Below are positions 1 through 64,000 of a stretch of 64,000 nucleotides of DNA, piece by piece (position 1 is the first letter of the stretch; each line of letters begins with the position of its first letter). The notes beneath the pieces were generated by a model. It saw nothing but the letters and a program-made list of their open reading frames with translations, had not been told where the DNA came from and made no database searches. Source of the DNA: Anatilimnocola aggregata (GTDB lineage Bacteria; Planctomycetota; Planctomycetia; Pirellulales; Pirellulaceae); NCBI RefSeq assembly GCF_007747655.1, contig NZ_CP036274.1, forward strand, positions 8,122,001-8,186,000, written 5' to 3'. A program made the translations under genes and the position numbers.

Positions 1-2
1 AC

Positions 3-554
3 TGGGCTCGCGGCAACCCCGTCGACGCCAAGTTTCCCGGCCTCAAGAACAAAACGGTAGCCGTCGTTTGTTTCGATACCAACCTGACCGGCCCCGGCAA
101 CGTGGCCGATGCTCTGGCCAAGTCGGTGGGAAGCAAGCTAGCGCTGAATGTTCCCAAGATCAAAGTTGTCGAACATCAAAAAGTCACCGATTGGATCGAC
201 GAGCAGTCCGATCACGTGGCCGACTTCAAAGATGTCGGGCGCGGAGTGAAGGCAGACATGGTCGTCGGCATCGACATGGACGACTTCCGCATTCACGACG
301 GAGCCACGCTGCTGCGCGGCAGGTCGCGAATCTCGGTCAAGGTCTACGACCTCTCCAAAGGTGGCGAAGTGGTCTACCAGACCCCCGTCGACAACGTGAC
401 CTATCCCGAAAATGGGCCCCGACCGGTTACCGACAACGAAGGAGCCTTTCGCTCCCTCTTTCTCGATATTCTGGCCAAACGCATCTCCAAGGACTTCTAT
501 CCTTACGACAAGGCAGAAGACTTCGGCCTGGATGGCCTCTACACCGGCGACTAA
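3..554 (+). CDS. Conserved hypothetical protein, C-terminal part (cut by left edge)
   Basis: The reading frame is open from the left edge of the window and ends at a TAA at 552-554, so only the last 183 residues are seen. The visible part starts with a segment rich in small residues (WARGNPVDAKFPGL) and a beta-strand-like KTVAVVCFD. It then alternates strands and helices, with a YDLSKGGEVVYQ strand near the middle. No catalytic motif is recognised. Codon use and the long open frame support a real gene. A secreted or lipid-anchored planctomycete protein is possible, but the N-terminus that would show a signal is missing. It converges on the cysteine desulfurase gene with about 50 bp between stops, so it is not part of that operon. 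Confidence 0.8.
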   Translation, partial: WARGNPVDAKFPGLKNKTVAVVCFDTNLTGPGNVADALAKSVGSKLALNVPKIKVVEHQKVTDWIDEQSDHVADFKDVGRGVKADMVVGIDMDDFRIHDGATLLRGRSRISVKVYDLSKGGEVVYQTPVDNVTYPENGPRPVTDNEGAFRSLFLDILAKRISKDFYPYDKAEDFGLDGLYTGD

Positions 555-605
555 CTTCGTCGTCGTGCCGCCTGTAGGTTACGTCGGACCCAGCGGTCGG
601 AGCGA

Positions 606-2375
606 CTACGACGGCAGCCTTTGAATGCGGCGAATCGCATCGGCCAGCCGATCAATTTCGCTGCAAGTGTTGTAAATCGAAAGTGACGGGCGAACCGTCG
701 TTTCAACCCCCATCCGCCGTAACGAAGGTTGCGAGCAGTGATGCCCGCTGCGGACTGCGATTCCCTCTTGATCGAGGTGGCGGCCGATCTCTTCTGTCCG
801 CTTGCTGGGCAATACGAACGACAGAACGCCCACTTTTTCACGGGCGGTTCCAATCAAGCGCAGGCCATTAATTCGCAGCAGTTGCTCGGTTCCGTATTCC
901 AGCAGGTGATGTTCGTAGGCTGCAATATTCGGCAGCCCGAGCCGATTCACATAGTCGAGCGCTGCCCCCAGGCCGACCGCATCGGCAATGTTGGGCGTGC
1001 CCGCTTCGAACTTGGCTGGCGCCTCGCTATACGACGTCTCTTCAAACGTCACGTTGCGAATCATATTGCCGCCACCTTGCCACGGCGGCACAAAATCGTG
1101 CAATTCTTCCTTGATGTAGACCGCCCCGATGCCGGTCGGGCCAAAAATCTTGTGCCCCGAGAAGACAAAAAAGTCAGCTCCCAGTTCCTGCACGTTCACG
1201 GGAATGTGAGCGACCGACTGCGCGCCGTCGATCAGCACGCGAGCGCCGTACCGTTTGGCAATCTGCGTCATCTCATGCACGGGAAGAATCGTCCCCAAAC
1301 TGTTCGAGGCCTGCGTCAGCCCGACGATCTTCGTCCGTGGCCCGAGAATCTTTTGATACTCCTCCATCATGATTTCGCCCCGGTCGTTGACCGGAATCAC
1401 GCGGATGTGAGCACCCTTTTCTTTGGCCACCATTTGCCAGGGAACGATGTTGGCGTGATGCTCGAGATTCGACAGCACGATCTCGTCGCCGGGCTGTAAA
1501 AACTTAGCGCCGTAGGTCTTGGCGATGAGATTAATGCCTTCCGTCGTACCGCGGACGAAGACAATCTCTTTCACGCTCGACGCGCCGATGAAGGCCTGCA
1601 CTTTTTGCCGAGCCGACTCATACGCATCCGTCGCGCGGGCTGCGAGGGTGTGGGCGGCACGGTGAATGTTCGAGTTATCGTTCTCGTAGAAGTGGCTGAT
1701 CGCATCGATCACGCTTTGCGGCTTTTGTGTCGTTGCCGCGTTATCGAGCCAGGCGAGTGGCTTGCCATGCACGCGCTGCCGCAGGATCGGAAAATCGCCG
1801 CGCACGGCGTTCACGTCCATCGGCCGCGAGCCCTGTGCGGAGTACTGCTTATTCAGTGCTTGCCGCTCGCGCAGTTCGACTGCGGTCGCCCCCAGGCCGT
1901 TGTTTCGTCCCGGAAAATGCGAAGCGCGAATCGACTGCACAAACGCACTCAAGCCCCCCGATGTTCCTTGCGCGCCGGGTACTTCGGCCGCACTGCCGTG
2001 CGCGGGGAATGCAGGCGCATGGATGAACGTCGGTGTCCCGCCGAACGAAGGCACGCCGCCGAAACCCGGTGGCGAGAACGGCACACCGGGGAAGGAAGGA
2101 CTGGTGGGCAAGTTCCCCATGCCAGGATTGGGGGGAACTGCCGGCGGCGAACCGACTGGCAGCGCGCTCGGGCCAGGCATTCCGCCCGAGTGTACGGGAA
2201 AGGAATTGTGCGGCACCGAGACGGGAGGTGAAGGCATACCGGTCGGAGCAACCGACGAAGGTTCTGGCAGAGGAGTTTCGGCAGCAGGGAGCGCCTTGGC
2301 ATTCGGCGGCTCGTTATAAAGTCGCGAAGCGATCCGTGAAATCATGTCAGGGGTAATCTCGTCCACAGCAGTCAC
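606..2375 (-). CDS. Cysteine desulfurase (SufS-like) with disordered encapsulin-cargo N-terminus
   Basis: 589 residues. The C-terminal ~400 residues (from about 187) form a group II cysteine desulfurase that takes sulfur from L-cysteine as an enzyme persulfide, releasing alanine. The PLP lysine is seen in SGHKIFGP (K409) and the persulfide cysteine in RSGHHCSQP (C547). The first ~185 residues are unlike housekeeping SufS. A short amphipathic helix (residues 6-22, ITPDMISRIASRLY) is followed by over 100 residues dominated by Pro, Gly and Ser, then a second ordered stretch (about 141-180). Long disordered tags of this type are known to load cysteine desulfurases into family 2 encapsulins. The gene sits 45 bp downstream of two shell genes on the same strand, so it is very probably their cargo, made from the same transcript. 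The stored product would be elemental or persulfide sulfur; that is inferred from the family. Confidence 0.95.
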   Translation of the reverse strand: MTAVDEITPDMISRIASRLYNEPPNAKALPAAETPLPEPSSVAPTGMPSPPVSVPHNSFPVHSGGMPGPSALPVGSPPAVPPNPGMGNLPTSPSFPGVPFSPPGFGGVPSFGGTPTFIHAPAFPAHGSAAEVPGAQGTSGGLSAFVQSIRASHFPGRNNGLGATAVELRERQALNKQYSAQGSRPMDVNAVRGDFPILRQRVHGKPLAWLDNAATTQKPQSVIDAISHFYENDNSNIHRAAHTLAARATDAYESARQKVQAFIGASSVKEIVFVRGTTEGINLIAKTYGAKFLQPGDEIVLSNLEHHANIVPWQMVAKEKGAHIRVIPVNDRGEIMMEEYQKILGPRTKIVGLTQASNSLGTILPVHEMTQIAKRYGARVLIDGAQSVAHIPVNVQELGADFFVFSGHKIFGPTGIGAVYIKEELHDFVPPWQGGGNMIRNVTFEETSYSEAPAKFEAGTPNIADAVGLGAALDYVNRLGLPNIAAYEHHLLEYGTEQLLRINGLRLIGTAREKVGVLSFVLPSKRTEEIGRHLDQEGIAVRSGHHCSQPSLRRMGVETTVRPSLSIYNTCSEIDRLADAIRRIQRLPS

Positions 2376-2420
2376 TCCAGCAACCTAATGAATCTGCGCG
2401 AATTCAACGTCAGCGAACGA

Positions 2421-3860
2421 TTACTTCACCTTGTTCGGACGATGATCGTAGTCGTGGTAGTAACCGACTTCGACGTTCTCCAGCACGCCCAACGCATCGT
2501 CAGTCAACACCGCGCACGACGAATAAAGCGTGAGGAGGTAGGAAGCTACGCCCAGGCTATCGAGCCCCATCAAGCGGGCCGACAAGCTGGGGCTCACTTC
2601 GCCAGGGATCCCAGCCTGGTGCAGGCCGACGACACCCTGATCCTTTTCGCCAATCCGCAGCAGCAAGATGCTGGTCGTGCCATACCACTGGTTCGATTGA
2701 TAGCGGCTCTTCATTTCCAACTTGTCACAAGGGACGAGCGGGATGCCGCGCCACATGATGACCGGCGTACCGAACATGTTCATCGTCACGGGTGGCACAC
2801 CGCGCCACGTGCATTCGCGCTCAAAGGCCGCAATCGCCTTGGGATGAGCCAGAAAGAACGCAGGTTTCTTCCAAACGAGTGCCAGCAGTTCATCCAGATC
2901 GTCGGGAGTAGGAGCGCCGTAACGCGTGCTGATGCGCATGGCCGGATCGACTGAGTGAATAAGCCCGAACTTCTTGTTGTTGATCAGTTCCCACTCTTGC
3001 CGCTCTTTGATCCCTTCGATCGTCAAGCGCATCTGCTCTTCGAGTTGATCGTAGGGCCCGTTGTACAGGTCAGAGACGCGCGTGTGAACGCGGACGACAG
3101 TTTGAATCGCCGACAGCGAATACTCGCGCGGATGGGCCGAGTAGTCGACGAATGTCTCGGGGATCTCAACGTTCTCCGCAAAGCCCGAAACGAGGTCGAT
3201 GTTTCGCTCGCCGTAGCGATTCACGGTCGATTGCAATTCGACATGCTCGTTAATCGCGCGCTTGAAGTCATCGGTCTGATTCGGCGTTTCGCTTAGCATC
3301 GAATCGAGATCCTTGCGCGACAACGTCAGCAGCACGCACGGTGTTATCGTCCGCACCGTTACATCCGAAGGCTTGTCGCTGACCAGGTCAGACTCGCCGA
3401 AGAATTCACCTTCGGTCAGCAGGGCGATGCGCAAATCGCTGCCGTGGACACCCTTGCTCAGGACTTCGACCTGACCCTGAGCGATGATGAAGAACTTGCT
3501 GAGATCCTCCCCTTCGACAATCAGCTTGTTGCCGAGCGAGACCTCTTCGGTCTTAAAGCGATTGGCCATCCGGCCGAGGATCGTATCCGAAAGTTTTGAA
3601 AAGTGAGGTACGCTCCGGAGCGCTTCGAACGGGAACGTAATCGCGCCGTCGTTGACGTCGACTTCGATCCGTTCCGCCTTCGTCAGTTCGACCTTGGTCC
3701 GATTGACGCGGTACGTGCCACCATCGACTTGCACCCACGGCAGCAAGCTGAGGAGCCAGCGCGGGGTGATCGACATCATCTTGGGTGATGTCTTGGTGGT
3801 GTTCGCCAGATTGCGGGCGACCGACGTCGTCACGCTACGTTGCAGGAGGTTGTCGGACAT
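2421..3860 (-). CDS. Family 2B encapsulin shell protein 1 (with cNMP-binding-like domain)
   Basis: 479 residues. HK97-fold shell protein of the SrpI-like encapsulin family, expected to self-assemble into an icosahedral cytoplasmic compartment. Residues 1-60 (MSDNLLQRSV, the WLLSLLPW helix, GGTYRVNRTK) look like the N-terminal arm and E-loop region. Residues ~85-205 are an inserted cyclic-nucleotide-binding-like domain with the GEFFGESDLV cassette, which defines subfamily 2B. Residues ~225-479 are the P- and A-domain core (YSAHPREYSL, YNGPYDQLEEQMRL, RYGAPTPDDLDELL, LMGLDSLGVASYLLTLY). It lies between its paralogue (133 bp upstream) and the desulfurase cargo gene (45 bp downstream). The phosphate-binding cassette has S-D where cNMP binders have R-A, so nucleotide binding is doubtful. 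The start ATG is shared by alignment with the paralogue. Confidence 0.95.
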   Translation of the reverse strand: MSDNLLQRSVTTSVARNLANTTKTSPKMMSITPRWLLSLLPWVQVDGGTYRVNRTKVELTKAERIEVDVNDGAITFPFEALRSVPHFSKLSDTILGRMANRFKTEEVSLGNKLIVEGEDLSKFFIIAQGQVEVLSKGVHGSDLRIALLTEGEFFGESDLVSDKPSDVTVRTITPCVLLTLSRKDLDSMLSETPNQTDDFKRAINEHVELQSTVNRYGERNIDLVSGFAENVEIPETFVDYSAHPREYSLSAIQTVVRVHTRVSDLYNGPYDQLEEQMRLTIEGIKERQEWELINNKKFGLIHSVDPAMRISTRYGAPTPDDLDELLALVWKKPAFFLAHPKAIAAFERECTWRGVPPVTMNMFGTPVIMWRGIPLVPCDKLEMKSRYQSNQWYGTTSILLLRIGEKDQGVVGLHQAGIPGEVSPSLSARLMGLDSLGVASYLLTLYSSCAVLTDDALGVLENVEVGYYHDYDHRPNKVK

Positions 3861-3913
3861 TTCGGTTCTCGATAAATGGGATTTCAGATTCGTTCTGGAA
3901 TTGTGCTTACTTA

Positions 3914-3985
3914 GCCCGACGCGTCAGCGAGGGGGAAGTGCTGGTCATCGTCGATTGGCAATTCACCCTCGCTGACGCGTCGGGC
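3914..3985. repeat. Perfect 20-bp inverted repeat between the two shell genes
   Basis: Arms 3914-3933 and 3966-3985 are perfect reverse complements (core CCGACGCGTCAGCGAGGG) with a 32-base loop. Parts of the same sequence recur upstream of fabI (26728-26750) and as fragments at about 14529 and 17320, so it belongs to a dispersed palindromic repeat family. As RNA it would form a long hairpin between shell gene 2 and shell gene 1. There is no T-tract on either side, so it is more likely an mRNA-stability or attenuation element than a simple terminator. Confidence 0.8.
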
Positions 3986-3993
3986 AAAACGGA

Positions 3994-5451
3994 CTAAATA
4001 CCGGACCCATACTCAAAGCCGCGATTTTCGCGCATCGTGTAGTCGTGGTAGTAACCGACTTCGACGTTTTCTAGTACTCCCAGCGCATCGTCGGTCAGTA
4101 CCGCCGCGGAGAAGTAGAGTGTGAGGAGATACGAAGCCACACCTAAGCTATCGAGCCCCATTAAGCGGGCCGACAAACTGGGGCCAATCGCACCGGGAAT
4201 CGCTGCCTGGTGCAAACCAACGACCCCTTGATCGGCCTCACCGGTTCGCATGAGCAGGATGCTCGTTGTGCCGTACCATTGATTCGACAGATAGCGGCTC
4301 TTCATTTCCAACTTGTCGCAGGGGACGAGCGGAATGCCACGCCAAGTGATGACGGGCGTCCCAAAAAGATTCATCGTCACGGGTGGGACGCCGCGCCACG
4401 TGCATTCGCGTTCGAAAGCGGCGATCGCCTTGGGATGAGCGAGGAAGAACGCTGGCTTCTTCCAAACCAGCGCGAGGAGTTCGTCCAGATCGTCGGGCGT
4501 TGGTGCGCCGTAGCGAGTGCTGATGCGCATCGCGGGATCGACCGAGTGAATCAGCCCGAACTTCTTGTTATTGATGATCTCCCACTCCTGCCGCTCTTTG
4601 ATTCCTTCGATCGTCAGCCGCATTTGCTCTTCGAGCTGATCGTAGGGGCCGTTGTAAAGATCGGAGACGCGTGTGTGGACGCGAACAACGGTTTGAACCG
4701 AAGAGAGCGAATACTCGCGGGGATGAGCTGAGTAATCGACAAAGGTCTCCGGAATTTCAACGTTCTCGGCAAAACCCGAGACGAGATCGATATTGCGCTC
4801 GCCGTAGCGATTGACGGTCGATTGCAGGGCAAGATGCTCGTCGATCGCGCGCTGAAAATCCTCGCCCCACTGCGGGAACTCGCTCAGGACCGAATCGAGA
4901 TCCTTGCGCGAAAGGGTCAGGAGAACGCACGGAGTGATCGTGCGGACGGTGATGTCCGAGGGCTTGCCGCTGACAAGATCGGTCTCGCCGAAGAATTCGC
5001 CTTCAGTCAACAGCGCGATTCGCAGGTCGCTGCCATGCACCCCCTTGCTCAGCACTTCGACCTGGCCCTGGGCGATGATGAAGAACTTGCTGCGGTCTTC
5101 ACCTTCGACGACTAATTCATTTCCCAGTGAGACTGCTTCACTCTTGAAGTGCTGGGCCATCTGCGCGAGCAATGAATCGGGCACGCGCGAGAGGAGCGGC
5201 ACGCTGCGGAGCGTTTCGGGCGGAATGCTGATGGCATCGCCACTCAGATCGATCTCGATCCGCTCGGCCTTGCTCAGTTCCACCTTCGTGCGGTTCACGC
5301 GGTAGGTGCCCCCTTCCACGTTCACCCACGGCAGCATGCTCAGCAGCCAGCGCGGGGTGATCGACATCATCTTGGGTGATGTCTTGGTGGTATGAGCCAG
5401 GTTGCGCGCGACCGAGGTCGTTACGCTGCGTTGCAAGAGGCTGTCAGACAT
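3994..5451 (-). CDS. Family 2B encapsulin shell protein 2 (paralogue of shell 1)
   Basis: 485 residues from the ATG at 5451; the frame stays open further upstream, but only this start aligns with the shell 1 N-terminus (MSDSLLQRSV). The layout matches shell 1: N-arm, inserted cNMP-binding-like domain at about 85-205 with GEFFGETDLV, then the HK97 core. The core is almost identical to shell 1. Differences cluster at residues ~68-115 (entry into the inserted domain), ~190-210, around 430-440, and in the C-terminal tail, which is longer here and ends FEYGSGI. It is the first gene of the minus-strand operon and diverges from the ArsR gene. Two shell subunits suggest a mixed or two-component shell. 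Cytoplasmic. Confidence 0.95.
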   Translation of the reverse strand: MSDSLLQRSVTTSVARNLAHTTKTSPKMMSITPRWLLSMLPWVNVEGGTYRVNRTKVELSKAERIEIDLSGDAISIPPETLRSVPLLSRVPDSLLAQMAQHFKSEAVSLGNELVVEGEDRSKFFIIAQGQVEVLSKGVHGSDLRIALLTEGEFFGETDLVSGKPSDITVRTITPCVLLTLSRKDLDSVLSEFPQWGEDFQRAIDEHLALQSTVNRYGERNIDLVSGFAENVEIPETFVDYSAHPREYSLSSVQTVVRVHTRVSDLYNGPYDQLEEQMRLTIEGIKERQEWEIINNKKFGLIHSVDPAMRISTRYGAPTPDDLDELLALVWKKPAFFLAHPKAIAAFERECTWRGVPPVTMNLFGTPVITWRGIPLVPCDKLEMKSRYLSNQWYGTTSILLMRTGEADQGVVGLHQAAIPGAIGPSLSARLMGLDSLGVASYLLTLYFSAAVLTDDALGVLENVEVGYYHDYTMRENRGFEYGSGI

Positions 5452-5597
5452 AGAGAGTTCCACCCCACGATCAGGAAGGGCATTGGAACCTCCGGTATGT
5501 CCGGTCGGCATGAATTGGATTGCTAGTTTATCGGCCCGCAAACCTTCACCAGATTAGCTGTTTCCCCAAGCGTCGACCAGTAGTGCAGGATTCCTGA

Positions 5598-5625
5598 TTG
5601 ACATGTCGACACATTCCGATATAAT
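5598..5625 (+). promoter_or_regulatory. Consensus sigma-70 promoter of the arsR-rhodanese operon with palindromic operator-like sequence
   Basis: TTGACA (5598-5603) and TATAAT (5620-5625) with a 16-bp spacer, both perfect consensus hexamers. The palindrome TGTCGACA lies in the spacer and AATCGATT (5623-5630) overlaps the -10. These are well placed for an ArsR-family dimer to block RNA polymerase. The ATG of the repressor gene is at 5645, giving a very short leader with GAGG as ribosome-binding site. The same 193-bp gap contains the start of the divergent shell operon, so the repressor could control both directions. Confidence 0.7.
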
Positions 5626-5644
5626 CGATTAACGAGGCACAGCA

Positions 5645-5956
5645 ATGGCAACCAAACCAAAAAACAGCTCGCTGACTCCACTTCCCGCCCTCGAGCAGGC
5701 AGCAGAGTGCTTGAAAGCGCTGGCTCATCCACACCGATTGCGGATCCTGCAAATGCTGCTGCGGGGTGAGTATGCCGTCGGCGAACTAGCAGAAGCCTGC
5801 GAGATTCCCAGTCACATGGCCTCGGAGCATTTGCGACTAATGCAACGGTGCGGCTTTCTCAAGGCAACCAAAGAGGGTCGCTTTGTGTATTACAGCGTGG
5901 CTGAACCACACCTGGCCAGCATCATGGCTTGTATCGAAGCTCGCTTCGGGAGTTGA
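5645..5956 (+). CDS. ArsR/SmtB-family winged-helix repressor
   Basis: 103 residues. Shows the ArsR core: ALAHPHRLRILQMLL (helix region), YAVGELAEACEIPSHMASEHLRLM as helix-turn-helix (about 43-66), then the wing GFLKATKEGRFVYYSV. Cysteines are at 22, 52, 69 and 96. Relatives of the SqrR/BigR type sense persulfides through two cysteines, and all the neighbours handle sulfur, so a sulfane-sulfur sensor is likely. No classical metal-binding motif (such as ELCVCDL) is visible. It is first in a plus-strand run of five genes and is preceded by a near-perfect promoter with internal palindromes. The DNA-binding family is certain; the inducer is inference. Confidence 0.92.
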   Translation: MATKPKNSSLTPLPALEQAAECLKALAHPHRLRILQMLLRGEYAVGELAEACEIPSHMASEHLRLMQRCGFLKATKEGRFVYYSVAEPHLASIMACIEARFGS

Positions 5957-6033
5957 TTCTCGTTTTTTGTCATACATATCGTAATCTCGCGACACGTCCA
6001 TTTTATTGATCGGTCGATTACAGGAGCTTCGTC

Positions 6034-6591
6034 ATGACCCAGACCATCACGCCACAGGACTTTCAGCGCCTTTGCCAAAGCGGACAGGACGTCGAACTCA
6101 TCGATGTTCGCACGCCGGTGGAGTTCCAGGAAATGCACGTCGAGATCGCTAAAAATGTGCCGCTCGATCGCCTCGACCCGCAGCGCCTGCAACAAGAGCG
6201 AACAACCGGCGAAGCGCCGCTGTACGTGATTTGCCGATCAGGCGGTCGCGGCAAACAAGCCTGTGAGAAGTTCCAGGCCGCTGGAGTGACGAACGTCATC
6301 AACGTCGAAGGAGGAACCATGGCCTGCGCTGCCGCCGGGATGTCGATGGTTCGCGGCAAGAAGGCGGTCTCGCTCGAACGCCAAGTACGAATCGCCGCTG
6401 GTTCGCTCGTCTTCGTCGGTTCAGCGCTGGGTTACTTCGTACATCCTTATTTCATTGGACTCCCCGCCTTCGTCGGCGCGGGACTCGTTTTCGCCGGTGT
6501 CACCGATACCTGTGGCATGGGCATGATGCTTGCGCGCATGCCGTGGAATCAGGTTGCCTCTCCAGGCGGAAGCTGTGCGCTGCCCAAGTGA
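6034..6591 (+). CDS. Rhodanese-DUF2892 membrane sulfurtransferase (YgaP-like)
   Basis: 185 residues. Residues 1-105 are a rhodanese domain with the LIDVRTPVEF entry motif and catalytic cysteine C67 in the VICRSGGRG loop, which carries a persulfide during sulfur transfer. Residues ~110-175 are a DUF2892 domain with two predicted transmembrane helices (AAGSLVFVGSALGYFV and FIGLPAFVGAGLVFAGV) ending in DTCGMGMMLARMPWN. The arrangement is that of E. coli YgaP, an inner-membrane rhodanese. Likely role: accepting sulfane sulfur at the cytoplasmic face of the membrane. Second gene behind the ArsR repressor, 77 bp after it. Confidence 0.93.
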   Translation: MTQTITPQDFQRLCQSGQDVELIDVRTPVEFQEMHVEIAKNVPLDRLDPQRLQQERTTGEAPLYVICRSGGRGKQACEKFQAAGVTNVINVEGGTMACAAAGMSMVRGKKAVSLERQVRIAAGSLVFVGSALGYFVHPYFIGLPAFVGAGLVFAGVTDTCGMGMMLARMPWNQVASPGGSCALPK

Positions 6592-6668
6592 CGTCGACGG
6601 TGCGCGTTGCCGTGTATTCCATGTGGGTTGAGAATCTCTGATCGGTACGAACAGAAGGAGCATTCCCA

Positions 6669-7211
6669 ATGCGGTTTTTTTCTGGCCTGCTAGTTGTCGC
6701 AGTTTCAGCTTGTGGATTCGCGGCCTGTGCCGAACCTCCCAGCTTTCAGTTTCCTGCTGTGGTGGACTACGGCGGCGTTGCGCCCTTGCCCGATGCCGCC
6801 GAACAGCCACGCGCGGGCGTAAAGGTCGTGTTCGACATCACACCCGAAGCAAAGCCGGAGGACGTCAACAAGGGGCTCGAAACAGTAGCTCGCTATTTGA
6901 ATCTCAATGCTCAGGCCGGCCACAAGACGAGCGATGTTCGCATCGCCTTAGTCTTGCACGGCGGCGCTACCAAGGTGGCTTTGAGTGATGCAGCCTATGC
7001 GCAGCATACAGGCGCGAAACACAACCCTAACTCCAAGCTGCTTCGAGAACTAAAGAAGTGCGGGGTCGAAGTCTTTGTTTGTGGGCAGTCACTCGCCCGG
7101 AACAAGTTCGCTGCCAGCGAGGTCAATCCCGACGTGACCATTGCTGTTTCCGCGATGACAGTGAACATCAACAAGCAGCTGGACGGTTATGCCTATCTTG
7201 CCATTCACTAA
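6669..7211 (+). CDS. Secreted DsrE-like protein
   Basis: 180 residues. An N-terminal signal sequence (FFSGLLVVAVSACGFAACA) ends in small residues, so the protein is probably exported. The rest has a DsrE/DsrF-like alpha/beta fold: GVKVVFDITPEAKPEDVNKGL, RIALVLHGGATKVAL, then LLRELKKCGVEVFVCGQSL with two cysteines, the second in the usual DsrE position. DsrE proteins carry sulfur as persulfide, and exported members also occur without known function. RBS AGAAGGAG lies just before the ATG. It sits between two rhodanese genes in the sulfur run, so a role in extracytoplasmic sulfane-sulfur handling is inferred. Confidence 0.85.
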   Translation: MRFFSGLLVVAVSACGFAACAEPPSFQFPAVVDYGGVAPLPDAAEQPRAGVKVVFDITPEAKPEDVNKGLETVARYLNLNAQAGHKTSDVRIALVLHGGATKVALSDAAYAQHTGAKHNPNSKLLRELKKCGVEVFVCGQSLARNKFAASEVNPDVTIAVSAMTVNINKQLDGYAYLAIH

Positions 7212-7265
7212 GCTCAGGTCCACGAATCCCACTCCGCACGCTCCTCTTCTGACGGGAACTCGGCC

Positions 7266-8684
7266 ATGCAACTCAAACAATACTATCTCGCCTGTCTCTC
7301 CCAGGCTTCTTACCTGATCTTGGATGAGAAAACAAAGACCGCAGCGGTAGTCGATCCGCAACGAGACATCGACCAATACACTCGCGATGCGGCAGATGCA
7401 GGTTGCCAGATCAAGCATGTATTCCTCACGCACTTTCATGCCGACTTTCTGGCCGGACACATCGAACTGCGCGACAAAGTGGGAGCCACCATTCATCTCG
7501 GTCGGCGCGCGGACGCTGAGTTTGCCGTGAACAAAGTGAAGGATGGAGATCGGATCGAATTCGGTGATGTGCGATTGCAGATCCTCGAAACGCCTGGACA
7601 CACTCCTGAAGGGATTTCGATTCTCGTTTTCGATCTCGCCAAGTCGACAAGCGAACCTTTCGCGGTCCTCACTGGCGATACCCTGTTTATTGGCGATGTC
7701 GGTCGGCCCGATCTACTCGCGTCGATCGGCGTGACTGCGGACGAATTAGCCGACATGCTGTACGACTCGCTGACGAACAAGCTCGTCACTTTGCCGGATG
7801 CCACGCTGGTTTATCCAGCGCATGGTGCCGGGTCGATGTGCGGCAAGAGCTTGAGCAAGGAAACGGTTTCGACGATTGGCGAGCAGAAGAAATTCAACTA
7901 CGCACTGCAACCAATGAGCCGCGCGGAGTTCAAGCAACTGGTTACTGCCGAGCAACCCGAAGCGCCAAGCTATTTTGTTCACGACGCGATGCTCAATCGC
8001 CAAGAGCGGCCGAATCTCGAAGGGACTCTCACCAAGTCGTTGAAATCGATGTCGCTGAACGAAGTCATCAGCCAGCGAGATCAAGGCGCGCAATTATTGG
8101 ATGTCCGCAGCGCGCTTGATTTTGCCGGAGCGCATTTGGCTGGCTCGCTTAACATCGATCTGCAGGGAAAATATGCTACCTGGTGCGGCACCATGCTCGA
8201 ACACGAGCGGCCGATTGTCGTGATCGCCGAATCGGGCAACGAGCCAGAGGCTGTGATGCGGCTCGGCCGAATTGGGTTCGATAATGTCGTCGGTTTCTTG
8301 CAAGATGGCATGAGTGCGTTGCGCGAACATCAGGAGTTCATTCGCCAGATCGATCGCATCACAGCCGTCGCGCTCAGCGAACAGCGCGCAGCAGATTTGC
8401 CGCCACAGATTGTTGATGTACGCTCCGAAAAGGAGTGGAACAGCGGACATATTGCCGGCAGCGTGAACATTCCACTCAATCACCTGCGAGAACGCGCCAC
8501 CGAGCTTGCTCCCGACCGACCCATAGTCGTGCATTGCGAAGGTGGATATCGTTCGGCCATTGCGGCCAGCCTGCTGGCTCAACTGGGGCATTCCCAGGTG
8601 CAAGATCTCGCTGGTGGCTTCAAAGCCTGGAGTGCATCCCAGCTGCCGACAGAAACGAATGCAATGGCAGCCAGCACTTCGTAG
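7266..8684 (+). CDS. Persulfide dioxygenase-rhodanese fusion (CstB-like)
   Basis: 472 residues. Residues 1-~245 are a metallo-beta-lactamase fold with the iron ligands of persulfide dioxygenases (THFHAD with H56/H58, GHT with H112, GDT with D138, AHG with H186). Residues ~262-360 are a rhodanese-like domain whose active-site loop reads AESGNE and has no cysteine. Residues ~370-472 are a second rhodanese with C424 in VHCEGGYRS. This order (dioxygenase, dead rhodanese, live rhodanese) is that of staphylococcal CstB, which converts low-molecular-weight persulfides to thiosulfate and sulfite. Cytoplasmic. It follows the DsrE gene by 54 bp and precedes the CoA-persulfide reductase, as in cst-type operons. 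No sulfide:quinone oxidoreductase is seen nearby. Confidence 0.94.
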   Translation: MQLKQYYLACLSQASYLILDEKTKTAAVVDPQRDIDQYTRDAADAGCQIKHVFLTHFHADFLAGHIELRDKVGATIHLGRRADAEFAVNKVKDGDRIEFGDVRLQILETPGHTPEGISILVFDLAKSTSEPFAVLTGDTLFIGDVGRPDLLASIGVTADELADMLYDSLTNKLVTLPDATLVYPAHGAGSMCGKSLSKETVSTIGEQKKFNYALQPMSRAEFKQLVTAEQPEAPSYFVHDAMLNRQERPNLEGTLTKSLKSMSLNEVISQRDQGAQLLDVRSALDFAGAHLAGSLNIDLQGKYATWCGTMLEHERPIVVIAESGNEPEAVMRLGRIGFDNVVGFLQDGMSALREHQEFIRQIDRITAVALSEQRAADLPPQIVDVRSEKEWNSGHIAGSVNIPLNHLRERATELAPDRPIVVHCEGGYRSAIAASLLAQLGHSQVQDLAGGFKAWSASQLPTETNAMAASTS

Positions 8685-8721
8685 CCTCGCGCTACAAATA
8701 CTATCACTAAGGACATGATCA

Positions 8722-10383
8722 ATGAAACTGCTGATCATTGGCGGCGTGGCCGGAGGTGCCTCGGCAGCGACGCGCGCTCGGCGTCTTTCTGAAACCGCCG
8801 AGATCGTGATGTTCGAGCGCGGGCCTGATGTCTCGTTCGCGAATTGCGGGCTTCCCTACCACATTGGCGGCGAGATCAAGGACCGCAACAAGCTGCTGGT
8901 CACCACTCCTGCCAAACTGCACGAACGATTCAACCTTGATGTGCGAGTCCGCTCGTCGGTCTTGGCCATCGATCGCACGCAGAAGACCGTACATGTGCGC
9001 GAGCTGAATACCGGCCGCGAATACGACGAGTCGTACGACAAACTGATCCTCGCCCCCGGTGCTGCACCTCTTCGTCCGTCACTACCGGGCATCGATTTGC
9101 CTGGTATTCATACGCTGCGCAATCTGCCCGACATGGACCGGATCAAGGCGATTGTCGATGCCGGCGCGAAGAGTGCCATCGTTATTGGCGCGGGCTTTAT
9201 CGGCCTGGAAATGGTCGAAAACCTCATTCATCGCGGCGTGCAAACCACCGTTGTCGAGTTGCAAGACCAAGTCCTGCCACCACTCGATAGGGAAATGACT
9301 ACTCCGCTCGCCGAAGTTTTGGCCGCCAAGGCCAAGGGAGTCACTCTTTTGCTCAGCGAATCGGCCGAAGGTTTTGAAAGTGCCGATGAAGAGATTGTCG
9401 TGCAGCTCAAGTCTGGCAAGCGGCTGCAAGCTCCGCTGGTGATCTTGGGCATTGGTGTGAAGCCCGAAAATCAACTCGCGATTGCGGCTGGACTGGAAGT
9501 TGGCCCTCGTGGCGGCATTCGCGTGAACGAACAGCTGCAAACAAGCGATCCCGACATCTACGCCGTGGGTGATGCCATTGAAGTGCGTGACGTGATTTCC
9601 GACAGCCCGACGCAAGTTCCCCTCGCCGGACCGGCGAATCGTCAGGGGCGACTTGCGGCCGATCACATCTTCGGCAAGCAGGTTCGCTATCGCGGCACGC
9701 AAGGGACGGCGATCGTTGGCCTGTTCGGCAAGACAGCAGCCCTGACCGGTGCCTCCGAGAAGTCGCTCCAGCGGAGCGGCATCCCTTACCGTATGGTTTA
9801 CATTCATCCCGCCCATCACGCCGGCTATTATCCCGGCGCACAAGCCATGGCGCTCAAGCTCCTCTTCACGCCCGATGACGGCCGCATTCTCGGCGCCCAA
9901 GCTGTCGGCGGTGAAGGAGTCGACAAGCGGATCGATGTGATCGCGGTGGCCATTCAGGCGAAGATGACTGTCTTCGATCTGGAAGAAGTCGAACTCGCTT
10001 ACTCACCGCAATTTGGTTCGGCGAAGGATCCGGTGAACATGGCAGGCTTTGTCGCTGCAAATCTCCTGAGGGGAGATCATCCGCAGATCGACGTCGCCGC
10101 TTACGAGAAGCTGGCGGGCGACGATCAGCCTTTCTTGCTCGACGTGCGCACCGCCGATGAGTTCAACGCCGGGCACATTCCCGGTGCGACGAACATTTCC
10201 ATCGATGTGCTGCGTGCCCACCTGGACGAATTGCCACGCGGGCGAGACATCGTGGCCTATTGTCAGGTCGGCCAGCGTGGCTATCTGGCCACTCGCATTC
10301 TGCTGCAAGCGGGCTTTCGGGTGCGCAACCTCAGCGGTGGTTACAAGACCTACCTGCTGTGGCACCCGGCAGAGGCGAAATGA
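8722..10383 (+). CDS. CoA-disulfide/CoA-persulfide reductase with C-terminal rhodanese
   Basis: 553 residues. An N-terminal FAD-binding Rossmann motif (IIGGVAGGASAA) is followed by the redox cysteine C42 in SFANCGLPYHIGG, a second NAD(P) motif (VIGAGFIGLEM) at ~155-165, and the FAD motif IYAVGDAIEV. After a dimerisation domain, residues ~460-553 form a rhodanese with C514 in AYCQVGQRG. This architecture is that of CoADR-RHD enzymes that reduce CoA persulfide or polysulfide with NAD(P)H. It starts 37 bp after the dioxygenase gene and closes the sulfur operon. The next gene is on the opposite strand. Confidence 0.94.
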   Translation: MKLLIIGGVAGGASAATRARRLSETAEIVMFERGPDVSFANCGLPYHIGGEIKDRNKLLVTTPAKLHERFNLDVRVRSSVLAIDRTQKTVHVRELNTGREYDESYDKLILAPGAAPLRPSLPGIDLPGIHTLRNLPDMDRIKAIVDAGAKSAIVIGAGFIGLEMVENLIHRGVQTTVVELQDQVLPPLDREMTTPLAEVLAAKAKGVTLLLSESAEGFESADEEIVVQLKSGKRLQAPLVILGIGVKPENQLAIAAGLEVGPRGGIRVNEQLQTSDPDIYAVGDAIEVRDVISDSPTQVPLAGPANRQGRLAADHIFGKQVRYRGTQGTAIVGLFGKTAALTGASEKSLQRSGIPYRMVYIHPAHHAGYYPGAQAMALKLLFTPDDGRILGAQAVGGEGVDKRIDVIAVAIQAKMTVFDLEEVELAYSPQFGSAKDPVNMAGFVAANLLRGDHPQIDVAAYEKLAGDDQPFLLDVRTADEFNAGHIPGATNISIDVLRAHLDELPRGRDIVAYCQVGQRGYLATRILLQAGFRVRNLSGGYKTYLLWHPAEAK

Positions 10384-10390
10384 GCGAGCA

Positions 10391-10645
10391 CTAACCGCCG
10401 GGACGATTGAGCGTCAGGGAGTAGAGGATCACAACAGCCCCGGTCGACAGCAGGCTCCAAGGAGCCCACTCGGCCGGTCTCCAGTCGCGACTGGCAGCCA
10501 TGGGTGTGCTGCTTTGAAACATCGACTGCTGCCCAGTCGGGCTTGGGCTGTTGTCACCCGCGAAGACATACGATTCGACGACCAGGCATTCTGCCCCGAA
10601 GATGCAGGCATAAATGCCAAGGGCTAAAAAGAAGGCGCGCCACAT
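10391..10645 (-). CDS. Small two-helix membrane protein of unknown function
   Basis: 84 residues from the ATG at 10645, chosen over the ATG at 10651 because GGAAAG lies about 8 bases upstream. The sequence starts with a hydrophobic helix (MWRAFFLALGIYACIFGAECLV), continues with a polar Ser/Pro/Gln-rich loop, and ends with a second hydrophobic stretch (SLLSTGAVVILYSLTL). No family motif is recognised. It resembles short membrane proteins scattered through planctomycete genomes; that comparison is from memory and was not searched. It converges with the CoA-persulfide reductase gene, 7 bp apart. Confidence 0.65.
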   Translation of the reverse strand: MWRAFFLALGIYACIFGAECLVVESYVFAGDNSPSPTGQQSMFQSSTPMAASRDWRPAEWAPWSLLSTGAVVILYSLTLNRPGG

Positions 10646-10810
10646 GAGCATGACTTTCCAAGGGGGCTGAGCGGGGCCATCCTGGCAAACTCTCGTGCTC
10701 CGTCCGTACTTGGCTTGTATCGACGCGATCAGCAGTTGAATTCCACAATTCAAGCTGCTGCCGCACGATCGTCAGAAGCGCTCTGTCTTCACTTCATCAA
10801 TCCGTCGCGA

Positions 10811-12505
10811 CTACTGTCTGGCTCCGCCATTCACGGCTGCAGAAATTTGCCGGATTTGCCGCCCCTGCAGATCGATCTCGACAATCTGTTCGGCAGTGGT
10901 GATGAGCGTGCGCCCGCCGGGCAAGCGGAAGGCATCGCTGGGGCGGGCAATTTTGTATTCCCACGTGACGCGACTTTCATCGTCCAATTCCACGACGCGC
11001 CCCTGGCCATAGTTGGCCGTCAGCAGGCGCCCCGAAGGGAGCACTTGCAAACTATTGATGCGTCCCTCAATCGTCCACTGCCGCACGCTGCTGCCGTCGG
11101 GTGCCACTTCGCGAACCAGGTTGGGGCAGGCGAAAATGGTGTTGCCGTTGTGCAGCCGCTCGGCATCGAAGCACTGATCGGGCGTGCCATGTTCCCACAC
11201 CAGGTTGCCGCCTGAATCGGCTTCGACGACGCGGTTCCCGCCGAAATCGGCAATCAGCACGCGCCCCCCCGGCAGCGGCTTGGCTCGAATGGCATTCACG
11301 CCGCTGAGTTGCCAAACCACTTGGCCGCGATTGTCGAATTCACAGACTCGGTTCTCCCAATGAGAGGCGACCAGCACGTTGCCGCCAGGCAACTTTTCCG
11401 CGCTCCAGGCTTGCATGTTCAACTGCCAGGTGATGTTGCCATCGGTGTCCAACTCGCAAACTTTCCCCATCCCGCCGGTGGCAATCAGCGTGTGGCCATT
11501 CAAGCTGCCGCGGGCGTGAACCGCCAATCGCTGCGGCGGTTGCAACACAACCTGGGTGCCCGGACCAGCCAGCCACTCGCGCCAGCGCGCCATCGTTGCT
11601 TGCCGTTCGGCCGCCGCTGCATAGGGCGAATAGTCGAACTCCTGCCCAGTCAGCCCGCATAGCCATAGGGCAGCTTCACGGCGGACATCGACCTGGGGCG
11701 AATCGAGCAGGCGAATGAACGCAGACAGTGCGGCAATCTCGCCCCGCTGGGCGACACCTTGTGCGGTCAGCAGCGACACCTGGTCGTCGCGATCGGCCAG
11801 CAGTTGAGCGATCAGCGGACGGTCGACGACTTCAGTACTGCGGCTAATGACAATCGCCGCGGCCAGGCGCGACGACAAGCGTTCGGCAGTCGCTGCCGCC
11901 CGAAACTCCGGCAAGAGCGACGCCCGCATGTGGCGCTGCAAGAGAAACGAAAACTCGTCGCGCAAATCGGCGCGCTCCATCACAATCGCCACCACCAGCC
12001 AATCGTCGTCGCTCAAAGCCGCGGGCTCGCGGGCGATGAGCTGCAACGCAGCTCGATAGACTTGCGTCGATTCCGAATCATGCCGATCAAGGACGTGCCG
12101 CAAGCGCCAGCGCCCTTCCGGCAACTCGGTTGCCAATCGTTTGAGCCATTCTTCCCGCGGAATCGCCGGCAGCTGAATCAGCTGCTGCATGGCCGACTCG
12201 CGCAAGTGATACTCTTCCGCATCGAGATCCTTCAACCAGCGATCTCGATCGGCCGGCGTATGCTGCGAGAAGCGCTGCAGCAGTTCAACCGCGCCCGCTG
12301 CAGTCCCCGGCACCTTGCGGGCAATGAGCACCTCAGCCGGATCCCAGGTCTGCTGCTTGGGCGCATTGGGCTCGGTGATGACACCCGCCGGATCGCCACC
12401 ACCCACACGAATGCGCAGCTGAGCGTGCAGCAGCTGTTGGCCGAAGAGTACGAACGCGAGCGCAGCAATCATCCGTTGGACAAACGAGCGGGCAGGCAGG
12501 CTCAT
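10811..12505 (-). CDS. Secreted HEAT-repeat plus beta-propeller protein
   Basis: 564 residues. A signal peptide (MIAALAFVLFGQQLLHA) is followed by about 270 residues of helical, HEAT-like repeats (HLRESAMQQLIQLP, QVDVRREAALWLCGL). The C-terminal ~240 residues contain repeated four-strand blades with G-G-x-V-L-I/V-A and N-R-V-x-E-x-D signatures (LPGGRVLIADFGGNRVVEAD and similar), typical of NHL/PQQ-like propellers. Probably a periplasmic or extracellular scaffold; no enzyme motif seen. Its ATG overlaps the stop of the upstream EF-hand gene by four bases (ATGA), so the two are translationally coupled and probably work together. Confidence 0.85.
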   Translation of the reverse strand: MSLPARSFVQRMIAALAFVLFGQQLLHAQLRIRVGGGDPAGVITEPNAPKQQTWDPAEVLIARKVPGTAAGAVELLQRFSQHTPADRDRWLKDLDAEEYHLRESAMQQLIQLPAIPREEWLKRLATELPEGRWRLRHVLDRHDSESTQVYRAALQLIAREPAALSDDDWLVVAIVMERADLRDEFSFLLQRHMRASLLPEFRAAATAERLSSRLAAAIVISRSTEVVDRPLIAQLLADRDDQVSLLTAQGVAQRGEIAALSAFIRLLDSPQVDVRREAALWLCGLTGQEFDYSPYAAAAERQATMARWREWLAGPGTQVVLQPPQRLAVHARGSLNGHTLIATGGMGKVCELDTDGNITWQLNMQAWSAEKLPGGNVLVASHWENRVCEFDNRGQVVWQLSGVNAIRAKPLPGGRVLIADFGGNRVVEADSGGNLVWEHGTPDQCFDAERLHNGNTIFACPNLVREVAPDGSSVRQWTIEGRINSLQVLPSGRLLTANYGQGRVVELDDESRVTWEYKIARPSDAFRLPGGRTLITTAEQIVEIDLQGRQIRQISAAVNGGARQ

Positions 12506-14367
12506 GGTTCGTTCCTCTCCGTCGACTCGGCAGGTAGGGGGATGACTTCTTTGGTGGGAGAGGTTGGCTGTGGAATTTCGTCGGGCTCAAAAAAGCCATT
12601 CTGGTTGCGGTCGAGTGTCGCGAATTTCTCGGCACTCCCCAGAAACTCCTTCGCGCTGATGACGCCATCGCGGCTAGTATCCATGGCTGCGAACCAACTC
12701 GGCAGGTTTTCGCTTGGTGCACGCGTTTCGACCGGACCAACGGCGAACAATTGTTCCTGGTTCTCGATGCTGCCACGGGCGATAACAATCACAATCTCTT
12801 CGGGAAGTTCGTCGACCGTGATTGCCCCGTCGCTATTTGCATCTAGTTGCTGCAGCCGGGCAGCGGCACGCTCGAGTTCACGGGCATCGAGCCGATCATC
12901 GGCATTTTCATCGAGCGCGAGAAAGAGCGAATCTTCTTGGTCTTGCACCCGAGCATGTACTTGCACGCGCTGGGCACCTTGCCTTTGCCGCAGAAAATCG
13001 GTGATCTCCAGCAGATAGACCTTGCCATCCGCATCGGCATCGAGCGCTTCGAACCGACCAAACTGCTGTTGCACCGCAGCGCTGACCTCGCTCGATTCCA
13101 GGTAGCCATTCGCGTCGGCATCGTACATGGCCAGCCCTTGCTGGGCCTGGGCGGCGAAGTCCACAGTTGCGAGCGTATCGTTGCGCACAAACTTCAGCGA
13201 GACGCCCGGACTGCGAAAGGTGACCCGATTGGGCCACGAAATGACTGTGGGAAAGCTGCCTTCGCGGCTGGGCAGCAGGTTGCCGTAAGCGACGTCAATC
13301 ATTGGCGAAGTTCGAGGAGAACCGGCCTGACTCACTGTGGGCTGGCCAAATTGGAGTCGCAGAAAAAGATTGGATCGCGCCGTATTGAGCCTCGGAAATT
13401 CCTTGCGGCCGATCTTGCCATCCTTGTCTTCGTCGAGATGAATAAACAGTTCGCGTTGTTCGCCAAAATCATCCGATCCCAGCGTGCCACCGAGCGCATA
13501 CTGCTCTTCGAGCGCGGCGCGAATCGAATCCCAGTTCGCATGCTCGCCCAGCACGCGGGCAAAGTCGCCGCGAATGCCGCGTGTGCGGTTGCCGGGCATC
13601 AGTTCCACTTCGGTCGTGCGGCGCAATTCGCCGACCACCAGTGTTTCGTCATCGTCGCTATCGAGCAGCCTTAGTTGAGCGGCAGCAGCTTCGATTTCTG
13701 CCTTGGTCAATTGGCCATCGTTGTCGGTATCGAGCGCTCGCCAGGTGGGACTGCCGCGGCGATTGCGGCCGTGGAACTGCTCGATGCTGCGGACCGAAAA
13801 GGCTCGCGCGCCGCCGGCATTGCGAGTCAGAAAGCGGGGCAACTCCGCCAAATCGACGCGGCCATCGCCATCGAGATCGTATTGCTGAATGATTTGCTTC
13901 GGCGCGTTCTCGCGGTCAATCGGCAAATTGCCGAACTGGCCATAGCGAAACTTCGGGCTTGTAGTTACTTCTTTCCAGGTCGCGGTTCCATCAAGGTCGG
14001 TATCAGCCAGCTTAAGCACTTCCTGCAGCAGGCGATCGAACTCGTCCGCTTGCGGCTGGCCATCGATCCACAATTCGAACTCGACAATCAGCGGACCTTG
14101 CGGCGCGAGGAGCAACAGGCGCTCGGTCGCTAACGGCTTTTCGTCGGGTTTCTCGGTAGGGACTTCGGCGGCAACAACCGGTTCCGGCGGCGCTGGCTCC
14201 GGAGTTTCCACTACAGGCATCGGCGGCGGAATCGGGGGTGCTGCGACGACTGGCGGCTTCACCGCTGAAGGGACAACGGTCGGCGTCGAACTGCGAACAC
14301 AACCAACGACCGCGCACAGCAGCAGAATGCTGACCAGGGACAGCGATCGAATGTTGGAAGTGAACAT
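12502..14367 (-). CDS. EF-hand repeat lipoprotein
   Basis: 621 residues from the ATG at 14367. The frame is open upstream, but this start gives a clean lipoprotein signal (LVSILLLCAVVGC, lipobox VVGC). A Pro/Val-rich linker follows, then at least seven calcium-binding EF-hand loops of the D-x-D-x-D-G type (DTDLDGTATWKE, DLDGDGRVDLAE, DTDNDGQLTKAE, DEDKDGKIGRKE, DADANGYLESSE, DANSDGAITVDE, DTSRDGVISAKE). Such secreted EF-hand proteins are expanded in Planctomycetes. Function unknown; likely calcium-dependent structure or binding at the cell surface. Coupled by a 4-bp overlap to the HEAT/propeller gene. Confidence 0.88.
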   Translation of the reverse strand: MFTSNIRSLSLVSILLLCAVVGCVRSSTPTVVPSAVKPPVVAAPPIPPPMPVVETPEPAPPEPVVAAEVPTEKPDEKPLATERLLLLAPQGPLIVEFELWIDGQPQADEFDRLLQEVLKLADTDLDGTATWKEVTTSPKFRYGQFGNLPIDRENAPKQIIQQYDLDGDGRVDLAELPRFLTRNAGGARAFSVRSIEQFHGRNRRGSPTWRALDTDNDGQLTKAEIEAAAAQLRLLDSDDDETLVVGELRRTTEVELMPGNRTRGIRGDFARVLGEHANWDSIRAALEEQYALGGTLGSDDFGEQRELFIHLDEDKDGKIGRKEFPRLNTARSNLFLRLQFGQPTVSQAGSPRTSPMIDVAYGNLLPSREGSFPTVISWPNRVTFRSPGVSLKFVRNDTLATVDFAAQAQQGLAMYDADANGYLESSEVSAAVQQQFGRFEALDADADGKVYLLEITDFLRQRQGAQRVQVHARVQDQEDSLFLALDENADDRLDARELERAAARLQQLDANSDGAITVDELPEEIVIVIARGSIENQEQLFAVGPVETRAPSENLPSWFAAMDTSRDGVISAKEFLGSAEKFATLDRNQNGFFEPDEIPQPTSPTKEVIPLPAESTERNEP

Positions 14368-14612
14368 GGTGGCAGCTGCTGGGGGCAGAAACCAAGGCCT
14401 GACTATTCTACCCCTCCCTTGAGCGCGGATCATCCGTTTTCTGCGCAACGCGAGCGAGCGGGACTTGTGTTATCGCTCCATTCGTCACAACCGGACTGCA
14501 CAAGCCTTAGCCAGATAAATGCCCCAGCCCGACGCGTGGCCCAGCTGAAACCTATAGTTGCCGGGCGAGGTTGTCGCCCGAATTTCCTCATTCAGATGTG
14601 CGAGTGGCTCCC

Positions 14613-16034
14613 ATGGGTTTACCTGCTCGGCGAATCCGCCAACCAATTTCGTTCATGGGTTCCCTGTTTCGTCTCGTCGATTTCGCCTCGATTGTCGGCG
14701 GCCTTTGGCTGGCCTCGTGGCTGATTGGCCGTTTGCCGCAGCACGAAGTGGTGGCGGGTTGCCTGGCGATTGTCGGGCATCTGCTGATCGCCGAGTTCAC
14801 CGGCCTCTATCGCAGTTGGCGTGGAGTCTCCAGCGAGCGCGAAGTCTTCTGCACGCTGCTCACTTGGGGTTTGTCGTTGGCATTGCTGGCCACTGTCAGT
14901 CTCACCTGGCTCGGCATATCTCCCGCACAGTGGCATGGCCAGGCTCGGCTGCTGATGCTCGTCTGGGCCTGTTCGACCGCCGGCTTCATGGTCATTTCGC
15001 ATTCGCTCCTGCGCTCCGCCAAGCGGGCCTTATGGACGCGCGGGATGAATCGCCGCCCGGTGGCCATTGTGGGTGTGACGGAGTTGGGCTTTCAACTGGC
15101 ACGCAATTTAGACGCCTCACCCGAACTGGGTCTGCAGTTGGCCGGTTACTACGACGATCGGCCGGCCGATCGCAATCCAGAAATGCCCGCTGGTCTCAAG
15201 CGGCAAATCGGGCGGATCGAAGATCTGGTTGCCGATGCCAAGGCGGGCTTCATCGAGACGATTTACATTACATTCCCGATGCGGGCCGAAGATCGCATTC
15301 GTGGCGTGCTGAGCAAACTGAGTGATACGACGGCGTCGGTTTATATCGTGCCCGACTTCTTCGTCTTCCAAATGCTTCACTCGCGCTGGACCGATATCGG
15401 CGGCTTGCCCGCGGTCAGCGTGTTCGAGAATCCGTTCTACGGCGTCGATGGCGTGGTCAAACGTGTCTTCGACCTGGTGGCCGGCTCGCTCATTTTGCTG
15501 GCCGCTGCCATCCCGATGCTGCTCACGGCCATCGCCATCAAACTCACCTCGCGCGGGCCGGTCTTCTTTCGGCAGCGCCGCTATGGGCTCGATGGGAACG
15601 AAATCCTGGTCTGGAAGTTCCGCTCGATGCGGGTGTGCGAGAACGGCGCGAAGGTAACACAAGCGACCAAGAACGACGCGCGGCTGACGCCGATCGGTGG
15701 TTTCCTCCGCAAGAGTTCGCTCGATGAACTGCCGCAGTTGTTCAACGTCCTCGGCGGCAGCATGTCGCTGGTCGGGCCGCGGCCCCATGCCACCGCCCAC
15801 AACGAGCAGTACCGTCAGATGATCGAAGGGTACATGCTGCGGCACAAGATCAAGCCGGGCATCACCGGCCTCGCCCAAGTTCGCGGCTGGCGCGGCGAGA
15901 CCGACACGCTCGAGAAGATGCAAAAGCGAATCGAATGCGACCACGAATACATTCGCGAATGGTCGCTCGGCCTCGATCTGAAGATCATGCTGCAGACCGT
16001 GCTCGTCGTCCTCAAGCGGAAGAACGCGTACTAA
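14613..16034 (+). CDS. Polyprenyl-phosphate sugar-1-phosphate transferase (WcaJ/PssY type)
   Basis: 473 residues from the ATG at 14613; an upstream TTG is possible. N-terminal transmembrane helices (about 20-130), a CoA-binding-like Rossmann domain (VAIVGVTELGFQLARNL), then the C-terminal bacterial sugar transferase domain. This contains a membrane helix (RVFDLVAGSLILLAAAIPML), GPVFFRQRRYGLDG, KFRSM, RKSSLDELPQLFNVL and GPRPHA. It catalyses the first membrane step of exopolysaccharide or capsule synthesis by moving a hexose-1-phosphate to undecaprenyl phosphate. No other glycosyltransferase genes adjoin it, so it is an isolated initiator. Confidence 0.95.
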   Translation: MGLPARRIRQPISFMGSLFRLVDFASIVGGLWLASWLIGRLPQHEVVAGCLAIVGHLLIAEFTGLYRSWRGVSSEREVFCTLLTWGLSLALLATVSLTWLGISPAQWHGQARLLMLVWACSTAGFMVISHSLLRSAKRALWTRGMNRRPVAIVGVTELGFQLARNLDASPELGLQLAGYYDDRPADRNPEMPAGLKRQIGRIEDLVADAKAGFIETIYITFPMRAEDRIRGVLSKLSDTTASVYIVPDFFVFQMLHSRWTDIGGLPAVSVFENPFYGVDGVVKRVFDLVAGSLILLAAAIPMLLTAIAIKLTSRGPVFFRQRRYGLDGNEILVWKFRSMRVCENGAKVTQATKNDARLTPIGGFLRKSSLDELPQLFNVLGGSMSLVGPRPHATAHNEQYRQMIEGYMLRHKIKPGITGLAQVRGWRGETDTLEKMQKRIECDHEYIREWSLGLDLKIMLQTVLVVLKRKNAY

Positions 16035-16530
16035 GCAGTGCGTGTGGGATGGGCAGCTTGCCAAGCCAGCAACGAGATTTTCGGTGACAGTTGCTTGACA
16101 ACTAATCACTAAGTATAGATAATTCAGGTGGCTGTTTGGCAACCTGGTGGAAGGACCGTCCCTGCGCGACGAGAGCAATTCGCGCCGTCGCAAGGAGCCA
16201 TTTCTTGGGGCTCCTCGTTAGGCACCGAGCGCTGCGAAAAGCTCTGCGGAGCTTCAACAACGGGGGTTTATCAACAAACAGGACGATTTCAGAACTTGCA
16301 ATTTGGGCGCAATTCGTTGTCCCAGAACGACTTAATTGTGTTGCACGCAAAAGGGGGGTGTTGATAAACCTCGCGGCACTGCGTCGTCACTGACCCGAAC
16401 CAGAGTGACCCTGAAGCGTGAACCGCCGCAGGGGGTGTTCAACAATCGGATTGATTGTTAGGTGCCGAATGGCATAACACTCGTGTTTCCGCGAAATTGA
16501 CTACTAACAACAGGGCGGATTGTTGAACGT
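16035..16530. other. Gene-free stretch with strong promoter and several hairpins; possible structured RNA
   Basis: No convincing protein is seen on either strand. Downstream of the promoter at 16095-16123 there are several possible stems. GGAGCC pairs with GGGCTCC near 16195-16215. A perfect 12-bp long-range pair joins 16265-16276 (GGTTTATCAACA) and 16359-16370 (TGTTGATAAACC). Three AACAA/TTGTT-type short inverted repeats lie near 16440-16530. None of the usual housekeeping RNAs (RNase P, tmRNA, SRP, 6S) is recognised. It could encode an unclassified RNA or be a degraded region. Confidence 0.35.
16095..16123 (+). promoter_or_regulatory. Sigma-70-like promoter without a downstream protein gene
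   Basis: TTGACA at 16095-16100, a 17-bp spacer, and GATAAT (5 of 6 to consensus) at 16118-16123. It points into a stretch of about 400 bases with no credible ORF; the next gene (16531-17205) is on the opposite strand. Confidence 0.5.
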
Positions 16531-17205
16531 TTAGGGTTTTAAGAACTCTTCCGGCTTGAGGGCTGCGGGGGTGATGCGAATCTGGCGAATGGCCCCCTGA
16601 TACCAGTGGACCTTGTTGAAGCGCACGCCGATTGAAGTCTGGCCCGCGGCCAAGGGAGTTAGTTCGATGTCAGCTGCCAGTTCTTCTTTGCCGTCGACAT
16701 AGTGCTGCATCTTCTTCGGCTGGACGACGAGCGCCGCGTGGTACCAGGGGCCGAGCGGGTGCAACGAATCTTTGGCGAATAGAGTGTGTTTTCCTTCGCC
16801 CGTTTGCAGGTAGGTATCGAGGAACCATTGTCCATCGACTGGCAGGCGAGTTTCAAAGAGGACGCGGTCTTCGCTGCCGGTGGGCTGAAAGTGCAAGTAC
16901 CGCTGCTCTTTGGGTCCGCCTGCTGCTGGGCGAAAAATGACTTCCACCGTGAATTCCTTCAATCCCGCGAGCGGATTGGTGTCGAGATACAGAGCGTCTC
17001 CTTTGCCATCGAACTCAATGGCCTTTCCTTTTTCCGTCTCAATGACCCGGGGTTTGCCGACGAGAGTTACCTTGTTTCCGCCGATCTTTTCCAAATTGTC
17101 GAGTTGCCAGACCACCGACTGCTTGGCCGGAGTTTCGGCTTGGAGCGAGAGGCTGCTAAGAGCGAGGGTCAACAAGAGGGAGAGACAAAGGTTTAGCTTC
17201 GGCAT
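16531..17205 (-). CDS. Secreted LamG/concanavalin-like protein
   Basis: 224 residues. Signal peptide LNLCLSLLLTLALSSLSLQA, then a jelly-roll pattern of the LamG_3/concanavalin-lectin type: GKAIEFDGKGDALYLDTNPL, FTVEVIFRP, PWYHAALVVQPKKMQHYVDGK and a last strand WYQGAIRQIRITP. These domains bind carbohydrate or act as structural modules in exported planctomycete proteins. Full length for a single domain. No operon partner; it is separated from the PP2C gene by a divergent 217-bp gap. Confidence 0.85.
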   Translation of the reverse strand: MPKLNLCLSLLLTLALSSLSLQAETPAKQSVVWQLDNLEKIGGNKVTLVGKPRVIETEKGKAIEFDGKGDALYLDTNPLAGLKEFTVEVIFRPAAGGPKEQRYLHFQPTGSEDRVLFETRLPVDGQWFLDTYLQTGEGKHTLFAKDSLHPLGPWYHAALVVQPKKMQHYVDGKEELAADIELTPLAAGQTSIGVRFNKVHWYQGAIRQIRITPAALKPEEFLKP

Positions 17206-17422
17206 CGACGATTCTCCTGGCAGACGCGGATTTTAGCGGAGAGCAATTTACGACTTTGCCCGAATGTACCAACTCTGCGCAGCCCCTAGTATTGCCCGCG
17301 ACTGCGCTGCCCCGCACAGCGTCGGGCTACTTTGATCGGCTGGTCAGGCGTATATTACCAGGCGCGCGGTTTGCATTACGAAGCGAACCAATTCAGTTCG
17401 CTAACGTGCGGAGTTTGCTGGC

Positions 17423-18340
17423 ATGACCCAGAATCCTGAAATGCATTCCGAAATGAAGGTCGTCAGTACTGTCGATCTCGATACGGTCGCCCCGCCCCGC
17501 GATAACCCGCCGCTGGCCGTGCGTTGCTTTGGTGCGACCGACAAAGGTCAACACCGGGCCAATAACGAAGATCAGTTTCTGGTGGCGCAGTTGGCGAAGT
17601 CGCTCCGCGTCTTGCAGACCAGTTTGCCGCAACCCAAAACGCGGCACAGCAGCGACTGCAGCCATTTGTTTATCGTGGCCGATGGCATGGGGGGACATGC
17701 GGCTGGCGAACAAGCCAGCGCGCTGGCCATCGATTCGGTCGAGACCTACATCCTGGAAGCGCTCAAGTGGTTCACGCGCGACGAAGGCGAGTCCGACGAT
17801 AAGTTGCTTTCCGACTTTCGCCAGGCCCTGGGGCATGCACACGAGCGAGTCCGTTACGAAGCGGTTGCTCACCCCGAGTTGCTCGGCATGGGAACCACGC
17901 TCACACTCGCTTACAGTTTGAACGAGGAGTTGTACGTGGCCCACGTGGGCGATAGCCGCTGCTATCTGTTTCGTGACCGCACTTTGTACAGTGTGACGCA
18001 GGATCACACACTGGTCGAAGACATGGTTCGCAAGGGTGCGTTATCGCCCGAAGAGGCCATTCATCATCGTTGGCGACATGTCATCACCAGCACTGTCGGA
18101 GGTGAATCGGCAAAGGTGCGAATCGATGTGCATCGCCTGCACTTGATGCCCGGCGACACCGTGCTGCTCTGTTCGGATGGCCTCACCGAAATGCAAACCG
18201 GCGATGAAGTGGCTGCCATTCTGCAGTCTGCACCCGATCCCGAAACTGCCTGCCGGGAATTGATCAATGCCGCCAATGCCGCGGGTGGGCGAGACAACAT
18301 TACGACCATCGTCGCCCAATATGCCCGTGGCGAGTGTTAG
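17423..18340 (+). CDS. PP2C-family serine/threonine protein phosphatase
   Basis: 305 residues. All hallmark PP2C motifs are present in order: ATDKGQHRANNEDQF, VADGMGGHAAGE (metal-binding D), MGTTLTLAY, VAHVGDSRCYLFR, ITSTVGG, LLCSDGLTEM and GGRDNITTIVA. It removes phosphate from Ser/Thr proteins in a metal-dependent way and probably opposes the many Ser/Thr kinases of planctomycetes. Cytosolic, no transmembrane segment. The N-terminal ~30 residues are extra. Confidence 0.95.
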   Translation: MTQNPEMHSEMKVVSTVDLDTVAPPRDNPPLAVRCFGATDKGQHRANNEDQFLVAQLAKSLRVLQTSLPQPKTRHSSDCSHLFIVADGMGGHAAGEQASALAIDSVETYILEALKWFTRDEGESDDKLLSDFRQALGHAHERVRYEAVAHPELLGMGTTLTLAYSLNEELYVAHVGDSRCYLFRDRTLYSVTQDHTLVEDMVRKGALSPEEAIHHRWRHVITSTVGGESAKVRIDVHRLHLMPGDTVLLCSDGLTEMQTGDEVAAILQSAPDPETACRELINAANAAGGRDNITTIVAQYARGEC

Positions 18341-18362
18341 CCAGGACAATGTTAGCTGGGCT

Positions 18363-19304
18363 TTAAGCTTTGCTGATCGACAATCCGCGGAGTTCTCGCG
18401 GCAGCGGAAAGTGAACATCTTCGAGGCGGAGCGTACGGACTTCGACCGTGGCCTGAAAGTGCTCGCGCAGATATTCGACGCACTCCTGCACGACCGACTC
18501 GGGCGCGCTGGCACCGGCCGTGATGACGACGTTTTCGACTCCTTCGAACCAGGCATCGTCCACGTCTGCTTGGCCGTCGATTAGGTAGGCCTTCACGCCA
18601 TGCTCGGTTGCCAGTTCGCGCAGCCGCTGGCTGTTCGAGCTGTTCTGGCTGCCGAGAACCAGCACCAGGTCGGCTTCGGCGGCGAGCGTGCGTACTGCCT
18701 CTTGGCGATTGGTCGTGGCGTAGCAGATGTCTTCTTTCGGCGGGCCGATGATCTGCGGAAAGCGAGCTTTGAGGCAACGAATGATGCGATTGGCATCGTC
18801 GACCGAGAGCGTCGTTTGCGTCAGATAAGCGAGCTTGGCGTCATCCGGAAAGTTGAGGGCGTTGATGTCTTCTTCGGTCTCGACCAGGATGATCGCAGCT
18901 GGTGCTTCGCCCATGGTGCCGATGACTTCGTCGTGCCCTTCGTGGCCGATCAGAAAGATGGTGTATTCTTCTTTGGCAAAGCGGATTGCCTCCAGGTGGA
19001 CCTTCGTCACTAATGGACAGGTGGCATCGATGGCCCGTAGCTGGCGGTCTTTCGCCAGTTGGCGAATGGCCGGCGAAACGCCGTGCGCCGAGAACAGCAG
19101 CGTGGAGCCGGTCGGCACGTCTTCCAGATGATTGACGAAGACGGCCCCTTTGTCTCGAAAGGTTTCGACGACGTACTTGTTGTGCACGATCTCGTGATAG
19201 ACATACACGGGGGTGCCGAAGGCCTGAATCGCCAGATCCAGGCTTTCAATCGCCATGTTCACCCCCGCGCAAAATCCGCGCGGAGCAGCCAGAATTATTC
19301 TCAT
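18363..19304 (-). CDS. ispH: 4-hydroxy-3-methylbut-2-enyl diphosphate reductase
   Basis: 313 residues from the ATG at 19304 (MRIILAAPRGFCAG); the frame extends 10 codons upstream but this is the family start. Last step of the MEP isoprenoid pathway, giving IPP and DMAPP with a [4Fe-4S] cluster. The three cluster cysteines are seen in GFCAGV, DATCPLV and DICYATTNRQ. The substrate-binding HGV, GHEGHDEV and GSQNSSNS motifs are also present. Converges with the PP2C gene. Confidence 0.97.
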   Translation of the reverse strand: MRIILAAPRGFCAGVNMAIESLDLAIQAFGTPVYVYHEIVHNKYVVETFRDKGAVFVNHLEDVPTGSTLLFSAHGVSPAIRQLAKDRQLRAIDATCPLVTKVHLEAIRFAKEEYTIFLIGHEGHDEVIGTMGEAPAAIILVETEEDINALNFPDDAKLAYLTQTTLSVDDANRIIRCLKARFPQIIGPPKEDICYATTNRQEAVRTLAAEADLVLVLGSQNSSNSQRLRELATEHGVKAYLIDGQADVDDAWFEGVENVVITAGASAPESVVQECVEYLREHFQATVEVRTLRLEDVHFPLPRELRGLSISKA

Positions 19305-19470
19305 CGCAGTGCAAGGCTCCTTACCCGGCATCATAACACGCCTCGCTTGGAGTGGCAGGAGCAGTTTAAGCGGGGTGAAGTAGAGGCCAATCTAAGAACC
19401 GCAGAACGGGGCGAGAGAATCACAGGAAAACCGCGGAGGTGAATCTTCAGAAATCGCCTGCGAAAGGCCT

Positions 19471-20109
19471 CTACTTTACCTGCCGCGCTAGCAGGCACAT
19501 CAATTCGGGTACGCTGGAGACAGCGAGTTTTTCGAAGATGTGGACGCGATGTTTCTCGACTGTCTTGGGGCTGATCCCCAGATGACGCGCGACTTCCTGC
19601 GTCGTCTTCGCGTCGATAAAGCCTTGCATCACTTGCCGCTCGCGATCGCTCAAGCGATGCAACCGGCGATGCAGATCGCCAGTCTCTGCCTTGCGACTCC
19701 GATCGGTGGCGAGGGCTTTTGTTACCTTGTCGATGAGCGCCACTTCCTCAATCGGCTTCTCGAGAAAGTCGATCGCGCCGTTGCGGATGGTTTCGACCAC
19801 AGAGGGCGTTTCAGCAAAGGCCGAGATGACAATGACCGGCAGGTTGATGTGACGCTCGTTCATCTTACGCTGCAGTTCGAGTCCACCAATGCCCGGCATT
19901 CGCAGGTCGAGCAGTAGGCACTCGTTGTCTTGCGGCACATAAACCGACAGAAAGTGCTCGGCCGAATGATAGCCCTTGGTGTGGATGCCACTGGTCGACA
20001 GCAGCAGGCCGATGGCGATCCGAAAATGCTCGTCATCGTCGACCAGATGAACGCAAGGCTCCGTGGTTAATGGGGCGTGACGGGCTGTGCGGAGTACCAA
20101 TGCGGGCAT
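19471..20109 (-). CDS. FixJ/NarL-like response regulator
   Basis: 212 residues from the ATG at 20109. Receiver domain with acidic pocket (LVDDDEHFR), phosphoacceptor in LLLDLRMPG, T/S in VISAF and lysine in FLEKP. A C-terminal LuxR-type helix-turn-helix follows (LSDRERQVMQGF, ARHLGISPKTVEKHRVHIFEKL). It starts 5 bp after the stop of the PAS histidine kinase gene, so the two form a two-component pair of FixL/FixJ-like layout. Regulated genes unknown. Confidence 0.93.
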   Translation of the reverse strand: MPALVLRTARHAPLTTEPCVHLVDDDEHFRIAIGLLLSTSGIHTKGYHSAEHFLSVYVPQDNECLLLDLRMPGIGGLELQRKMNERHINLPVIVISAFAETPSVVETIRNGAIDFLEKPIEEVALIDKVTKALATDRSRKAETGDLHRRLHRLSDRERQVMQGFIDAKTTQEVARHLGISPKTVEKHRVHIFEKLAVSSVPELMCLLARQVK

Positions 20110-20114
20110 ATTGA

Positions 20115-21791
20115 TCACAACGGTTCTTCCTGAAGAATTTGCGGTAGGACCACGCGAACAACGGTGCCGCGATCCTGGGGAATAAAGTCGATGCGGCCGT
20201 GATGCTCGTGGACAATGCTGTGAACCACGCTTAGCCCAAGACCGGTTCCGCCTGCTTTGTGCCGCGTCGTAAAAAAGGGCTCGCCTAACCGCCAGGCTTG
20301 TTCGCGGGGTATGCCGCAGCCGTCGTCGGTCACGCAGGCTTCGATCTGTCCTTCGCACAGGCCGCAGCGAACGATCACTCGCTTAGCTCCGGCCTCGATG
20401 GCGTTCCGCAGTAAGTTGACGAAGACCAACTCCACTTCCAGGGCACTGCCGCGCGCCGGCAAGGGATGATCGGCCAGTTGCACATCAATCTGGCAATTTC
20501 GTTCCGACGCATAGCTGCGAGTGATGGTCTCTGCAGCGGCAAGCACATCGCGCAGATCGAACTCGTTGTGGCTGGCCGGTTCATCGCGGCAAAAACGGAG
20601 CAAGCTCCGTACGATCTGAGTGCAGCGGCGAATGCTGCTGAGGGAGTTATCGAGGCACGTGCGCAGTAAACCCGGAGAATCGCTGGGCAGTGATCGCAGA
20701 CCCGCTTGAGTAGCAGCCAGTGCCGCGCCGAGTGGATTGTTGATCTCGTGGGCAATGCCGGCCACAAAGTTACCCAGTGTGGCCAGTCGCTCGCTGCGGC
20801 GTTCGCGATCTTCGTCTTCCTTGCGAACGGTGATGTCTTCGGCAATGCCCGCCACGCGCTCGACTTTGCCCGTCGCATCGCACACGGGAAAGGCCCGCGC
20901 GCGAACCCAACGAATCGCCCCATCAGGGCGACGAATACGAAAATCAGCTGTGGGAGAAGGACCATCGTGGTCGACATGCAGAAACGCCTGCACGCGGTGT
21001 CGATCATCTTCGTGCACTGATTTCCAGATGGCATGCTGTTCGGCACGCAGGGCATCCTCGACACGAAAGCCCCAAATGCTTTCGTAGCCTGGACTGAGAT
21101 AGATCACTCGTCCTGGCGCGCTAGTGGTGCGATCTTCAATCCAGAAGGCGGAGTCTATACTTGCTGCCAATTGCACGAGCCGGTCATGGCTTTCGCGCAA
21201 GGCCTGCTCAGCCAGACGGCGATCTTCCACTTCGGAGCTCAAACGCTGATGGATTTGCCCGCGGCCAGAAGCATCGTCCACATCTTGAGGAGTTGGCCAG
21301 GTATTGTGTACGACGAAGTCGTGGCTCTTGCGCGGCGTGATGTCGATCGCCATTCCCACACAGCCCACAATGTCACCGTCGACCGAAAGTGGCTCGAGAT
21401 ACAAGCGGTACGCTTTGCGGCGAAAGATATGATCCAGTGACGAGGCCTGTCCCAACAAGGCCTTGGCATGCGCAACGATCAGTGGCGAGTCACTGGTCAG
21501 GTCTTCGCCCAAGCAAACGCTGATGGGGGAACCGACAAGAGTCTGCAGATCGCGGCCGAAATCGCCACCGCTACCGCCCGCCGAAGCCACGGTCAATTCG
21601 CGGTCAGTGGTCCAAACCAACGCCGGCAAACGCCGCAACATCAATTGCCAGGCGAGTTCGCCCCGCTGAGTGGCCGCTGAGTTCCCCACGGGAGCCGCTG
21701 GCTGACTTACTGCAGCATTCGGTGCCAGAGTTTGAGAGAACTGCTGCTCTGCGACAATTGCCGTGCGCTTGCGAGTAGACAAGGAACGCAT
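20115..21791 (-). CDS. PAS-domain sensor histidine kinase
   Basis: 558 residues from the ATG at 21791; an ATG at 21845 is also possible. Two PAS regions are visible. A degenerate one lies in the N-terminal half (RRLPALVWTTDRELTV). A clear one lies near the middle (FWIEDRTTSAPGRVIYLSPGYESIWG, then RIRRPDGAIRWVRARAFPV and AGIAEDITVRK). The HisKA box is GIAHEINNPLGAAL and the ATPase motifs are VFVNLLRNAIEAG, DDGCGIP and TGLGLSVVHSIV. No transmembrane helix, so it is a cytosolic sensor. Directly upstream of its response regulator. Confidence 0.92.
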   Translation of the reverse strand: MRSLSTRKRTAIVAEQQFSQTLAPNAAVSQPAAPVGNSAATQRGELAWQLMLRRLPALVWTTDRELTVASAGGSGGDFGRDLQTLVGSPISVCLGEDLTSDSPLIVAHAKALLGQASSLDHIFRRKAYRLYLEPLSVDGDIVGCVGMAIDITPRKSHDFVVHNTWPTPQDVDDASGRGQIHQRLSSEVEDRRLAEQALRESHDRLVQLAASIDSAFWIEDRTTSAPGRVIYLSPGYESIWGFRVEDALRAEQHAIWKSVHEDDRHRVQAFLHVDHDGPSPTADFRIRRPDGAIRWVRARAFPVCDATGKVERVAGIAEDITVRKEDEDRERRSERLATLGNFVAGIAHEINNPLGAALAATQAGLRSLPSDSPGLLRTCLDNSLSSIRRCTQIVRSLLRFCRDEPASHNEFDLRDVLAAAETITRSYASERNCQIDVQLADHPLPARGSALEVELVFVNLLRNAIEAGAKRVIVRCGLCEGQIEACVTDDGCGIPREQAWRLGEPFFTTRHKAGGTGLGLSVVHSIVHEHHGRIDFIPQDRGTVVRVVLPQILQEEPL

Positions 21792-21845
21792 TCCTGTGCA
21801 AAGGTGATCTGCGGACCACAGGGAAAGAAAGCCATTTGCTGCCAA

Positions 21846-22651
21846 CGAACTCTAGGCTGCAGCGGTTCTTATGCGAGGGCCGAACCGAGGAGGAAATCCC
21901 TGCCAATGCGCGGGCATTGCCGCGTCTGTGTGCGGGCGGCGGGGATGGTGAGGAGGGAATGGACGGTGCGACCAGAACACCTCCCAGACCAATGGGGAAT
22001 TCCTCCATCTTCGTTGGCAGAGCGAGAAGCCGGGGTAACGTGGATTCCAGTCGATAAAACGACCTCGCTTTCCAGTTCATCACTTGCGAACTCCCAGGGC
22101 CCCAACCGGAATCCTTTCCGGAATGGTGCTCTTGGAGGGGCGGCCTGGACTTCGGCGAAGAGACACGAATCTGCCCCAGTGTCACTCGCGCGTGCCAGGC
22201 TGCCCTTTACATATTGTCAGTGTCGTCATCGTCGTGCGGACATCCACATCAGCAAACGTCCGTGATGTCTGAGGAAATTCCCGCCCCTCGTACGCCGTTG
22301 CTGCATGTATTGGCAGATATGAGTCGCGGTCAATGGGATGACGGCCCATCGACCAACAATTCGTTGCGATACAAATCCAATGTGCATAACACAGAATGTG
22401 ACAAACCGCTGACACTAGGGGATGACAGATTCAATGACAGATTCAATGACAGAACGCAGGAGCTATTGGCACGTGTTCGCCGATTTGCTGCTGATAGCAA
22501 TGAAACCTAAAGAATTCCCTCAAAAGAGGCGTTTTTAGTAATAGGATATCGGGCGCACTTTGAACGTTTTTCCGGCAAAACCTCCAAAACCAGCAAGATA
22601 TTCACTTTTGTTATCTTAGTTTCGGGATCCTTGGGCAGAAGGAGTCCGGTG
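21846..22651. other. Gap without a convincing gene
   Basis: The open frames here overlap each other on both strands and have unnatural compositions (Arg- or Ser-rich). One plus-strand frame at 22265-22510 has a start (MSEEIPAPRTP) and includes two copies of a 12-base tandem repeat (22424-22447, encoding DRFN-DRFN), but nothing supports a function. The region separates the two-component pair from the divergent degenerate regulator and probably holds both promoters. Confidence 0.4.
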
Positions 22652-23350
22652 GTGGACCATTTCGTCTGTTTGCATATCGTTGATGCGAATCCTCTCTCGC
22701 GAAACAGTCTGATCCAGATTGCGAGTCAGCTTCACTGGCGGCACCAGCTATATGAAAGTGCCGAAGCGTTTCTCGCGCGCTATCGTCCACAAGAACTGGA
22801 GTGCCTGCTGATCAGTCTAGATCAGCCTGGGATGAGTGGCCTGCAACTCATCCAGGAGGTGCGCCGGCGCTATTGGTCGGTCACCATTGTGGCAACACAT
22901 CCCTGGCCTTCGACCGCAGTCGTAGTCGATGCCATGCAAGCCGGCGCGTGCGACTTTCTCGAGCAACCATTTGATTCAGCGAGCCTGAACGAGAAGGTGA
23001 CGCGTGCCACTACCGGCGATGAACAGACCAAGCGACGTTTGCGCGAACGAACCACGCGCCTCACCACCCTCTCGGCGCGCGAGCGCGAGGTGCTCGATTT
23101 GCTGCTCGCAGCGGCGACGACGGTATGCATTGCGAACCGCTTGCAGATCAGTCCCAAAACCGTCGAAAAGCACCGCACGAACGTAATGACCAAGCTGAAC
23201 GTTGGCAGTGTGCCCGAGCTGATGAAGCTCTGGCTGCAATGCACACCCGGTGCGCTGCCGGAACTACCTGCTGCAACCCGGCAGTACGTGGTGCCTATGA
23301 GCCATCTCGGTCAGATGTTCTCGTCCCCGGCCACCATTGGAACTACGTAG
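22652..23350 (+). CDS. Response-regulator-like protein with degenerate receiver (pseudo-REC) and LuxR HTH
   Basis: 232 residues from GTG 22652, 7 bases after AAGGAG. It aligns along its length with the FixJ-like regulator at 19471-20109, but the phosphorylation site is lost. The acidic pair reads VDANP instead of VDDDE, the phosphoacceptor position is Ser (LLISLDQPG versus LLLDLRMPG), and the conserved lysine is Gln (FLEQP versus FLEKP). The DNA-binding domain is intact (LSAREREVLDLLL, ANRLQISPKTVEKHRTNVMTKL). It therefore probably acts without phosphorylation or through another signal. It diverges from the histidine kinase gene 0.8 kb away and may have arisen from a duplication of the partner regulator. 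Confidence 0.88.
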   Translation: MDHFVCLHIVDANPLSRNSLIQIASQLHWRHQLYESAEAFLARYRPQELECLLISLDQPGMSGLQLIQEVRRRYWSVTIVATHPWPSTAVVVDAMQAGACDFLEQPFDSASLNEKVTRATTGDEQTKRRLRERTTRLTTLSAREREVLDLLLAAATTVCIANRLQISPKTVEKHRTNVMTKLNVGSVPELMKLWLQCTPGALPELPAATRQYVVPMSHLGQMFSSPATIGTT

Positions 23351-23364
23351 CGAATCTCAACGAT

Positions 23365-24453
23365 TTACTTACCTGCCTTTCGATTCGGCCAGGTAGGATC
23401 TTTCGCGAGCGGCAATTGCACGGCTTTGCCCGTCGCCGCCGCCTTGTAGATCGCCAAAATCACTTCCACACTGCGGCGACCTTCGTGACCGTCGATGAGA
23501 GGCTTCGTCCCCTTCTTGATCGCCGACAAAAAGTCTTGGAACAGCTTTGTGTGGCCATGATGGCCAATCGCTTTGGGATCGGCGGCCCCACCACCGGTGT
23601 GCGTTTTGCCAGCCATGCGGGCCAGAAGTTCTTCATCGGCTTTGGTCTTTTTCGCGAACTCCCAGCGGATGATATCTTCTTCCCGCATGCAGGCGCTTCC
23701 TTGATCGCCGTGAAGTTCGATGCGTTTGAGCTCGCCCGGAAAGGCGGCAGTGCTCGCTTCGATCACGCCCAGCGCGCCACTTTTGAACTTGATCGTGGCG
23801 ACTACAACATCTTCTACTTCGATCCGCTCGTGCGCAAGTGTAGCGGTGGCGGCGGTGACTTCCGCCACCGGGCCCATGAACCACAGCAGCAGATCGAGGC
23901 TGTGAATCGCTTGATTCATCAGCGCGCCGCCGCCGTCCAGTTTCCAGGTGCCGCGCCAAGCACCACTGTCGTAATACTGCTGCGTGCGAAACCACTTCAC
24001 GTAGGCGTCGCCCAACGTCATGCGGCCGAAGCGTCCTTTGTCGATCGCCTGCTTCAGCAGCTGCGACGAATGGTGAAAGCGCGAGGGGAAAATCGTCGCC
24101 AGCGTAACGCCGGCTTGCTCGCAGGCTTTGATCATCGCATCGCAGCGTGCCAACGTAACATCCAGCGGCTTTTCGACGACCACATGCTTGCCCGCTTTGG
24201 CTGCGGCTACACAAGCTTCCATGTGCGCGCCACTGGGCGTGCAGATGCTGATGCCATCGACCCGCGGATCGGCAAGCATCGCGTCCAAGTCTTGATAGGG
24301 TTTGCAGCCGGGGATTTCAGAAGCGAACTTCTCGGCTGACTCTGCAGTCTGGCTGTAACAAGCCGTGACCGCAGCCCCTTTAATATCTGCAATGGCCCGC
24401 GCATGAAACCGGGAGATCATTCCGCAACCGACAATACCGAAACCGAATGGCAT
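23365..24453 (-). CDS. Gfo/Idh/MocA-family oxidoreductase
   Basis: 362 residues. Nucleotide-binding N-terminus (FGIVGCGMISRFHARAI) and the EKPLDVTLARCD motif with the catalytic-region lysine. The C-terminal substrate domain contains GGGALMNQAIHSLDLLLWFMG, the usual histidine-bearing helix. The family reduces or oxidises sugars and cyclitols with NAD(P). No sugar-gene neighbours indicate a substrate. Complete and of normal length. Confidence 0.93.
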   Translation of the reverse strand: MPFGFGIVGCGMISRFHARAIADIKGAAVTACYSQTAESAEKFASEIPGCKPYQDLDAMLADPRVDGISICTPSGAHMEACVAAAKAGKHVVVEKPLDVTLARCDAMIKACEQAGVTLATIFPSRFHHSSQLLKQAIDKGRFGRMTLGDAYVKWFRTQQYYDSGAWRGTWKLDGGGALMNQAIHSLDLLLWFMGPVAEVTAATATLAHERIEVEDVVVATIKFKSGALGVIEASTAAFPGELKRIELHGDQGSACMREEDIIRWEFAKKTKADEELLARMAGKTHTGGGAADPKAIGHHGHTKLFQDFLSAIKKGTKPLIDGHEGRRSVEVILAIYKAAATGKAVQLPLAKDPTWPNRKAGK

Positions 24454-24464
24454 GGTGATACTCA

Positions 24465-24497
24465 GGGGGCTAGGGACTGGGAACTAGGGACTGGGGG
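24465..24497. repeat. Dispersed GGGGGCTAGGGACT repeat, copy 1
   Basis: GGGGGCTAGGGACT followed by an imperfect repeat of CTAGGGACTGGG. The same 14 bases recur at 35817-35830. It lies just upstream of the oxidoreductase start, beside the larger inverted repeat at 24511-24587. Confidence 0.5.
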
Positions 24498-24510
24498 AAA
24501 TGCAGAACGC

Positions 24511-24587
24511 AGAAGTCAGAATGCAGAATAATACGAAAGGAGCAGCTTGGCACTTCCCTTCGTTCTGCATTCTGCATTCTCACTTCT
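24511..24587. repeat. Inverted repeat abutting the stop of the AAA+ activator gene
   Basis: Arms 24511-24528 and 24570-24587 match at 17 of 18 positions, with a 41-base loop. The right arm touches the stop codon of the minus-strand gene at 24588. It could act as a terminator or 3' mRNA-protecting stem for that gene. Simple GCATTCT/GCAGAAT repeats make up most of it. Confidence 0.5.
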
Positions 24588-26534
24588 TCATTCTTCGTCG
24601 ACTTCCATTTCGAGTTGGCGCATTTTGCGGTATAGGTTCGAGCGGTGCAAACCGAGACGCTCGGCGGCGGCGGTCATGTTGCCACGGCAAGCTTCAATGT
24701 GTCGCTTGATGTACTCGATTTGAAACCGCTGGGTGGCATCGGTCAGCGGAGCATCGAGCGAAAGTGCATTCGCGGCGGTCGACGCCGGTGACAGGATGAA
24801 TGCGAGATCTGGCGCGTCGAGTTTGTCCTGATCGTCCGGGGCCAGGTACGCGAGTCGTTCCATCAGGTTTCGCAGTTCGCGCACATTCCCCGGCCAGCGA
24901 TGCGCCAGTAATCGCCGCTTCGCTGCGGTGGTGAATTTCACAATTCGACGACGGGCCTGCAGGCAAAAGTGCTTAAGAAAATGTTCTGCTAGAGTGACAA
25001 TATCGTCGCCACGGTCGCGCAGCGGAGGCATATCGAGCGTGACGACGTTCAAGCGAAAGTACAAATCTTCGCGGAACCGCTTCTGACGCACCAAATCGGC
25101 CAGGTTCTGGTTCGTCGCGGCGAGGACGCGCGCGTTCGTTGCAATGTTCGTCGAACCGCCTACGCGGACGACGATCTTTTCCTCCAGCACGCGGAGCAAC
25201 TTCGCCTGCCCGGCGAGGCTCATGTCGCCAATCTCATCGAGAAATAGGGTTCCCTTCGACGCAAGTTCGAATTTTCCCTGCCGCATTTCGCGGGCATCGG
25301 TGAAAGCTCCCTTTTCGTGGCCGAAGAGTTCGCTTTCGAGCAGAGTTTCGGTAATCGCGGCGCAATTGACGGCCACGAAAGGCTCTGCCCGACGCCGGCT
25401 GCCATAGTGAATCATCTGCGCGACGACTTCTTTGCCCGTGCCGTTCTCGCCGAGGATCAGTACTGCGAGATCAGTGTCGGCTACGCGGCGAACCGTCGAG
25501 CGCAGCGCCTGTACTGCCGGGCAATCACCGATCATTTGCACCCGCTGGGCAGCGTCGTCTGTGATCTGCTTGCGAGAATGGAGCAAGTCTTCGACTTGCT
25601 GCGTGTTTTCGAGCGCGACGGCTGCGTGCGCCGCAAGTTCGACGAGTGCCTCCTGATCGATATCGGTGAAGTTGCCGCCGATCTTATTGATGACTTCGAA
25701 TGCGCCGAACAGTTCGCCGCTGCGACCCCGCAGCGGCACGCACAAGAGCGACTTGGTATGAAACTTCAACTGCCGATCGACGCGGCGGTCGACTTCCCCT
25801 TGCTCGGCCTCGACATCCACGTCGACTCGCCGCGGCTGTCCGCTGTGAATCACCTGTCCCACGATGCCGGTGGAATCTGGAATCCTCAGTTCGTTCCCTT
25901 GTACACCAAGAGCGGGACGACCAATCAATTGCTTGGCCGCGCGATCCCAGAGAAAGATCGTCGCTCGTTCGGAACCGAGGAGCCGCGTGGAAGTCGCCGC
26001 CATCTGTTCCAGCAGCGGAGCCATTTCGAGCGTCTGTTGCCAGCGAGCAGCGATCTCCAGAATTGCCTGCAGCCGCATCAAGCGTTGATCGAGCCGTTCT
26101 CGCTCGCGTACGGCCGCGAGCGCTGCATTGAGCCACCCCGCAGTCGTGACAAAGGCATCGCTCGGTTCGGGACGTTCCATCCAGGTTCGATAAGCGGCAA
26201 GTAGTTCTCCGGTGCCACTGTGGGGAGAAAGGGGTGTCACATACCACTGGCGCTTCAACTGGGCTTCGTCACTATCGAGCACTTCGGCTAGCAGGTCGGT
26301 CGGCAGTGGCCGCTCCGGCCCCGAAGCACCCAGCACGCGCCATTTCCCTTTTTCTCCCTTCACCAGCGCCAGGTAATCGCCACCCAAAGCCTGGCAAACG
26401 AGGGGAAGGGCCTGCTTGAGGAACGCGGCGGGTACATTCTCAAGCGCCGCGGCATAAAACAGATGCGAGGCGGTCTCGGCAAGGGCTGGGTGGGCATCGA
26501 GACTGGCCAGCGTAGGACGGGGAGTTTTGGCCAT
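24588..26534 (-). CDS. GAF-domain AAA+ activator with Fis-type HTH (NtrC-like)
   Basis: 648 residues. An N-terminal degenerate region and a GAF domain (about 150-320) are followed by the sigma-54-activator type AAA+ ATPase: Walker A GENGTGKEV, VNCAAITETLLESELFGHEKGAF, Walker B TLFLDEIGDM, and RFREDLYFRLNV. It ends in a Fis-like helix-turn-helix (YIKRHIEACRGNMTAAAERLGLHRSNLYRKM). The sigma-54 contact loop reads GAFTDA instead of GAFTGA, so coupling to sigma-54 may be altered. The GAF domain suggests control by a small ligand. Confidence 0.93.
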   Translation of the reverse strand: MAKTPRPTLASLDAHPALAETASHLFYAAALENVPAAFLKQALPLVCQALGGDYLALVKGEKGKWRVLGASGPERPLPTDLLAEVLDSDEAQLKRQWYVTPLSPHSGTGELLAAYRTWMERPEPSDAFVTTAGWLNAALAAVRERERLDQRLMRLQAILEIAARWQQTLEMAPLLEQMAATSTRLLGSERATIFLWDRAAKQLIGRPALGVQGNELRIPDSTGIVGQVIHSGQPRRVDVDVEAEQGEVDRRVDRQLKFHTKSLLCVPLRGRSGELFGAFEVINKIGGNFTDIDQEALVELAAHAAVALENTQQVEDLLHSRKQITDDAAQRVQMIGDCPAVQALRSTVRRVADTDLAVLILGENGTGKEVVAQMIHYGSRRRAEPFVAVNCAAITETLLESELFGHEKGAFTDAREMRQGKFELASKGTLFLDEIGDMSLAGQAKLLRVLEEKIVVRVGGSTNIATNARVLAATNQNLADLVRQKRFREDLYFRLNVVTLDMPPLRDRGDDIVTLAEHFLKHFCLQARRRIVKFTTAAKRRLLAHRWPGNVRELRNLMERLAYLAPDDQDKLDAPDLAFILSPASTAANALSLDAPLTDATQRFQIEYIKRHIEACRGNMTAAAERLGLHRSNLYRKMRQLEMEVDEE

Positions 26535-26673
26535 GAGTTGAAAATTCGTCCGCGCGGGCAGTTGCCAGTGTCGTCAAGGAGATAGCGCTATCCTACGGAA
26601 GTGTGGTCAAATCGAAAAGTCTGGCATAGGCGATTTCGGCAAGCTGCGGTATTCTGCGGGCATTGGAATTTAG

Positions 26674-26750
26674 GTAGCCCGAAGCGCAAGCGAGGGTTTT
26701 GGCAACGGAACGTACGCTCACAAGTCTCCCTCGCTGACGCGTCGGGCTAC
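26674..26750. repeat. Dispersed palindromic repeat upstream of fabI
   Basis: Arms 26674-26696 (GTAGCCCGAAGCGCAAGCGAGGG) and 26728-26750 are imperfect reverse complements. The right arm contains CCCTCGCTGACGCGTCGGGC, identical to the arm of the inverted repeat between the shell genes (3966-3985). The last base is 24 bp before the fabI start codon, so it lies in the fabI leader. Confidence 0.75.
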
Positions 26751-26774
26751 TTGGCAGCTAGAGGTAACTCACAC

Positions 26775-27635
26775 ATGGGCATGTTCGACGGAAAAAAGGG
26801 TCTGATTCTCGGCGTCGCCAATGATCGCTCGATTGCGTGGTACATCTCCAAGTTCATCATGGAACAGGGGGGCGTCTGCGGGTTCACTCACCTGCCCGAT
26901 AAGGCCGACGACGAGCGCAAGAAAAACCGCATGCGGGTGCAGAAGTGCATCGACGATTTTCCGCAGCAGGCCAAGTTTCTCGTCCCGCTCAATGTGCAAA
27001 GCGATGAGAACATTGCGGAAGTCATGGCCCTCGCCCAGAGCGAGTTCGGCCAAATCGACTTCCTGCTCCACTCCATAGCCTTCGCTACGCTCGATGACCT
27101 GAAAAAGGACACCATCGAGACCAGTCGCGAAGGTTTTAAGCTGGCGATGGAAATTAGTGCCTATAGCTTGCTCGCCGTTTGTAACGCTGCCAAAGGAATC
27201 CTCAAGCCTGCCAAGCTTAGCGATAAACGCGAAGTGGTCGAAAGTGGTGCCGCAGTGCTCACGCTCACCTATTACGGCGGCGAGCGAATCGTTCCCGGAT
27301 ATAATGTCATGGGCATCTGCAAAGCGGCTCTCGACTCGTGCATGAAGTACGCTGCCTACGACCTCGGCCTGCATGGCATTCGTGTCAACGCACTTAGCGC
27401 CGGCCCGCTGAAGACCCTCGCCGGCTCGGCTGCTGGTGTCGGTGATATGCAAACGGTCTACGACCAGATGTCGCCACTGCAGCGCTGCGTCACGCACGAA
27501 GAAGTCGGTCGCACCGGCGCGTTTCTCCTGTCTGAGATGTCGGAAGGGATCACTGCCGAGACCATGCACGTCGACGGCGGCTTCTCCGAAATGGGCAGCC
27601 CCGGCCGCATGCTGGATAAGTATCGCAGCAAGTAG
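26775..27635 (+). CDS. fabI: Enoyl-[acyl-carrier-protein] reductase (NADH)
   Basis: 286 residues from the ATG at 26775 (MGMFDGKKGLILGVAND); the frame is open 58 codons upstream, but that part overlaps the palindromic repeat and is not protein-like. SDR fold with the FabI-type cofactor motif GVANDRSIAW, catalytic Tyr and Lys in GYNVMGICKAAL (Y-x6-K), YYGGERIVPGY, and NALSAGPLKTLA. It performs the final reduction in fatty-acid elongation. Full length. Monocistronic; the next gene converges. Confidence 0.96.
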   Translation: MGMFDGKKGLILGVANDRSIAWYISKFIMEQGGVCGFTHLPDKADDERKKNRMRVQKCIDDFPQQAKFLVPLNVQSDENIAEVMALAQSEFGQIDFLLHSIAFATLDDLKKDTIETSREGFKLAMEISAYSLLAVCNAAKGILKPAKLSDKREVVESGAAVLTLTYYGGERIVPGYNVMGICKAALDSCMKYAAYDLGLHGIRVNALSAGPLKTLAGSAAGVGDMQTVYDQMSPLQRCVTHEEVGRTGAFLLSEMSEGITAETMHVDGGFSEMGSPGRMLDKYRSK

Positions 27636-27664
27636 TTGCTACTGTTGATTGACCGATTTCAACG

Positions 27665-27689
27665 GACACGGGCTCTATCCACCCGTGTC
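27665..27689. terminator. Stem-loop between convergent fabI and DUF1697 genes
   Basis: GACACGGG (27665-27672) pairs with CCCGTGTC (27682-27689) around a 9-base loop. The T-tract is weak on both sides. It sits between two converging genes and overlaps the 3' end of the DUF1697 frame, so a bidirectional terminator is plausible. Confidence 0.4.
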
Positions 27690-28223
27690 TGCTGCGGCCA
27701 TTGCAGCCAACATCTCCACGGCTCGATAGTTGCGCGCTGTGGCAGTTACTCCCAGCTTCTTTTCGACAATGCCAGCAAGCTTTGACTTGCCGAAGCCATC
27801 CGGCGTATGAAGATAGAAAACGCGACCAAGTAATTGAAATCGTTCGGTTGCAGTAGCTTGCTTCTGGAGTGTCGCCAAGTCGGGCGAATCTGGTTCGACT
27901 GCGAGAAAGAAGAAGTGCAGCGTTTTTGGATCGCTGATCGCCTGCGGAAACGGGTTATTCACGATCGCTGTCTGCAGTTCGCCTAGGGTCAACAGCAGTA
28001 GCGCCGGTCGAAAGCCGAACTCCGCTTCAACTTGGTCCCCGATTCGCTTGCCGAGTGCTGGTCCCTTCTTCACCGTAGTGGCGAACACCACATTGCCGCT
28101 CTGGATGTAAGTCTGCACGCGTACGCAGTCAAGCTCTTCCAGCATCGCTGAGAGTTTCTTCATCGGCAGGCTATGGTTGCCGCCAACATTGATGCCACGA
28201 AAGAGTGCGATCCAGGTATGCAT
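27675..28223 (-). CDS. DUF1697 family protein
   Basis: 182 residues. Starts with WIALFRGINVGGNHSLPMKKL and continues with YIQSGNVVF and a C-terminal GFGKSKLAGIVEKKLGVTATARNYRAVEML, the signature segments of DUF1697. The family is widespread and has no established biochemical function. Full length, single gene. Confidence 0.92.
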   Translation of the reverse strand: MHTWIALFRGINVGGNHSLPMKKLSAMLEELDCVRVQTYIQSGNVVFATTVKKGPALGKRIGDQVEAEFGFRPALLLLTLGELQTAIVNNPFPQAISDPKTLHFFFLAVEPDSPDLATLQKQATATERFQLLGRVFYLHTPDGFGKSKLAGIVEKKLGVTATARNYRAVEMLAAMAAADTGG

Positions 28224-28284
28224 AGGCCATTCTTACCCAGTGAATTGCGGAATGCCTAGTTCACCCGAAGGGTCAAGAAAAGAC

Positions 28285-28325
28285 AAGGGCCGCCGCGGAG
28301 TGATATACACCCAGCAGCGGCCCTT
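28285..28325 (-). terminator. Rho-independent-like terminator of the DUF4142 gene
   Basis: On the minus strand AAGGGCCGC (28325-28317) pairs with GCGGCCCTT (28293-28285). The stem is followed by TGTCTTTTCTTG, a T-rich tail. Located about 45 bp after the stop of the minus-strand DUF4142 gene. Confidence 0.6.
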
Positions 28326-28367
28326 GCGGAACAGTCGAGGCAGCAGTCTTCAGTCCGTTGAAGCGGC

Positions 28368-29270
28368 TTACTTCTGATCCTTCTTTTCATCCATGACTTC
28401 GCGCAGATGCTTGATGTGCTTCTCGGTCGTCGCGTGAGCATCGTCGATCTCACTGGCAAGTTCGCTCGACACATGATTGCGCAGCACCTTCAATTGCGTG
28501 GCAGCCATCATGTGGGCACCCAGCTGGTGACCAAGGAAGGCCTTGTCGAAATCGTTACCTTCGTAGCGCGACAATTCCTTCTTGCACGATTCCAAACCTT
28601 CGGCAGCCACTTCTTGGTGCACTTGGCTCCAATTCAGCTGACCGCTGACTGGACGCAAGGCAACCCGCGGCTGACCAGCATTGCCGGGTTGGGTGTTGGG
28701 CTGAATAGTGGTCCCTTGCACGGCCACGCGAGCGGCCGGGTTATTCGGCGTAGTGGCCGGATTGGCCCGGGCACCTTCGCGATTGTCGTTGCGATCGCTG
28801 TCACGACGTTCCTCGCGGCGATCGCCATCGTTACCGCGGCCCTCTTCACGCCCTTCGCTGCGAATACTGGTATTCGTAGTGCCAGCCCACTTCGCGAACT
28901 TTTCTGCCCCGGCAGTATGATCCTTGATCATCAGCGTAGCGACTTCTTTTGCTTCGTCCGATTTCAGCCTCGACATGGCGAACTTGGCGATTTCAACTTC
29001 ATTTCGATTGCAAGCTGCAATCAATGCGGCAACTTCCTGATCGGCGTTTCGTTGAGATTGCTGACCTTGTTGCGATTGCTGAACTTGTTGATTGCCCCCG
29101 GCGACACCGGGACGAACTTGGTTTTGCTGATTCTGATTTTGCTGATTCTGAATCGGCTGCCCTTGACCAGGCTTGATCTGGTTGTTGGTACTGGGTTGTG
29201 TTCCCTGACCAACGGCCAAACCACCAAAAAGCACTACTCCCGCGACCGACCATCCGTAAACTTTGCGCAT
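28368..29270 (-). CDS. Secreted DUF4142-domain protein with Q/N-rich linker
   Basis: 300 residues from the ATG at 29270 (MRKVYGWSVAGVVLFGG). Signal peptide, then a Gln/Asn-rich stretch (about 25-70). The DUF4142 helical domain (VAALIAACNRNEVEIAKFAM, LMIKDHTAGAEKFAKWAG) is interrupted by an Arg/Asp/Asn-rich low-complexity insertion (about 145-195) and resumes at QVHQEVAAEGLESC to EKHIKHLREVM. DUF4142 proteins are ferritin-like in pattern and mostly periplasmic with unknown function. The insertion in the middle of the domain is unusual. Confidence 0.88.
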   Translation of the reverse strand: MRKVYGWSVAGVVLFGGLAVGQGTQPSTNNQIKPGQGQPIQNQQNQNQQNQVRPGVAGGNQQVQQSQQGQQSQRNADQEVAALIAACNRNEVEIAKFAMSRLKSDEAKEVATLMIKDHTAGAEKFAKWAGTTNTSIRSEGREEGRGNDGDRREERRDSDRNDNREGARANPATTPNNPAARVAVQGTTIQPNTQPGNAGQPRVALRPVSGQLNWSQVHQEVAAEGLESCKKELSRYEGNDFDKAFLGHQLGAHMMAATQLKVLRNHVSSELASEIDDAHATTEKHIKHLREVMDEKKDQK

Positions 29271-29462
29271 GTGCAACTCTCCTAAAAAGAACTTCGTGAA
29301 AACCGAAAAACCAGCGTGCTTGGGAGCAACACAGGGGATACATTCCGCCTCTGCGAATCCCGGTGCATCGGCCCAAAACACTACGACTGGCAAGACTCTC
29401 GCTCCGCCGCCCCACGCAGCGAGAGTTGTGAACTCCTAAAGAAGCACGCAACTGCGATCGCC

Positions 29463-29981
29463 TTAGCGAAGCGCAGTGGCGTGCGCAGTGACACCGTTAT
29501 GTCGATGAATGATTTCGTACAGGTCAGCGGCATATTCTGGAGCCTGCACCGTGACAAGCGTTCGTCCCGATTTAAGTTCTCCTTCGTAATACACGGCATC
29601 TTCTTCCGAGATACCGAGCCCCACCAGCGCGCCTACTAATCCAGCCGTTGCAGCACCACCCGCTGCACTAGCCAATACTGCGGCCAGGATGCCGCCGGAA
29701 ATGACTGGGCCAATCGCAGGCAAAATATTCGCTGCGATTCCGAGTGCCCAGAGCGCTCCAACACCAGCGCCCGTCGCCGCTCCGACCGCGGCACCTTCAA
29801 CTGCCTTGGTGCCAGCATCTGCCGGCCGGGGATCAACGTATTCGCGTCCGTTGGCATGACGCAGCACCATACCGATGCGACTCTCCTGAATTCCAAATGC
29901 TTTCATTTCGCGAACTGCTTCTTCTGCTTCGCTGCGATTCTCGAACACGCCGACAATTGTTGTTTGTACGGTGACTGACAT
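29463..29981 (-). CDS. Glycine-zipper stress-type protein (general stress protein 17M-like N-terminus)
   Basis: 172 residues. The N-terminal strand-helix motif TTIVGVFENRSEAEEAVREMK matches general-stress 17M/DUF1269-like proteins. The middle is a Gly/Ala-rich double helix (AAVGAATGAGVGALWALGIAANILPAIGPVISGGILAAVLASAAGGAATAG, positions ~63-115) that could insert in a membrane as a glycine zipper. The C-terminus YYEGELKSGRTLVTVQAP is a strand pair. Proposed role: stress-linked membrane or envelope protein. No operon partner is evident. Confidence 0.82.
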   Translation of the reverse strand: MSVTVQTTIVGVFENRSEAEEAVREMKAFGIQESRIGMVLRHANGREYVDPRPADAGTKAVEGAAVGAATGAGVGALWALGIAANILPAIGPVISGGILAAVLASAAGGAATAGLVGALVGLGISEEDAVYYEGELKSGRTLVTVQAPEYAADLYEIIHRHNGVTAHATALR

Positions 29982-30291
29982 ATCACTACCCCTTCACACC
30001 CATTGCTGTTTCCTTGGTGCCAGCGTCCTGCCTGCACTCGATTCTTGATCTGAGTCCTCGCACAATCTGCAAAGGCGATGCCCACTTCGCATTGGCATGA
30101 AAGTTCATTTCGCTTCTAGCGAGAATTCGCCTAGTCGGCCGCCAATTCGCGAGGAATTAACTTCGCGATCTTCGCCTCGACATCGACGAACAGAAATATT
30201 GCCAAAGAATCGGCGTTTAAGATTACGAGTGCACAAACGTCAGCGCGCAAAAATCATTCAACCTGTCCAAACAGAAACCAGCGCGGCGTGA
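29982..30291. other. Intergenic, nothing recognised
   Basis: 310 bp between the stress-protein start and the stop of the DUF1501 gene (both minus strand). No ORF, RNA or strong hairpin was recognised. It must hold the promoter of the stress-protein gene. Confidence 0.5.
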
Positions 30292-31704
30292 CTAAGCAAA
30301 CAGCTCGCGAATGGGCAGACCGGACGATAACAGCGGAATCGGCCGGCCTTGAGAATCGGTCAGCGACTGCTGCGGATCGACGCCGAGCACTTGATAGATC
30401 GAGGCGAGCAGGTCACCCGGGCTTAATGGGCGGTCTTTTGGCTCGCTCCCATCAGCAACCGTTGAGCCGATGATCTGTCCTGACTTCACTCCACCGCCGG
30501 TGAGAACTGCCGACATCGCGGCGGGCCAGTGTCCGCGTCCTGCCCCCTTATCAATTCGCGGGCTGCGACCGAATTCGCCAAACGAAGCCACCAGCGTATT
30601 GTCGAGCAGTCCGCGCTCGGCCAGATCGGAGACGAGCGCGCAGAAGGCCTGATCATATCGCGGCAACCTGGCTCGCAAGTTTTTCTCAATCGTGGTGTGG
30701 TCGTCCCACCAGTCGACATCTTTCTCATACAGGTTGATAACGACCAACGAACTCCCCGCCTCAATCAGTCGCCGCGCCAACAGTGCCCCCTGACCATAGG
30801 CATGACGGCCGTAGCGGTCGCGGGTCTTGGGCTGTTCTTGTTCTAGATCGAAAGCCCGCCGCGCCTGCGGTCCACCCGCCAATTCCACGGCCTGGGTCAG
30901 GGCATCATCAGCATCTTGATAGCCAACGTTGGCATCCCGTTGCGCTGCCAGGCGATCAAGCGAGCGGAGCAGGTTCTGGCGATCTTCCAAGCGGGGGAGT
31001 GAAATCTCTTTCGGCAACATGAACTCCGGCGGGCGATAATTCCCCAAGCTCGGATCGCCGCCGGAGTTGAGTGCCTGATGGCGCGAACGAAGATAACTCG
31101 CCCCTAGATAAAAGCCCATATGCGTGCGGTAATCTTCGGGCACACACACATACGCGGGCATTCCCTCCTGGCGCGGACCCTGTAATTTCGAAACGACTGC
31201 CCCCATTGCCGGATGGCTCTGCCCGCGGGCCCGAGCGTTGAGGAGCGGATAGCCCGTCTGCAGCCAATGGGTAGCGTCGTCGTGTACGCTCAGGTGATGC
31301 GTCACTGACCGCACCACTGCCAACTCCTTAGCCAGCCCATGATGCGCCGGCATGATCTCGGGCAGCAACAGCCCCGGCAATGACGTCTCGCAAGCTTGAA
31401 ACGGACCGCGAATTTCAGCCGTCTGCTCGGGCTTCATATCATACGTATCGATATGGCTTGGCCCGCCAGCAAGAAAGAACAGAATCGCCGATTTGGGGGC
31501 GCGGCGCTTCGTTGCAGCTTCGCTCAGCGCGGTCGGAAGCACACTCGCGGCGGCCAGCGACCCTGCGGCCAACGTCGAAACTTGCAAGAAGCCCCGTCGT
31601 CCTGCTAGCCGGTAGCGAACCGAACTTGCCGAGTCCTTTGCCATCGGAGCGTACGCCTTATCGCGGACTTGAAGAACCATCGACATCCGTTGATGCCGAC
31701 TCAT
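30292..31704 (-). CDS. DUF1501 protein, Tat-exported
   Basis: 470 residues from the ATG at 31704; the frame is open further upstream. Twin-arginine signal (AGRRGFLQVSTLAAGSLAAA) followed by sulfatase-like segments: FFLAGGPSHIDTYDMKPE, MPAHHGLAKELAVVRSVTH, WWDDHTTIEKN, LVASFGEFGRSPRI and GRGHWP. DUF1501 proteins are alkaline-phosphatase-superfamily members massively expanded in Planctomycetes, usually beside DUF1553 genes; none is present here. The catalytic role is unknown. Diverges from the halogenase-like gene. Confidence 0.93.
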   Translation of the reverse strand: MSRHQRMSMVLQVRDKAYAPMAKDSASSVRYRLAGRRGFLQVSTLAAGSLAAASVLPTALSEAATKRRAPKSAILFFLAGGPSHIDTYDMKPEQTAEIRGPFQACETSLPGLLLPEIMPAHHGLAKELAVVRSVTHHLSVHDDATHWLQTGYPLLNARARGQSHPAMGAVVSKLQGPRQEGMPAYVCVPEDYRTHMGFYLGASYLRSRHQALNSGGDPSLGNYRPPEFMLPKEISLPRLEDRQNLLRSLDRLAAQRDANVGYQDADDALTQAVELAGGPQARRAFDLEQEQPKTRDRYGRHAYGQGALLARRLIEAGSSLVVINLYEKDVDWWDDHTTIEKNLRARLPRYDQAFCALVSDLAERGLLDNTLVASFGEFGRSPRIDKGAGRGHWPAAMSAVLTGGGVKSGQIIGSTVADGSEPKDRPLSPGDLLASIYQVLGVDPQQSLTDSQGRPIPLLSSGLPIRELFA

Positions 31705-31944
31705 CGTAGGACATCTCCCTTGGCAATGCCAGCTTTCGTGTTGCCCCTCCTTAGGCGCGCACAACTTAGTCGCAAGCACCGCGCGATGCAAATCTTCCAC
31801 AGCCAACGAGCGACGATAACTCGCACCCCCAAAAATGTAGTTGCATTTCGTCGCAAAACTCGCCACAGTTCACCGTTACCAACCGCCGAATTCTCCCCCG
31901 CTAACCCCCTCCCTTCAGTCACTCTGCTCGCAAGGTTGCTCCGC

Positions 31945-33099
31945 ATGGCTGCGCCTCCCCTCCGCGAAGCTTACGATTGTGTCGTCATTGGCGGCGGCAA
32001 CTCCGCCCATCTGCTGACCGCGGCGTTCAGCCAGGCCGGCTTGAGTTCGCTTCACTTGCTGCGCGAAACAACGCAGCCTCCGGCAGCTTGGTTGCATCCG
32101 CGGCTGCTTAATGTTGGCAATGACGAACAGCCTCGCAGGACTGCGCTCGCCGGCGTCCAAGTGCTCGATACGAGTGGCCGACTGCTGGCGTCACTGACTG
32201 CGAGCGCTGCGGGCGCTGCGGGCGAACAATCGGCCGCGAATCTGCCCAGCTGTCAGCATGAGCGCGCCAGCTTGGGCACGACGACAGTCTTTCAGCTTCC
32301 GAGCAGTTGCGATGTCAGTGCGAGTGAGTGCGACAAGCTCGAATTGTGCGGGACTCGCTGGCGCCACAGTATTCAGACACGTGCGGTGATTAACCTGGTT
32401 CCTGCACATAGCGAGCAGGCATGGACGGCAATTGGCGGACTCTATCGCGGCGTGACCTTTTTACCCGGTGAAGAGCGGCAAGGCTTGTTGTTTGCGACTT
32501 ATCGTGGGTGCGAAGTTTTCTGGCTCATGCCTGGGCAGAATGGCTTGACCAGCCTGGGTTGGCTGCGTCCGAGCCCAGTTGGCACGAATATCGATTCGCT
32601 GGCAGGTTCGATGGAAGAAGCTCTGGTGGCCTGTCCCGCTCTAACGCAGCGGCTCATCGCCGCGCAACTGGTCGGCAACTGGCATCAGACTCACGAAGAA
32701 CCAGCAATCGGCGGTACCCCGAACCACTGGCTTACACTCGCCGCCAGCGAGTCATGGATCGATCCCGTTTTTTCCGGTGGTCATTGGCTGCTGGAGTCAT
32801 TCCTACCACAAATCGTTTCTCTGGTCTCGTCAGTTTGTATATCCGTGCGCGACCAACGAAGTGCCACGCAACAATTGCAGTTTGAATGGCTTCAGGCGGC
32901 GCGGTTACTCCGAGCGCGAACCAACTGCTGGTATCATCCGACCGACGCTACCGCCGATCTGGTGACGCGTGAAATATTCGCCCAATTGTTGGCCAGCGAC
33001 TCTCACCACGGTCCCACCACTGGCCTACTACCTGCCAGCAGTTTTTCTTGGGAGGCCCGCGGCATTCTGGCCCCTCGCCGCGCGTTGTTAAGTTTGTGA
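31945..33099 (+). CDS. Flavin-dependent halogenase-like/FAD oxidoreductase
   Basis: 384 residues from the ATG at 31945. N-terminal FAD-binding motif (CVVIGGGNSAHLLTAAFSQAGL). Further on, CEVFWLMPGQNGLTSLGWL and WIDPVFSGGHWLLESFLP resemble the conserved segments of the tryptophan-halogenase-like flavoprotein family (W-L-x-P and DP-FS-G). The hallmark WxWxIP is degenerate, so halogenation is not certain. No flavin reductase or NRPS/PKS gene is adjacent. Codon use is typical of the neighbours. Confidence 0.7.
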   Translation: MAAPPLREAYDCVVIGGGNSAHLLTAAFSQAGLSSLHLLRETTQPPAAWLHPRLLNVGNDEQPRRTALAGVQVLDTSGRLLASLTASAAGAAGEQSAANLPSCQHERASLGTTTVFQLPSSCDVSASECDKLELCGTRWRHSIQTRAVINLVPAHSEQAWTAIGGLYRGVTFLPGEERQGLLFATYRGCEVFWLMPGQNGLTSLGWLRPSPVGTNIDSLAGSMEEALVACPALTQRLIAAQLVGNWHQTHEEPAIGGTPNHWLTLAASESWIDPVFSGGHWLLESFLPQIVSLVSSVCISVRDQRSATQQLQFEWLQAARLLRARTNCWYHPTDATADLVTREIFAQLLASDSHHGPTTGLLPASSFSWEARGILAPRRALLSL

Positions 33100-33222
33100 A
33101 ACATGTCTAACGCGGTCTCTACCTCGACTGGTAATTGGCGACATTAGTTAACCGCGGGCTGATTTCGCGTTTTTTTGTCGCGATTTGCCGAAAACTCGGG
33201 TTCTGGCGGCGCGCGCGGCCGC

Positions 33223-33252
33223 TTGACGGTTTGACCGGGGCGTGAATAGCAT
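33223..33252 (+). promoter_or_regulatory. Candidate promoter of the threonine cluster
   Basis: TTGACG (33223-33228), 18-bp spacer, TAGCAT (33247-33252, 4 of 6 to consensus), 53 bp before the hom start. Only moderate agreement with the consensus. Confidence 0.35.
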
Positions 33253-33305
33253 GAGAAGTTTGTTTCTGGCCCGAGTTGTTCGTTTTCATTGTGGATGCAG
33301 GCCGC

Positions 33306-34613
33306 ATGCAGGTAACAAAAGTCGCCCTTGTAGGGATGGGCACAGTGGGTGCTGGAGTCGCCCGACTGCTAATCGATCATGGCGATCGAACCGGCAGGCA
33401 TGCGGGACGCATACTGTGGGTCGAAGAGGTGGTCGTCGCCGACCCCAAGAAGGCCCGCGACTATGCGCTGCCCAAGACCGTCACGCTGTCGGACGATCTC
33501 TCCCGGATCACCAATAATCCGGAGATAAAGATTGTTGCGCACCTGGTCGGGGGACTCGAACCGGCCCGCACGATCATGCTCAAGTTGCTGGAAAGTGGCA
33601 AAGACGTCGTCACGGCGAATAAAGCGCTGCTGGCCGAACACGGTCCCGAGATTTTTGATCGCGCCCGCGAATTGGGCCGCGCAATCGCTTTCGACGCTGC
33701 AGTCGCCGGCGGCATTCCGATTATCACGAACATCAGCCAATGCTTTTCGGCGAACCAGATTCTCTCGCTCCGCGGCATTCTCAACGGCACAAGCAATTTT
33801 ATCGTCTCGCAAATGGACGAGCAGGGTGAAACGTATGCCGAGGCGTTGAAAGAAGCTCAGCAGCGGGGCTATGCCGAAGCTGACCCAACAATGGACGTCA
33901 GTGGCGCAGACGCAGCACAAAAGTTGGCAATCCTCGCGCACCTCGCCTTCGGCGCGCAGGTCCACTGGAACGACATTCCGCGCGTCGGCATCGATACGCT
34001 CGATGCAGCCGACCTGCACTACGCCCGCGAACTAAACTATCGAATTAAGCTGATTGCAGTCGCCAAGCTGCGCGACAGCGGGCTTGAACTGCACGTCACG
34101 CCGAACTTGGTGAAGATTGGCACTCCGCTGGCCGAAGTTCGCTTGGCTTACAACGCCATCAGCGTGGTTGGTGATGCCGTTGGTTCCATCTTCTTCCACG
34201 GTCTCGGTGCTGGGCAAATGCCCACGGCTTCCGCCGTCGTCGCCGACATGATCGATATGGCCGTCGGCCGCACACCGATCACCTTTCGCACCGTCGAACT
34301 GTGGTCCAAGAGCGAAGCCCGCGTGCAGCAGTGCGATCACTCCGCACTCCCCAGTCGCTTTTACATTCGCCTCACCGTCGAAGATCGCCCCGGTGTGCTG
34401 GCCGAAGTTACCGGCGTGCTTGGCAAGCATCAAATCTCTATCGCTTCTGTCATTCAACACGAACCGAGCGAAGAAGACGGCGGCCAATCCATCGTTCCTC
34501 TCGTCATCATGACCGCCCAAGCCACCGAAGGCGCGACGCAGAAAGCCATGGCCGAAATCGGCAAGCTTACCTCCGTTCGACCCAACGCCGTTCGCATGCG
34601 CGTATTGGACTAA
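33306..34613 (+). CDS. hom: Homoserine dehydrogenase
   Basis: 435 residues from the ATG at 33306. NAD(P)-binding VALVGMGTVGAGVARLL, then VVTANKALLAEHG, the catalytic segment AFDAAVAGGIPII, GILNGTSNFI and YAEADPTMDVSGADAAQKLAILA. The C-terminal ACT domain (RFYIRLTVEDRPGVLAEVTGVLG) is expected to bind threonine for feedback inhibition. It converts aspartate semialdehyde to homoserine. First of a three-gene plus-strand cluster with a phosphoglycerate-mutase-like gene 10 bp downstream and lysC. Confidence 0.97.
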   Translation: MQVTKVALVGMGTVGAGVARLLIDHGDRTGRHAGRILWVEEVVVADPKKARDYALPKTVTLSDDLSRITNNPEIKIVAHLVGGLEPARTIMLKLLESGKDVVTANKALLAEHGPEIFDRARELGRAIAFDAAVAGGIPIITNISQCFSANQILSLRGILNGTSNFIVSQMDEQGETYAEALKEAQQRGYAEADPTMDVSGADAAQKLAILAHLAFGAQVHWNDIPRVGIDTLDAADLHYARELNYRIKLIAVAKLRDSGLELHVTPNLVKIGTPLAEVRLAYNAISVVGDAVGSIFFHGLGAGQMPTASAVVADMIDMAVGRTPITFRTVELWSKSEARVQQCDHSALPSRFYIRLTVEDRPGVLAEVTGVLGKHQISIASVIQHEPSEEDGGQSIVPLVIMTAQATEGATQKAMAEIGKLTSVRPNAVRMRVLD

Positions 34614-34623
34614 GGCTTATAAA

Positions 34624-35832
34624 ATGAAGTACGCAATTGTGATTCCCGACGGCTGTGCCGATGAACCGCAGGAAAGCTTGGGTGGTAAAACGCCGCTGCA
34701 GGCTGCAAAGACGCCAGCCATGGATGCAATCGCGCGCGCGGGAGTTGTCGGTCGCGCGAACAATGTGCCGCTACATTTGCCCGCAGGGTCGGATGTCGCC
34801 AATCTCAGCTTGTTCGGCTACGACCCCAATGTGTACTTCACCGGTCGGGCACCACTCGAAGCCGCTGCGCAAGGCATTCAGTTAGGCCCCGAAGATTGGG
34901 CCATCCGCTGCAATTTAGTGACCGTGCAAGATCAGACAATGAAGTCGTTCACCGCGGGACACATCTCATCGGAAGAAGCGAAGGCGCTGCTGATCTCGGC
35001 CCAAAAAGAACTGGGAGCGGACAATCTGGAGTTTGTACCCGGCGTCAGCTATCGCAATCTGCTGCTATTTCGTGGCGCCAAGGTGAAAGCGCCGTTCAGC
35101 AAAGAGACCCGCGCCACGCCGCCGCACGATCTCACGGATAAATCCGTCGCGAATGATTTACCCAGCGGACCCGGTAGCGAAATCTTGAATTCGCTCATGG
35201 GCTTTAGCAGGCCCTTGTTTGCCAATCACCCAGTAAATCAACGGCGATTGGCGGCGGGCAAGTTGCCTGCGACCAATCTTTGGCTTTGGGGTCTCGGCAA
35301 AACACCGAGCCTGACTCCCTTTTTCGAATTGCATCAAAAACGCGGCAAGATGATTACTGCGGTCGATTTACTCCGAGGACTCGCGGCCCTGATTGGCTGG
35401 GACCGAATCGAAGTTCCCGGCGCGACCGGCTATCTCGATACCAACTACGCGGCCAAGGGTCAGTATGCGATCGACGCTTTGGATAGTACCGACGTGATCT
35501 GCGTTCATGTCGAAGCGACGGATGAGGCATCGCATGAAGGTCGCGTTGATGCGAAAATCGCCGCGCTCGAAGCCATCGATGAACAGATTGTCGCGCCACT
35601 CCATGCGGCGTTAAAGCAGTACGGCGACTACCGGATTCTGGTCTCGCCCGACCATCCAACGCCTTGCCGCACGAAGACTCACAGCCACGGCTTCGTTCCG
35701 CTGGCGATTTGCGGGACCGGCGTCACGGCCGACGCCGCCACCACCTACGACGAAGTTGCTGCGGCAGCCTCTCCTCTTTCCTTTGAGGAAGGGTGGAAGA
35801 TGATGGCTCACTTTTTGGGGGCTAGGGACTAG
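34624..35832 (+). CDS. ApgM-family protein; probable homoserine kinase
   Basis: 402 residues. Sequence marks of the archaeal-type cofactor-independent phosphoglycerate mutase family: YAIVIPDGCADEPQ, GGKTPLQAAKTPAMDAIA, SDVANLSLFGYDP, GRAPLEAAAQGI, RCNLVTV, VHVEATDEASHEGR and LVSPDHPTPC-RTKTHSHGFVP. These hold the metal-binding Asp/His residues of the alkaline-phosphatase superfamily. Standing between hom and lysC, 10 bp after hom, it fits the members of this family known to act as homoserine kinase in bacteria lacking ThrB; no thrB is seen here. Phosphoglycerate mutase remains the alternative. The last codons and stop are supplied by a dispersed repeat (35817-35830). Confidence 0.85.
   Translation: MKYAIVIPDGCADEPQESLGGKTPLQAAKTPAMDAIARAGVVGRANNVPLHLPAGSDVANLSLFGYDPNVYFTGRAPLEAAAQGIQLGPEDWAIRCNLVTVQDQTMKSFTAGHISSEEAKALLISAQKELGADNLEFVPGVSYRNLLLFRGAKVKAPFSKETRATPPHDLTDKSVANDLPSGPGSEILNSLMGFSRPLFANHPVNQRRLAAGKLPATNLWLWGLGKTPSLTPFFELHQKRGKMITAVDLLRGLAALIGWDRIEVPGATGYLDTNYAAKGQYAIDALDSTDVICVHVEATDEASHEGRVDAKIAALEAIDEQIVAPLHAALKQYGDYRILVSPDHPTPCRTKTHSHGFVPLAICGTGVTADAATTYDEVAAAASPLSFEEGWKMMAHFLGARD
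35817..35830. repeat. Dispersed GGGGGCTAGGGACT repeat, copy 2
   Basis: Identical to 24465-24478. Here it encodes the C-terminal GARD of the ApgM-family protein, and the next bases complete the TAG stop. Confidence 0.5.
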
Positions 35833-35935
35833 GACCTGGGAACTGCAATGCAATTAGCTATCTTCCTTATCCTGACCTCCGACTCCTGACCTCCCTCTCA
35901 CACTAACTCTCTCTAACTTATTAGCAGAACGTCCC

Positions 35936-37714
35936 ATGCCAATCATTGTGCAGAAGTTCGGCGGCAGTAGCGTCGCCACTCCCGAAAAAATTCTCGCCGC
36001 TGCTCGCAAGGCAATTCGCGCGAAGCAAGAAGGTAACCAGGTAGTGATGGTCGTCTCGGCGATGGGCGACACGACCGACGACCTGATTGACCTGGCCAAT
36101 CGCATTACCGATAAGCCCCCGGCGCGCGAAATGGACATGCTCCTCTCGACCGGCGAGCAACAAAGTTGCGCGCTGATGGCAATTGCCATCAGCTCGCTAG
36201 GGCACAAAGCCGTCAGCTTGACCGGCGCACAGATCGGCGTGAAGACGGACGCTACTTTCCGCAAAGCGCGCATCAAGAGCATCGAAACAGCCCGGCTGAA
36301 GAAGCTGCTTGACGAAGGGAATATCATTATCGCCGCAGGCTTTCAGGGGATCGATGACGACTTTAATATCACCACACTCGGTCGTGGCGGCAGCGATACC
36401 ACGGCGGTCGCGCTGGCAGCTGTATTGCGTGCCGATGCCTGCGAAATCTACACCGACGTTGATGGCGTCTATACGACCGACCCGCGCGTGATTCCCGAAG
36501 CACGGCGCGTGAGCCGCATCAGCTACGACGAAATGCTGGAATTGGCCAGCCTTGGCGCGGGGGTGATGCACAGTCGCAGCATCGAATTCGGCAAGAAGTT
36601 TGATACGCCGATCCACGTCCGCAGCAGTTTCACAGATGTTCCCGGTACCATGATCGTCACCGAGCCGGAACGGCCCGATATGCCGGTCTGCGGCGCTGCC
36701 ATCACCAAGGACGAAGCCCGCATCACCGTGCAAGGTATTCCCGATAAACCGGGAACCAGCCTCGAGATCTTCTCGAGAATCGCCGCGCGCAACATCTCGG
36801 TCGATATGATCGTGCAAAATGTGGGCGAAAGTGGCAAAGCCGATATCTCGTTCACCGTTCCCAAGAATGAACTCGATGCTTCGCTGGACGCCGTGCGCGA
36901 AGGTGTGAAGTTGGTCGGCGCCGGAACAATCACCTCGGACGACAACGTGGCCAAGGTTTCCGTCGTCGGTCTGGGAATGGCTCGGCAAACGGGCGTGGCC
37001 GAAAAGATGTTCCGCGCACTGGCAACGGCGGGCATCAACATCGGCATGATCACAACCAGCGAAATCAAAATCTCAGTTCTGGTTCCTCGCGACCAATCGC
37101 AACAAGCGCTGCGAGTCGTACACTCGTCGTTCGAACTCGAAAAAGCACCGACGACTCCCATCAAACCATGGATGCCCAAGCATATCGGCACCGATGCAGC
37201 TGCAGTTGTTGCCAGGCTGCAAGGTCTGAACATGGAAGACCTGACCATCGACGATGTTTCGCTTGATTCGACGCAGGCTCGCGTGACGATTCTCGGCGTA
37301 CCGGACACCCCGGGCATCGCGGCCAAAGTTTTCGAAGAGGTTGCCGCTGCCGGAATCTTTGTCGACATGATCGTGCAGAGCTACCCAACGACTGAGGCAC
37401 TGGCAACGCTCAGCTTCACGGTGCCGCAGGAACAACTGGAACACAGTGTTACCGTTGCCAAGAAAGTCGCGGCAAGTCTGGCTTGCCGTGGAGTGACGAA
37501 CAGCCCTAAGATTGCCAAGCTTTCGGTTTCTGGCGTCGGTTTGCGGACGCATACGGGTGTCGCCATTCGCATGTTCCGCTCGCTGGCCGAAGCCGGCATC
37601 AATCTCGACTTGATCAACACGAGCGAAGTCCGTGTAAACGTCGTCGTCGATGGTGCGCAGGGAGAGAAGGGACTGAAGCAATTGCAAACTGCCTTTGCAG
37701 ATGTGTTGCGCTAG
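35936..37714 (+). CDS. lysC: Aspartate kinase with four ACT domains
   Basis: 592 residues, against about 400-450 for ordinary monofunctional aspartate kinases. N-terminal kinase domain (IVQKFGGSSVATPEKI, LSTGEQQSCALMA, TTLGRGGSDTTAVALA, YTDVDGVYTTDPR). Then two successive ACT pairs: ITVQGIPDKPGTSLEIFSRI and VSVVGLGMARQTGVAEKMF, and again VTILGVPDTPGIAAKVFEEV and LSVSGVGLRTHTGVAIRMF. The second pair is a clear internal duplication of the first. ACT domains bind lysine and/or threonine for feedback control. Third gene of the threonine cluster, 103 bp after the ApgM gene. Confidence 0.96.
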   Translation: MPIIVQKFGGSSVATPEKILAAARKAIRAKQEGNQVVMVVSAMGDTTDDLIDLANRITDKPPAREMDMLLSTGEQQSCALMAIAISSLGHKAVSLTGAQIGVKTDATFRKARIKSIETARLKKLLDEGNIIIAAGFQGIDDDFNITTLGRGGSDTTAVALAAVLRADACEIYTDVDGVYTTDPRVIPEARRVSRISYDEMLELASLGAGVMHSRSIEFGKKFDTPIHVRSSFTDVPGTMIVTEPERPDMPVCGAAITKDEARITVQGIPDKPGTSLEIFSRIAARNISVDMIVQNVGESGKADISFTVPKNELDASLDAVREGVKLVGAGTITSDDNVAKVSVVGLGMARQTGVAEKMFRALATAGINIGMITTSEIKISVLVPRDQSQQALRVVHSSFELEKAPTTPIKPWMPKHIGTDAAAVVARLQGLNMEDLTIDDVSLDSTQARVTILGVPDTPGIAAKVFEEVAAAGIFVDMIVQSYPTTEALATLSFTVPQEQLEHSVTVAKKVAASLACRGVTNSPKIAKLSVSGVGLRTHTGVAIRMFRSLAEAGINLDLINTSEVRVNVVVDGAQGEKGLKQLQTAFADVLR

Positions 37715-37923
37715 TTCTCTCCCGTTCAAAAGCTTAGATCATGTCGCTGCACCTTTCTCGCAACTGGATGTGAGCGGGCGCGCTAGTCTTCACGCTGATT
37801 GAAGCTGCTGAATCTGCTCGTGCAAATCAACCAGTTTTTTAGAGATGCCGCTTTCGGCCTTGTCGTTAAAGCTTGTCTTCACGCAATCCAAGCCGCGACA
37901 AGGCCGAATCGCCCCAGTGCGAC

Positions 37924-38955
37924 TTAAGCCGTCGCACGGCCAAAGATCATTCGACCAGCGCTGGTTTGCAGCACGCTGGTGACTGAGATCTTCACTTCTT
38001 TGCCGACGTGTTCGCGGCCCCCTTCAACGACAATCATAGTGCCGTCGTCAAGATAACCAACGCCCTGGCCAGCTTCTTCGCCCGGCTTCACAATTCGCAC
38101 GGCCAGAGCTTCGCCCGGTAAGAAAACGGGCTTAAGCGAATTGGAGATGTCGTTCAGGTTGACGACTTGCACGTTGTGCAGCTTGGCAACCTTGTTCAAG
38201 TTGTAGTCGCCGGTGACAACCTTGCCACCGAGATGCTTGGCGAGCAGAACCAGCTTCATATCGACCGGCTGATTGACGAACTCAGGCATTTCGCGGTCGT
38301 ATATCTTCAGGTCGATGTTCTCGTTGCTGCGCAAGCGATTGAGCACATCGAGCCCGCGACGCCCGCGCGCGCGGCGCAATTTGTCGCTGCTATCAGCGAT
38401 GGCCTGCAGTTCGTTCAGCACGAAGCGCGGCATGATTAGCTGACTCTCGAGCACATTGGTTTCGGCAAAATCGGCGATGCGACCATCGATTACCACACTC
38501 GTATCGAGAATAAACGGCTTCAGGCCCTTTACTTCCTTGGCGAATTCCACGTAGGGAATAATGAAGCGAAAGTCGTCCTTGGTTTGCAACAGCACGCTGA
38601 TACACGTGTAGCAAAGCACCATGCCGAGCATCAATTGCACGACGATGCGAGCAATGGGGACCTCGCGGTTATTGGGGTCTGCTTCGGGGAGCAGCGGTGC
38701 CAAGGCAAGCATCAAGATGTAGGTCAGCAGAACACCAATGAGTAGGCCAAAATAAACCCCCGAAATGACGTCGATCTGCTTGCGTGGAACAAAAATATCG
38801 GCGGCAATTACGGAGCCCGCAAGGAGCAAGATCCCAAAGAAGATCATCCACGGAATAGCCGGCGACCCCGTATAGTCGCGCAATAAGCCGACGAACAGGG
38901 TGGCCACACCGCTGGCGACAAGCATGAACACGCAACGAAGAACAAGCAGTGCCAT
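37924..38955 (-). CDS. Membrane PIN-TRAM protein (YacL-like)
   Basis: 343 residues. Four N-terminal transmembrane helices (about 1-130), then a PIN nuclease-like domain with the acidic residues in FILDTSVVIDGRIADFAET, RGRRGLDVLNRL and KVVTGDYNLNKVAKLHNV. The C-terminal TRAM domain (LPGEALAVRIVKPGEEAGQGVGYLDDGTMIVVEGG) is a small RNA-binding barrel. The family is thought to act on RNA at the membrane. Full length. Confidence 0.93.
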   Translation of the reverse strand: MALLVLRCVFMLVASGVATLFVGLLRDYTGSPAIPWMIFFGILLLAGSVIAADIFVPRKQIDVISGVYFGLLIGVLLTYILMLALAPLLPEADPNNREVPIARIVVQLMLGMVLCYTCISVLLQTKDDFRFIIPYVEFAKEVKGLKPFILDTSVVIDGRIADFAETNVLESQLIMPRFVLNELQAIADSSDKLRRARGRRGLDVLNRLRSNENIDLKIYDREMPEFVNQPVDMKLVLLAKHLGGKVVTGDYNLNKVAKLHNVQVVNLNDISNSLKPVFLPGEALAVRIVKPGEEAGQGVGYLDDGTMIVVEGGREHVGKEVKISVTSVLQTSAGRMIFGRATA

Positions 38956-39221
38956 CTGGCTGAAGAATCACAGGCAAAAGGGAGGGCCAGCCGCGGAAAA
39001 ATATGAGTTACTACTGCGCGGCCGGGGAAAAAGGGCAGGCATTTCCCACACGAAGTATAGGCCACAGCTGCCCAATCAGCCACCGGATAACGGTCGCGGT
39101 CGCACGACTTAACGCGGTTTTCGCGCTATCGAAACTTGATTTGCCGTTAAAATCGCTCACTGCCCCGAACTCGATCAACAATTTCACCGAAGCCACCGTT
39201 CCGGACGAAAACGATTCAAGG

Positions 39222-40271
39222 CTACGCGAGTAGTGAATTATCGCGTACGACGGAAGTCGTCGCCTGACGAATGAACTGTCGCGTACGTAGCGTTTCAGTG
39301 ACTTGAGAAAGGGTTGTACGGGCGGCCGCTTCCGTCGGGACGAGCCGGCCGGTGATGCTCCCTTTCGTGCTATTAATCGTCTCGGGCTTGAGGGCAGGGA
39401 CAACGCCATGAGTTGTGTGTTGCATCACCTGGTTGCGACCACCGGCCTTGGCCGAATACAGCGCGGCATCGGTTCGCGAGAGAAGGCCAGCAACATCGTC
39501 TTGCGGCAAGACCTCGGCCACGCCACAACTGACCGTGACAGGTGAGAGCTTTTCGATCGTGGTCCGCATCCTCTCTGCAAAAGCCACGGCCCCGCGTAGA
39601 CCAGTGCCAGGCAGCACGGCCACGAATTCTTCGCCACCATAACGGCAGATGACATCCGACTCGCGCGCATACTGATCGAGCATCTGGCCAACCTGCTTCA
39701 GGACTTCATCGCCCCGCGACAAGCCCTGCTCGGTGTTCAGATGTTTAAAGTGGTCGATGTCGAACATCGCGACGGAGCAGACCAATCCATACCGCCTATG
39801 CATATCGAGCTGCGAAGCCAGCATGGTTTCCAGCGACTTGCGATTCCCCAGCCCGGTCAGGTTATCGGTACGCACTTCACTGAACGACATCAGCTGATTG
39901 GCTTGTTGGCGGATCAACTCGTACGCTTGCGCTAACCGTTCGGTCAGGTGCTGCGTCGGTTCAAGGAGCTTTTCTGTTTCATTGGCCAGTTGGCCCATCG
40001 GTTCGTGCTCTTGAATTTCACCCGCTTCGGTCAAGTCGCGCAATCGGCTACGAAACTTCCCGAGGCTTCCTTGATGCGTCGCCAAATCGCGACGCACCTG
40101 CTGCGCAACCTTCTCCAAGTCGCGAATGATTCCCCGGGCCCGCTTCAGCTCGCGCCGCAGCTGCGCGTCATCGCTGAGAACGGGTTGCGTACGCTGGCCA
40201 AAGCAGTAGCCAATTACGGCAATGGCAGCCAAAGCGACCGAAGCCGGCAAACCCAAAGTCAAAATATCCAT
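39222..40271 (-). CDS. Diguanylate cyclase (GGDEF domain)
   Basis: 349 residues. One N-terminal transmembrane helix (ASVALAAIAVIGYCFG), a coiled-coil-like helix to about residue 140, then the GGDEF domain: LTGLGNRKSLETML, FDIDHFKHLNTEQGLSRGDEVL and CRYGGEEFVAVLPGTG (active site GGEEF). The C-terminal ~70 residues are low-complexity Thr/Arg-rich. It makes cyclic di-GMP. No RxxD inhibitory site is evident before the GGEEF. A small membrane-protein gene lies 90 bp upstream on the same strand. Confidence 0.93.
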   Translation of the reverse strand: MDILTLGLPASVALAAIAVIGYCFGQRTQPVLSDDAQLRRELKRARGIIRDLEKVAQQVRRDLATHQGSLGKFRSRLRDLTEAGEIQEHEPMGQLANETEKLLEPTQHLTERLAQAYELIRQQANQLMSFSEVRTDNLTGLGNRKSLETMLASQLDMHRRYGLVCSVAMFDIDHFKHLNTEQGLSRGDEVLKQVGQMLDQYARESDVICRYGGEEFVAVLPGTGLRGAVAFAERMRTTIEKLSPVTVSCGVAEVLPQDDVAGLLSRTDAALYSAKAGGRNQVMQHTTHGVVPALKPETINSTKGSITGRLVPTEAAARTTLSQVTETLRTRQFIRQATTSVVRDNSLLA

Positions 40272-40360
40272 GGCGAATGTCTCAGTCGGGCAGTTGAAGG
40301 CAGGCGGGATGATTTCAGGCAGAGTCAGGCAGGGGGACCAACGGCGAACAGTTGCATCGA

Positions 40361-40498
40361 CTACATGCGAGTGTTCATGCCGTGCATGCAGGCTACTCCA
40401 ACCACCACTAGCACCACGGCAATGCCGATCCAGTGGGTTGTTTCCATTTGGTTGATCTGGCGAATGAGCAGATCCATGTATTTCGATACTTTGTCCAT
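40361..40498 (-). CDS. 45-residue single-pass membrane protein
   Basis: Reading the minus strand from the ATG at 40498 gives MDKVSKYMDLLIRQINQMET, then a hydrophobic helix (HWIGIAVVLVVVGVACMHG) and MNTRM before a TAG at 40361-40363. GGAG lies 9-10 bases before the start. The charged amphipathic N-terminus plus one membrane span is a natural small-protein pattern. It precedes the diguanylate cyclase gene in the same orientation by 90 bp. Function unknown. Confidence 0.6.
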   Translation of the reverse strand: MDKVSKYMDLLIRQINQMETTHWIGIAVVLVVVGVACMHGMNTRM

Positions 40499-40707
40499 CT
40501 GACGGATGCTCCGCAAAAAGTTCGCGACCAGGCTGGACGTACGCGACTGGCGCGTACGCCCCCTAGTTCAAGCGTAGCTTATGGTTAAGTCGCGTCTCGG
40601 CGGGTTAAGATGTCGTCCTCGCAGCCGCCAGCAGACGGCCTGCGCGACATAATCGGAGCGACCGGACCATGCCAACAAAACACTCCCCCGCGAATCACTT
40701 CCTGGAC

Positions 40708-40735
40708 TTGCGAGCCGGCGGTCGCATGCTAAAAT
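40708..40735 (+). promoter_or_regulatory. Probable promoter of tRNA-Asp
   Basis: TTGCGA (40708-40713), 16-bp spacer, TAAAAT (40730-40735), placing the transcription start about 10 bases before the mature tRNA 5' end. Confidence 0.5.
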
Positions 40736-40752
40736 TCATAGTCTCCCGTTAA

Positions 40753-42542
<1,790 letters not shown>

Positions 42543-42850
42543 TTACGATTCTCCCCTAAAACTCTCGTGGTCGCAAAGACCGATGAATTTTCAACTGCTA
42601 CTTTTGGACTGGCGAGCCGCCACTGAAGCGGATAGCCACGCTGTGGTTCATACCCGCTCTTCCATTGGCATAAGACAATGCGCCTGGCATCTAGTTCGTC
42701 AACATCCTCTTCGCTTGCCCCCGTTCATGATTGCAAAACTATGTTCAGTCCCGAAAAACCGTGGCGGGTAACGTTTAAGTGCCACGGAGTGAGGCAAGTG
42801 ATTGCTCTGGCCACATACCGTGCGCAAATGACACCCTGGTTTTTCTTGAT

Positions 42851-44989
42851 TTACGAGTTGAGATACTTGGTTGCAAGCTCCGGGTCAGTGCACCAGAGGT
42901 CCAGCGACTGATGCTTGCCATCCTTATTCCAGCTTTCTGGGCGCTCAATGTTGATGTCCACTTGCGGCTTCAAAACCGGAAAATACTCCTTTACGGCGTT
43001 GCGCATTACCGCGGCGGTCACTTTCGCGACGGCGGCCAATTGATGCCTGGGTGCCTCGAACACAAACGCATCGTGAAGTGGGAGCAGAAGTCTCGCACTG
43101 TACTGTGGATAAAGCCGATAGAGGCGATTCCCCGCCGCTTTAAAGACAACAGCTGCCGATCCCTGAACCGGCGTGTTGCGCATCCAGTTCGTCTCCCACT
43201 GGGTTAGCAGGCCTTCCCGCCCGCGATAGCGTCGGACGCCTGTGACTAACTCCACATAGCCGCGAATCTGACCATAATCGGCAGCCTGCTTCAGCGCACG
43301 CGCCAGTTCCGGGAACAGACCGAGGAACTCGTCCAGCTGTTGCTGGGCGGAGTGTTGGGCAATCCCTAGCTGGGTTGATAACCCACGAGCTGTAATGTTA
43401 TAGATCGTGGCCAGCGTGAAGACTTTCATCCGGGACCGCTCAACTTTATACCACTTCTTGAATTCCCCATCAGGCAATTTGATTGCCTCGGATGGAAGTT
43501 GGCTGTGGTAGTACTTTTTCGCCATCCTGGAATACACATCGCCGGAATTGAACATCTCAACCAATCGCGGTTCGCTGTATAAAGCAGCTGCGATGCCAAC
43601 CTCTATCTGCGACAGATCTACTTCTCCGATTCCCCTGGTCTGAGTGTTTTGGGGTACAACGAGCGGGCGCAGGGCCTTGCCAATGCCGCCAATGTTGGGC
43701 CAGCGCATGCTGTTACGGGTGGACTCAGCGCCCAGTTGCCGGTGGTCAGGATGACAACGACCGTCGGCGCCGATCAATTCACCACTGAACATCTTGTCGT
43801 TTAACAGCCGCCGAATTCGGCGGCACTGTCGCAGTTTAGCAATCGCCGGATCGCGGTCTTCAATTGCTTCCAGGCGGTTATCATCGAACGAGTATTCGTC
43901 CCCTTGGCGGAAATATTCGAGCAGTCCTTTCTTCTGCATGAACCGCTCGACCTGTCGCTGGTTGTTCGCGTTTTCCAATCCGTGGTCTTGCAACTCTGCG
44001 GAGAGCCGTTTGAAATTCGCCACGCAGGCTTGGTGAACCTGTGCCAGCCGTTTGGGGCAGAGGTAAATACCGTCATAGTGCATTCGGGCGTTGGTCACCG
44101 CCCATGGCATTTCTACTGTTTGCAGGTGAGTAAGTGCATTGGTTCGCATCGCTTCGTTGACCTGCAGCGAATAGAGAAGGCCCACGGCCACCGCATCTGC
44201 AGCGGAGTAGTCAATTTGTCGCTGGGAAAACGGTCGTCCTACCCTGTGCCCGAGGAACGACCTTCGGCGTTCTTCTTTGCTGCCGGCAAATGGGTGCTCA
44301 ATACCATGCTGGCGGCAAACTGAAACTAGGTCGCACCGGTTCGCAATTTCTTGCTCTGAGCCATACTTGGTGTACACACTTCGCGTGCCATCGTCTTGGT
44401 TCCGCGGCTGATTGCGAACGTGGAACCGACCCAACAACTGGCAGCGTTGGGCCACCCAGGAATCCCAGAGTACTCGTGGCTCGCGCAGCCCCAGCTGCCA
44501 TAGACATTGCAGGTTCGCAGACGCAAAATGGCAACAGAACGATAACGGCAGATCCAGCACAGCCTGCACGTACGGCAGCACGGCCGAGTTGTCCACGCCC
44601 GCTACAAACCGGAACAGTTGGACCTTTCCATCTTGGTGGGTCTCGATAAGCGCGAAACTGAAGAGCAACGGGACGACTGACCGCGGGTCATTCCAAAGTT
44701 GCGACTGGCCATCGAGAACCTTCACCACCACGCCGGGGCGAGAGTACTGTACCTCAGTAACAAATCCGACGTGCGTTACGGGCCGCTGGCGGACGAACTC
44801 GACCATCGCCTGCCCGCCAACCTCGTCCCCTACAAAATGAATATTCGACTCATAGTAGGCCGCTGAACGAAGCAGGACTGGTGTGGCTGGTGCTGCTTGG
44901 GGGTTAGCTTCTGACCGTTCCAGCCGCGCTTCCCAGCCGGGCAAAAGGAACTTTCTGAATATGTCACTTGTCATAAGTATGGGGTCCAT
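42851..44989 (-). CDS. Family A DNA polymerase (element-encoded)
   Basis: 712 residues from the ATG at 44989; the frame continues upstream into the helicase gene, and ATGs at 45028 and 44974 are alternatives. The N-terminal third looks like a degenerate 3'-5' exonuclease fold (THVGFVTEVQYSRPG, ANLQCLWQLG, DSWVAQRCQLLG) lacking the full acidic set. Polymerase motif A is GEVDLSQIEVGIAAAL, motif B is RSRMKVFTLATIYN with N where polymerases I have G, and motif C is LLPLHDAFVFE with HDA instead of HDE. The catalytic aspartates in A and C are kept. Likely copies the element or repairs it; phage-type Pol A is the nearest analogue. Follows the helicase gene. Confidence 0.9.
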   Translation of the reverse strand: MDPILMTSDIFRKFLLPGWEARLERSEANPQAAPATPVLLRSAAYYESNIHFVGDEVGGQAMVEFVRQRPVTHVGFVTEVQYSRPGVVVKVLDGQSQLWNDPRSVVPLLFSFALIETHQDGKVQLFRFVAGVDNSAVLPYVQAVLDLPLSFCCHFASANLQCLWQLGLREPRVLWDSWVAQRCQLLGRFHVRNQPRNQDDGTRSVYTKYGSEQEIANRCDLVSVCRQHGIEHPFAGSKEERRRSFLGHRVGRPFSQRQIDYSAADAVAVGLLYSLQVNEAMRTNALTHLQTVEMPWAVTNARMHYDGIYLCPKRLAQVHQACVANFKRLSAELQDHGLENANNQRQVERFMQKKGLLEYFRQGDEYSFDDNRLEAIEDRDPAIAKLRQCRRIRRLLNDKMFSGELIGADGRCHPDHRQLGAESTRNSMRWPNIGGIGKALRPLVVPQNTQTRGIGEVDLSQIEVGIAAALYSEPRLVEMFNSGDVYSRMAKKYYHSQLPSEAIKLPDGEFKKWYKVERSRMKVFTLATIYNITARGLSTQLGIAQHSAQQQLDEFLGLFPELARALKQAADYGQIRGYVELVTGVRRYRGREGLLTQWETNWMRNTPVQGSAAVVFKAAGNRLYRLYPQYSARLLLPLHDAFVFEAPRHQLAAVAKVTAAVMRNAVKEYFPVLKPQVDINIERPESWNKDGKHQSLDLWCTDPELATKYLNS

Positions 44990-45056
44990 CGTTTTGTTCG
45001 CAACTCTTTCAGGTGGGACACAATCCATAAGTACATTGCTTAATAAGGCTTTGTGT

Positions 45057-46886
45057 CTACCACTTCTGGGTGGTGCGGCGGGACACGGTTCGTCTGGAAA
45101 GGCCCAACTCAGTAGCAATTTGCTGGTTTGAGGCGCCCTGTGCTTTACGGCGCTGGATATGGGCTGCTTGGACCACTCGAAGGCTGCGATCGGCATCGCG
45201 ACGGCTGAGAACCTCGAAATAAGCGCGGGCCTGGGCGAGAGAATCAAACTCCACATCGAAATCTACGTTGGGCAGCTTTCCAGTGTGGAAAGTAATGACC
45301 TCCCGCGGCTTCGTAAAAGGCCTAACGCGGCCAATTGCCTGCACGATAACGTCGCCCTCCTGTTGCACCAAAATGTCTTGGGCGAGCGCAGGAATAGCGG
45401 TGCTTCGGGAGGCAGGATTGCCGACCTCAGCGAGTCGGCCCCTTAGGGAATCGTAGCGAATCTCGACCCTCCATCCGCCGTCCACTGGGTCAAGATCTTG
45501 CAAAGTTCGCTCAATAGCCTCGGGATTTGCGTAGTAGCTCATCAAGCAATAGGCAGCGTCGAACTCCTCGAAACGATTGATGCCGGACACCCCATAGTTA
45601 ATTAGCGGAACGTTCACGGGGTCGGCAAGGCAATGCGAGTCCCAGTTCTCGGTAATCACACGAGCATTGGAGATACCAAGCCGTACAAGACAAGCCTGAA
45701 GCCCATTGGAGCAGGTTGGGATAAACCGTTTGCGAGCAATTAGCAAAGTGCGTTTGCCGGCGCGAATGTTTCGAGCTATCTTTTCTGCGTAGAAGTCAAA
45801 GATCTGCGGCGCATTTCCGGGAAAGTACTTAGCGGCTCCACCGATCCAATTCAAATTGAAGAATCGAGTGTTTGGGTTTGAAAATCGATGGTCAGCGTAG
45901 GGCGACGTTGGTGATTTGCGGTTCGAGTCTGGATCTGTACGATAACCAACCAGATGTGACGCTGTCGAAGCGGAAAAGACAACGTACTCTTTGCCGAGCC
46001 GTACTGGCGCGGCGAAAGAAAGATTCCCTTCGCGCAGTCGGCGAGAGCGAACGTCCGATTTTCCAAATGCGCCGAGATCAAAGCCTAGAAACTGAAAGTC
46101 ACGCCCTGCACGCTGACGACCGAGACGCTGAGTCGCAATCGCCCATTTGCGTGAACCGCGCGGTGCGGTCCAAGAATTCAACCTCAAATCACTTTCGCTG
46201 GCTGCGATCAGTGTCTCGGTCCAGCGAACCCATTCCTTGGGAAGCTCGCCTAACTTCGAGTCGGCTGATAATTGCCGCTGGATCGTGAGAAACTGTGACA
46301 GTCCCACGGCTGTGATTGAGCGGCGCCGATCGTGGAGCAAGATATTAGATTCGTCGACAAGAGTCAGCATCCGCTTAGCCCGAATGGTCTTCCGCATACG
46401 GCTGACGAATTCGGTGTCAAGGTTTAGGTGCTGTTGCGTCGCAACAATTACCTTCTGGCCATGCAAGGCGCTATACTGACGGGGCCAAGTGCAGGTAGCA
46501 AACAGTGGGCAAGTATGGCAAAGTTCCATACGCCCGAGCTAGGCGCATCCGCTCTTCTCAAAGCTTTGCCATTCACGGTTAAGGTCGCCACACCGTTGAA
46601 ACGGGCGAGGCCGCAGTACACTGCGTTCAACCGATGCCGGCAGACGCTTCAATACTTCCTCAAGGATATCGTTGCGTGGTACCATAAGTAACACGGCATC
46701 AAATTTTGTGTCGTCTTTCGATATGTGCTGAATAATCCTTATAATCAACTCTGTCTTTCCGACACCAACGGGCAGATTGATCAGTAGCCGACCGTCAGCG
46801 TGGGTCAATTGCTGCAGGGCGTGCCGACCAGTAAGGCCCTGGCGAAAGTCCGCCAGGGCCATGAAACCATCAACTCGCACTGCCAT
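45057..46886 (-). pseudogene. DinG/XPD-like helicase with in-frame amber codon
   Basis: One reading frame of 610 codons interrupted only by a TAG at 46541-46539 (codon 116). Before it: Walker A LINLPVGVGKTELIIRII. After it: a DEAH-like LVDESN box, and motif VI VIVQAIGRVRPFTKP with VITFHTG. Cysteines around the stop (KSGCA-stop-LGRMELCHTCPLFATC) form C-x8-C-x2-C-x5-C between Walker A and B, the place of the Fe-S cluster in DinG/XPD helicases. The C-terminus adds a helix-turn-helix (NQQIATELGLSRRTVSRR). Either a recent nonsense mutation, a sequencing error, or readthrough. If not read through, the ATG at 46529 could still give the C-terminal 490 residues. Neighbours are the polymerase and an SSB-like gene. 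Confidence 0.8.
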
Positions 46887-46888
46887 GG

Positions 46889-47662
46889 TTAAATCTGCAC
46901 CCCCAGCACGTTCATGGACGCGGCAATCTCAGGGTATGTTGCCAGCAGCTCGTTGGTGATCCGTTGGTACACACTAGCGATGTCCAGTTCACCCTTTTCG
47001 AAGCGCTCGCCAAAGATACGAATCGACGATGCCCCATCATCTGCTCCAGGTGGCAGAGGAACCCAGTTCAAGCTGTAGTCGTAGGCGGCCGTTTTTTGCA
47101 CCGTGACGACAAGCGGATTCTTTCGCGACATAAAGTGCTTCAGCATTTCGCGCACCTGGGGCAAGAGTGCTCCGGGGCGACTATCCGGTCGGATTTCAAG
47201 GACCCCCACGTTCCTGACCGTCACGTCGTAAATGGGCAGCAAGGACTGCAGCGTGACTTTAATGCCCACTCGGCAGAGCAAGCAGCCTGACCCGTTGCAC
47301 TGGACAGAGCCCCTCAGCTTTGCGATGTCAGGCCAATGCGTTTCGACCTGTACGACCCCGGCGGTGAAAGGGACCAACAGCCGCGTATTATCGCCAACCC
47401 GAATAAGACGCACTGCAGCGTTCGTAGTCTCCTCAGTCGCCACTGGCCATGCTTCGAACGCACTGACCATCTCCGACGACTTGCGATCGCGAGAGGTCGC
47501 TTCCTGCGTGGTTTGCACGTGCGATTGGTGGGAACGCCCGGTTTTGGTCGACCCGCCGTACGGCTGCTGACTTGCCGCGCTCGACAGTGGCGAGGATTTC
47601 GGGTTTGGCGGCAGCACAAGGTTTTTTTTCTCGGTGTTGCGCGAGCGGTTAATCGGACCCAT
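46889..47662 (-). CDS. Probable single-strand-DNA-binding protein of the element
   Basis: 257 residues from the ATG at 47662, which overlaps the stop of the upstream regulator (TAATG) and has AAAGGGGA as ribosome-binding site. A disordered, Ser/Thr/Lys-rich N-terminus (about 1-75) is followed by an all-beta-like core with a C-x4-C-x2-C cluster (VQCNGSGCLLCRVG), LLPIYDVTVRNVGVLEIRP and PGALLPQVREMLKHF. The layout recalls phage gp32/gp2.5-type binding proteins, where a Cys cluster is followed by a conversion to DNA contacts. This is inference from pattern; the operon with helicase and polymerase supports it. Confidence 0.6.
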   Translation of the reverse strand: MGPINRSRNTEKKNLVLPPNPKSSPLSSAASQQPYGGSTKTGRSHQSHVQTTQEATSRDRKSSEMVSAFEAWPVATEETTNAAVRLIRVGDNTRLLVPFTAGVVQVETHWPDIAKLRGSVQCNGSGCLLCRVGIKVTLQSLLPIYDVTVRNVGVLEIRPDSRPGALLPQVREMLKHFMSRKNPLVVTVQKTAAYDYSLNWVPLPPGADDGASSIRIFGERFEKGELDIASVYQRITNELLATYPEIAASMNVLGVQI

Positions 47663-47886
47663 TACATGGTCCCCTTTGCTGGCTGGGCCCGAACCGGCCG
47701 ACAACCGTTCGCGATCCAGTACGCGATAACATCGCGGTCCCAACGCACTAGTGCGCCGATACGCACTGGCGGTGGCATCTTGCCGCCATCGACTAAGCGG
47801 TACACATGCCGTTGCGAACAAGCGAGAAGCTCAGACACGTGCGCAACAGTGATCAGTTGCACGTTTTCAGAATCAGCCATCCACAC
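47662..47886 (-). CDS. AlpA/excisionase-like helix-turn-helix protein
   Basis: 74 residues. A MerR-like winged helix of the helix_turn_helix_17 type: ITVAHVSELLACSQRHVYRLVDGGKMPPPVRIGALVRWDRDVIAYWIANG. Such small proteins act as excisionases or activators in integrated elements. Its stop codon overlaps the start of the SSB-like gene by one base (TAATG), so it opens a coupled operon with SSB-like, helicase and polymerase genes. A palindrome lies 26-40 bases before its start. Confidence 0.9.
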   Translation of the reverse strand: MWMADSENVQLITVAHVSELLACSQRHVYRLVDGGKMPPPVRIGALVRWDRDVIAYWIANGCRPVRAQPAKGTM

Positions 47887-48536
47887 CCTCCTCCATTAGT
47901 AACAATCGCTGACCGCACCGTGCGGTTCGCAGCCCAATGATCGAGAAGGTGGGAGCAGCGGGCGAAGCGTTGATTCGATCGACTAAACCCCCGCACGCTA
48001 GATCCGAGCTCGGTCAACGCTTCATTAACGCTTGAGCAATGCTCGGTCTTGGCTTGTCGTCTGTTGAATGTCGCACGTCTGAACTGGACACTTGGTTCAG
48101 AACATGTTGCCAGCGGTAAGTCGGCGCGAAGTTGGCTCCAGCACTCAAGAGTACTGTCCGACGACTGTGGATATGGCCGGCGAAACCTTGCCAGCGACCT
48201 ACATTCGCAGCAACGATGCGAAGCCAATGCCGAACGACAAGGCACTGAGGGAAGTGACTGCCGATATGGTCACACCAAGCCAACGAGAACAGCGGAAGTG
48301 GTGGCGGCAGTCGTAGAGACTGGCTGGCAGACCCAAATAGTCCCAATGGATTGAAAACTATCTTGCGTGGTGGGATCTGCCTTCCAAATGACCCGTCGCA
48401 GCTGTCCACTTCACCCGCCAAGAACTCGGCGATTCGGGGTAAGTCAGAACGCCGGCGCGGGTTCGGATTTCATATCCAACATGGTCGGACAGTACCCATT
48501 CAAAATAGCCAAGACATCTTTCATCTAACGTTGAGT
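47887..48536. other. Non-coding gap upstream of the replication operon
   Basis: 650 bp with mutually overlapping short frames on both strands but none with a credible start, RBS and composition. It contains the palindrome at 47912-47926 and two copies of GCTCGGTC near 48009 and 48042. Probable control region of the minus-strand operon, and possibly an origin or maintenance site of the element; nothing decisive seen. Confidence 0.45.
47912..47926. promoter_or_regulatory. Palindromic operator candidate upstream of the AlpA-like gene
   Basis: ACCGCAC-C-GTGCGGT, perfect 7-bp arms around one base, 26 bases upstream of the regulator start. Placement suits binding by the regulator itself. Confidence 0.4.
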
Positions 48537-49550
48537 TCATTCGCTGTCTTGACCCGAAACGCTGCGCGCGTCTCTGAGCGACATCCTTAAGTACCACTTA
48601 TGCGAATTGGGGCCTTGCGATCTCCAAATTCGCCCGCGATTGTCACACCCAAAGCAGCCATCAGTGGACTTTTTTCCGGCATGACGATTGGTTCGCAACG
48701 TTGCAATCTTTACTCGCTCAACATTCGCTGCTTCCTTAGCGCTAACCCAGAGAGGCGAGGCTCTATCAAACGCTGGGACTGCCGTCATTAACTTATCCAG
48801 CTCGGCATTGGCATCAAAAACTGCTTCCGAACCATTTCGTGGAAATTGAGCCAAATTAGGTTTGTCGGTATCTTCGATAGTGATTGCCACCGGACAATTT
48901 CCTGCAGTGACAGCGGTTGCTGTGAGAAGGTTGCCCTCATTTTCGGCCAGCAAGTCCGCGTAATGGTATTTGGGCGACAAAACATCAAGTCGTAAAGCTC
49001 GCTTCCCTTCTTCTACAAGATTTCTCAGGCATTCTCGAACACGCTTCAAAGCTTCGCGCAGGTTAAGCGCTTCGTCAGTCGTCAACCGGATTCGCATCCG
49101 GGTTGAACGGGCCGAATCTTCTACTGCATACAACGATGGTTCGAACAGGGACCAGAGGTCGGCCATCCCATCGATATCTGGCGAGGAGTTCAGATAGCAC
49201 AAGCTAGATTTCAGATCAGAGGCGTATTCCGCGCCAAGTGGCAAGTCGAACTTCCGTGTCGAATCAATCCTAGGCCGCTGCAATGCGGTACCAATGCGAT
49301 CATAACACTGATCAATAATTTCTGAATTGCGAACAAGAGCGTCAAATATTATCTCGCGAATAGGCGAGACATTCGAGGCATTCGATCCCTCACTATGGAC
49401 GACGACACCGGGGTTCAATGAAGCCTTCAGCCACGTCTCGAAAATGCAGTGCTCGGCTTCATGAGCTGCATCAACAATCAGCTGATATCTGTGCTCAGAA
49501 TAAATCACAAAGTTCAAAAAATCTTTGCTCCAACTCTCGGCCTCCTGCAC
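48537..49550 (-). CDS. Hypothetical element protein A
   Basis: 337 residues from GTG 49550, the only in-frame start after a stop at 49557-49559. Mostly helical and acidic in the N-terminal two thirds (FLNFVIYSEHRYQLIVDAAHEAEHCIFETW, LNLREALKRVRECLRNLVEEGKRALRLD). The C-terminus has a distinct segment, PLWVSAKEAANVERVKIATLRTNR followed by a CFGC pair and KWYLRMSLRD, which looks like a helix-turn-helix plus short basic finger. Not recognised as any family. Paired with gene B (stop of B is 6 bp before its start), so they are probably translated together. Confidence 0.6.
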   Translation of the reverse strand: MQEAESWSKDFLNFVIYSEHRYQLIVDAAHEAEHCIFETWLKASLNPGVVVHSEGSNASNVSPIREIIFDALVRNSEIIDQCYDRIGTALQRPRIDSTRKFDLPLGAEYASDLKSSLCYLNSSPDIDGMADLWSLFEPSLYAVEDSARSTRMRIRLTTDEALNLREALKRVRECLRNLVEEGKRALRLDVLSPKYHYADLLAENEGNLLTATAVTAGNCPVAITIEDTDKPNLAQFPRNGSEAVFDANAELDKLMTAVPAFDRASPLWVSAKEAANVERVKIATLRTNRHAGKKSTDGCFGCDNRGRIWRSQGPNSHKWYLRMSLRDARSVSGQDSE

Positions 49551-49556
49551 AGAAAA

Positions 49557-50105
49557 TCATTCAGGCATTCCAAATATGTCAACCATGAGTTTTAAACGCT
49601 GCTCTTGGACAACTCCCTTTAGTGCCTGTGCTACGTTGAGCGACGCAGTCATAGCTGCAGGGGTGATGGAGGAGCGGTCGAGGTTGCGTTCAACGTCGAT
49701 TCTTTGATTGGCGAGGGATTTGCGAATCTCCAGAATACACGAACCCCCCTTCCTCCCAAGTTCCTCAAACTGAGCCACAAGTTCTAGGATTCGCGTTAAC
49801 TGCACCGCACTTCTGCGGCACTGTCTTACGTCTGCAAGGATGCGTCTGAATTGGCGAATTGTTTCAGCCAGCAGTGATAGTTCTTTGGGCAGAACGTGGT
49901 GGGTGGCTTGGTCCAGGCGGTAAAGCAGATCTTTTTGGCGAATTTCGCCCTGCGAGATCACTTCCCAACTTTCATCCTCACTGACCACAGGTCTTTGATT
50001 AGCAGTCGCGTCAGTTTTGCAACGCATATTCAAGGCAAAATCTATGGAGAAGCTAAACAGCCTTTCGGCGCGATCGAGTACGACTTTGAGCAATTCGGAG
50101 TTCAT
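49557..50105 (-). CDS. Hypothetical element protein B
   Basis: 182 residues from the ATG at 50105, which has AGGTGG 8 bases upstream; the frame is open to 50216. Predicted almost wholly alpha-helical, with heptad-like spacing (LLYRLDQATHHVLPKELSLLAETIRQFRRILADVRQCRRSAVQLTRILELVAQFEELGRKG, about 75-135), suggesting a coiled coil. No motif recognised. Located upstream of protein A in the same orientation, 6 bp apart. Confidence 0.6.
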   Translation of the reverse strand: MNSELLKVVLDRAERLFSFSIDFALNMRCKTDATANQRPVVSEDESWEVISQGEIRQKDLLYRLDQATHHVLPKELSLLAETIRQFRRILADVRQCRRSAVQLTRILELVAQFEELGRKGGSCILEIRKSLANQRIDVERNLDRSSITPAAMTASLNVAQALKGVVQEQRLKLMVDIFGMPE

Positions 50106-50381
50106 CTGCGTCGCCACCTGTATTCGCTTTCCTACCCAGCGGCGGCTGGGTCCCCTGCTCGACCAACTAAATTTCTGACGGAAACGCGTCACAATACATT
50201 GACGCCAGATTAGCATCTGAGCGATCGCATTGCTTCATTTGTCCGCAATTCTGGGTCTACACAGCGGTGGTTGACGGACGGGAAGAGGGCAGATGTGGTT
50301 TTCTCTTCAACCCGCATACGGCTCCTCTCGGCCTATCTTGCGATTGCGGTTTTCACCCCAGCTTCTTGAAAGGAGGTGCGC

Positions 50382-50624
50382 TTGCAGCTCACCACGTTGG
50401 TTGTCTGTTTTTCGTTGGCCTTGGCGGCTTTGGCGGTAGCTTTGGTGCGGCAAGTTCGGCTGCACCGAGCGACTCGAAGACTGCTGGGAAGGTTTGTTCA
50501 GCACAGGAGAACTTGTAAGCATGAAACACCTCGGTCTCGTGATCGTCGCCGTCGCAGGCTACGGCCTCGCCGGTTGCAGCACCGACGAACGCCTGGCGGA
50601 CCTGGCTCAGCAGGTCACGCATGA
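50382..50624 (+). CDS. Small membrane-anchored basic protein overlapping the lipoprotein gene
   Basis: TTG start at 50382 (GTG 50376 possible) 5 bases after a perfect AGGAGG. 80 residues: a hydrophobic N-terminus (LTTLVVCFSLALAALAVAL) followed by a strongly basic tail (HRATRRLLGRF, then Arg-rich). The last 104 bases overlap the lipoprotein gene in another frame. The strong RBS and membrane helix argue for expression; the Arg-rich part may just be the frame-shifted shadow of the lipoprotein gene. Confidence 0.4.
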   Translation: MQLTTLVVCFSLALAALAVALVRQVRLHRATRRLLGRFVQHRRTCKHETPRSRDRRRRRLRPRRLQHRRTPGGPGSAGHA

Positions 50625-51069
50625 ACAGGCTGCTCAGAATGAACGGATGGCTGAAGCCTCCCGGACTGTAGCCCAGGGAAGCCAACAACTCGTCGAGGCC
50701 GATGCGCAGGCTCGCCGTGAACTAATCGACCTTCAGCACGAGCTGCGTCGCGACCAGGCAGGAATTGCTCAGCAGCGCGACGTATTGGAGGTCGAACGAC
50801 GGGAGCTCGCCCAGGCTCGACACAAAGAAGCACTTATTACCAGCGGGCTTACCGCCGTGGGAATGCTACTCGCAGCCCTGGCTCCGCTGGTGATTGCTGC
50901 TATTTCACTCGTTGGTCTGTGGCGAGAGACAACGAAAGAAGAGGAGGGGCAGGTATTCATCGAAGAGCTTGCCCACTGCTTACTGGCTGAGCAACGGCCT
51001 TTGCTGCCGGAGCCCGCTCGTTCAAGACTCGAAACACCGGACGAGGATCAACAGCCTCCGCCCTTCTAG
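50521..51069 (+). CDS. Coiled-coil lipoprotein with C-terminal membrane helix
   Basis: 182 residues from the ATG at 50521, chosen over 50494 because it gives a clean lipoprotein signal (MKHLGLVIVAVAGYGLAGC, lipobox LAGC). Residues ~25-105 are a charged coiled coil rich in Glu, Gln and Arg. Residues ~110-140 are a hydrophobic helix (GLTAVGMLLAALAPLVIAAISLVGLW). The tail is acidic and Pro-rich. Likely envelope-spanning or membrane-tethered. It heads the rightward operon that continues with DUF1257, DUF2997 and the AAA ATPase. Confidence 0.78.
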   Translation: MKHLGLVIVAVAGYGLAGCSTDERLADLAQQVTHEQAAQNERMAEASRTVAQGSQQLVEADAQARRELIDLQHELRRDQAGIAQQRDVLEVERRELAQARHKEALITSGLTAVGMLLAALAPLVIAAISLVGLWRETTKEEEGQVFIEELAHCLLAEQRPLLPEPARSRLETPDEDQQPPPF

Positions 51070-51110
51070 AACGCTCACCCATCGAATCACCTTCACCCAG
51101 AAAGGTCTGC

Positions 51111-51482
51111 ATGTCACATATCGTTCAGATACAAACTCAGGTGCGTGATAGTGATGCCGTCCGCGCTGCCTGCTTGCGGCTGAAATTGCCAGCTCCCGTA
51201 CATGGAACTGCACGCTTATTCACCACCTCCGTCACTGGCTTGGCCGTCCAGTTACCGGGCTGGAAATACCCGGCCGTCTGCCAGCTGGAAACCGGCCAGG
51301 TTCAAATCGACAACTTCAATGGTCACTGGGGACGGCAGCAAGAGCTAGACCGGTTCCTGCAGGCCTATGCGGTCGAGAAGGCCAAGCTCGAAGCTCGTCG
51401 CAAAGGTTTTGTCGTGCAAGAGCAGCCTCTTACTGATGGTTCGATCAAACTTGTCATTCAAGTAACAGGAGGTGTCGCTTGA
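51111..51482 (+). CDS. DUF1257 protein (Ycf35-like)
   Basis: 123 residues. Shows the DUF1257 pattern: a start MSHIVQIQTQVRDSDAVRAAC, GLAVQLPGWKYPAVC, VQIDNFNGHWGRQQELDRFLQAY and a final VQEQPLTDGSIKLVIQV. DUF1257 is the domain of plastid and cyanobacterial Ycf35, whose function is unknown. RBS AGAAAGG before the ATG. It overlaps the next gene by 4 bases (TTGA) and lies before a DUF2997 gene and a Ycf46-like AAA ATPase, the combination seen in other bacteria. Confidence 0.9.
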   Translation: MSHIVQIQTQVRDSDAVRAACLRLKLPAPVHGTARLFTTSVTGLAVQLPGWKYPAVCQLETGQVQIDNFNGHWGRQQELDRFLQAYAVEKAKLEARRKGFVVQEQPLTDGSIKLVIQVTGGVA

Positions 51483-51685
51483 ACAGGATCATTGAAGTAA
51501 CGATCTCTCCTACCGGCGAGACACGTTTGGAAACTCACGGCTTTGCGGGCGGAGCCTGTCGACAAGGTAGTCAGTTTCTCGAACAGGCATTGGGCGCAAT
51601 GCTGCTGGAAAAGCTCACGCCCGAGTTCTACGCCAGCCAAGTCAACCAGGACCAGGTCGCTCGACAGCAGGGTTGCAGTCCTTAG
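51479..51685 (+). CDS. DUF2997 protein
   Basis: 68 residues from TTG 51479, 6 bases after AGGAGG and overlapping the stop of DUF1257 (TTGA). MNRIIEVTISPTGETRLETHGFAGGACRQGSQFLEQALG matches DUF2997, including the GCR-like cysteine (GGACRQGS). Function unknown; usually found with DUF1257. Full length, translationally coupled to the previous gene. Confidence 0.88.
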   Translation: MNRIIEVTISPTGETRLETHGFAGGACRQGSQFLEQALGAMLLEKLTPEFYASQVNQDQVARQQGCSP

Positions 51686-52031
51686 GAACTCCCGAGAGCC
51701 CAGCTGCAGTCCCTCTTGGCTGCGACCTTGCCGGTTTAAGCCAGTCTCCAAGGTCGCTAGTTTCTGTGCGGTCTTGGTGTCTCGCAATCTCTTAATTATG
51801 CGAGAGCTAGTCCGCACCAAGCTCAAAACAGCAGAAAGCGACCTGGGTCAGGTTGCACGCCTCAAACGCCACGCTTGAGGGCTGCCTTCATTGTCGGCAT
51901 TGGTTGCACCTTCTGACATACCGTTCCCGGCAGTTACGTCGGGAACGCGTGAACACGAGCCAAGCAATCCACTCGCCGGACAATTTGTCTGGCTTCGCCT
52001 AATTCTATCTCACCACCCTCGGAGTCACTCC
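51686..52031. other. Intergenic between DUF2997 and AAA ATPase, nothing recognised
   Basis: 346 bp. A hairpin (CTCGCA/TGCGAG near 51791-51814) is present. A frame from 51891 (TTG) is continuous with the AAA gene, but the residues before 52032 do not look like family sequence. Confidence 0.4.
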
Positions 52032-55000
52032 ATGCTTCAAGATCGTTTGTCGGAACTAATCCAGGCTTGCTTCACAGGCATCTGGGTCGAAAGTCATGAG
52101 CATGAAGATGCTCTGGCCGAAATCGGTACACTGTGCCAGCAGGAAGCCTGGCGATTAAATATCTGGGATCTGGAGCAGGGACTGCGCATCCCCGGCCAGG
52201 AGAGCCCTGCGGGAAGTGCAGCTAGTGCCGTTGATCCCCTCGCAGCCATCCGTTCGGCCAGCACGCTGGCCGCTGCCGGCAGCACCGGGATTCTGGTGCT
52301 CGTAAATTTCCATCGCTTCCTGCAGTCGGCGGAGATTGTGCAGGCTCTGAGTCGGCAGCTCATCGACGGCAAGCAATCGCGCACGTTCATTATTGTTTTG
52401 TCGCCCGTGGTTCAGGTGCCCACCGAACTCGACAAATTGTTCGTAGTGGTCGAGCATCCCCTCCCGTCACGCCCCCAATTGGCTGAGATTGCCGCCGGAG
52501 TTGCCACTGAAGCGGGTGAACTGCCAACCGGCACTGAATACCAGCGTTTACTGGATTCTGCGGCTGGCCTGACTCGCTATCAAGCCGAAAGTGCCTTCAG
52601 CCTCTCGCTGGTGCGGCACGGCAAGTTGCAGGTGGAAACCCTTTGGGAGCTTAAAGCTCAGACACTCAAGAAGAGCGGGCTGATGACGCTCCACCGCGGC
52701 CACGAGCGATTTGACGACCTCGGAGGGCTGGATGCGGTCAAAGCCTTCTGCCAGCGATCCTTGCGGCCCCAGGCCAACCGTAACTCCGCTGTGCAGGCCC
52801 GGGGAATCTTGCTCCTGTCCCCGCCTGGCTGTGGCAAGAGTGCGCTCTGCAAAGCGCTGGGCAACGAAGTGGGACGACCTACGTTGCAACTTGATGTAGG
52901 CAGCTTGCTGGGTTCGCTGGTGGGCCAATCGGAAGCAAACATCCGGCAAGCGCTGCGGATCATCGACGCGATGGCGCCAGCCATAGTCTACCTAGATGAA
53001 TGTGACAAAGCGTTCAGTGGTGTCTCGGGAAGCGGTGATAGCGGTGTGTCGGCCCGGCTGTTCGGGTCATTCTTGAGCTGGTTAGTGCGCCGTTTCACGG
53101 CGTAATGGATCTCCGAGAAACTCGGAGTGGGTTGGATGCAAGTTTACCCACGGGTCACCAGACCCACCTCGGACCGAAAGGAAAGGGGGAAAGTAGCATG
53201 TCTGGAAAGCGATTGCTGCCTCGAAGCCGTTTAGGGCAGGCATCGCGAGACCCGGGCGATACGGTGAAACCTGGATTGGTTGAACCTCAGAGTCCACGCT
53301 GTAATGATCAGCAGGCCGGATACAACGGTTGTATTTCCGGTTGCCTCTCGCATACCACAAAGTTAAGCCAGTTGTGGCAACGCATCCGCGAGGGGACGGG
53401 TTGCAATGAGCAACCGCAAGGACTTGAACGAGGCACCTACCTCGCCCTGAATGTCCATTACGTTGGAAGACGGGATCGCCTAAGGGACGCGAGTCCTACG
53501 GCGACGGAGACCCCATAGTAGTCCGAGATAGGGAAAGCCTGTCACATGGCGAAGGGGGTCAGGTGTTTGATTCCAAATCATTTGGAGGTATGCGAAATGC
53601 AAGAAGCCGACATTTTAATTGGAATCTATCGTGAACGAGGAACTCAAGGGATGCCCCTTGAGCGCGTCTATCGACAGTTGTTTAACCCTGAACTCTACCT
53701 CCGAAGTTACGGCAAGATATACAGTAACAGCGGAGCACTGACGAAGGGGGCCACTGGTGAAACTGCAGACGGAATGTCCCTGGAGCGAATCCATGCGATC
53801 ATTGATGCTTTAAGGCATGAACGATACGAATGGACGCCGGTGCGGCGGATCAACATTCCCAAGAAAGCGGGTGGTACTCGTCCCTTGGGATTGCCGACGT
53901 GGTCCGACAAGCTCTTGCAGGACGTAGTTCGCTCTCTTCTGGAGGCGTACTACGAACCGCAGTTTCGGGATTCATCCCATGGGTTTCGGGCTCAGCGGGG
54001 CTGCCATACGGCGCTCTTCCGAGTCAAACAGTGGAAGGCATGCCGTTGGTTCATTGAAGGCGACATCTCCAAATGCTTCGACAAAATAGACCATTCGGTC
54101 TTGTTGAAGATCTTGGGTGAACGCATTCAGGACAACCGCCTGCTGCGACTCGTCGCGAACATGCTGAAGGCCGGGTACTTGGAGGACTGGAAGTGGAATC
54201 GCACGCTCAGTGGTACGCCACAAGGCGGTGTGATCAGCCCACTTCTTTCCAACATCTACCTGGATCAGCTCGATCGCTACGTCGAAGACGTGCTGATTCC
54301 GCAGTACACGCGAGGGAAAATACGTGCCAGAAATAGTGACTACCGTCACTATGAATACCTGTCACGTGTGGCCAGGAAAGCTGGAGATCGGGAAGGTTGG
54401 CGAGCGGCACGACAAGCCATGCGCTTGTTGCCGTGCGGTGACCAGAGCGATCCGGAATTTCGGCGGCTAACCTACGTGCGTTATGCGGATGATTTTCTGT
54501 TGGGATTCATTGGACCGAAAGTTGAGGCCGACGAGATCAAAGCGAAGATCGCCTGCTTCCTGCAAGGACAACTTCAATTGGAGTTGTCACAAGCAAAGAC
54601 GTTGGTGACGCACGCTAAGACCGAATCAGCCCGCTTTCTTGGTCACGAGATCAAGGTTAGTCATTGCGCCACGAAGGTTGCTGGATCACAGCGAACCAGA
54701 AGTGTGAATGGCAAGATTGCCTTACTCGTGCCCGCCGATGTTCAGCGGGCGAAAGTCCAGCGGTTTATGAAGGCTGGAAAGGTCATCCATCGTCCCGAAC
54801 TGTTAAGCGATGACGATCTCTCGATCATCTCGCTTTATCAATCGGAATGGCGAGGGTTGGTCAATTACTACCTCATGGCCCACAATGTCTCGAAAAGGCT
54901 TTCCAAAGTCCGTCGAGCCATGGAGATTTCGCTCTGCAAAACGTTGGCGGCCAAGCATCAGATGACGCTTTCTCAGGTGTTCCGAAAATACCGGAGTGAA

Positions 55001-55951
55001 GCGATCACCGTGCATGGTCCTCTAAAAACCATCGGAGCTATTCAACCTCGGCCCGATAAGCGGCCGTTGGTAGCTGTCTTCGGTGGGATTCCTCTGCGGA
55101 AACAAGATCGTCCCTTCGGTCTTTCCGATTCGGCAACATCTCCTTCTTGGAACCGACGGTCTGAACTCGTCAAACGGTTGGTCGCGGATCACTGCGAACT
55201 GTGCGGAAGTACGAACCAAGTGGAGGTTCACCACATTCGCAAGCTCTCCGATCTCAACCAACCTGGTCGACGAGTGAAGGCACCGTGGAAAGAAGTGATG
55301 ATTGCTCGCAGACGAAAGACACTAGTAGTCTGTCGTGCTTGCCATCTGCAAATTGACAATGGCCAGTACGACCGATCCTCGATTCATTGAAAGATAACAC
55401 TGGAGAGCCGGATGCGATGAAAGTCGCAAGTCCGGTTCGGAGGGGGGCAGTTGGAAAAGTGCCCAACCGGGACGGTTGGGGAACTCGCTGGCTGCCTACC
55501 CTACAACGACCACGAGTCGGACGTCTTCGTGGTCGCAACGGCCAACGATATCTCGAAGCTACCACCCGAATTCTCCCGAGCGGAGCGCTTTGACGGTGTG
55601 TTCTTTCTGGACCTGCCGGAACTCCGCCAGCGGCAAGCCATTTGGCAGATCTACCTTGCCAAGTACCGACTCGATCCCAGTCAGTCACTCCCGCCGGATG
55701 ACGATTGGACCGGCGCAGAAATCAAAGCCTGTTGCCGGTTGGCCGCTCTACTCGATGTGCCACTCGTGGCTGCTGCGCAGAACATCGTGCCGGTTGCCCG
55801 TACTTCAGCAGAGTCGGTTGAGAAGCTGCGCACCTGGGCCAGCGGTCGCTGCCTGAGTGCTGACCGGCCGGGAATCTATCAACCGGCAGCCAAGCAAGCC
55901 AGTTCACGTCGGCGTGTTGCTCGCGGCAGCTCAGATTCATCGCAGAATTAA
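52032..55951 (+). CDS. AAA ATPase (Ycf46-like), gene split by a group II intron
   Basis: Exon 1 is 52032-53084 and exon 2 is 55505-55951; joined they encode 499 residues in frame. The ATG at 52032 has GGAG 7 bases upstream. Exon 1: an N-terminal domain (VNFHRFLQSAEIV, VVEHPLPSRPQL), Walker A LLSPPGCGKSALCKAL, Walker B PAIVYLDECDKAFSGV, ending FGSFLSWL. Exon 2 begins NDHESDVFVVATANDISKLPPEFSRAERFD (sensor 1 and arginine-finger region). The architecture matches the Ycf46/FtsH-like stand-alone AAA proteins that occur with DUF1257 and DUF2997. Without intron removal the protein would stop after a few intron codons and lack sensor 1. Role in the element unknown, probably remodelling of a partner complex. 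Confidence 0.9.
53597..55390 (+). CDS. Group II intron-encoded reverse transcriptase/maturase with HNH domain
   Basis: 597 residues from the ATG at 53597, which has GGAGG 8 bases upstream. RT domains: RINIPKKAGGTRPLGLPTWSDKLLQ, the SHGFRAQRGCHTALF segment, FIEGDISKCFDKIDH, GTPQGGVISPLLSNIYLDQL and the catalytic YADD in YVRYADDFLLGFIGP. The maturase (domain X) region is about 400-500. At the C-terminus lies an HNH endonuclease: CELCGSTNQVEVHHIRKLSDL and CRACHLQIDNGQ. It promotes splicing and reinserts the intron by target-primed reverse transcription. Full length and apparently intact. Confidence 0.97.
   Translation: MQEADILIGIYRERGTQGMPLERVYRQLFNPELYLRSYGKIYSNSGALTKGATGETADGMSLERIHAIIDALRHERYEWTPVRRINIPKKAGGTRPLGLPTWSDKLLQDVVRSLLEAYYEPQFRDSSHGFRAQRGCHTALFRVKQWKACRWFIEGDISKCFDKIDHSVLLKILGERIQDNRLLRLVANMLKAGYLEDWKWNRTLSGTPQGGVISPLLSNIYLDQLDRYVEDVLIPQYTRGKIRARNSDYRHYEYLSRVARKAGDREGWRAARQAMRLLPCGDQSDPEFRRLTYVRYADDFLLGFIGPKVEADEIKAKIACFLQGQLQLELSQAKTLVTHAKTESARFLGHEIKVSHCATKVAGSQRTRSVNGKIALLVPADVQRAKVQRFMKAGKVIHRPELLSDDDLSIISLYQSEWRGLVNYYLMAHNVSKRLSKVRRAMEISLCKTLAAKHQMTLSQVFRKYRSEAITVHGPLKTIGAIQPRPDKRPLVAVFGGIPLRKQDRPFGLSDSATSPSWNRRSELVKRLVADHCELCGSTNQVEVHHIRKLSDLNQPGRRVKAPWKEVMIARRRKTLVVCRACHLQIDNGQYDRSSIH
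55405..55438 (+). ncRNA. Group II intron domain V
   Basis: 34-base hairpin: GAGCCGGATGCG pairs with CGC-AAGTCCGGTTC, capped by ATGAAAGT. Matches the catalytic core hairpin (AGC triad at 55406-55408) of bacterial group II introns. Confidence 0.93.
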
Positions 55952-56076
55952 GCCTTTGAAGTCAGACAACGACGCACAAGGGTTCAATGGGAACAGTGAA
56001 TCAATGCCGGAAATACTTGAACCTTTAGCAGCGTAGCTCTGCTAACGAACCCACTTCAACCTTTCAGGAGACCTCC

Positions 56077-57021
56077 ATGACCACATTGCTAGATCGCCCA
56101 ACGGCGAACCAACATTCAACCGCAGCCGAGCGATTGCGCACGACAATGGCCGCCGTCCGGATCGCCTTTACCTGGCTAGGCGTCCGCAAGACGCTGAGCC
56201 CCGAACAGAAGTCACAAGCGGCGGACACGTTTGGGGCTGAACGCGAATACCTGTCGGCCGGCAAGAAAGTAATCGACACCTCGCATCCCGCGTTCAAGGC
56301 TGTCACCAGCGTTCGCAGTCGCATCATTTCGTACTGGAAGGGGATCAGCCTCCCGTACCCCGAGGCCGGTATCCGGCTCATTCGCCAGGAAGACATCGCA
56401 TCGTTCACCTCTCAGCTCGAAGTCTGCAAGGTAGAACTGGAAGGCGCCGTGGCGAAGCTCGACGAGTGTTATGGCGAGCTGAGGCAGGCTGCCCGCGAGC
56501 GGCTGGGGTCGCTCTACAATTCGGGCGACTATCCAGCCACACTGCAAGGCTGGTTCGATGTGGCCTGGGACTTCCCTAGCGTGGAACCGCCCGAGTACCT
56601 GCGGCAGCTCAGCCCGCAGCTTTATCAGCAAGAGGCCTCTCGGATTGCGGCACGTTTTGATGAAGCGGTGCAGCTGGCCGAGCAGGCCTTTACGGAAGAG
56701 CTCTCGAAGCTGGTTTCGCACCTCACCGAGCGGCTCAGCGGCGCCGACGATGGCAAGCCTAAGGTCTTCCGCGATTCGGTCATCGAGAACCTGCGCGAAT
56801 TCTTTGACCGGTTCCGGCACCTGAACATTCGCTCGGATGAACAACTGGATGACCTCGTGGTTCAGGCCCAGCGGGTGTTGCGAGGCGTAGAACCGCAGCA
56901 ACTCCGCGACAACCAGGCCCTCCGGCAGCAAGTGGCATCGCAGCTCTCAGGCGTGCAGTCCGTACTCGACGGCCTGCTGGTCGACCGTCCCCGCCGTAAC
57001 ATCCTCCGCCGGGGGAAGTGA
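56077..57021 (+). CDS. Hypothetical element protein C, helical, with long coiled-coil segments
   Basis: 314 residues, RBS CAGGAGA upstream. The first ~90 residues contain FTWLGVRKTLSPEQKSQAADTFGA and SAGKKVIDTSHPAFKAVTSVRSRIISYWKG. The remainder is helical, with heptads (LEVCKVELEGAVAKLDECYGELRQAARERL, FDEAVQLAEQAFTEELSKLVSHLTERL). Not recognised as a family with confidence. It follows the AAA ATPase by 125 bp, so it may be its partner or substrate. The next small gene starts at or just after its stop (GTGA overlap possible). Confidence 0.7.
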   Translation: MTTLLDRPTANQHSTAAERLRTTMAAVRIAFTWLGVRKTLSPEQKSQAADTFGAEREYLSAGKKVIDTSHPAFKAVTSVRSRIISYWKGISLPYPEAGIRLIRQEDIASFTSQLEVCKVELEGAVAKLDECYGELRQAARERLGSLYNSGDYPATLQGWFDVAWDFPSVEPPEYLRQLSPQLYQQEASRIAARFDEAVQLAEQAFTEELSKLVSHLTERLSGADDGKPKVFRDSVIENLREFFDRFRHLNIRSDEQLDDLVVQAQRVLRGVEPQQLRDNQALRQQVASQLSGVQSVLDGLLVDRPRRNILRRGK

Positions 57022-57032
57022 GGTTCAAACCG

Positions 57033-57278
57033 ATGGAACTTGTCATCGAACCCACGGGCCTGACTCGCTGTATCTACGGCGAGGCGATTGACCTGGCGCT
57101 GCTCGGCCAATTGACCATTCGGAGAGGTTCGCATGTTGAACCGAACTCGCAGGGCCATTGGCTCTGCGATCTCTCGCCAGTCTCTGGTCCGACGCTCGGG
57201 CCCTTTGAGTCGCGCAGTGAAGCACTGTTGGCCGAAGTTGCCTGGCTCTCGGAGCATTGGCTCGCGCCAGCCGGCTGA
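57033..57278 (+). CDS. Small hypothetical protein
   Basis: 81 residues from the ATG at 57033; a GTG at 57018 overlapping the previous stop (GTGA) is an alternative. An all-beta pattern with a conserved-looking TRCIYGEAIDLALLGQLTIRRGSHVEPNSQGHWLCDLSPVSGP followed by SRSEALLAEVAWLSEHWL. The WLCDL-SPVSGP-PFESRSEAL pattern resembles short proteins that accompany plasmid- or element-borne single-strand-DNA and AAA genes; no family is claimed. Confidence 0.6.
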   Translation: MELVIEPTGLTRCIYGEAIDLALLGQLTIRRGSHVEPNSQGHWLCDLSPVSGPTLGPFESRSEALLAEVAWLSEHWLAPAG

Positions 57279-57324
57279 GGCTGGCATTCTGTCTTGATCT
57301 GACTTCTCGTTCGTCCATTTGTCG

Positions 57325-57363
57325 GGCTCGCTTTGCGCGCATGCGGAGGGCGAGCCTTTTTTT
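57325..57363 (+). terminator. Rho-independent terminator
   Basis: GGCTCGC (57325-57331) pairs with GCGAGCC (57350-57356) and is followed by seven Ts. It lies between two small genes of the element and before the start at 57391, so it may attenuate the downstream genes. Confidence 0.65.
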
Positions 57364-57390
57364 GTTTGTCTTAATCCCAGGAGCTGTCCC

Positions 57391-57582
57391 ATGACCCAAG
57401 CTGAACTGAATCAAGCCGTGGCTGACGCTACCGGTGAATCGTTACGCACGATCCGCCGCCGTGGCTTCAGCGTCGTCACACCGCTGCAAGTCTTTGACCC
57501 CGACCAGAACGATGACTATTCGCTCCCCAGCATTGTCGACTGGGACGTGCTCGAACGGCAGCAACGTTGCCGTGCGGCGTAA
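57391..57582 (+). CDS. Small hypothetical protein upstream of the clamp-like gene
   Basis: 63 residues from the ATG at 57391, with CAGGAG 7 bases upstream. MTQAELNQAVADATGESLRTIRRRGFSVVTPLQVFDPDQND: the first 30 residues form a helix-turn-helix-like pattern (LNQAVADATGESLRTIRRRGF), perhaps a DNA-binding arm. The end (VDWDVLERQQRCRAA) is short and charged. No recognised family. Confidence 0.55.
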   Translation: MTQAELNQAVADATGESLRTIRRRGFSVVTPLQVFDPDQNDDYSLPSIVDWDVLERQQRCRAA

Positions 57583-57665
57583 TGCCTTTCGTCGCATTCA
57601 ACAACTGGCGGCAGCCTGGCTGCCGCCCCCTGGTTTGCCCCTTCTTTCATTCGGAGTTATACGCC

Positions 57666-58866
57666 TTGATTCAAATTACTTGTCTGCTTGCCAAGCAGCT
57701 TCGTTCGATCATCAAGAGAACCTTTCGCCACCAAAGCTCGCAGGCCGTGTTAACGCTTCGCTCGGGTGACGATGGCCTGTTCATCGAGTTTCAAGGAAAC
57801 AATCAGGCTCTGCAGTATCACGATCTTCGGCCCCAGGACCGCGAACAGCTGATCGTTCCGTTCAACCTGCTCACGGACGTGCAGGGGGCGAAAGCGGAAC
57901 CCGTGTATATCAATACCCGTCGGCCTGGGGTGCTGAGTGCCAGCTGGCATGACAAGGGTGAGCTGCGCGATTTGGAATACGATGCCCCAGAGCCGGCTGC
58001 GGACGCGAAGTCGTTTCCGACACTGCCAACGACATTCACTGAAAACCCCTCGTCCTTGGTCACAGCCCTCCGCGCGGCATACGAGACCACCGATCTGGAG
58101 AGCAAGCGGTATGCTCTGGGCTGTGTCCAAGTTCGGGGCCAGGAAGGGGTGATCGCTGCCACCGATGGCCGGCAGCTGCTGAAGCAAGCTGGCTTCTCGT
58201 TCGGTTTCGAAGCCGAGATCTTGCTGCAGCCCACCCAGTTCTTTGCGCGCAAAAGACCTCCCCACTGATCAGGCGGTTCGAGCTGGCAAGTGCGATGACA
58301 AATTGTTCGCCTTCCAGATTGGACCGTGGACGCTTTGGCTCGGGATCGAGCTGGCAGGCCGCTTTCCGGATATCGACCGTATCATTCCCACCTCGTACAG
58401 CAAATCGACCCTGCAGCTGGCTCCCGCCGATGCCAGGTTCCTGGTCGACAATTTGCCCAGGCTTCCAAGCGGTGACACGAATCGCGAACTGACGCTCGAT
58501 CTCAACGGGAGCGTGATTCTGCGGGCCTCATCGCCCAGCTCGCCGCGGCCTACTGAGCTGGTCCTGCGCAATTCAAGCAAGCAGGGAGTTGACGTTCGCA
58601 TTTGCACTGACCGGAAGTTCCTGGCACGGGCTGCCGAGCAGGGCTTTGCCGAAATCTCCCTGCCAGACAATTTGTCACCGGCAGTAGCCCGGGACGCGAC
58701 GCGCATTTACCTGTGGATGCTGCTCGACCCGAAGGAGGCGATCCAACCGACGCCAGACTGCCTCCGCATCGAATCGCCACTCAAATTCAGCTCTGGCGGT
58801 TCCTCACCACGACCAACCCAGAAGGCCAGAGTAATGCCCCTGACTCGAATTGCGACCAGAACCTGA
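57666..58866 (+). pseudogene. DnaN-like sliding clamp, frameshifted
   Basis: Two frames cover one protein. Frame 1 (57666-58268; TTG start with CGGAG 9 bases upstream, ATG 57582 possible) ends KRYALGCVQVRGQEGVIAATDGRQLLKQAGF then EAEILLQPTQFFARKR. Frame 2 continues from about 58255 with DLPTDQAVRAGK, WTLWLGIELAGRFPDIDRIIPTS, ARFLVDNLPRLP and VARDATRIYLWMLL. The ATDG-x-x-L and the GRFPDIDRIIP segments resemble beta-clamp domains 2 and 3. Removing one A from the AAAA run at 58251-58254 joins the frames. Either a disabling +1 insertion, a sequencing error, or +1 frameshifting. With polymerase and helicase genes present it would complete an element-encoded replisome. Confidence 0.65.
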
Positions 58867-58874
58867 ACATCCGC

Positions 58875-59120
58875 ATGGGCAATCGCCGCTTTACCCGCCT
58901 GACGAACGCGTTCAGCAAGAAGGCTGAAATGCTGGCTTACAGCATCGCCATCACATTCATGTACCATAATTTCGTGCGGGTTCACCAAACCCTGAAAACT
59001 ACGCCAGCAATCGCCGCTGGGGTTGCTAAAATCAAATGGACGATTCAAGACATTGTGAATCTGCTGCCTGTCCAAGAATCGAAGAAGCGCGGCCCGCACA
59101 AGAAGCAGGCGAAGGAATAG
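58875..59120 (+). pseudogene. Transposase C-terminal fragment
   Basis: About 82 residues: MGNRRFTRLTNAFSKKAEMLAYSIAITFMYHNFVRVHQTLKTTPAIAAGVAKIKWTIQDIVN. The FTRLTNAFSKK, FMYHNFVRVHQTL and TPAxAAG signature is the C-terminal end of a DDE transposase (IS1-like proteins of similar ending are common). The N-terminal catalytic part is missing, the frame merges with the end of the clamp-like gene, and no terminal inverted repeats were seen. A relic of an insertion sequence. Confidence 0.75.
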
Positions 59121-59124
59121 AAGT

Positions 59125-59553
59125 GTGGAGCACGTAGACCTCACTCCAGATCAAGTCATTGGTCGAACGCTAATTGAGATTCGCCAAGTCTGTGAATCCA
59201 ATGTGAACGGAATGGACTGGGCGACAATCTACTTCGTGCTTGACTCGAAACTGTCTTTCACGCTGCCAGGCGAATGGGGAGCTGGCCTGTGCCTCGATTT
59301 CGTACCAGATGAAGCTGTTCCGCTGAGCGGTGCGGATGTAATCCACGGTACGCGTATTTTGGCGTTACTGCGGCCAAAGGAAGGTGCCACTATTCCTAAC
59401 GAATCTCTGTGCCTGTTATTCGAAAATGGGTACATCGCTTGTGATATTATGGGCGACTACCACGGCACTGGCTCGCCGGGTTTGTATCTCTTTCCGCCCG
59501 GCGAAGTCGATTTGGGACAACTTGAGCCAGTCTGGGGTGATATTTCAAACTGA
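59125..59553 (+). CDS. Hypothetical protein
   Basis: 142 residues; GTG 59125 start. Soluble, alpha/beta composition: PDQVIGRTLIEIRQVCESNVNGMDWATIYFVLDSKLSFTLPGEWGAGLCLDFVPDEAVPL, FENGYIACDIMGDYHGTGSPGLYLFPPGEVDL. No signal or membrane helix. Not recognised. It overlaps no neighbour and follows the transposase relic, so it may be cargo or border sequence of the element. Confidence 0.6.
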   Translation: MEHVDLTPDQVIGRTLIEIRQVCESNVNGMDWATIYFVLDSKLSFTLPGEWGAGLCLDFVPDEAVPLSGADVIHGTRILALLRPKEGATIPNESLCLLFENGYIACDIMGDYHGTGSPGLYLFPPGEVDLGQLEPVWGDISN

Positions 59554-59652
59554 CCCACTACCCGCCGGCGCGTCGATAGTCACCAAAATGAGTGGCATCA
59601 CCAATTTGCTGGTGCCTCTTACCGAGTATGACCTGTGGGAAGGAGCCCCCTT

Positions 59653-60621
59653 ATGCGCACCGCACAAGTTCGAGTCTGGTTGATTGCCACGCTGCTGGCG
59701 AGCCTGTCGGTCGCCAGCGGGCAAGAGCCGATCGTTTATCAGGATGGAGACGCCTGTGCTGAATATGCGGCCGAGGATTGCTCTTGTTGCAAGGCGGCCC
59801 TGCTCGGCTTCATTCAGCCTACCGATCCCGCTTGGGCCGGCTTCATCAGCCCGATGACGAATCCTGTTTTCTTTGAAGATCCGCGGACGCTCACCGAAGC
59901 CCGCTTCATCTTCATCGATCATCAGGTTCCTTCGTTGGCGGGCGGCGCCATTCCCTCCAGCCGGTTGCAGGTTCTGGCCGTGCAGCTGCGTGCGGCGCTG
60001 ACCCATGATCTCTCGCTGATCGCCACCAAGGATGGGTTCATCTTTCCGTCGGCCGGCGCACCGCTGGACGACGGCTGGGCCGATGTTTCGCTGGGACTCA
60101 AATACAATCTATGGAAGGATTGTTGCTGCCAGCGGATCCTGAGCGTGGGAGCGACTTACGAACTGCCAGTGGGAAGCACGCAGGCCCTGCAAGGAAACGG
60201 CGACGGCGAGTTCAATCTGTTCGCTTCGTACGGGGCACTGTTCGGCGACAGCAACCATTTCCTCACGACCCTCGGCCTGCGCCTGCCGACCGATCGCTCG
60301 GAGGAAAACCAGGTCTTCTACTGGTCTGCCCACGTCGACCGCCAGTTCTGCGGCACCTGCTGGTACGGGTTCCTGGAAGGGACCTGGTACCATTGGCTCA
60401 GTAATGGCGACAATGCGGCCTTCAACGGCATCCAAGGTGGAGACTTATTCAACTTCGGCTCGACCGGAGTCGCCGGCACGGACATCGTGACGGGGGCTGT
60501 GGGCCTCAAGTACAAGCCGTCCCTCCTCAACGAGATTGGCGTCGCCTACGAGGTGCCCCTCACCGATGAGCGAGGCGTCCTGCAACACCGGTTCACTGCC
60601 GATTACATTCTGCGATATTGA
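59653..60621 (+). CDS. Secreted outer-membrane-like beta-barrel protein
   Basis: 322 residues from the ATG at 59653 (MRTAQVRVWLIATLLASLSVASG, signal peptide); a start at 59635 gives a longer lead. After a Cys-rich stretch (CAEYAAEDCSCCKAALLG) the chain alternates strands with aromatic ends (GWADVSLGLKYNLWKDC, LSVGATYELPVGST, FNLFASYGALFGDSNHFLTTLGLRLP, LEGTWYHWLSNGDN, TGAVGLKYKPSLLNEIGVAYEVPL) and ends ADYILRY. The final Tyr and the strand pattern suit an outer-membrane beta-barrel. Neighbours give no further clue. Confidence 0.75.
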   Translation: MRTAQVRVWLIATLLASLSVASGQEPIVYQDGDACAEYAAEDCSCCKAALLGFIQPTDPAWAGFISPMTNPVFFEDPRTLTEARFIFIDHQVPSLAGGAIPSSRLQVLAVQLRAALTHDLSLIATKDGFIFPSAGAPLDDGWADVSLGLKYNLWKDCCCQRILSVGATYELPVGSTQALQGNGDGEFNLFASYGALFGDSNHFLTTLGLRLPTDRSEENQVFYWSAHVDRQFCGTCWYGFLEGTWYHWLSNGDNAAFNGIQGGDLFNFGSTGVAGTDIVTGAVGLKYKPSLLNEIGVAYEVPLTDERGVLQHRFTADYILRY

Positions 60622-60831
60622 TCCGAACGTGAATCGCCGAAGAGACGTATCTTCTTCCATTTACAACGAGCGCAGAGGTTGCTTTCAATTGTTCTTGGTT
60701 AGATTGGAGACCCGTACCATTCCTCTCAAACAACTGAACTGGCCTGAGAATAACCTCTCACGCTATGCTGCGAAAATAGCATTTTCAGACGGCCTCTAAG
60801 AGAAAAATGACATTACTTTTAAGCACTCCAA

Positions 60832-63800
60832 CTACGGAGCAATGACTGTTAAGGTGAGAACTTTCGTCGGGCTCCAGCTGCCAAGTTGGTCCTTCGCGCG
60901 GGCCAGGTATCTCACAGTGCCGATGGGCAATCCCACAGTCGAAGAAACTAACTTCCAATTGCCCAGCGCAGTGCTGGTAGCGTTGCCGAGGAAAACATCA
61001 GTCTCAGAATCGATCACATTATTACCGTTGAGGTCGAGATACATTTCAACAGCAACTACTGAGCCATCCGTGTCGGCTACAGTATTCGCTGTGAGCGTCA
61101 CGTTAGCCCCTTGCACGACAGACGTTGGTGAAGCCGTCAAGCTGCCAATTGTAGGCTTGCTGTTGACCCAGAGACTCTGGCTGACAATCGGGCTGTAGGC
61201 ACTATTATTGTCTTTAGCCCGGGCGATAACCTGCACTGTGCCCAGCGGAAAGGCGGAAGTTGAGAGAACCTTGAACCAGCCATCTGCGGCCGTTGTGTCG
61301 GAACCCAGTGACACGTCGCCGGCATCGATAACGCCGTTGCTGTTGGCATCGCGATAAAACTCCACGGCGGTAACGGTTCCCGGTGCGGCATCGCTCACTC
61401 CGCTGGCCGTGATCGTCAAACTGTCACCCTTATGGAGCAGATTCGACGAGACACTAATCGAGGCCAGCGCGGGCGGCAGATTGACCAGTCCCGTTGTGTA
61501 TCGAGTAGCGCTCCAGGCGTTATTGTTGTCGCGGGCTCGCGACAAGTACTTTACCGAGCCTACCGGGAAAGATACCGTTGAACCGGTCCATTTCCAGCCG
61601 TCGGTAACACTGTCGTCCGATCCCAGAAACTCATCCGTGGGATCGATTACGTTGTCATTGTCCAAGTCACGGTAAAACTCGACCAGCACAACGTAGCCAT
61701 CCGTGTCGGCTACAGTATTCGCTGTGAGCGTCACGTTAGCCCCTTGCACGACAGACGTTGGTGAAGCCGTCAAGCTGCCAATTGTAGGCTTGCTGTTGAC
61801 CCAGAGACTCTGGCTGACAATCGGGCTGTAGGCACTATTATTGTCTTTAGCCCGGGCGATAACCTGCACTGTGCCCAGCGGAAAGGCGGAAGTTGAGAGA
61901 ACCTTGAACCAGCCATCTGCGGCCGTTGTGTCGGAACCCAGTGACACGTCGCCGGCATCGATAACGCCGTTGCTGTTGGCATCGCGATAAAACTCCACGG
62001 CGGTAACGGTTCCCGGTGCGGCATCGCTCACTCCGCTGGCCGTGATCGTCAAACTGTCACCCTTATGGAGCAGATTCGACGAGACACTAATCGAGGCCAG
62101 CGCGGGCGGCAGATTGACCAGTCCCGTTGTGTATCGAGTAGCGCTCCAGGCGTTATTGTTGTCGCGGGCTCGCGACAAGTACTTTACCGAGCCTACCGGG
62201 AAAGATACCGTTGAACCGGTCCATTTCCAGCCGTCGGTAACACTGTCGTCCGATCCCAGAAACTCATCCGTGGGATCGATTACGTTGTCATTGTCCAAGT
62301 CACGGTAAAACTCGACCAGCACAACGTTGCCATCCGTGTCGGCTACAGTATTCGCTGTCAAGGTCATTGTCCCGCCAAGAATTACTGGGTCCGGGCTGTC
62401 GGACAACGACGCGATGGATGGGAGGGCATTCTTGATAGTGCTCGTTTTGGTTGCCGGGTTGCCCCAGATGGCCGGCAAACTTTGAGCGCGGGCAAAATAG
62501 CGATTGACGCCAACGTCGAACCCTGCGGTTGAGCCTGTCCAGACCCACCCATCTGCTCCACTGGCATCTATACCCAGTAGTTGGTCCGTGCCGAGTTCCA
62601 ACGATCCGTTGGCATTCAAATCACGGTAGAACTCTACGGCCGTAACGCCGTAACCTCCGGAGGCGCTCACCCCATTCGCGGTCAACGTGATTGCGGCTGG
62701 GCGGGTCACGATTGTCGGGCTGGCAGAGAGTGATCCCACCACCGGAACGATTTGCGGCTGAACTGTCCCGGTGGCTGTGGCCGCCGGACTCCACAATTCG
62801 CCATCCCAGGCCCTTGCCAGATAACGGTGATCACCTAAGTAGAAGCTTGCGGTGGAACCGGACCACGACCAGCCGTCGCTGCTGATCGTATCCCCACCGA
62901 GGAACAGGTCGCCCTCGCCAACCGCCCCGTCACCATTGATGTCTCTATAAAACTCCAGGGCGAGCACTTCATCGACGCCATCAGGATCTGACACACCATG
63001 TACCGTCAATGTCAACTGCAATCCTTGAGTTACGAGGTCGGGACTGTCGGTCAATAGCGCAATGATGGGCGCGTCATTGACTGCCGTGACAGCGATCGTT
63101 CCTGCTGCCAAGTTGCTTTGAGCAGCCACCGTCGTACCGTTCTGACTGGACTCCGCATGAAAGGCACCGACCGCGTTGATGTTCATGGACGGTAGGAACC
63201 TAACGCCCGCCTGACCTTCAGCAACAGTGATGAACGTGCCGTTGGCAATCACCGTCACACCGTCACTCTTGTACAGCGTTCCGCCCGTAATGCCGGTGAT
63301 CTTGAAGTGTGTTACCTCCATACCATCGGCCGCGTGCCGATTGATAACGATCGCGCCGGAGAGTTTGTCTTCTAGCGTGCTGAGGCTTGTGATTTGCGGC
63401 GTGTCGCCGACCGGCGTTACCGACACCATGGCGATGGTCGGGCTCGTTCCGGCAGCTAAAGTCGAACCGTCCTGCGACAGTTCGACGGTGAAACGACCAG
63501 CATCGTTGCTGTTGGCAGACGGCAAGAATCTCACGCCGGATTGACCTTCGGCAACCGAGATAAGCTCGCCATTGTTTATGGCCGTTATACCGTCACTCTT
63601 ATACAAACTGCCGCTCGTGATATCGCTAATCTTGTAGTGCGTGATCCCCTGTCCAATGGCAGGGCTAATCGTGACCGGCGGCGAGAGGGTATCTTCCTCA
63701 GTCGAGACATTAGCAACCAATGCCGCCGCTCGATTTCCAAAATTCTGACCAATGACTGGCTGTCCACCCGTGATAATCGCATCATGAAGTCCGCTGGCTG

Positions 63801-63999
63801 GTGATGTCCGCGCAAAACCAGGCTGCATGACTTCTCGCACATGATGGGTACCATTTCCAACGCCCAAAAAAACGTAGTTGCCGTTGGTATCCGTGACCAC
63901 AGTGGGGTCCGTGTTGCCGTAGGCAATTTGCAGCGACCAACTCTGCAATGTACCCGTGTTCCCGCCGACAGCGTCGTCGAGCCGCAAGGTCCAAGTCCC
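60832..63999 (-). CDS. Large Ca-binding surface protein with P-domain and tandem Ig-like repeats (cut by right edge)
   Basis: At least 1055 residues; the N-terminus lies beyond the window. Order of visible parts: end of a proprotein-convertase P-domain (GTWTLRLDDAVGGNTGTLQSW), an SdrD-B-like segment (TDTNGNYVFLGVGNGTHHV), and two cadherin/VCBS-like repeats (ITGGTLYKSDGVTVIANGTFI and its neighbour). About seven Ig-like units of roughly 100 residues follow, each with an EF-hand/dockerin-like loop (FYRDLDNDNVIDPTDEFLG, FYRDANSNGVIDAGD). The chain ends TKVLTLTVIAP. Likely an exported, calcium-stabilised cell-surface protein. Two units (211 residues) are perfectly duplicated. Confidence 0.88.
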   Translation of the reverse strand, partial: GTWTLRLDDAVGGNTGTLQSWSLQIAYGNTDPTVVTDTNGNYVFLGVGNGTHHVREVMQPGFARTSPASGLHDAIITGGQPVIGQNFGNRAAALVANVSTEEDTLSPPVTISPAIGQGITHYKISDITSGSLYKSDGITAINNGELISVAEGQSGVRFLPSANSNDAGRFTVELSQDGSTLAAGTSPTIAMVSVTPVGDTPQITSLSTLEDKLSGAIVINRHAADGMEVTHFKITGITGGTLYKSDGVTVIANGTFITVAEGQAGVRFLPSMNINAVGAFHAESSQNGTTVAAQSNLAAGTIAVTAVNDAPIIALLTDSPDLVTQGLQLTLTVHGVSDPDGVDEVLALEFYRDINGDGAVGEGDLFLGGDTISSDGWSWSGSTASFYLGDHRYLARAWDGELWSPAATATGTVQPQIVPVVGSLSASPTIVTRPAAITLTANGVSASGGYGVTAVEFYRDLNANGSLELGTDQLLGIDASGADGWVWTGSTAGFDVGVNRYFARAQSLPAIWGNPATKTSTIKNALPSIASLSDSPDPVILGGTMTLTANTVADTDGNVVLVEFYRDLDNDNVIDPTDEFLGSDDSVTDGWKWTGSTVSFPVGSVKYLSRARDNNNAWSATRYTTGLVNLPPALASISVSSNLLHKGDSLTITASGVSDAAPGTVTAVEFYRDANSNGVIDAGDVSLGSDTTAADGWFKVLSTSAFPLGTVQVIARAKDNNSAYSPIVSQSLWVNSKPTIGSLTASPTSVVQGANVTLTANTVADTDGYVVLVEFYRDLDNDNVIDPTDEFLGSDDSVTDGWKWTGSTVSFPVGSVKYLSRARDNNNAWSATRYTTGLVNLPPALASISVSSNLLHKGDSLTITASGVSDAAPGTVTAVEFYRDANSNGVIDAGDVSLGSDTTAADGWFKVLSTSAFPLGTVQVIARAKDNNSAYSPIVSQSLWVNSKPTIGSLTASPTSVVQGANVTLTANTVADTDGSVVAVEMYLDLNGNNVIDSETDVFLGNATSTALGNWKLVSSTVGLPIGTVRYLARAKDQLGSWSPTKVLTLTVIAP
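61062..62327. repeat. Perfect 633-bp tandem duplication in the surface-protein gene
   Basis: 61062-61694 and 61695-62327 are identical wherever compared by eye; the unit is 211 codons, so the frame is kept. A partial third copy of the left end (GCCATCCGTGTCGGCTACAGTATTCGCTGT) follows at about 62329. Each unit carries two Ig-like/EF-hand modules. Confidence 0.92.
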
Positions 64000-64000
64000 A

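Follow-up and report, generated by a model that had tools for sequence, protein, structure and literature searches.

Family 2B encapsulins include two-component systems with a cysteine desulfurase cargo; published two-component operons fall into five types, one of them with the desulfurase, and rhodanese is an enriched accessory of the desulfurase operons (PMC8346489, PMC12407261). In the sections of these papers that describe them, such systems have two CBD-bearing shells and a SufS-type desulfurase with a long N-terminus, as does the locus of Anatilimnocola aggregata analysed here; the association of shell and desulfurase, the presence of two shells and the addition of a rhodanese are already published. 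Our locus differs from the systems as presented there by the conserved hairpin in the leader of its shell operon and by the divergent run of ArsR/YgaP/DsrE/CstB-like/CoADR genes. A literature search on encapsulins with rhodanese, persulfide or ArsR listed both known encapsulin surveys and a pair of unrelated reviews. In the Family 2A SrpI/CyD system of Synechococcus elongatus, which has the N-terminal motif LARLANEFFS, the shell is described in the excerpted text as devoid of the CBD, unlike both shells of our locus (PMC8049743). The ygaVP operon of Escherichia coli resembles the divergent run in that an ArsR-family gene, with a regulator site at the promoter, precedes a gene for a YgaP-type membrane rhodanese, but the DsrE, CstB-like and CoADR genes are additional in our locus (PMC9774250, as far as the excerpts go).

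The cst operon of Staphylococcus aureus provides another point of reference. It encodes a CstB-type metallo-beta-lactamase/rhodanese protein, serves sulfane-sulfur detoxification and has the CsoR-type regulator CstR. The CstB-type protein and a predicted role in sulfane-sulfur detoxification are shared by our locus, in which ArsR replaces CstR; neither SQR nor TauE is encoded there, whereas a paralogous cluster of the same genome (L218) has an SQR-like gene and TauE.

Gene content of the encapsulin locus

The window, a stretch of 64,000 nucleotides of the A. aggregata genome, contains the eight genes of the locus, whose places and domains, as given in a first-pass annotation, were recovered by profile and domain searches of the window proteins. 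Two distinct shell genes lie in one cluster on the minus strand, one in the upstream, Enc1 position (3994..5451) and one in the downstream, Enc2 position (2421..3860), as is characteristic of two-component 2B systems. Their products score far above the 400-bit cut-off of the NCBIfam family 2B model NF041163 (607.7 and 592.7 bits, respectively), and both combine an HK97-type SrpI-like domain (PF19307) with an inserted cNMP-binding domain (PF00027), which defines family 2B. They are 87% identical overall (93% in the HK97 part, 81% in the CBD part), the best PDB matches of Enc1 are 9bje, 9bix and 9bhu, and the genome has no PF19307 match besides these two. As judged from their sequences, the two proteins are predicted to assemble into a shell and to hold cargo. 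The start of Enc1 is most likely ATG 5451 rather than TTG 5541 of the program-made list of open reading frames, and with this start the divergent gap measures 193 bp. We found no promoter for the shell operon.

The remaining minus-strand gene (606..2375, GTG start) encodes a SufS-type cysteine desulfurase, a putative encapsulin cargo with an N-terminal extension of ~185 residues. It scores above the cut-off of the SufS model TIGR01979. With NF041166, an encapsulin-cargo model named for family 2A cargo, only its C-terminal part is aligned, and the score of 788.8 bits is below the cut-off of 800. The extension carries the tag-like motif MISRIASRLYNE, and its MISRIASRLYN resembles the S. elongatus LARLANEFFS in the excerpted text of PMC8049743. 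A LARLANEFFS-like motif is present in 44 of 47 full-length homologues as against 0.09% of shuffled N-termini, with a pattern that had been loosened after inspection of the sequences. The enzyme, which combines a SufS-type catalytic domain and an extended N-terminus with a conserved tag, probably resides inside the nanocage. It also looks dedicated to this role, since a separate SufS-like gene (47% identity) is found elsewhere in the genome.

On the plus strand, the gene for an ArsR-family regulator (5645..5956) is followed by that for a YgaP-like membrane rhodanese (6034..6591), which consists of a rhodanese and a YgaP-like TM domain and is 37% identical to E. coli YgaP across 178 aligned positions. 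Next comes a DsrE-family protein (6669..7211, PF02635) with an N-terminal signal-like segment, judged by eye. The CstB-like protein (7266..8684) aligns over almost its whole length with 3tp9 and 3r2u; its alignment with 3r2u, which we take to be CstB, covers residues 3-453 and reveals the architecture of the CstB family, a metallo-beta-lactamase fold, a first rhodanese domain without Cys and a second one with Cys in the motif CEGGYRS, together with the cysteine in GxGSxCGKS that also marks this family. The last gene (8722..10383) encodes a CoA-disulfide/persulfide-reductase-like protein fused to rhodanese (3nta, E 2.4e-178; 8a56, titled 'Coenzyme A-persulfide reductase', E 2.8e-152). It remains below the cut-off of NCBIfam TIGR03385 (487.6 vs 578.8), and its alignment with 3nta places both the SFANCGLPY cysteine and the rhodanese CQVGxRG typical of CoADR-rhodanese fusions. 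The two family 2B shells, the desulfurase with a cargo-type N-terminal tag and the divergent ArsR/rhodanese/DsrE/CstB-like/CoA-persulfide reductase run of the first-pass annotation are all borne out, and its remark that the shell-desulfurase pairing was already known in family 2 encapsulins agrees with the literature.

Recurrence and origin of the persulfide arm

We compared the locus with 76 other encapsulin loci, many of which are on short contigs. A YgaP-like rhodanese is encoded within 5 kb of the shell in 14 of them, while rough arithmetic gives ~0.1 expected, and the two are arranged divergently, co-directionally or convergently; the other 62 have none, and one is found in just five of the 32 loci that are flanked by 3 kb or more on each side. 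ArsR lies beside the encapsulin in five loci (in L067 it follows the desulfurase by 20 bp on the same strand), a CoADR-like reductase in one, and a CstB-like dioxygenase or DsrE in none of the 76. L033 repeats the layout CoADR-rhodanese | Enc-Enc-CD. These counts include near-copies (L035/L037 and L038/L039) and L081, where the distance is 4.5 kb with unrelated genes in between; L023, a short partial match, was left out, the PDORHD labels in L121, L122, L123 and L127 were not counted, being short rhodanese matches (28-35% over a fifth of the length), and L117, whose partial match to CoADR is at a distance of 6 kb, is outside the 76. On the desulfurase tree the rhodanese-link label is scattered, with 11 changes, at least seven of them forced by starred branches; the rhodanese tree, in which the window gene is included twice, has seven changes, only two of them forced. 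In both trees truncated contigs were scored 'not linked', which inflates the number of changes.

Conservation of the whole cluster, which the first-pass annotation had proposed as a check, was not observed: with many compared contigs short, the full set beside a shell is seen in the A. aggregata genome only. In a genome of the same genus (G053) only ArsR and the rhodanese accompany the shell, and no PDO-type match is found in that genome at 1e-30. The paralogous cluster of A. aggregata, which lies away from any shell and includes an SQR-like gene and TauE genes (sulfite exporters), is 80% identical to the plus arm of our locus in ArsR, 65% in the rhodanese, 75% in the CstB-like protein, 62% in DsrE and 70% in CoADR. 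By sequence comparison, the plus arm is a paralogous, trimmed-down version of a module that occurs shell-free in many relatives: CstB-like matches at 1e-30 are present in 91 of 149 genomes of the family (most at 33-42% identity) and shells in 12 of 149. As neither the SQR-like gene nor the TauE genes of the paralogous cluster occur in the plus arm, the desulfurase is the sole recognised producer of sulfane sulfur in the locus. The proposal of the first-pass annotation that sulfur is loaded, stored and mobilised around the shell, which we regard as an interpretation, retains the desulfurase with a two-component 2B shell and the recurrent link to rhodanese, sometimes with ArsR, but loses the conservation of the cluster as a whole.

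Two conserved elements in the divergent gap

The 193-bp gap is physically common to both arms, as annotated, but 'one control region' is an overstatement, because it contains two distinct conserved elements. Separate, unrelated regulation, which the annotation had named as evidence against its reading, is thereby found by half: the arms have different elements, but both elements point to sulfur.

The ArsR promoter (5598..5625, plus strand; TTGACA-16-TATAAT, 12/12) has a conserved operator embedded in it, which scores 34.8 bits with a matrix built without encapsulin-linked sites and is the only 0-mismatch site in a genome-wide scan. A second operator-like site (5973..6000, minus strand; 25.1 bits, two mismatches in the same scan) is located between the ArsR and rhodanese genes. 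The operator is conserved, within a consensus sigma-70 promoter, ahead of 24 of 27 such ArsR genes. Among the five other encapsulin-linked ArsR genes it is present at L108 and L081 and absent at L038, L039 and L067, and shell loci without ArsR have no site above 16.3 bits. Control of shells in general by ArsR was rejected, as a matrix of 21 stand-alone sites was strong only at ArsR, rhodanese or reductase modules; this rejection covers shells in general, not the window locus. The regulator itself scores below the NCBIfam BigR cut-off (48.6 vs 155 bits) and lacks both sensing cysteines of YgaV, 31 and 98 (PMC9774250, excerpts), by which sensors of the SqrR/BigR/YgaV type are recognised, having four others, at 22, 52, 69 and 96, instead. 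All 27 homologues that were aligned, the window ArsR included, have these four as well as Gln in the column of YgaV Cys31, and none of the 13 homologues in the alignment with YgaV has a Cys at the position of Cys98.

The second element is a candidate cis-regulatory leader hairpin of two helices and ~22 nt (5485..5510, minus strand), which precedes the start of Enc1 by ~33 nt. It scores 28.3 bits with covariance model R1, whose training sequences include the window copy, and 22.2 bits, rank 1 in the window, with R3, which was built without any shell leader but is not wholly independent of them, as the hairpin was first noticed there. Of the 32 non-training matches of R3, 16 are located upstream of a first shell gene at a distance of no more than 400 nt, where 0.3 would be expected. 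The hairpin also precedes the cysteine synthase gene of A. aggregata and, in G053, genes for a cysteine synthase, a CysE-like protein and a cysteine-dioxygenase fusion (a sixth, weakest match there was set aside); two weaker matches in A. aggregata (21.1 and 20.5 bits) have no recognised sulfur gene. The loop has 4 or 5 nucleotides, G-U pairs occur, and three of seven pairs change on both sides. The near-100% pairing of the set is built in by the pairing-requiring pattern with which it was collected, the sequences are related in a way that shuffling leaves in place, and further pair types, one of five measures, are no better than in shuffles (320 of 500 as high). When folded by itself, the window leader gains no stability over its shuffles (z -1.27), and the minimum-energy structure predicted for it is not the consensus hairpin; all four leaders of the terminator type that were tested exceed their shuffles in stability (z -3.4 to -5.3). 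Rfam gave no match at gathering score in window positions 1-12000, and five short permissive scans gave nothing or matches far below it.

A loose pattern, ACCGG N2-5 CCGGAGGC, run over 20 genomes, matched at about control level and was replaced by the covariance model. Of the 149 genomes of the family, searched at E 0.1, 81 have matches to the model, and of the 294 genomes of the phylum, searched at E 0.001, 27 have them, most of the matches being weak. A simple pattern re-found 46 of 58 model loci, and eight of these have a downstream gene from a short query list: five cysteine synthases, one member of lipoprotein family f10 and two porin-like genes (24% identity). This test misses some genes seen otherwise (a porin-like gene of A. 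aggregata and a DUF1559-like gene of G053), and we treat the remaining matches as chance or unassigned. In Geobacterales the leader stands before cysteine synthase and, as judged by eye, an O-acetylhomoserine-sulfhydrylase-like gene, and in Geobacterales MAGs also before NifB-like, outer-membrane-protein-like and DUF2325-like genes (by eye); in two other genomes of the planctomycete phylum (L333, L334) it precedes genes without a clear role (by eye). Outside the family of A. aggregata the leader is not purely sulfur-linked.

Proposed sulfur buffering and alternative readings

As to the signals sensed by the two elements, the direction of regulation and the transfer of sulfur between the arms, we infer the following. 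The two shell proteins of the minus arm would build a mixed Family 2B encapsulin, and the N-terminal tag would direct into it a dedicated desulfurase that would convert cysteine to alanine and sulfane sulfur. The plus arm would act as a YgaVP/Cst-type persulfide operon, in which the membrane rhodanese may hand on sulfane sulfur, DsrE may be a sulfur carrier, the CstB-like protein may oxidise low-molecular-weight persulfide and the CoA-persulfide-reductase-like enzyme may turn persulfide into sulfide. Since its leader is common to cysteine synthase, the shell arm could follow cysteine or sulfur status, and since the operator sits inside the promoter, the four-cysteine ArsR would repress the plus arm and open it as persulfide or sulfide builds up. 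Coupling of the two arms is plausible, and the chances of such two-arm sulfur buffering, with cysteine-controlled loading and persulfide-controlled unloading, appear to us evenly balanced. More tentatively, the shell operon may belong to the cysteine regulon under an undescribed compact leader RNA and a new type of ArsR sensor may gate unloading, giving a two-input store that is filled and emptied separately. The locus bears on the cellular role of desulfurase encapsulins and on the way in which sulfur enters and leaves them: with a persulfide operon facing the shell and a control element for each arm, filling and emptying become separately testable, while the leader, possibly a new cysteine-linked regulatory RNA, offers a concrete handle on the signal that switches on a desulfurase encapsulin.

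Another possibility is that a stand-alone module for sulfide detoxification is present twice in the genome, its second copy, the persulfide arm, being a chance neighbour of the shell and the arms not cooperating. The shell-free paralogue with its SQR-like and TauE genes, the prevalence of CstB-like matches relative to shells (91 vs 12 of 149 genomes) and the restriction of the full shell-linked set to A. aggregata are all in keeping with this, but chance would poorly explain a rhodanese/shell link seen in several lineages and geometries at 14 of 76 loci, or the CoADR layout repeated in L033, and we find the idea somewhat doubtful. The leader hairpin, read above as RNA, might instead be the DNA operator of a cysteine regulator: it is near-palindromic, is separated from the start by some tens of bases and would be a very small leader RNA, its window copy folds no better than shuffles, and one locus, L067, encodes an Rrf2 regulator. 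The variable loop, the G-U pairs and the pairs changed on both sides argue for RNA, as does an intrinsic terminator that begins inside most inspected cysteine-synthase-type copies and would compete with the outer helix, which makes a DNA operator unlikely in our view.

We consider equally improbable an SrpI-like role in starvation, with the encapsulated desulfurase freeing cysteine sulfur for biosynthesis, the rhodanese distributing it and the oxidising and reducing enzymes cleaning up. The S. elongatus 2A system goes up in sulfur starvation, according to the excerpts of PMC8049743, and a cysteine synthase family gene was found, with names assigned by eye, near 39 of 90 mapped shell loci, an ABC ATPase, taken as sulfate uptake, near 19 and a serine-acetyltransferase-like gene near 14. 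A CstB-like dioxygenase, which burns sulfur, would however be an odd partner in starvation, and in G053 the same leader is borne by a dioxygenase fusion that consumes cysteine.

Shells, cargo and gene content of the locus

All eight genes expected from the first-pass annotation were found by domain and profile matches. The minus strand carries a SufS-type cysteine desulfurase (606–2375) and two Family 2B encapsulin shells, in the Enc2 (2421–3860) and Enc1 (3994–5451) positions, while the plus strand carries ArsR (5645–5956), a rhodanese with a YgaP-like membrane domain (6034–6591), DsrE (6669–7211), a CstB-like metallo-beta-lactamase/double-rhodanese protein (7266–8684) and a CoA-disulfide-reductase/rhodanese fusion (CoADR, 8722–10383). 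The rest of the genome (9.0 Mb, single contig) contains no further match to PF19307. The two shells are 87% identical (93% in the HK97 part, 81% in the inserted cNMP-binding domain), and the top PDB matches of the shell (9bje, 9bix, 9bhu) align over the full length, including the inserted domain. cAMP-binding cassettes bear the motif PR(A/T)A; at this position both shells have KPSD, which makes canonical cAMP binding look unlikely. The two shell genes are separated by a REP-like inverted pair of CCCTCGCTGACGCGTCGGGC (3914–3933 and 3966–3985), a repeat with 152 copies in the genome at ≤2 mismatches vs 0 in the reversed control.

The desulfurase carries ~185 additional residues at its N-terminus. 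LARLANEFFS has been reported as a targeting motif (PMC8049743), and a pattern for similar motifs, tuned after the sequences had been inspected, matches the first 80 residues of 44/47 full-length homologues vs 0.09% of shuffled N-termini. The genome contains 11 matches to the desulfurase, this one included; after the cargo gene itself, the closest is a SufS-like gene at another site (47% identity). In four MAGs named Geobacterales/Desulfuromonadales (L052, L054, L055, L059) the desulfurases form a group (100/99) nested inside the planctomycete ones, which suggests transfer or mis-binning; all four loci also have leader hairpin matches.

Operons of this kind have precedents. PMC8346489 counts 199 Family 2B operons with a desulfurase, describes two-shell operons, and names rhodanese and serine acetyltransferase among the enriched accessories. 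PMC12407261 shows co-assembly of two 2B shells, treats the desulfurase as one of five two-component operon types, and cites storage of sulfur by such shells. The first-pass annotation had not seen the present gene combination described, and the result lists of literature searches on encapsulins with rhodanese, persulfide or ArsR likewise name no description of it.

Conservation and origin of the persulfide genes

Shells occur in 12/149 genomes of the family sample and 19/392 of the phylum sample. A contig scan yielded 70 loci, which with L108–L112 and L220 make 76 mapped loci, usually with the core order Enc1-Enc2-desulfurase. A YgaP-like rhodanese lies ≤5 kb from the shell in 14/76 loci, and is present in five of the 32 that have ≥3 kb on each side; ArsR accompanies the linked rhodanese in five of the 76 (L038, L039, L067, L081, L108). 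Among the 12 shell-bearing family genomes, four (G000, G053, G098, G145) have the rhodanese ≤2 kb from a shell domain. Of the 149 family genomes, 108 encode one or more rhodaneses of this type, and by our own count (~120 full rows, roughly 1 Gb) chance predicts ~0.1 rhodanese in the 812 kb of flank examined. The linked gene may be divergent, downstream co-directional or downstream convergent, and to explain the linkage label the desulfurase tree needs 11 changes, of which starred branches force at least 7, and the rhodanese tree 7, of which at least 2 are forced. Thus, the rhodanese-encapsulin link is real and recurrent.

The first-pass annotation had coupled the whole persulfide set to the shell, and only the rhodanese part of this proposal recurs: DsrE and CstB-like genes were found in 0/76 mapped encapsulin loci, CoADR in one (L033, with the same divergent layout), and the full set beside a shell only in the genome studied here. 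The same genome possesses a paralogous cluster (L218, C1:4664000–4683900) with ArsR, rhodanese, CstB-like, TauE, DsrE, SQR-like (245 bits on NF049943, under the cut-off of 525), methyltransferase, CoADR and second TauE genes, and no shell gene. ArsR-rhodanese-CstB-like or ArsR-rhodanese-CoADR runs recur in shell-free relatives (L221–L236). In the same-genus genome G053 the shell operon is faced divergently by ArsR-rhodanese alone; its CoADR (80% identical) is encoded elsewhere, and no CstB-like match was found at 1e-30. The arm beside the shell lacks SQR-like and TauE genes, and we infer that the desulfurase is thereby left as the only recognised sulfane-sulfur producer of the locus.

Neighbour families, named by eye, were counted in 90 loci (L018–L087, L108–L127): a cysteine synthase family is near the shell in 39 (one member confirmed as PALP), an ABC ATPase interpreted as a sulfate importer in 19, and a family resembling serine acetyltransferase in 14. 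More distant shells of the phylum (L121, L123, L125, L127) have ThiF/MoeB-like, JAB-like and cysteine synthase family neighbours (by eye), resembling sulfur-carrier cysteine synthesis. In L067 (1211–4587) the desulfurase gene is followed on its own strand, after a gap of only 20 bp, by ArsR, then by the YgaP-like rhodanese and an Rrf2 regulator.

Control elements of the two arms

Upstream of 24/27 non-duplicate ArsR genes we found a site like TTGACAT(A/G)TCGGnAnnTTCCGATATATT (differing from the seed at ≤6 positions), which is imperfectly palindromic and sits within a sigma-70-like promoter; in the window this promoter has 12/12 consensus bases. A matrix trained on 21 stand-alone sites, not linked to encapsulins, scores 34.8 bits in the window, 32.5 in L108 and 38.2 in L081, against a best of 10.8 in 640 kb of shuffled window; the operator is missing from L038, L039 and L067. 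Genome-wide, 14 operator-like sites occur at ≤3 mismatches vs 3 in the control, the best being those of the window (0 mismatches) and L218 (1), while two sites come next with 2 mismatches each, one of them separating ArsR from the rhodanese gene, the other unrelated. Cys 22, 52, 69 and 96 of ArsR are present in 27/27 homologues. Opposite Cys31 of YgaV, whose cysteine chemistry we take from PMC9774250, all 27 have Gln, and no Cys lies opposite Cys98 in the 13 homologues aligned with YgaV. The pair is therefore YgaVP by gene order but, judged from its cysteines, ArsR is not a YgaV/SqrR/BigR sensor.

Comparison of shell upstream regions, including that of G053, revealed a second conserved block at 5485–5510 on the minus strand, 33 nt ahead of the shell start, whose relatives form the hairpin GCYGA-CYRG-N4/5-CYRG-AGGC. 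A pairing-aware pattern finds 35 copies (5 duplicates) in 1.65 Mb of loci, where shuffles average 1.7; going by label or position, 11 of the 35 stand ahead of a cysteine synthase and 15 ahead of a shell gene, together 26. In the majority of the cysteine-synthase-type copies inspected, the element already contains the start of an intrinsic terminator. Among the 19 copies outside shell leaders, 3/7 pairs change on both sides and the covariation score is 0.268 vs 0.195 in shuffles (0/500 reach it); in the number of further pair types these copies do not exceed shuffles. The covariance model R3, built from these 19 alone, gives 32 non-training matches at ≥17.4 bits in 93 sources, 16 of them (several near-copies) ≤400 nt upstream of a first shell gene vs 0.3 expected; its top match in the window is the element at 5485–5510 (22.2 bits, E 0.003 for 64 kb).

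The three best matches of models R1 and R2 in the genome precede cysteine synthase, the shell and a gene that by eye is porin-like; the shell copy had been used to train both models, whereas the remaining two had been used for R2 alone. In G053, five of the six matches were examined: one stands ahead of a cysteine synthase and one ahead of the shell, and the others precede a hexapeptide transferase interpreted as serine acetyltransferase, a fusion protein with a cysteine dioxygenase domain (PF05995) and, by eye, a DUF1559-like gene. The hairpin has no match in Rfam, and the result lists of our literature searches name no such leader. We regard it as a candidate compact leader RNA, a hairpin followed in the cysteine-synthase type by a terminator, common to cysteine synthase, cysE-like, cysteine-dioxygenase fusion and encapsulin operons; further copies lie in L032 (5320–5344), L313 (236–260), L319 and L320. 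In the MAGs named Geobacterales/Desulfuromonadales, hairpin-terminators also precede outer-membrane-like, DUF2325-like, O-acetylhomoserine-sulfhydrylase-like and NifB-like genes (by eye; L054 15343, L055 7120 and 14922, L059 13817). In several genomes, the window's own included, the hairpin is found a short way ahead of genes that by eye are porin-like (L314, L323, L338 and L348).

Relation between the two arms

We read the arms as adjacent yet separately controlled, each by a sulfur-linked element; the single control region of the first-pass annotation overstates the matter, as the shared gap contains two distinct conserved elements. The most economical model of the locus would be a cysteine-sulfur buffer, in which cysteine status may turn the shell arm either up or down, and a build-up of persulfide would open the persulfide arm. 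That the arms lie side by side in a single genome is no proof that they cooperate; given the recurrent link, cooperation of at least the rhodanese part appears likely.
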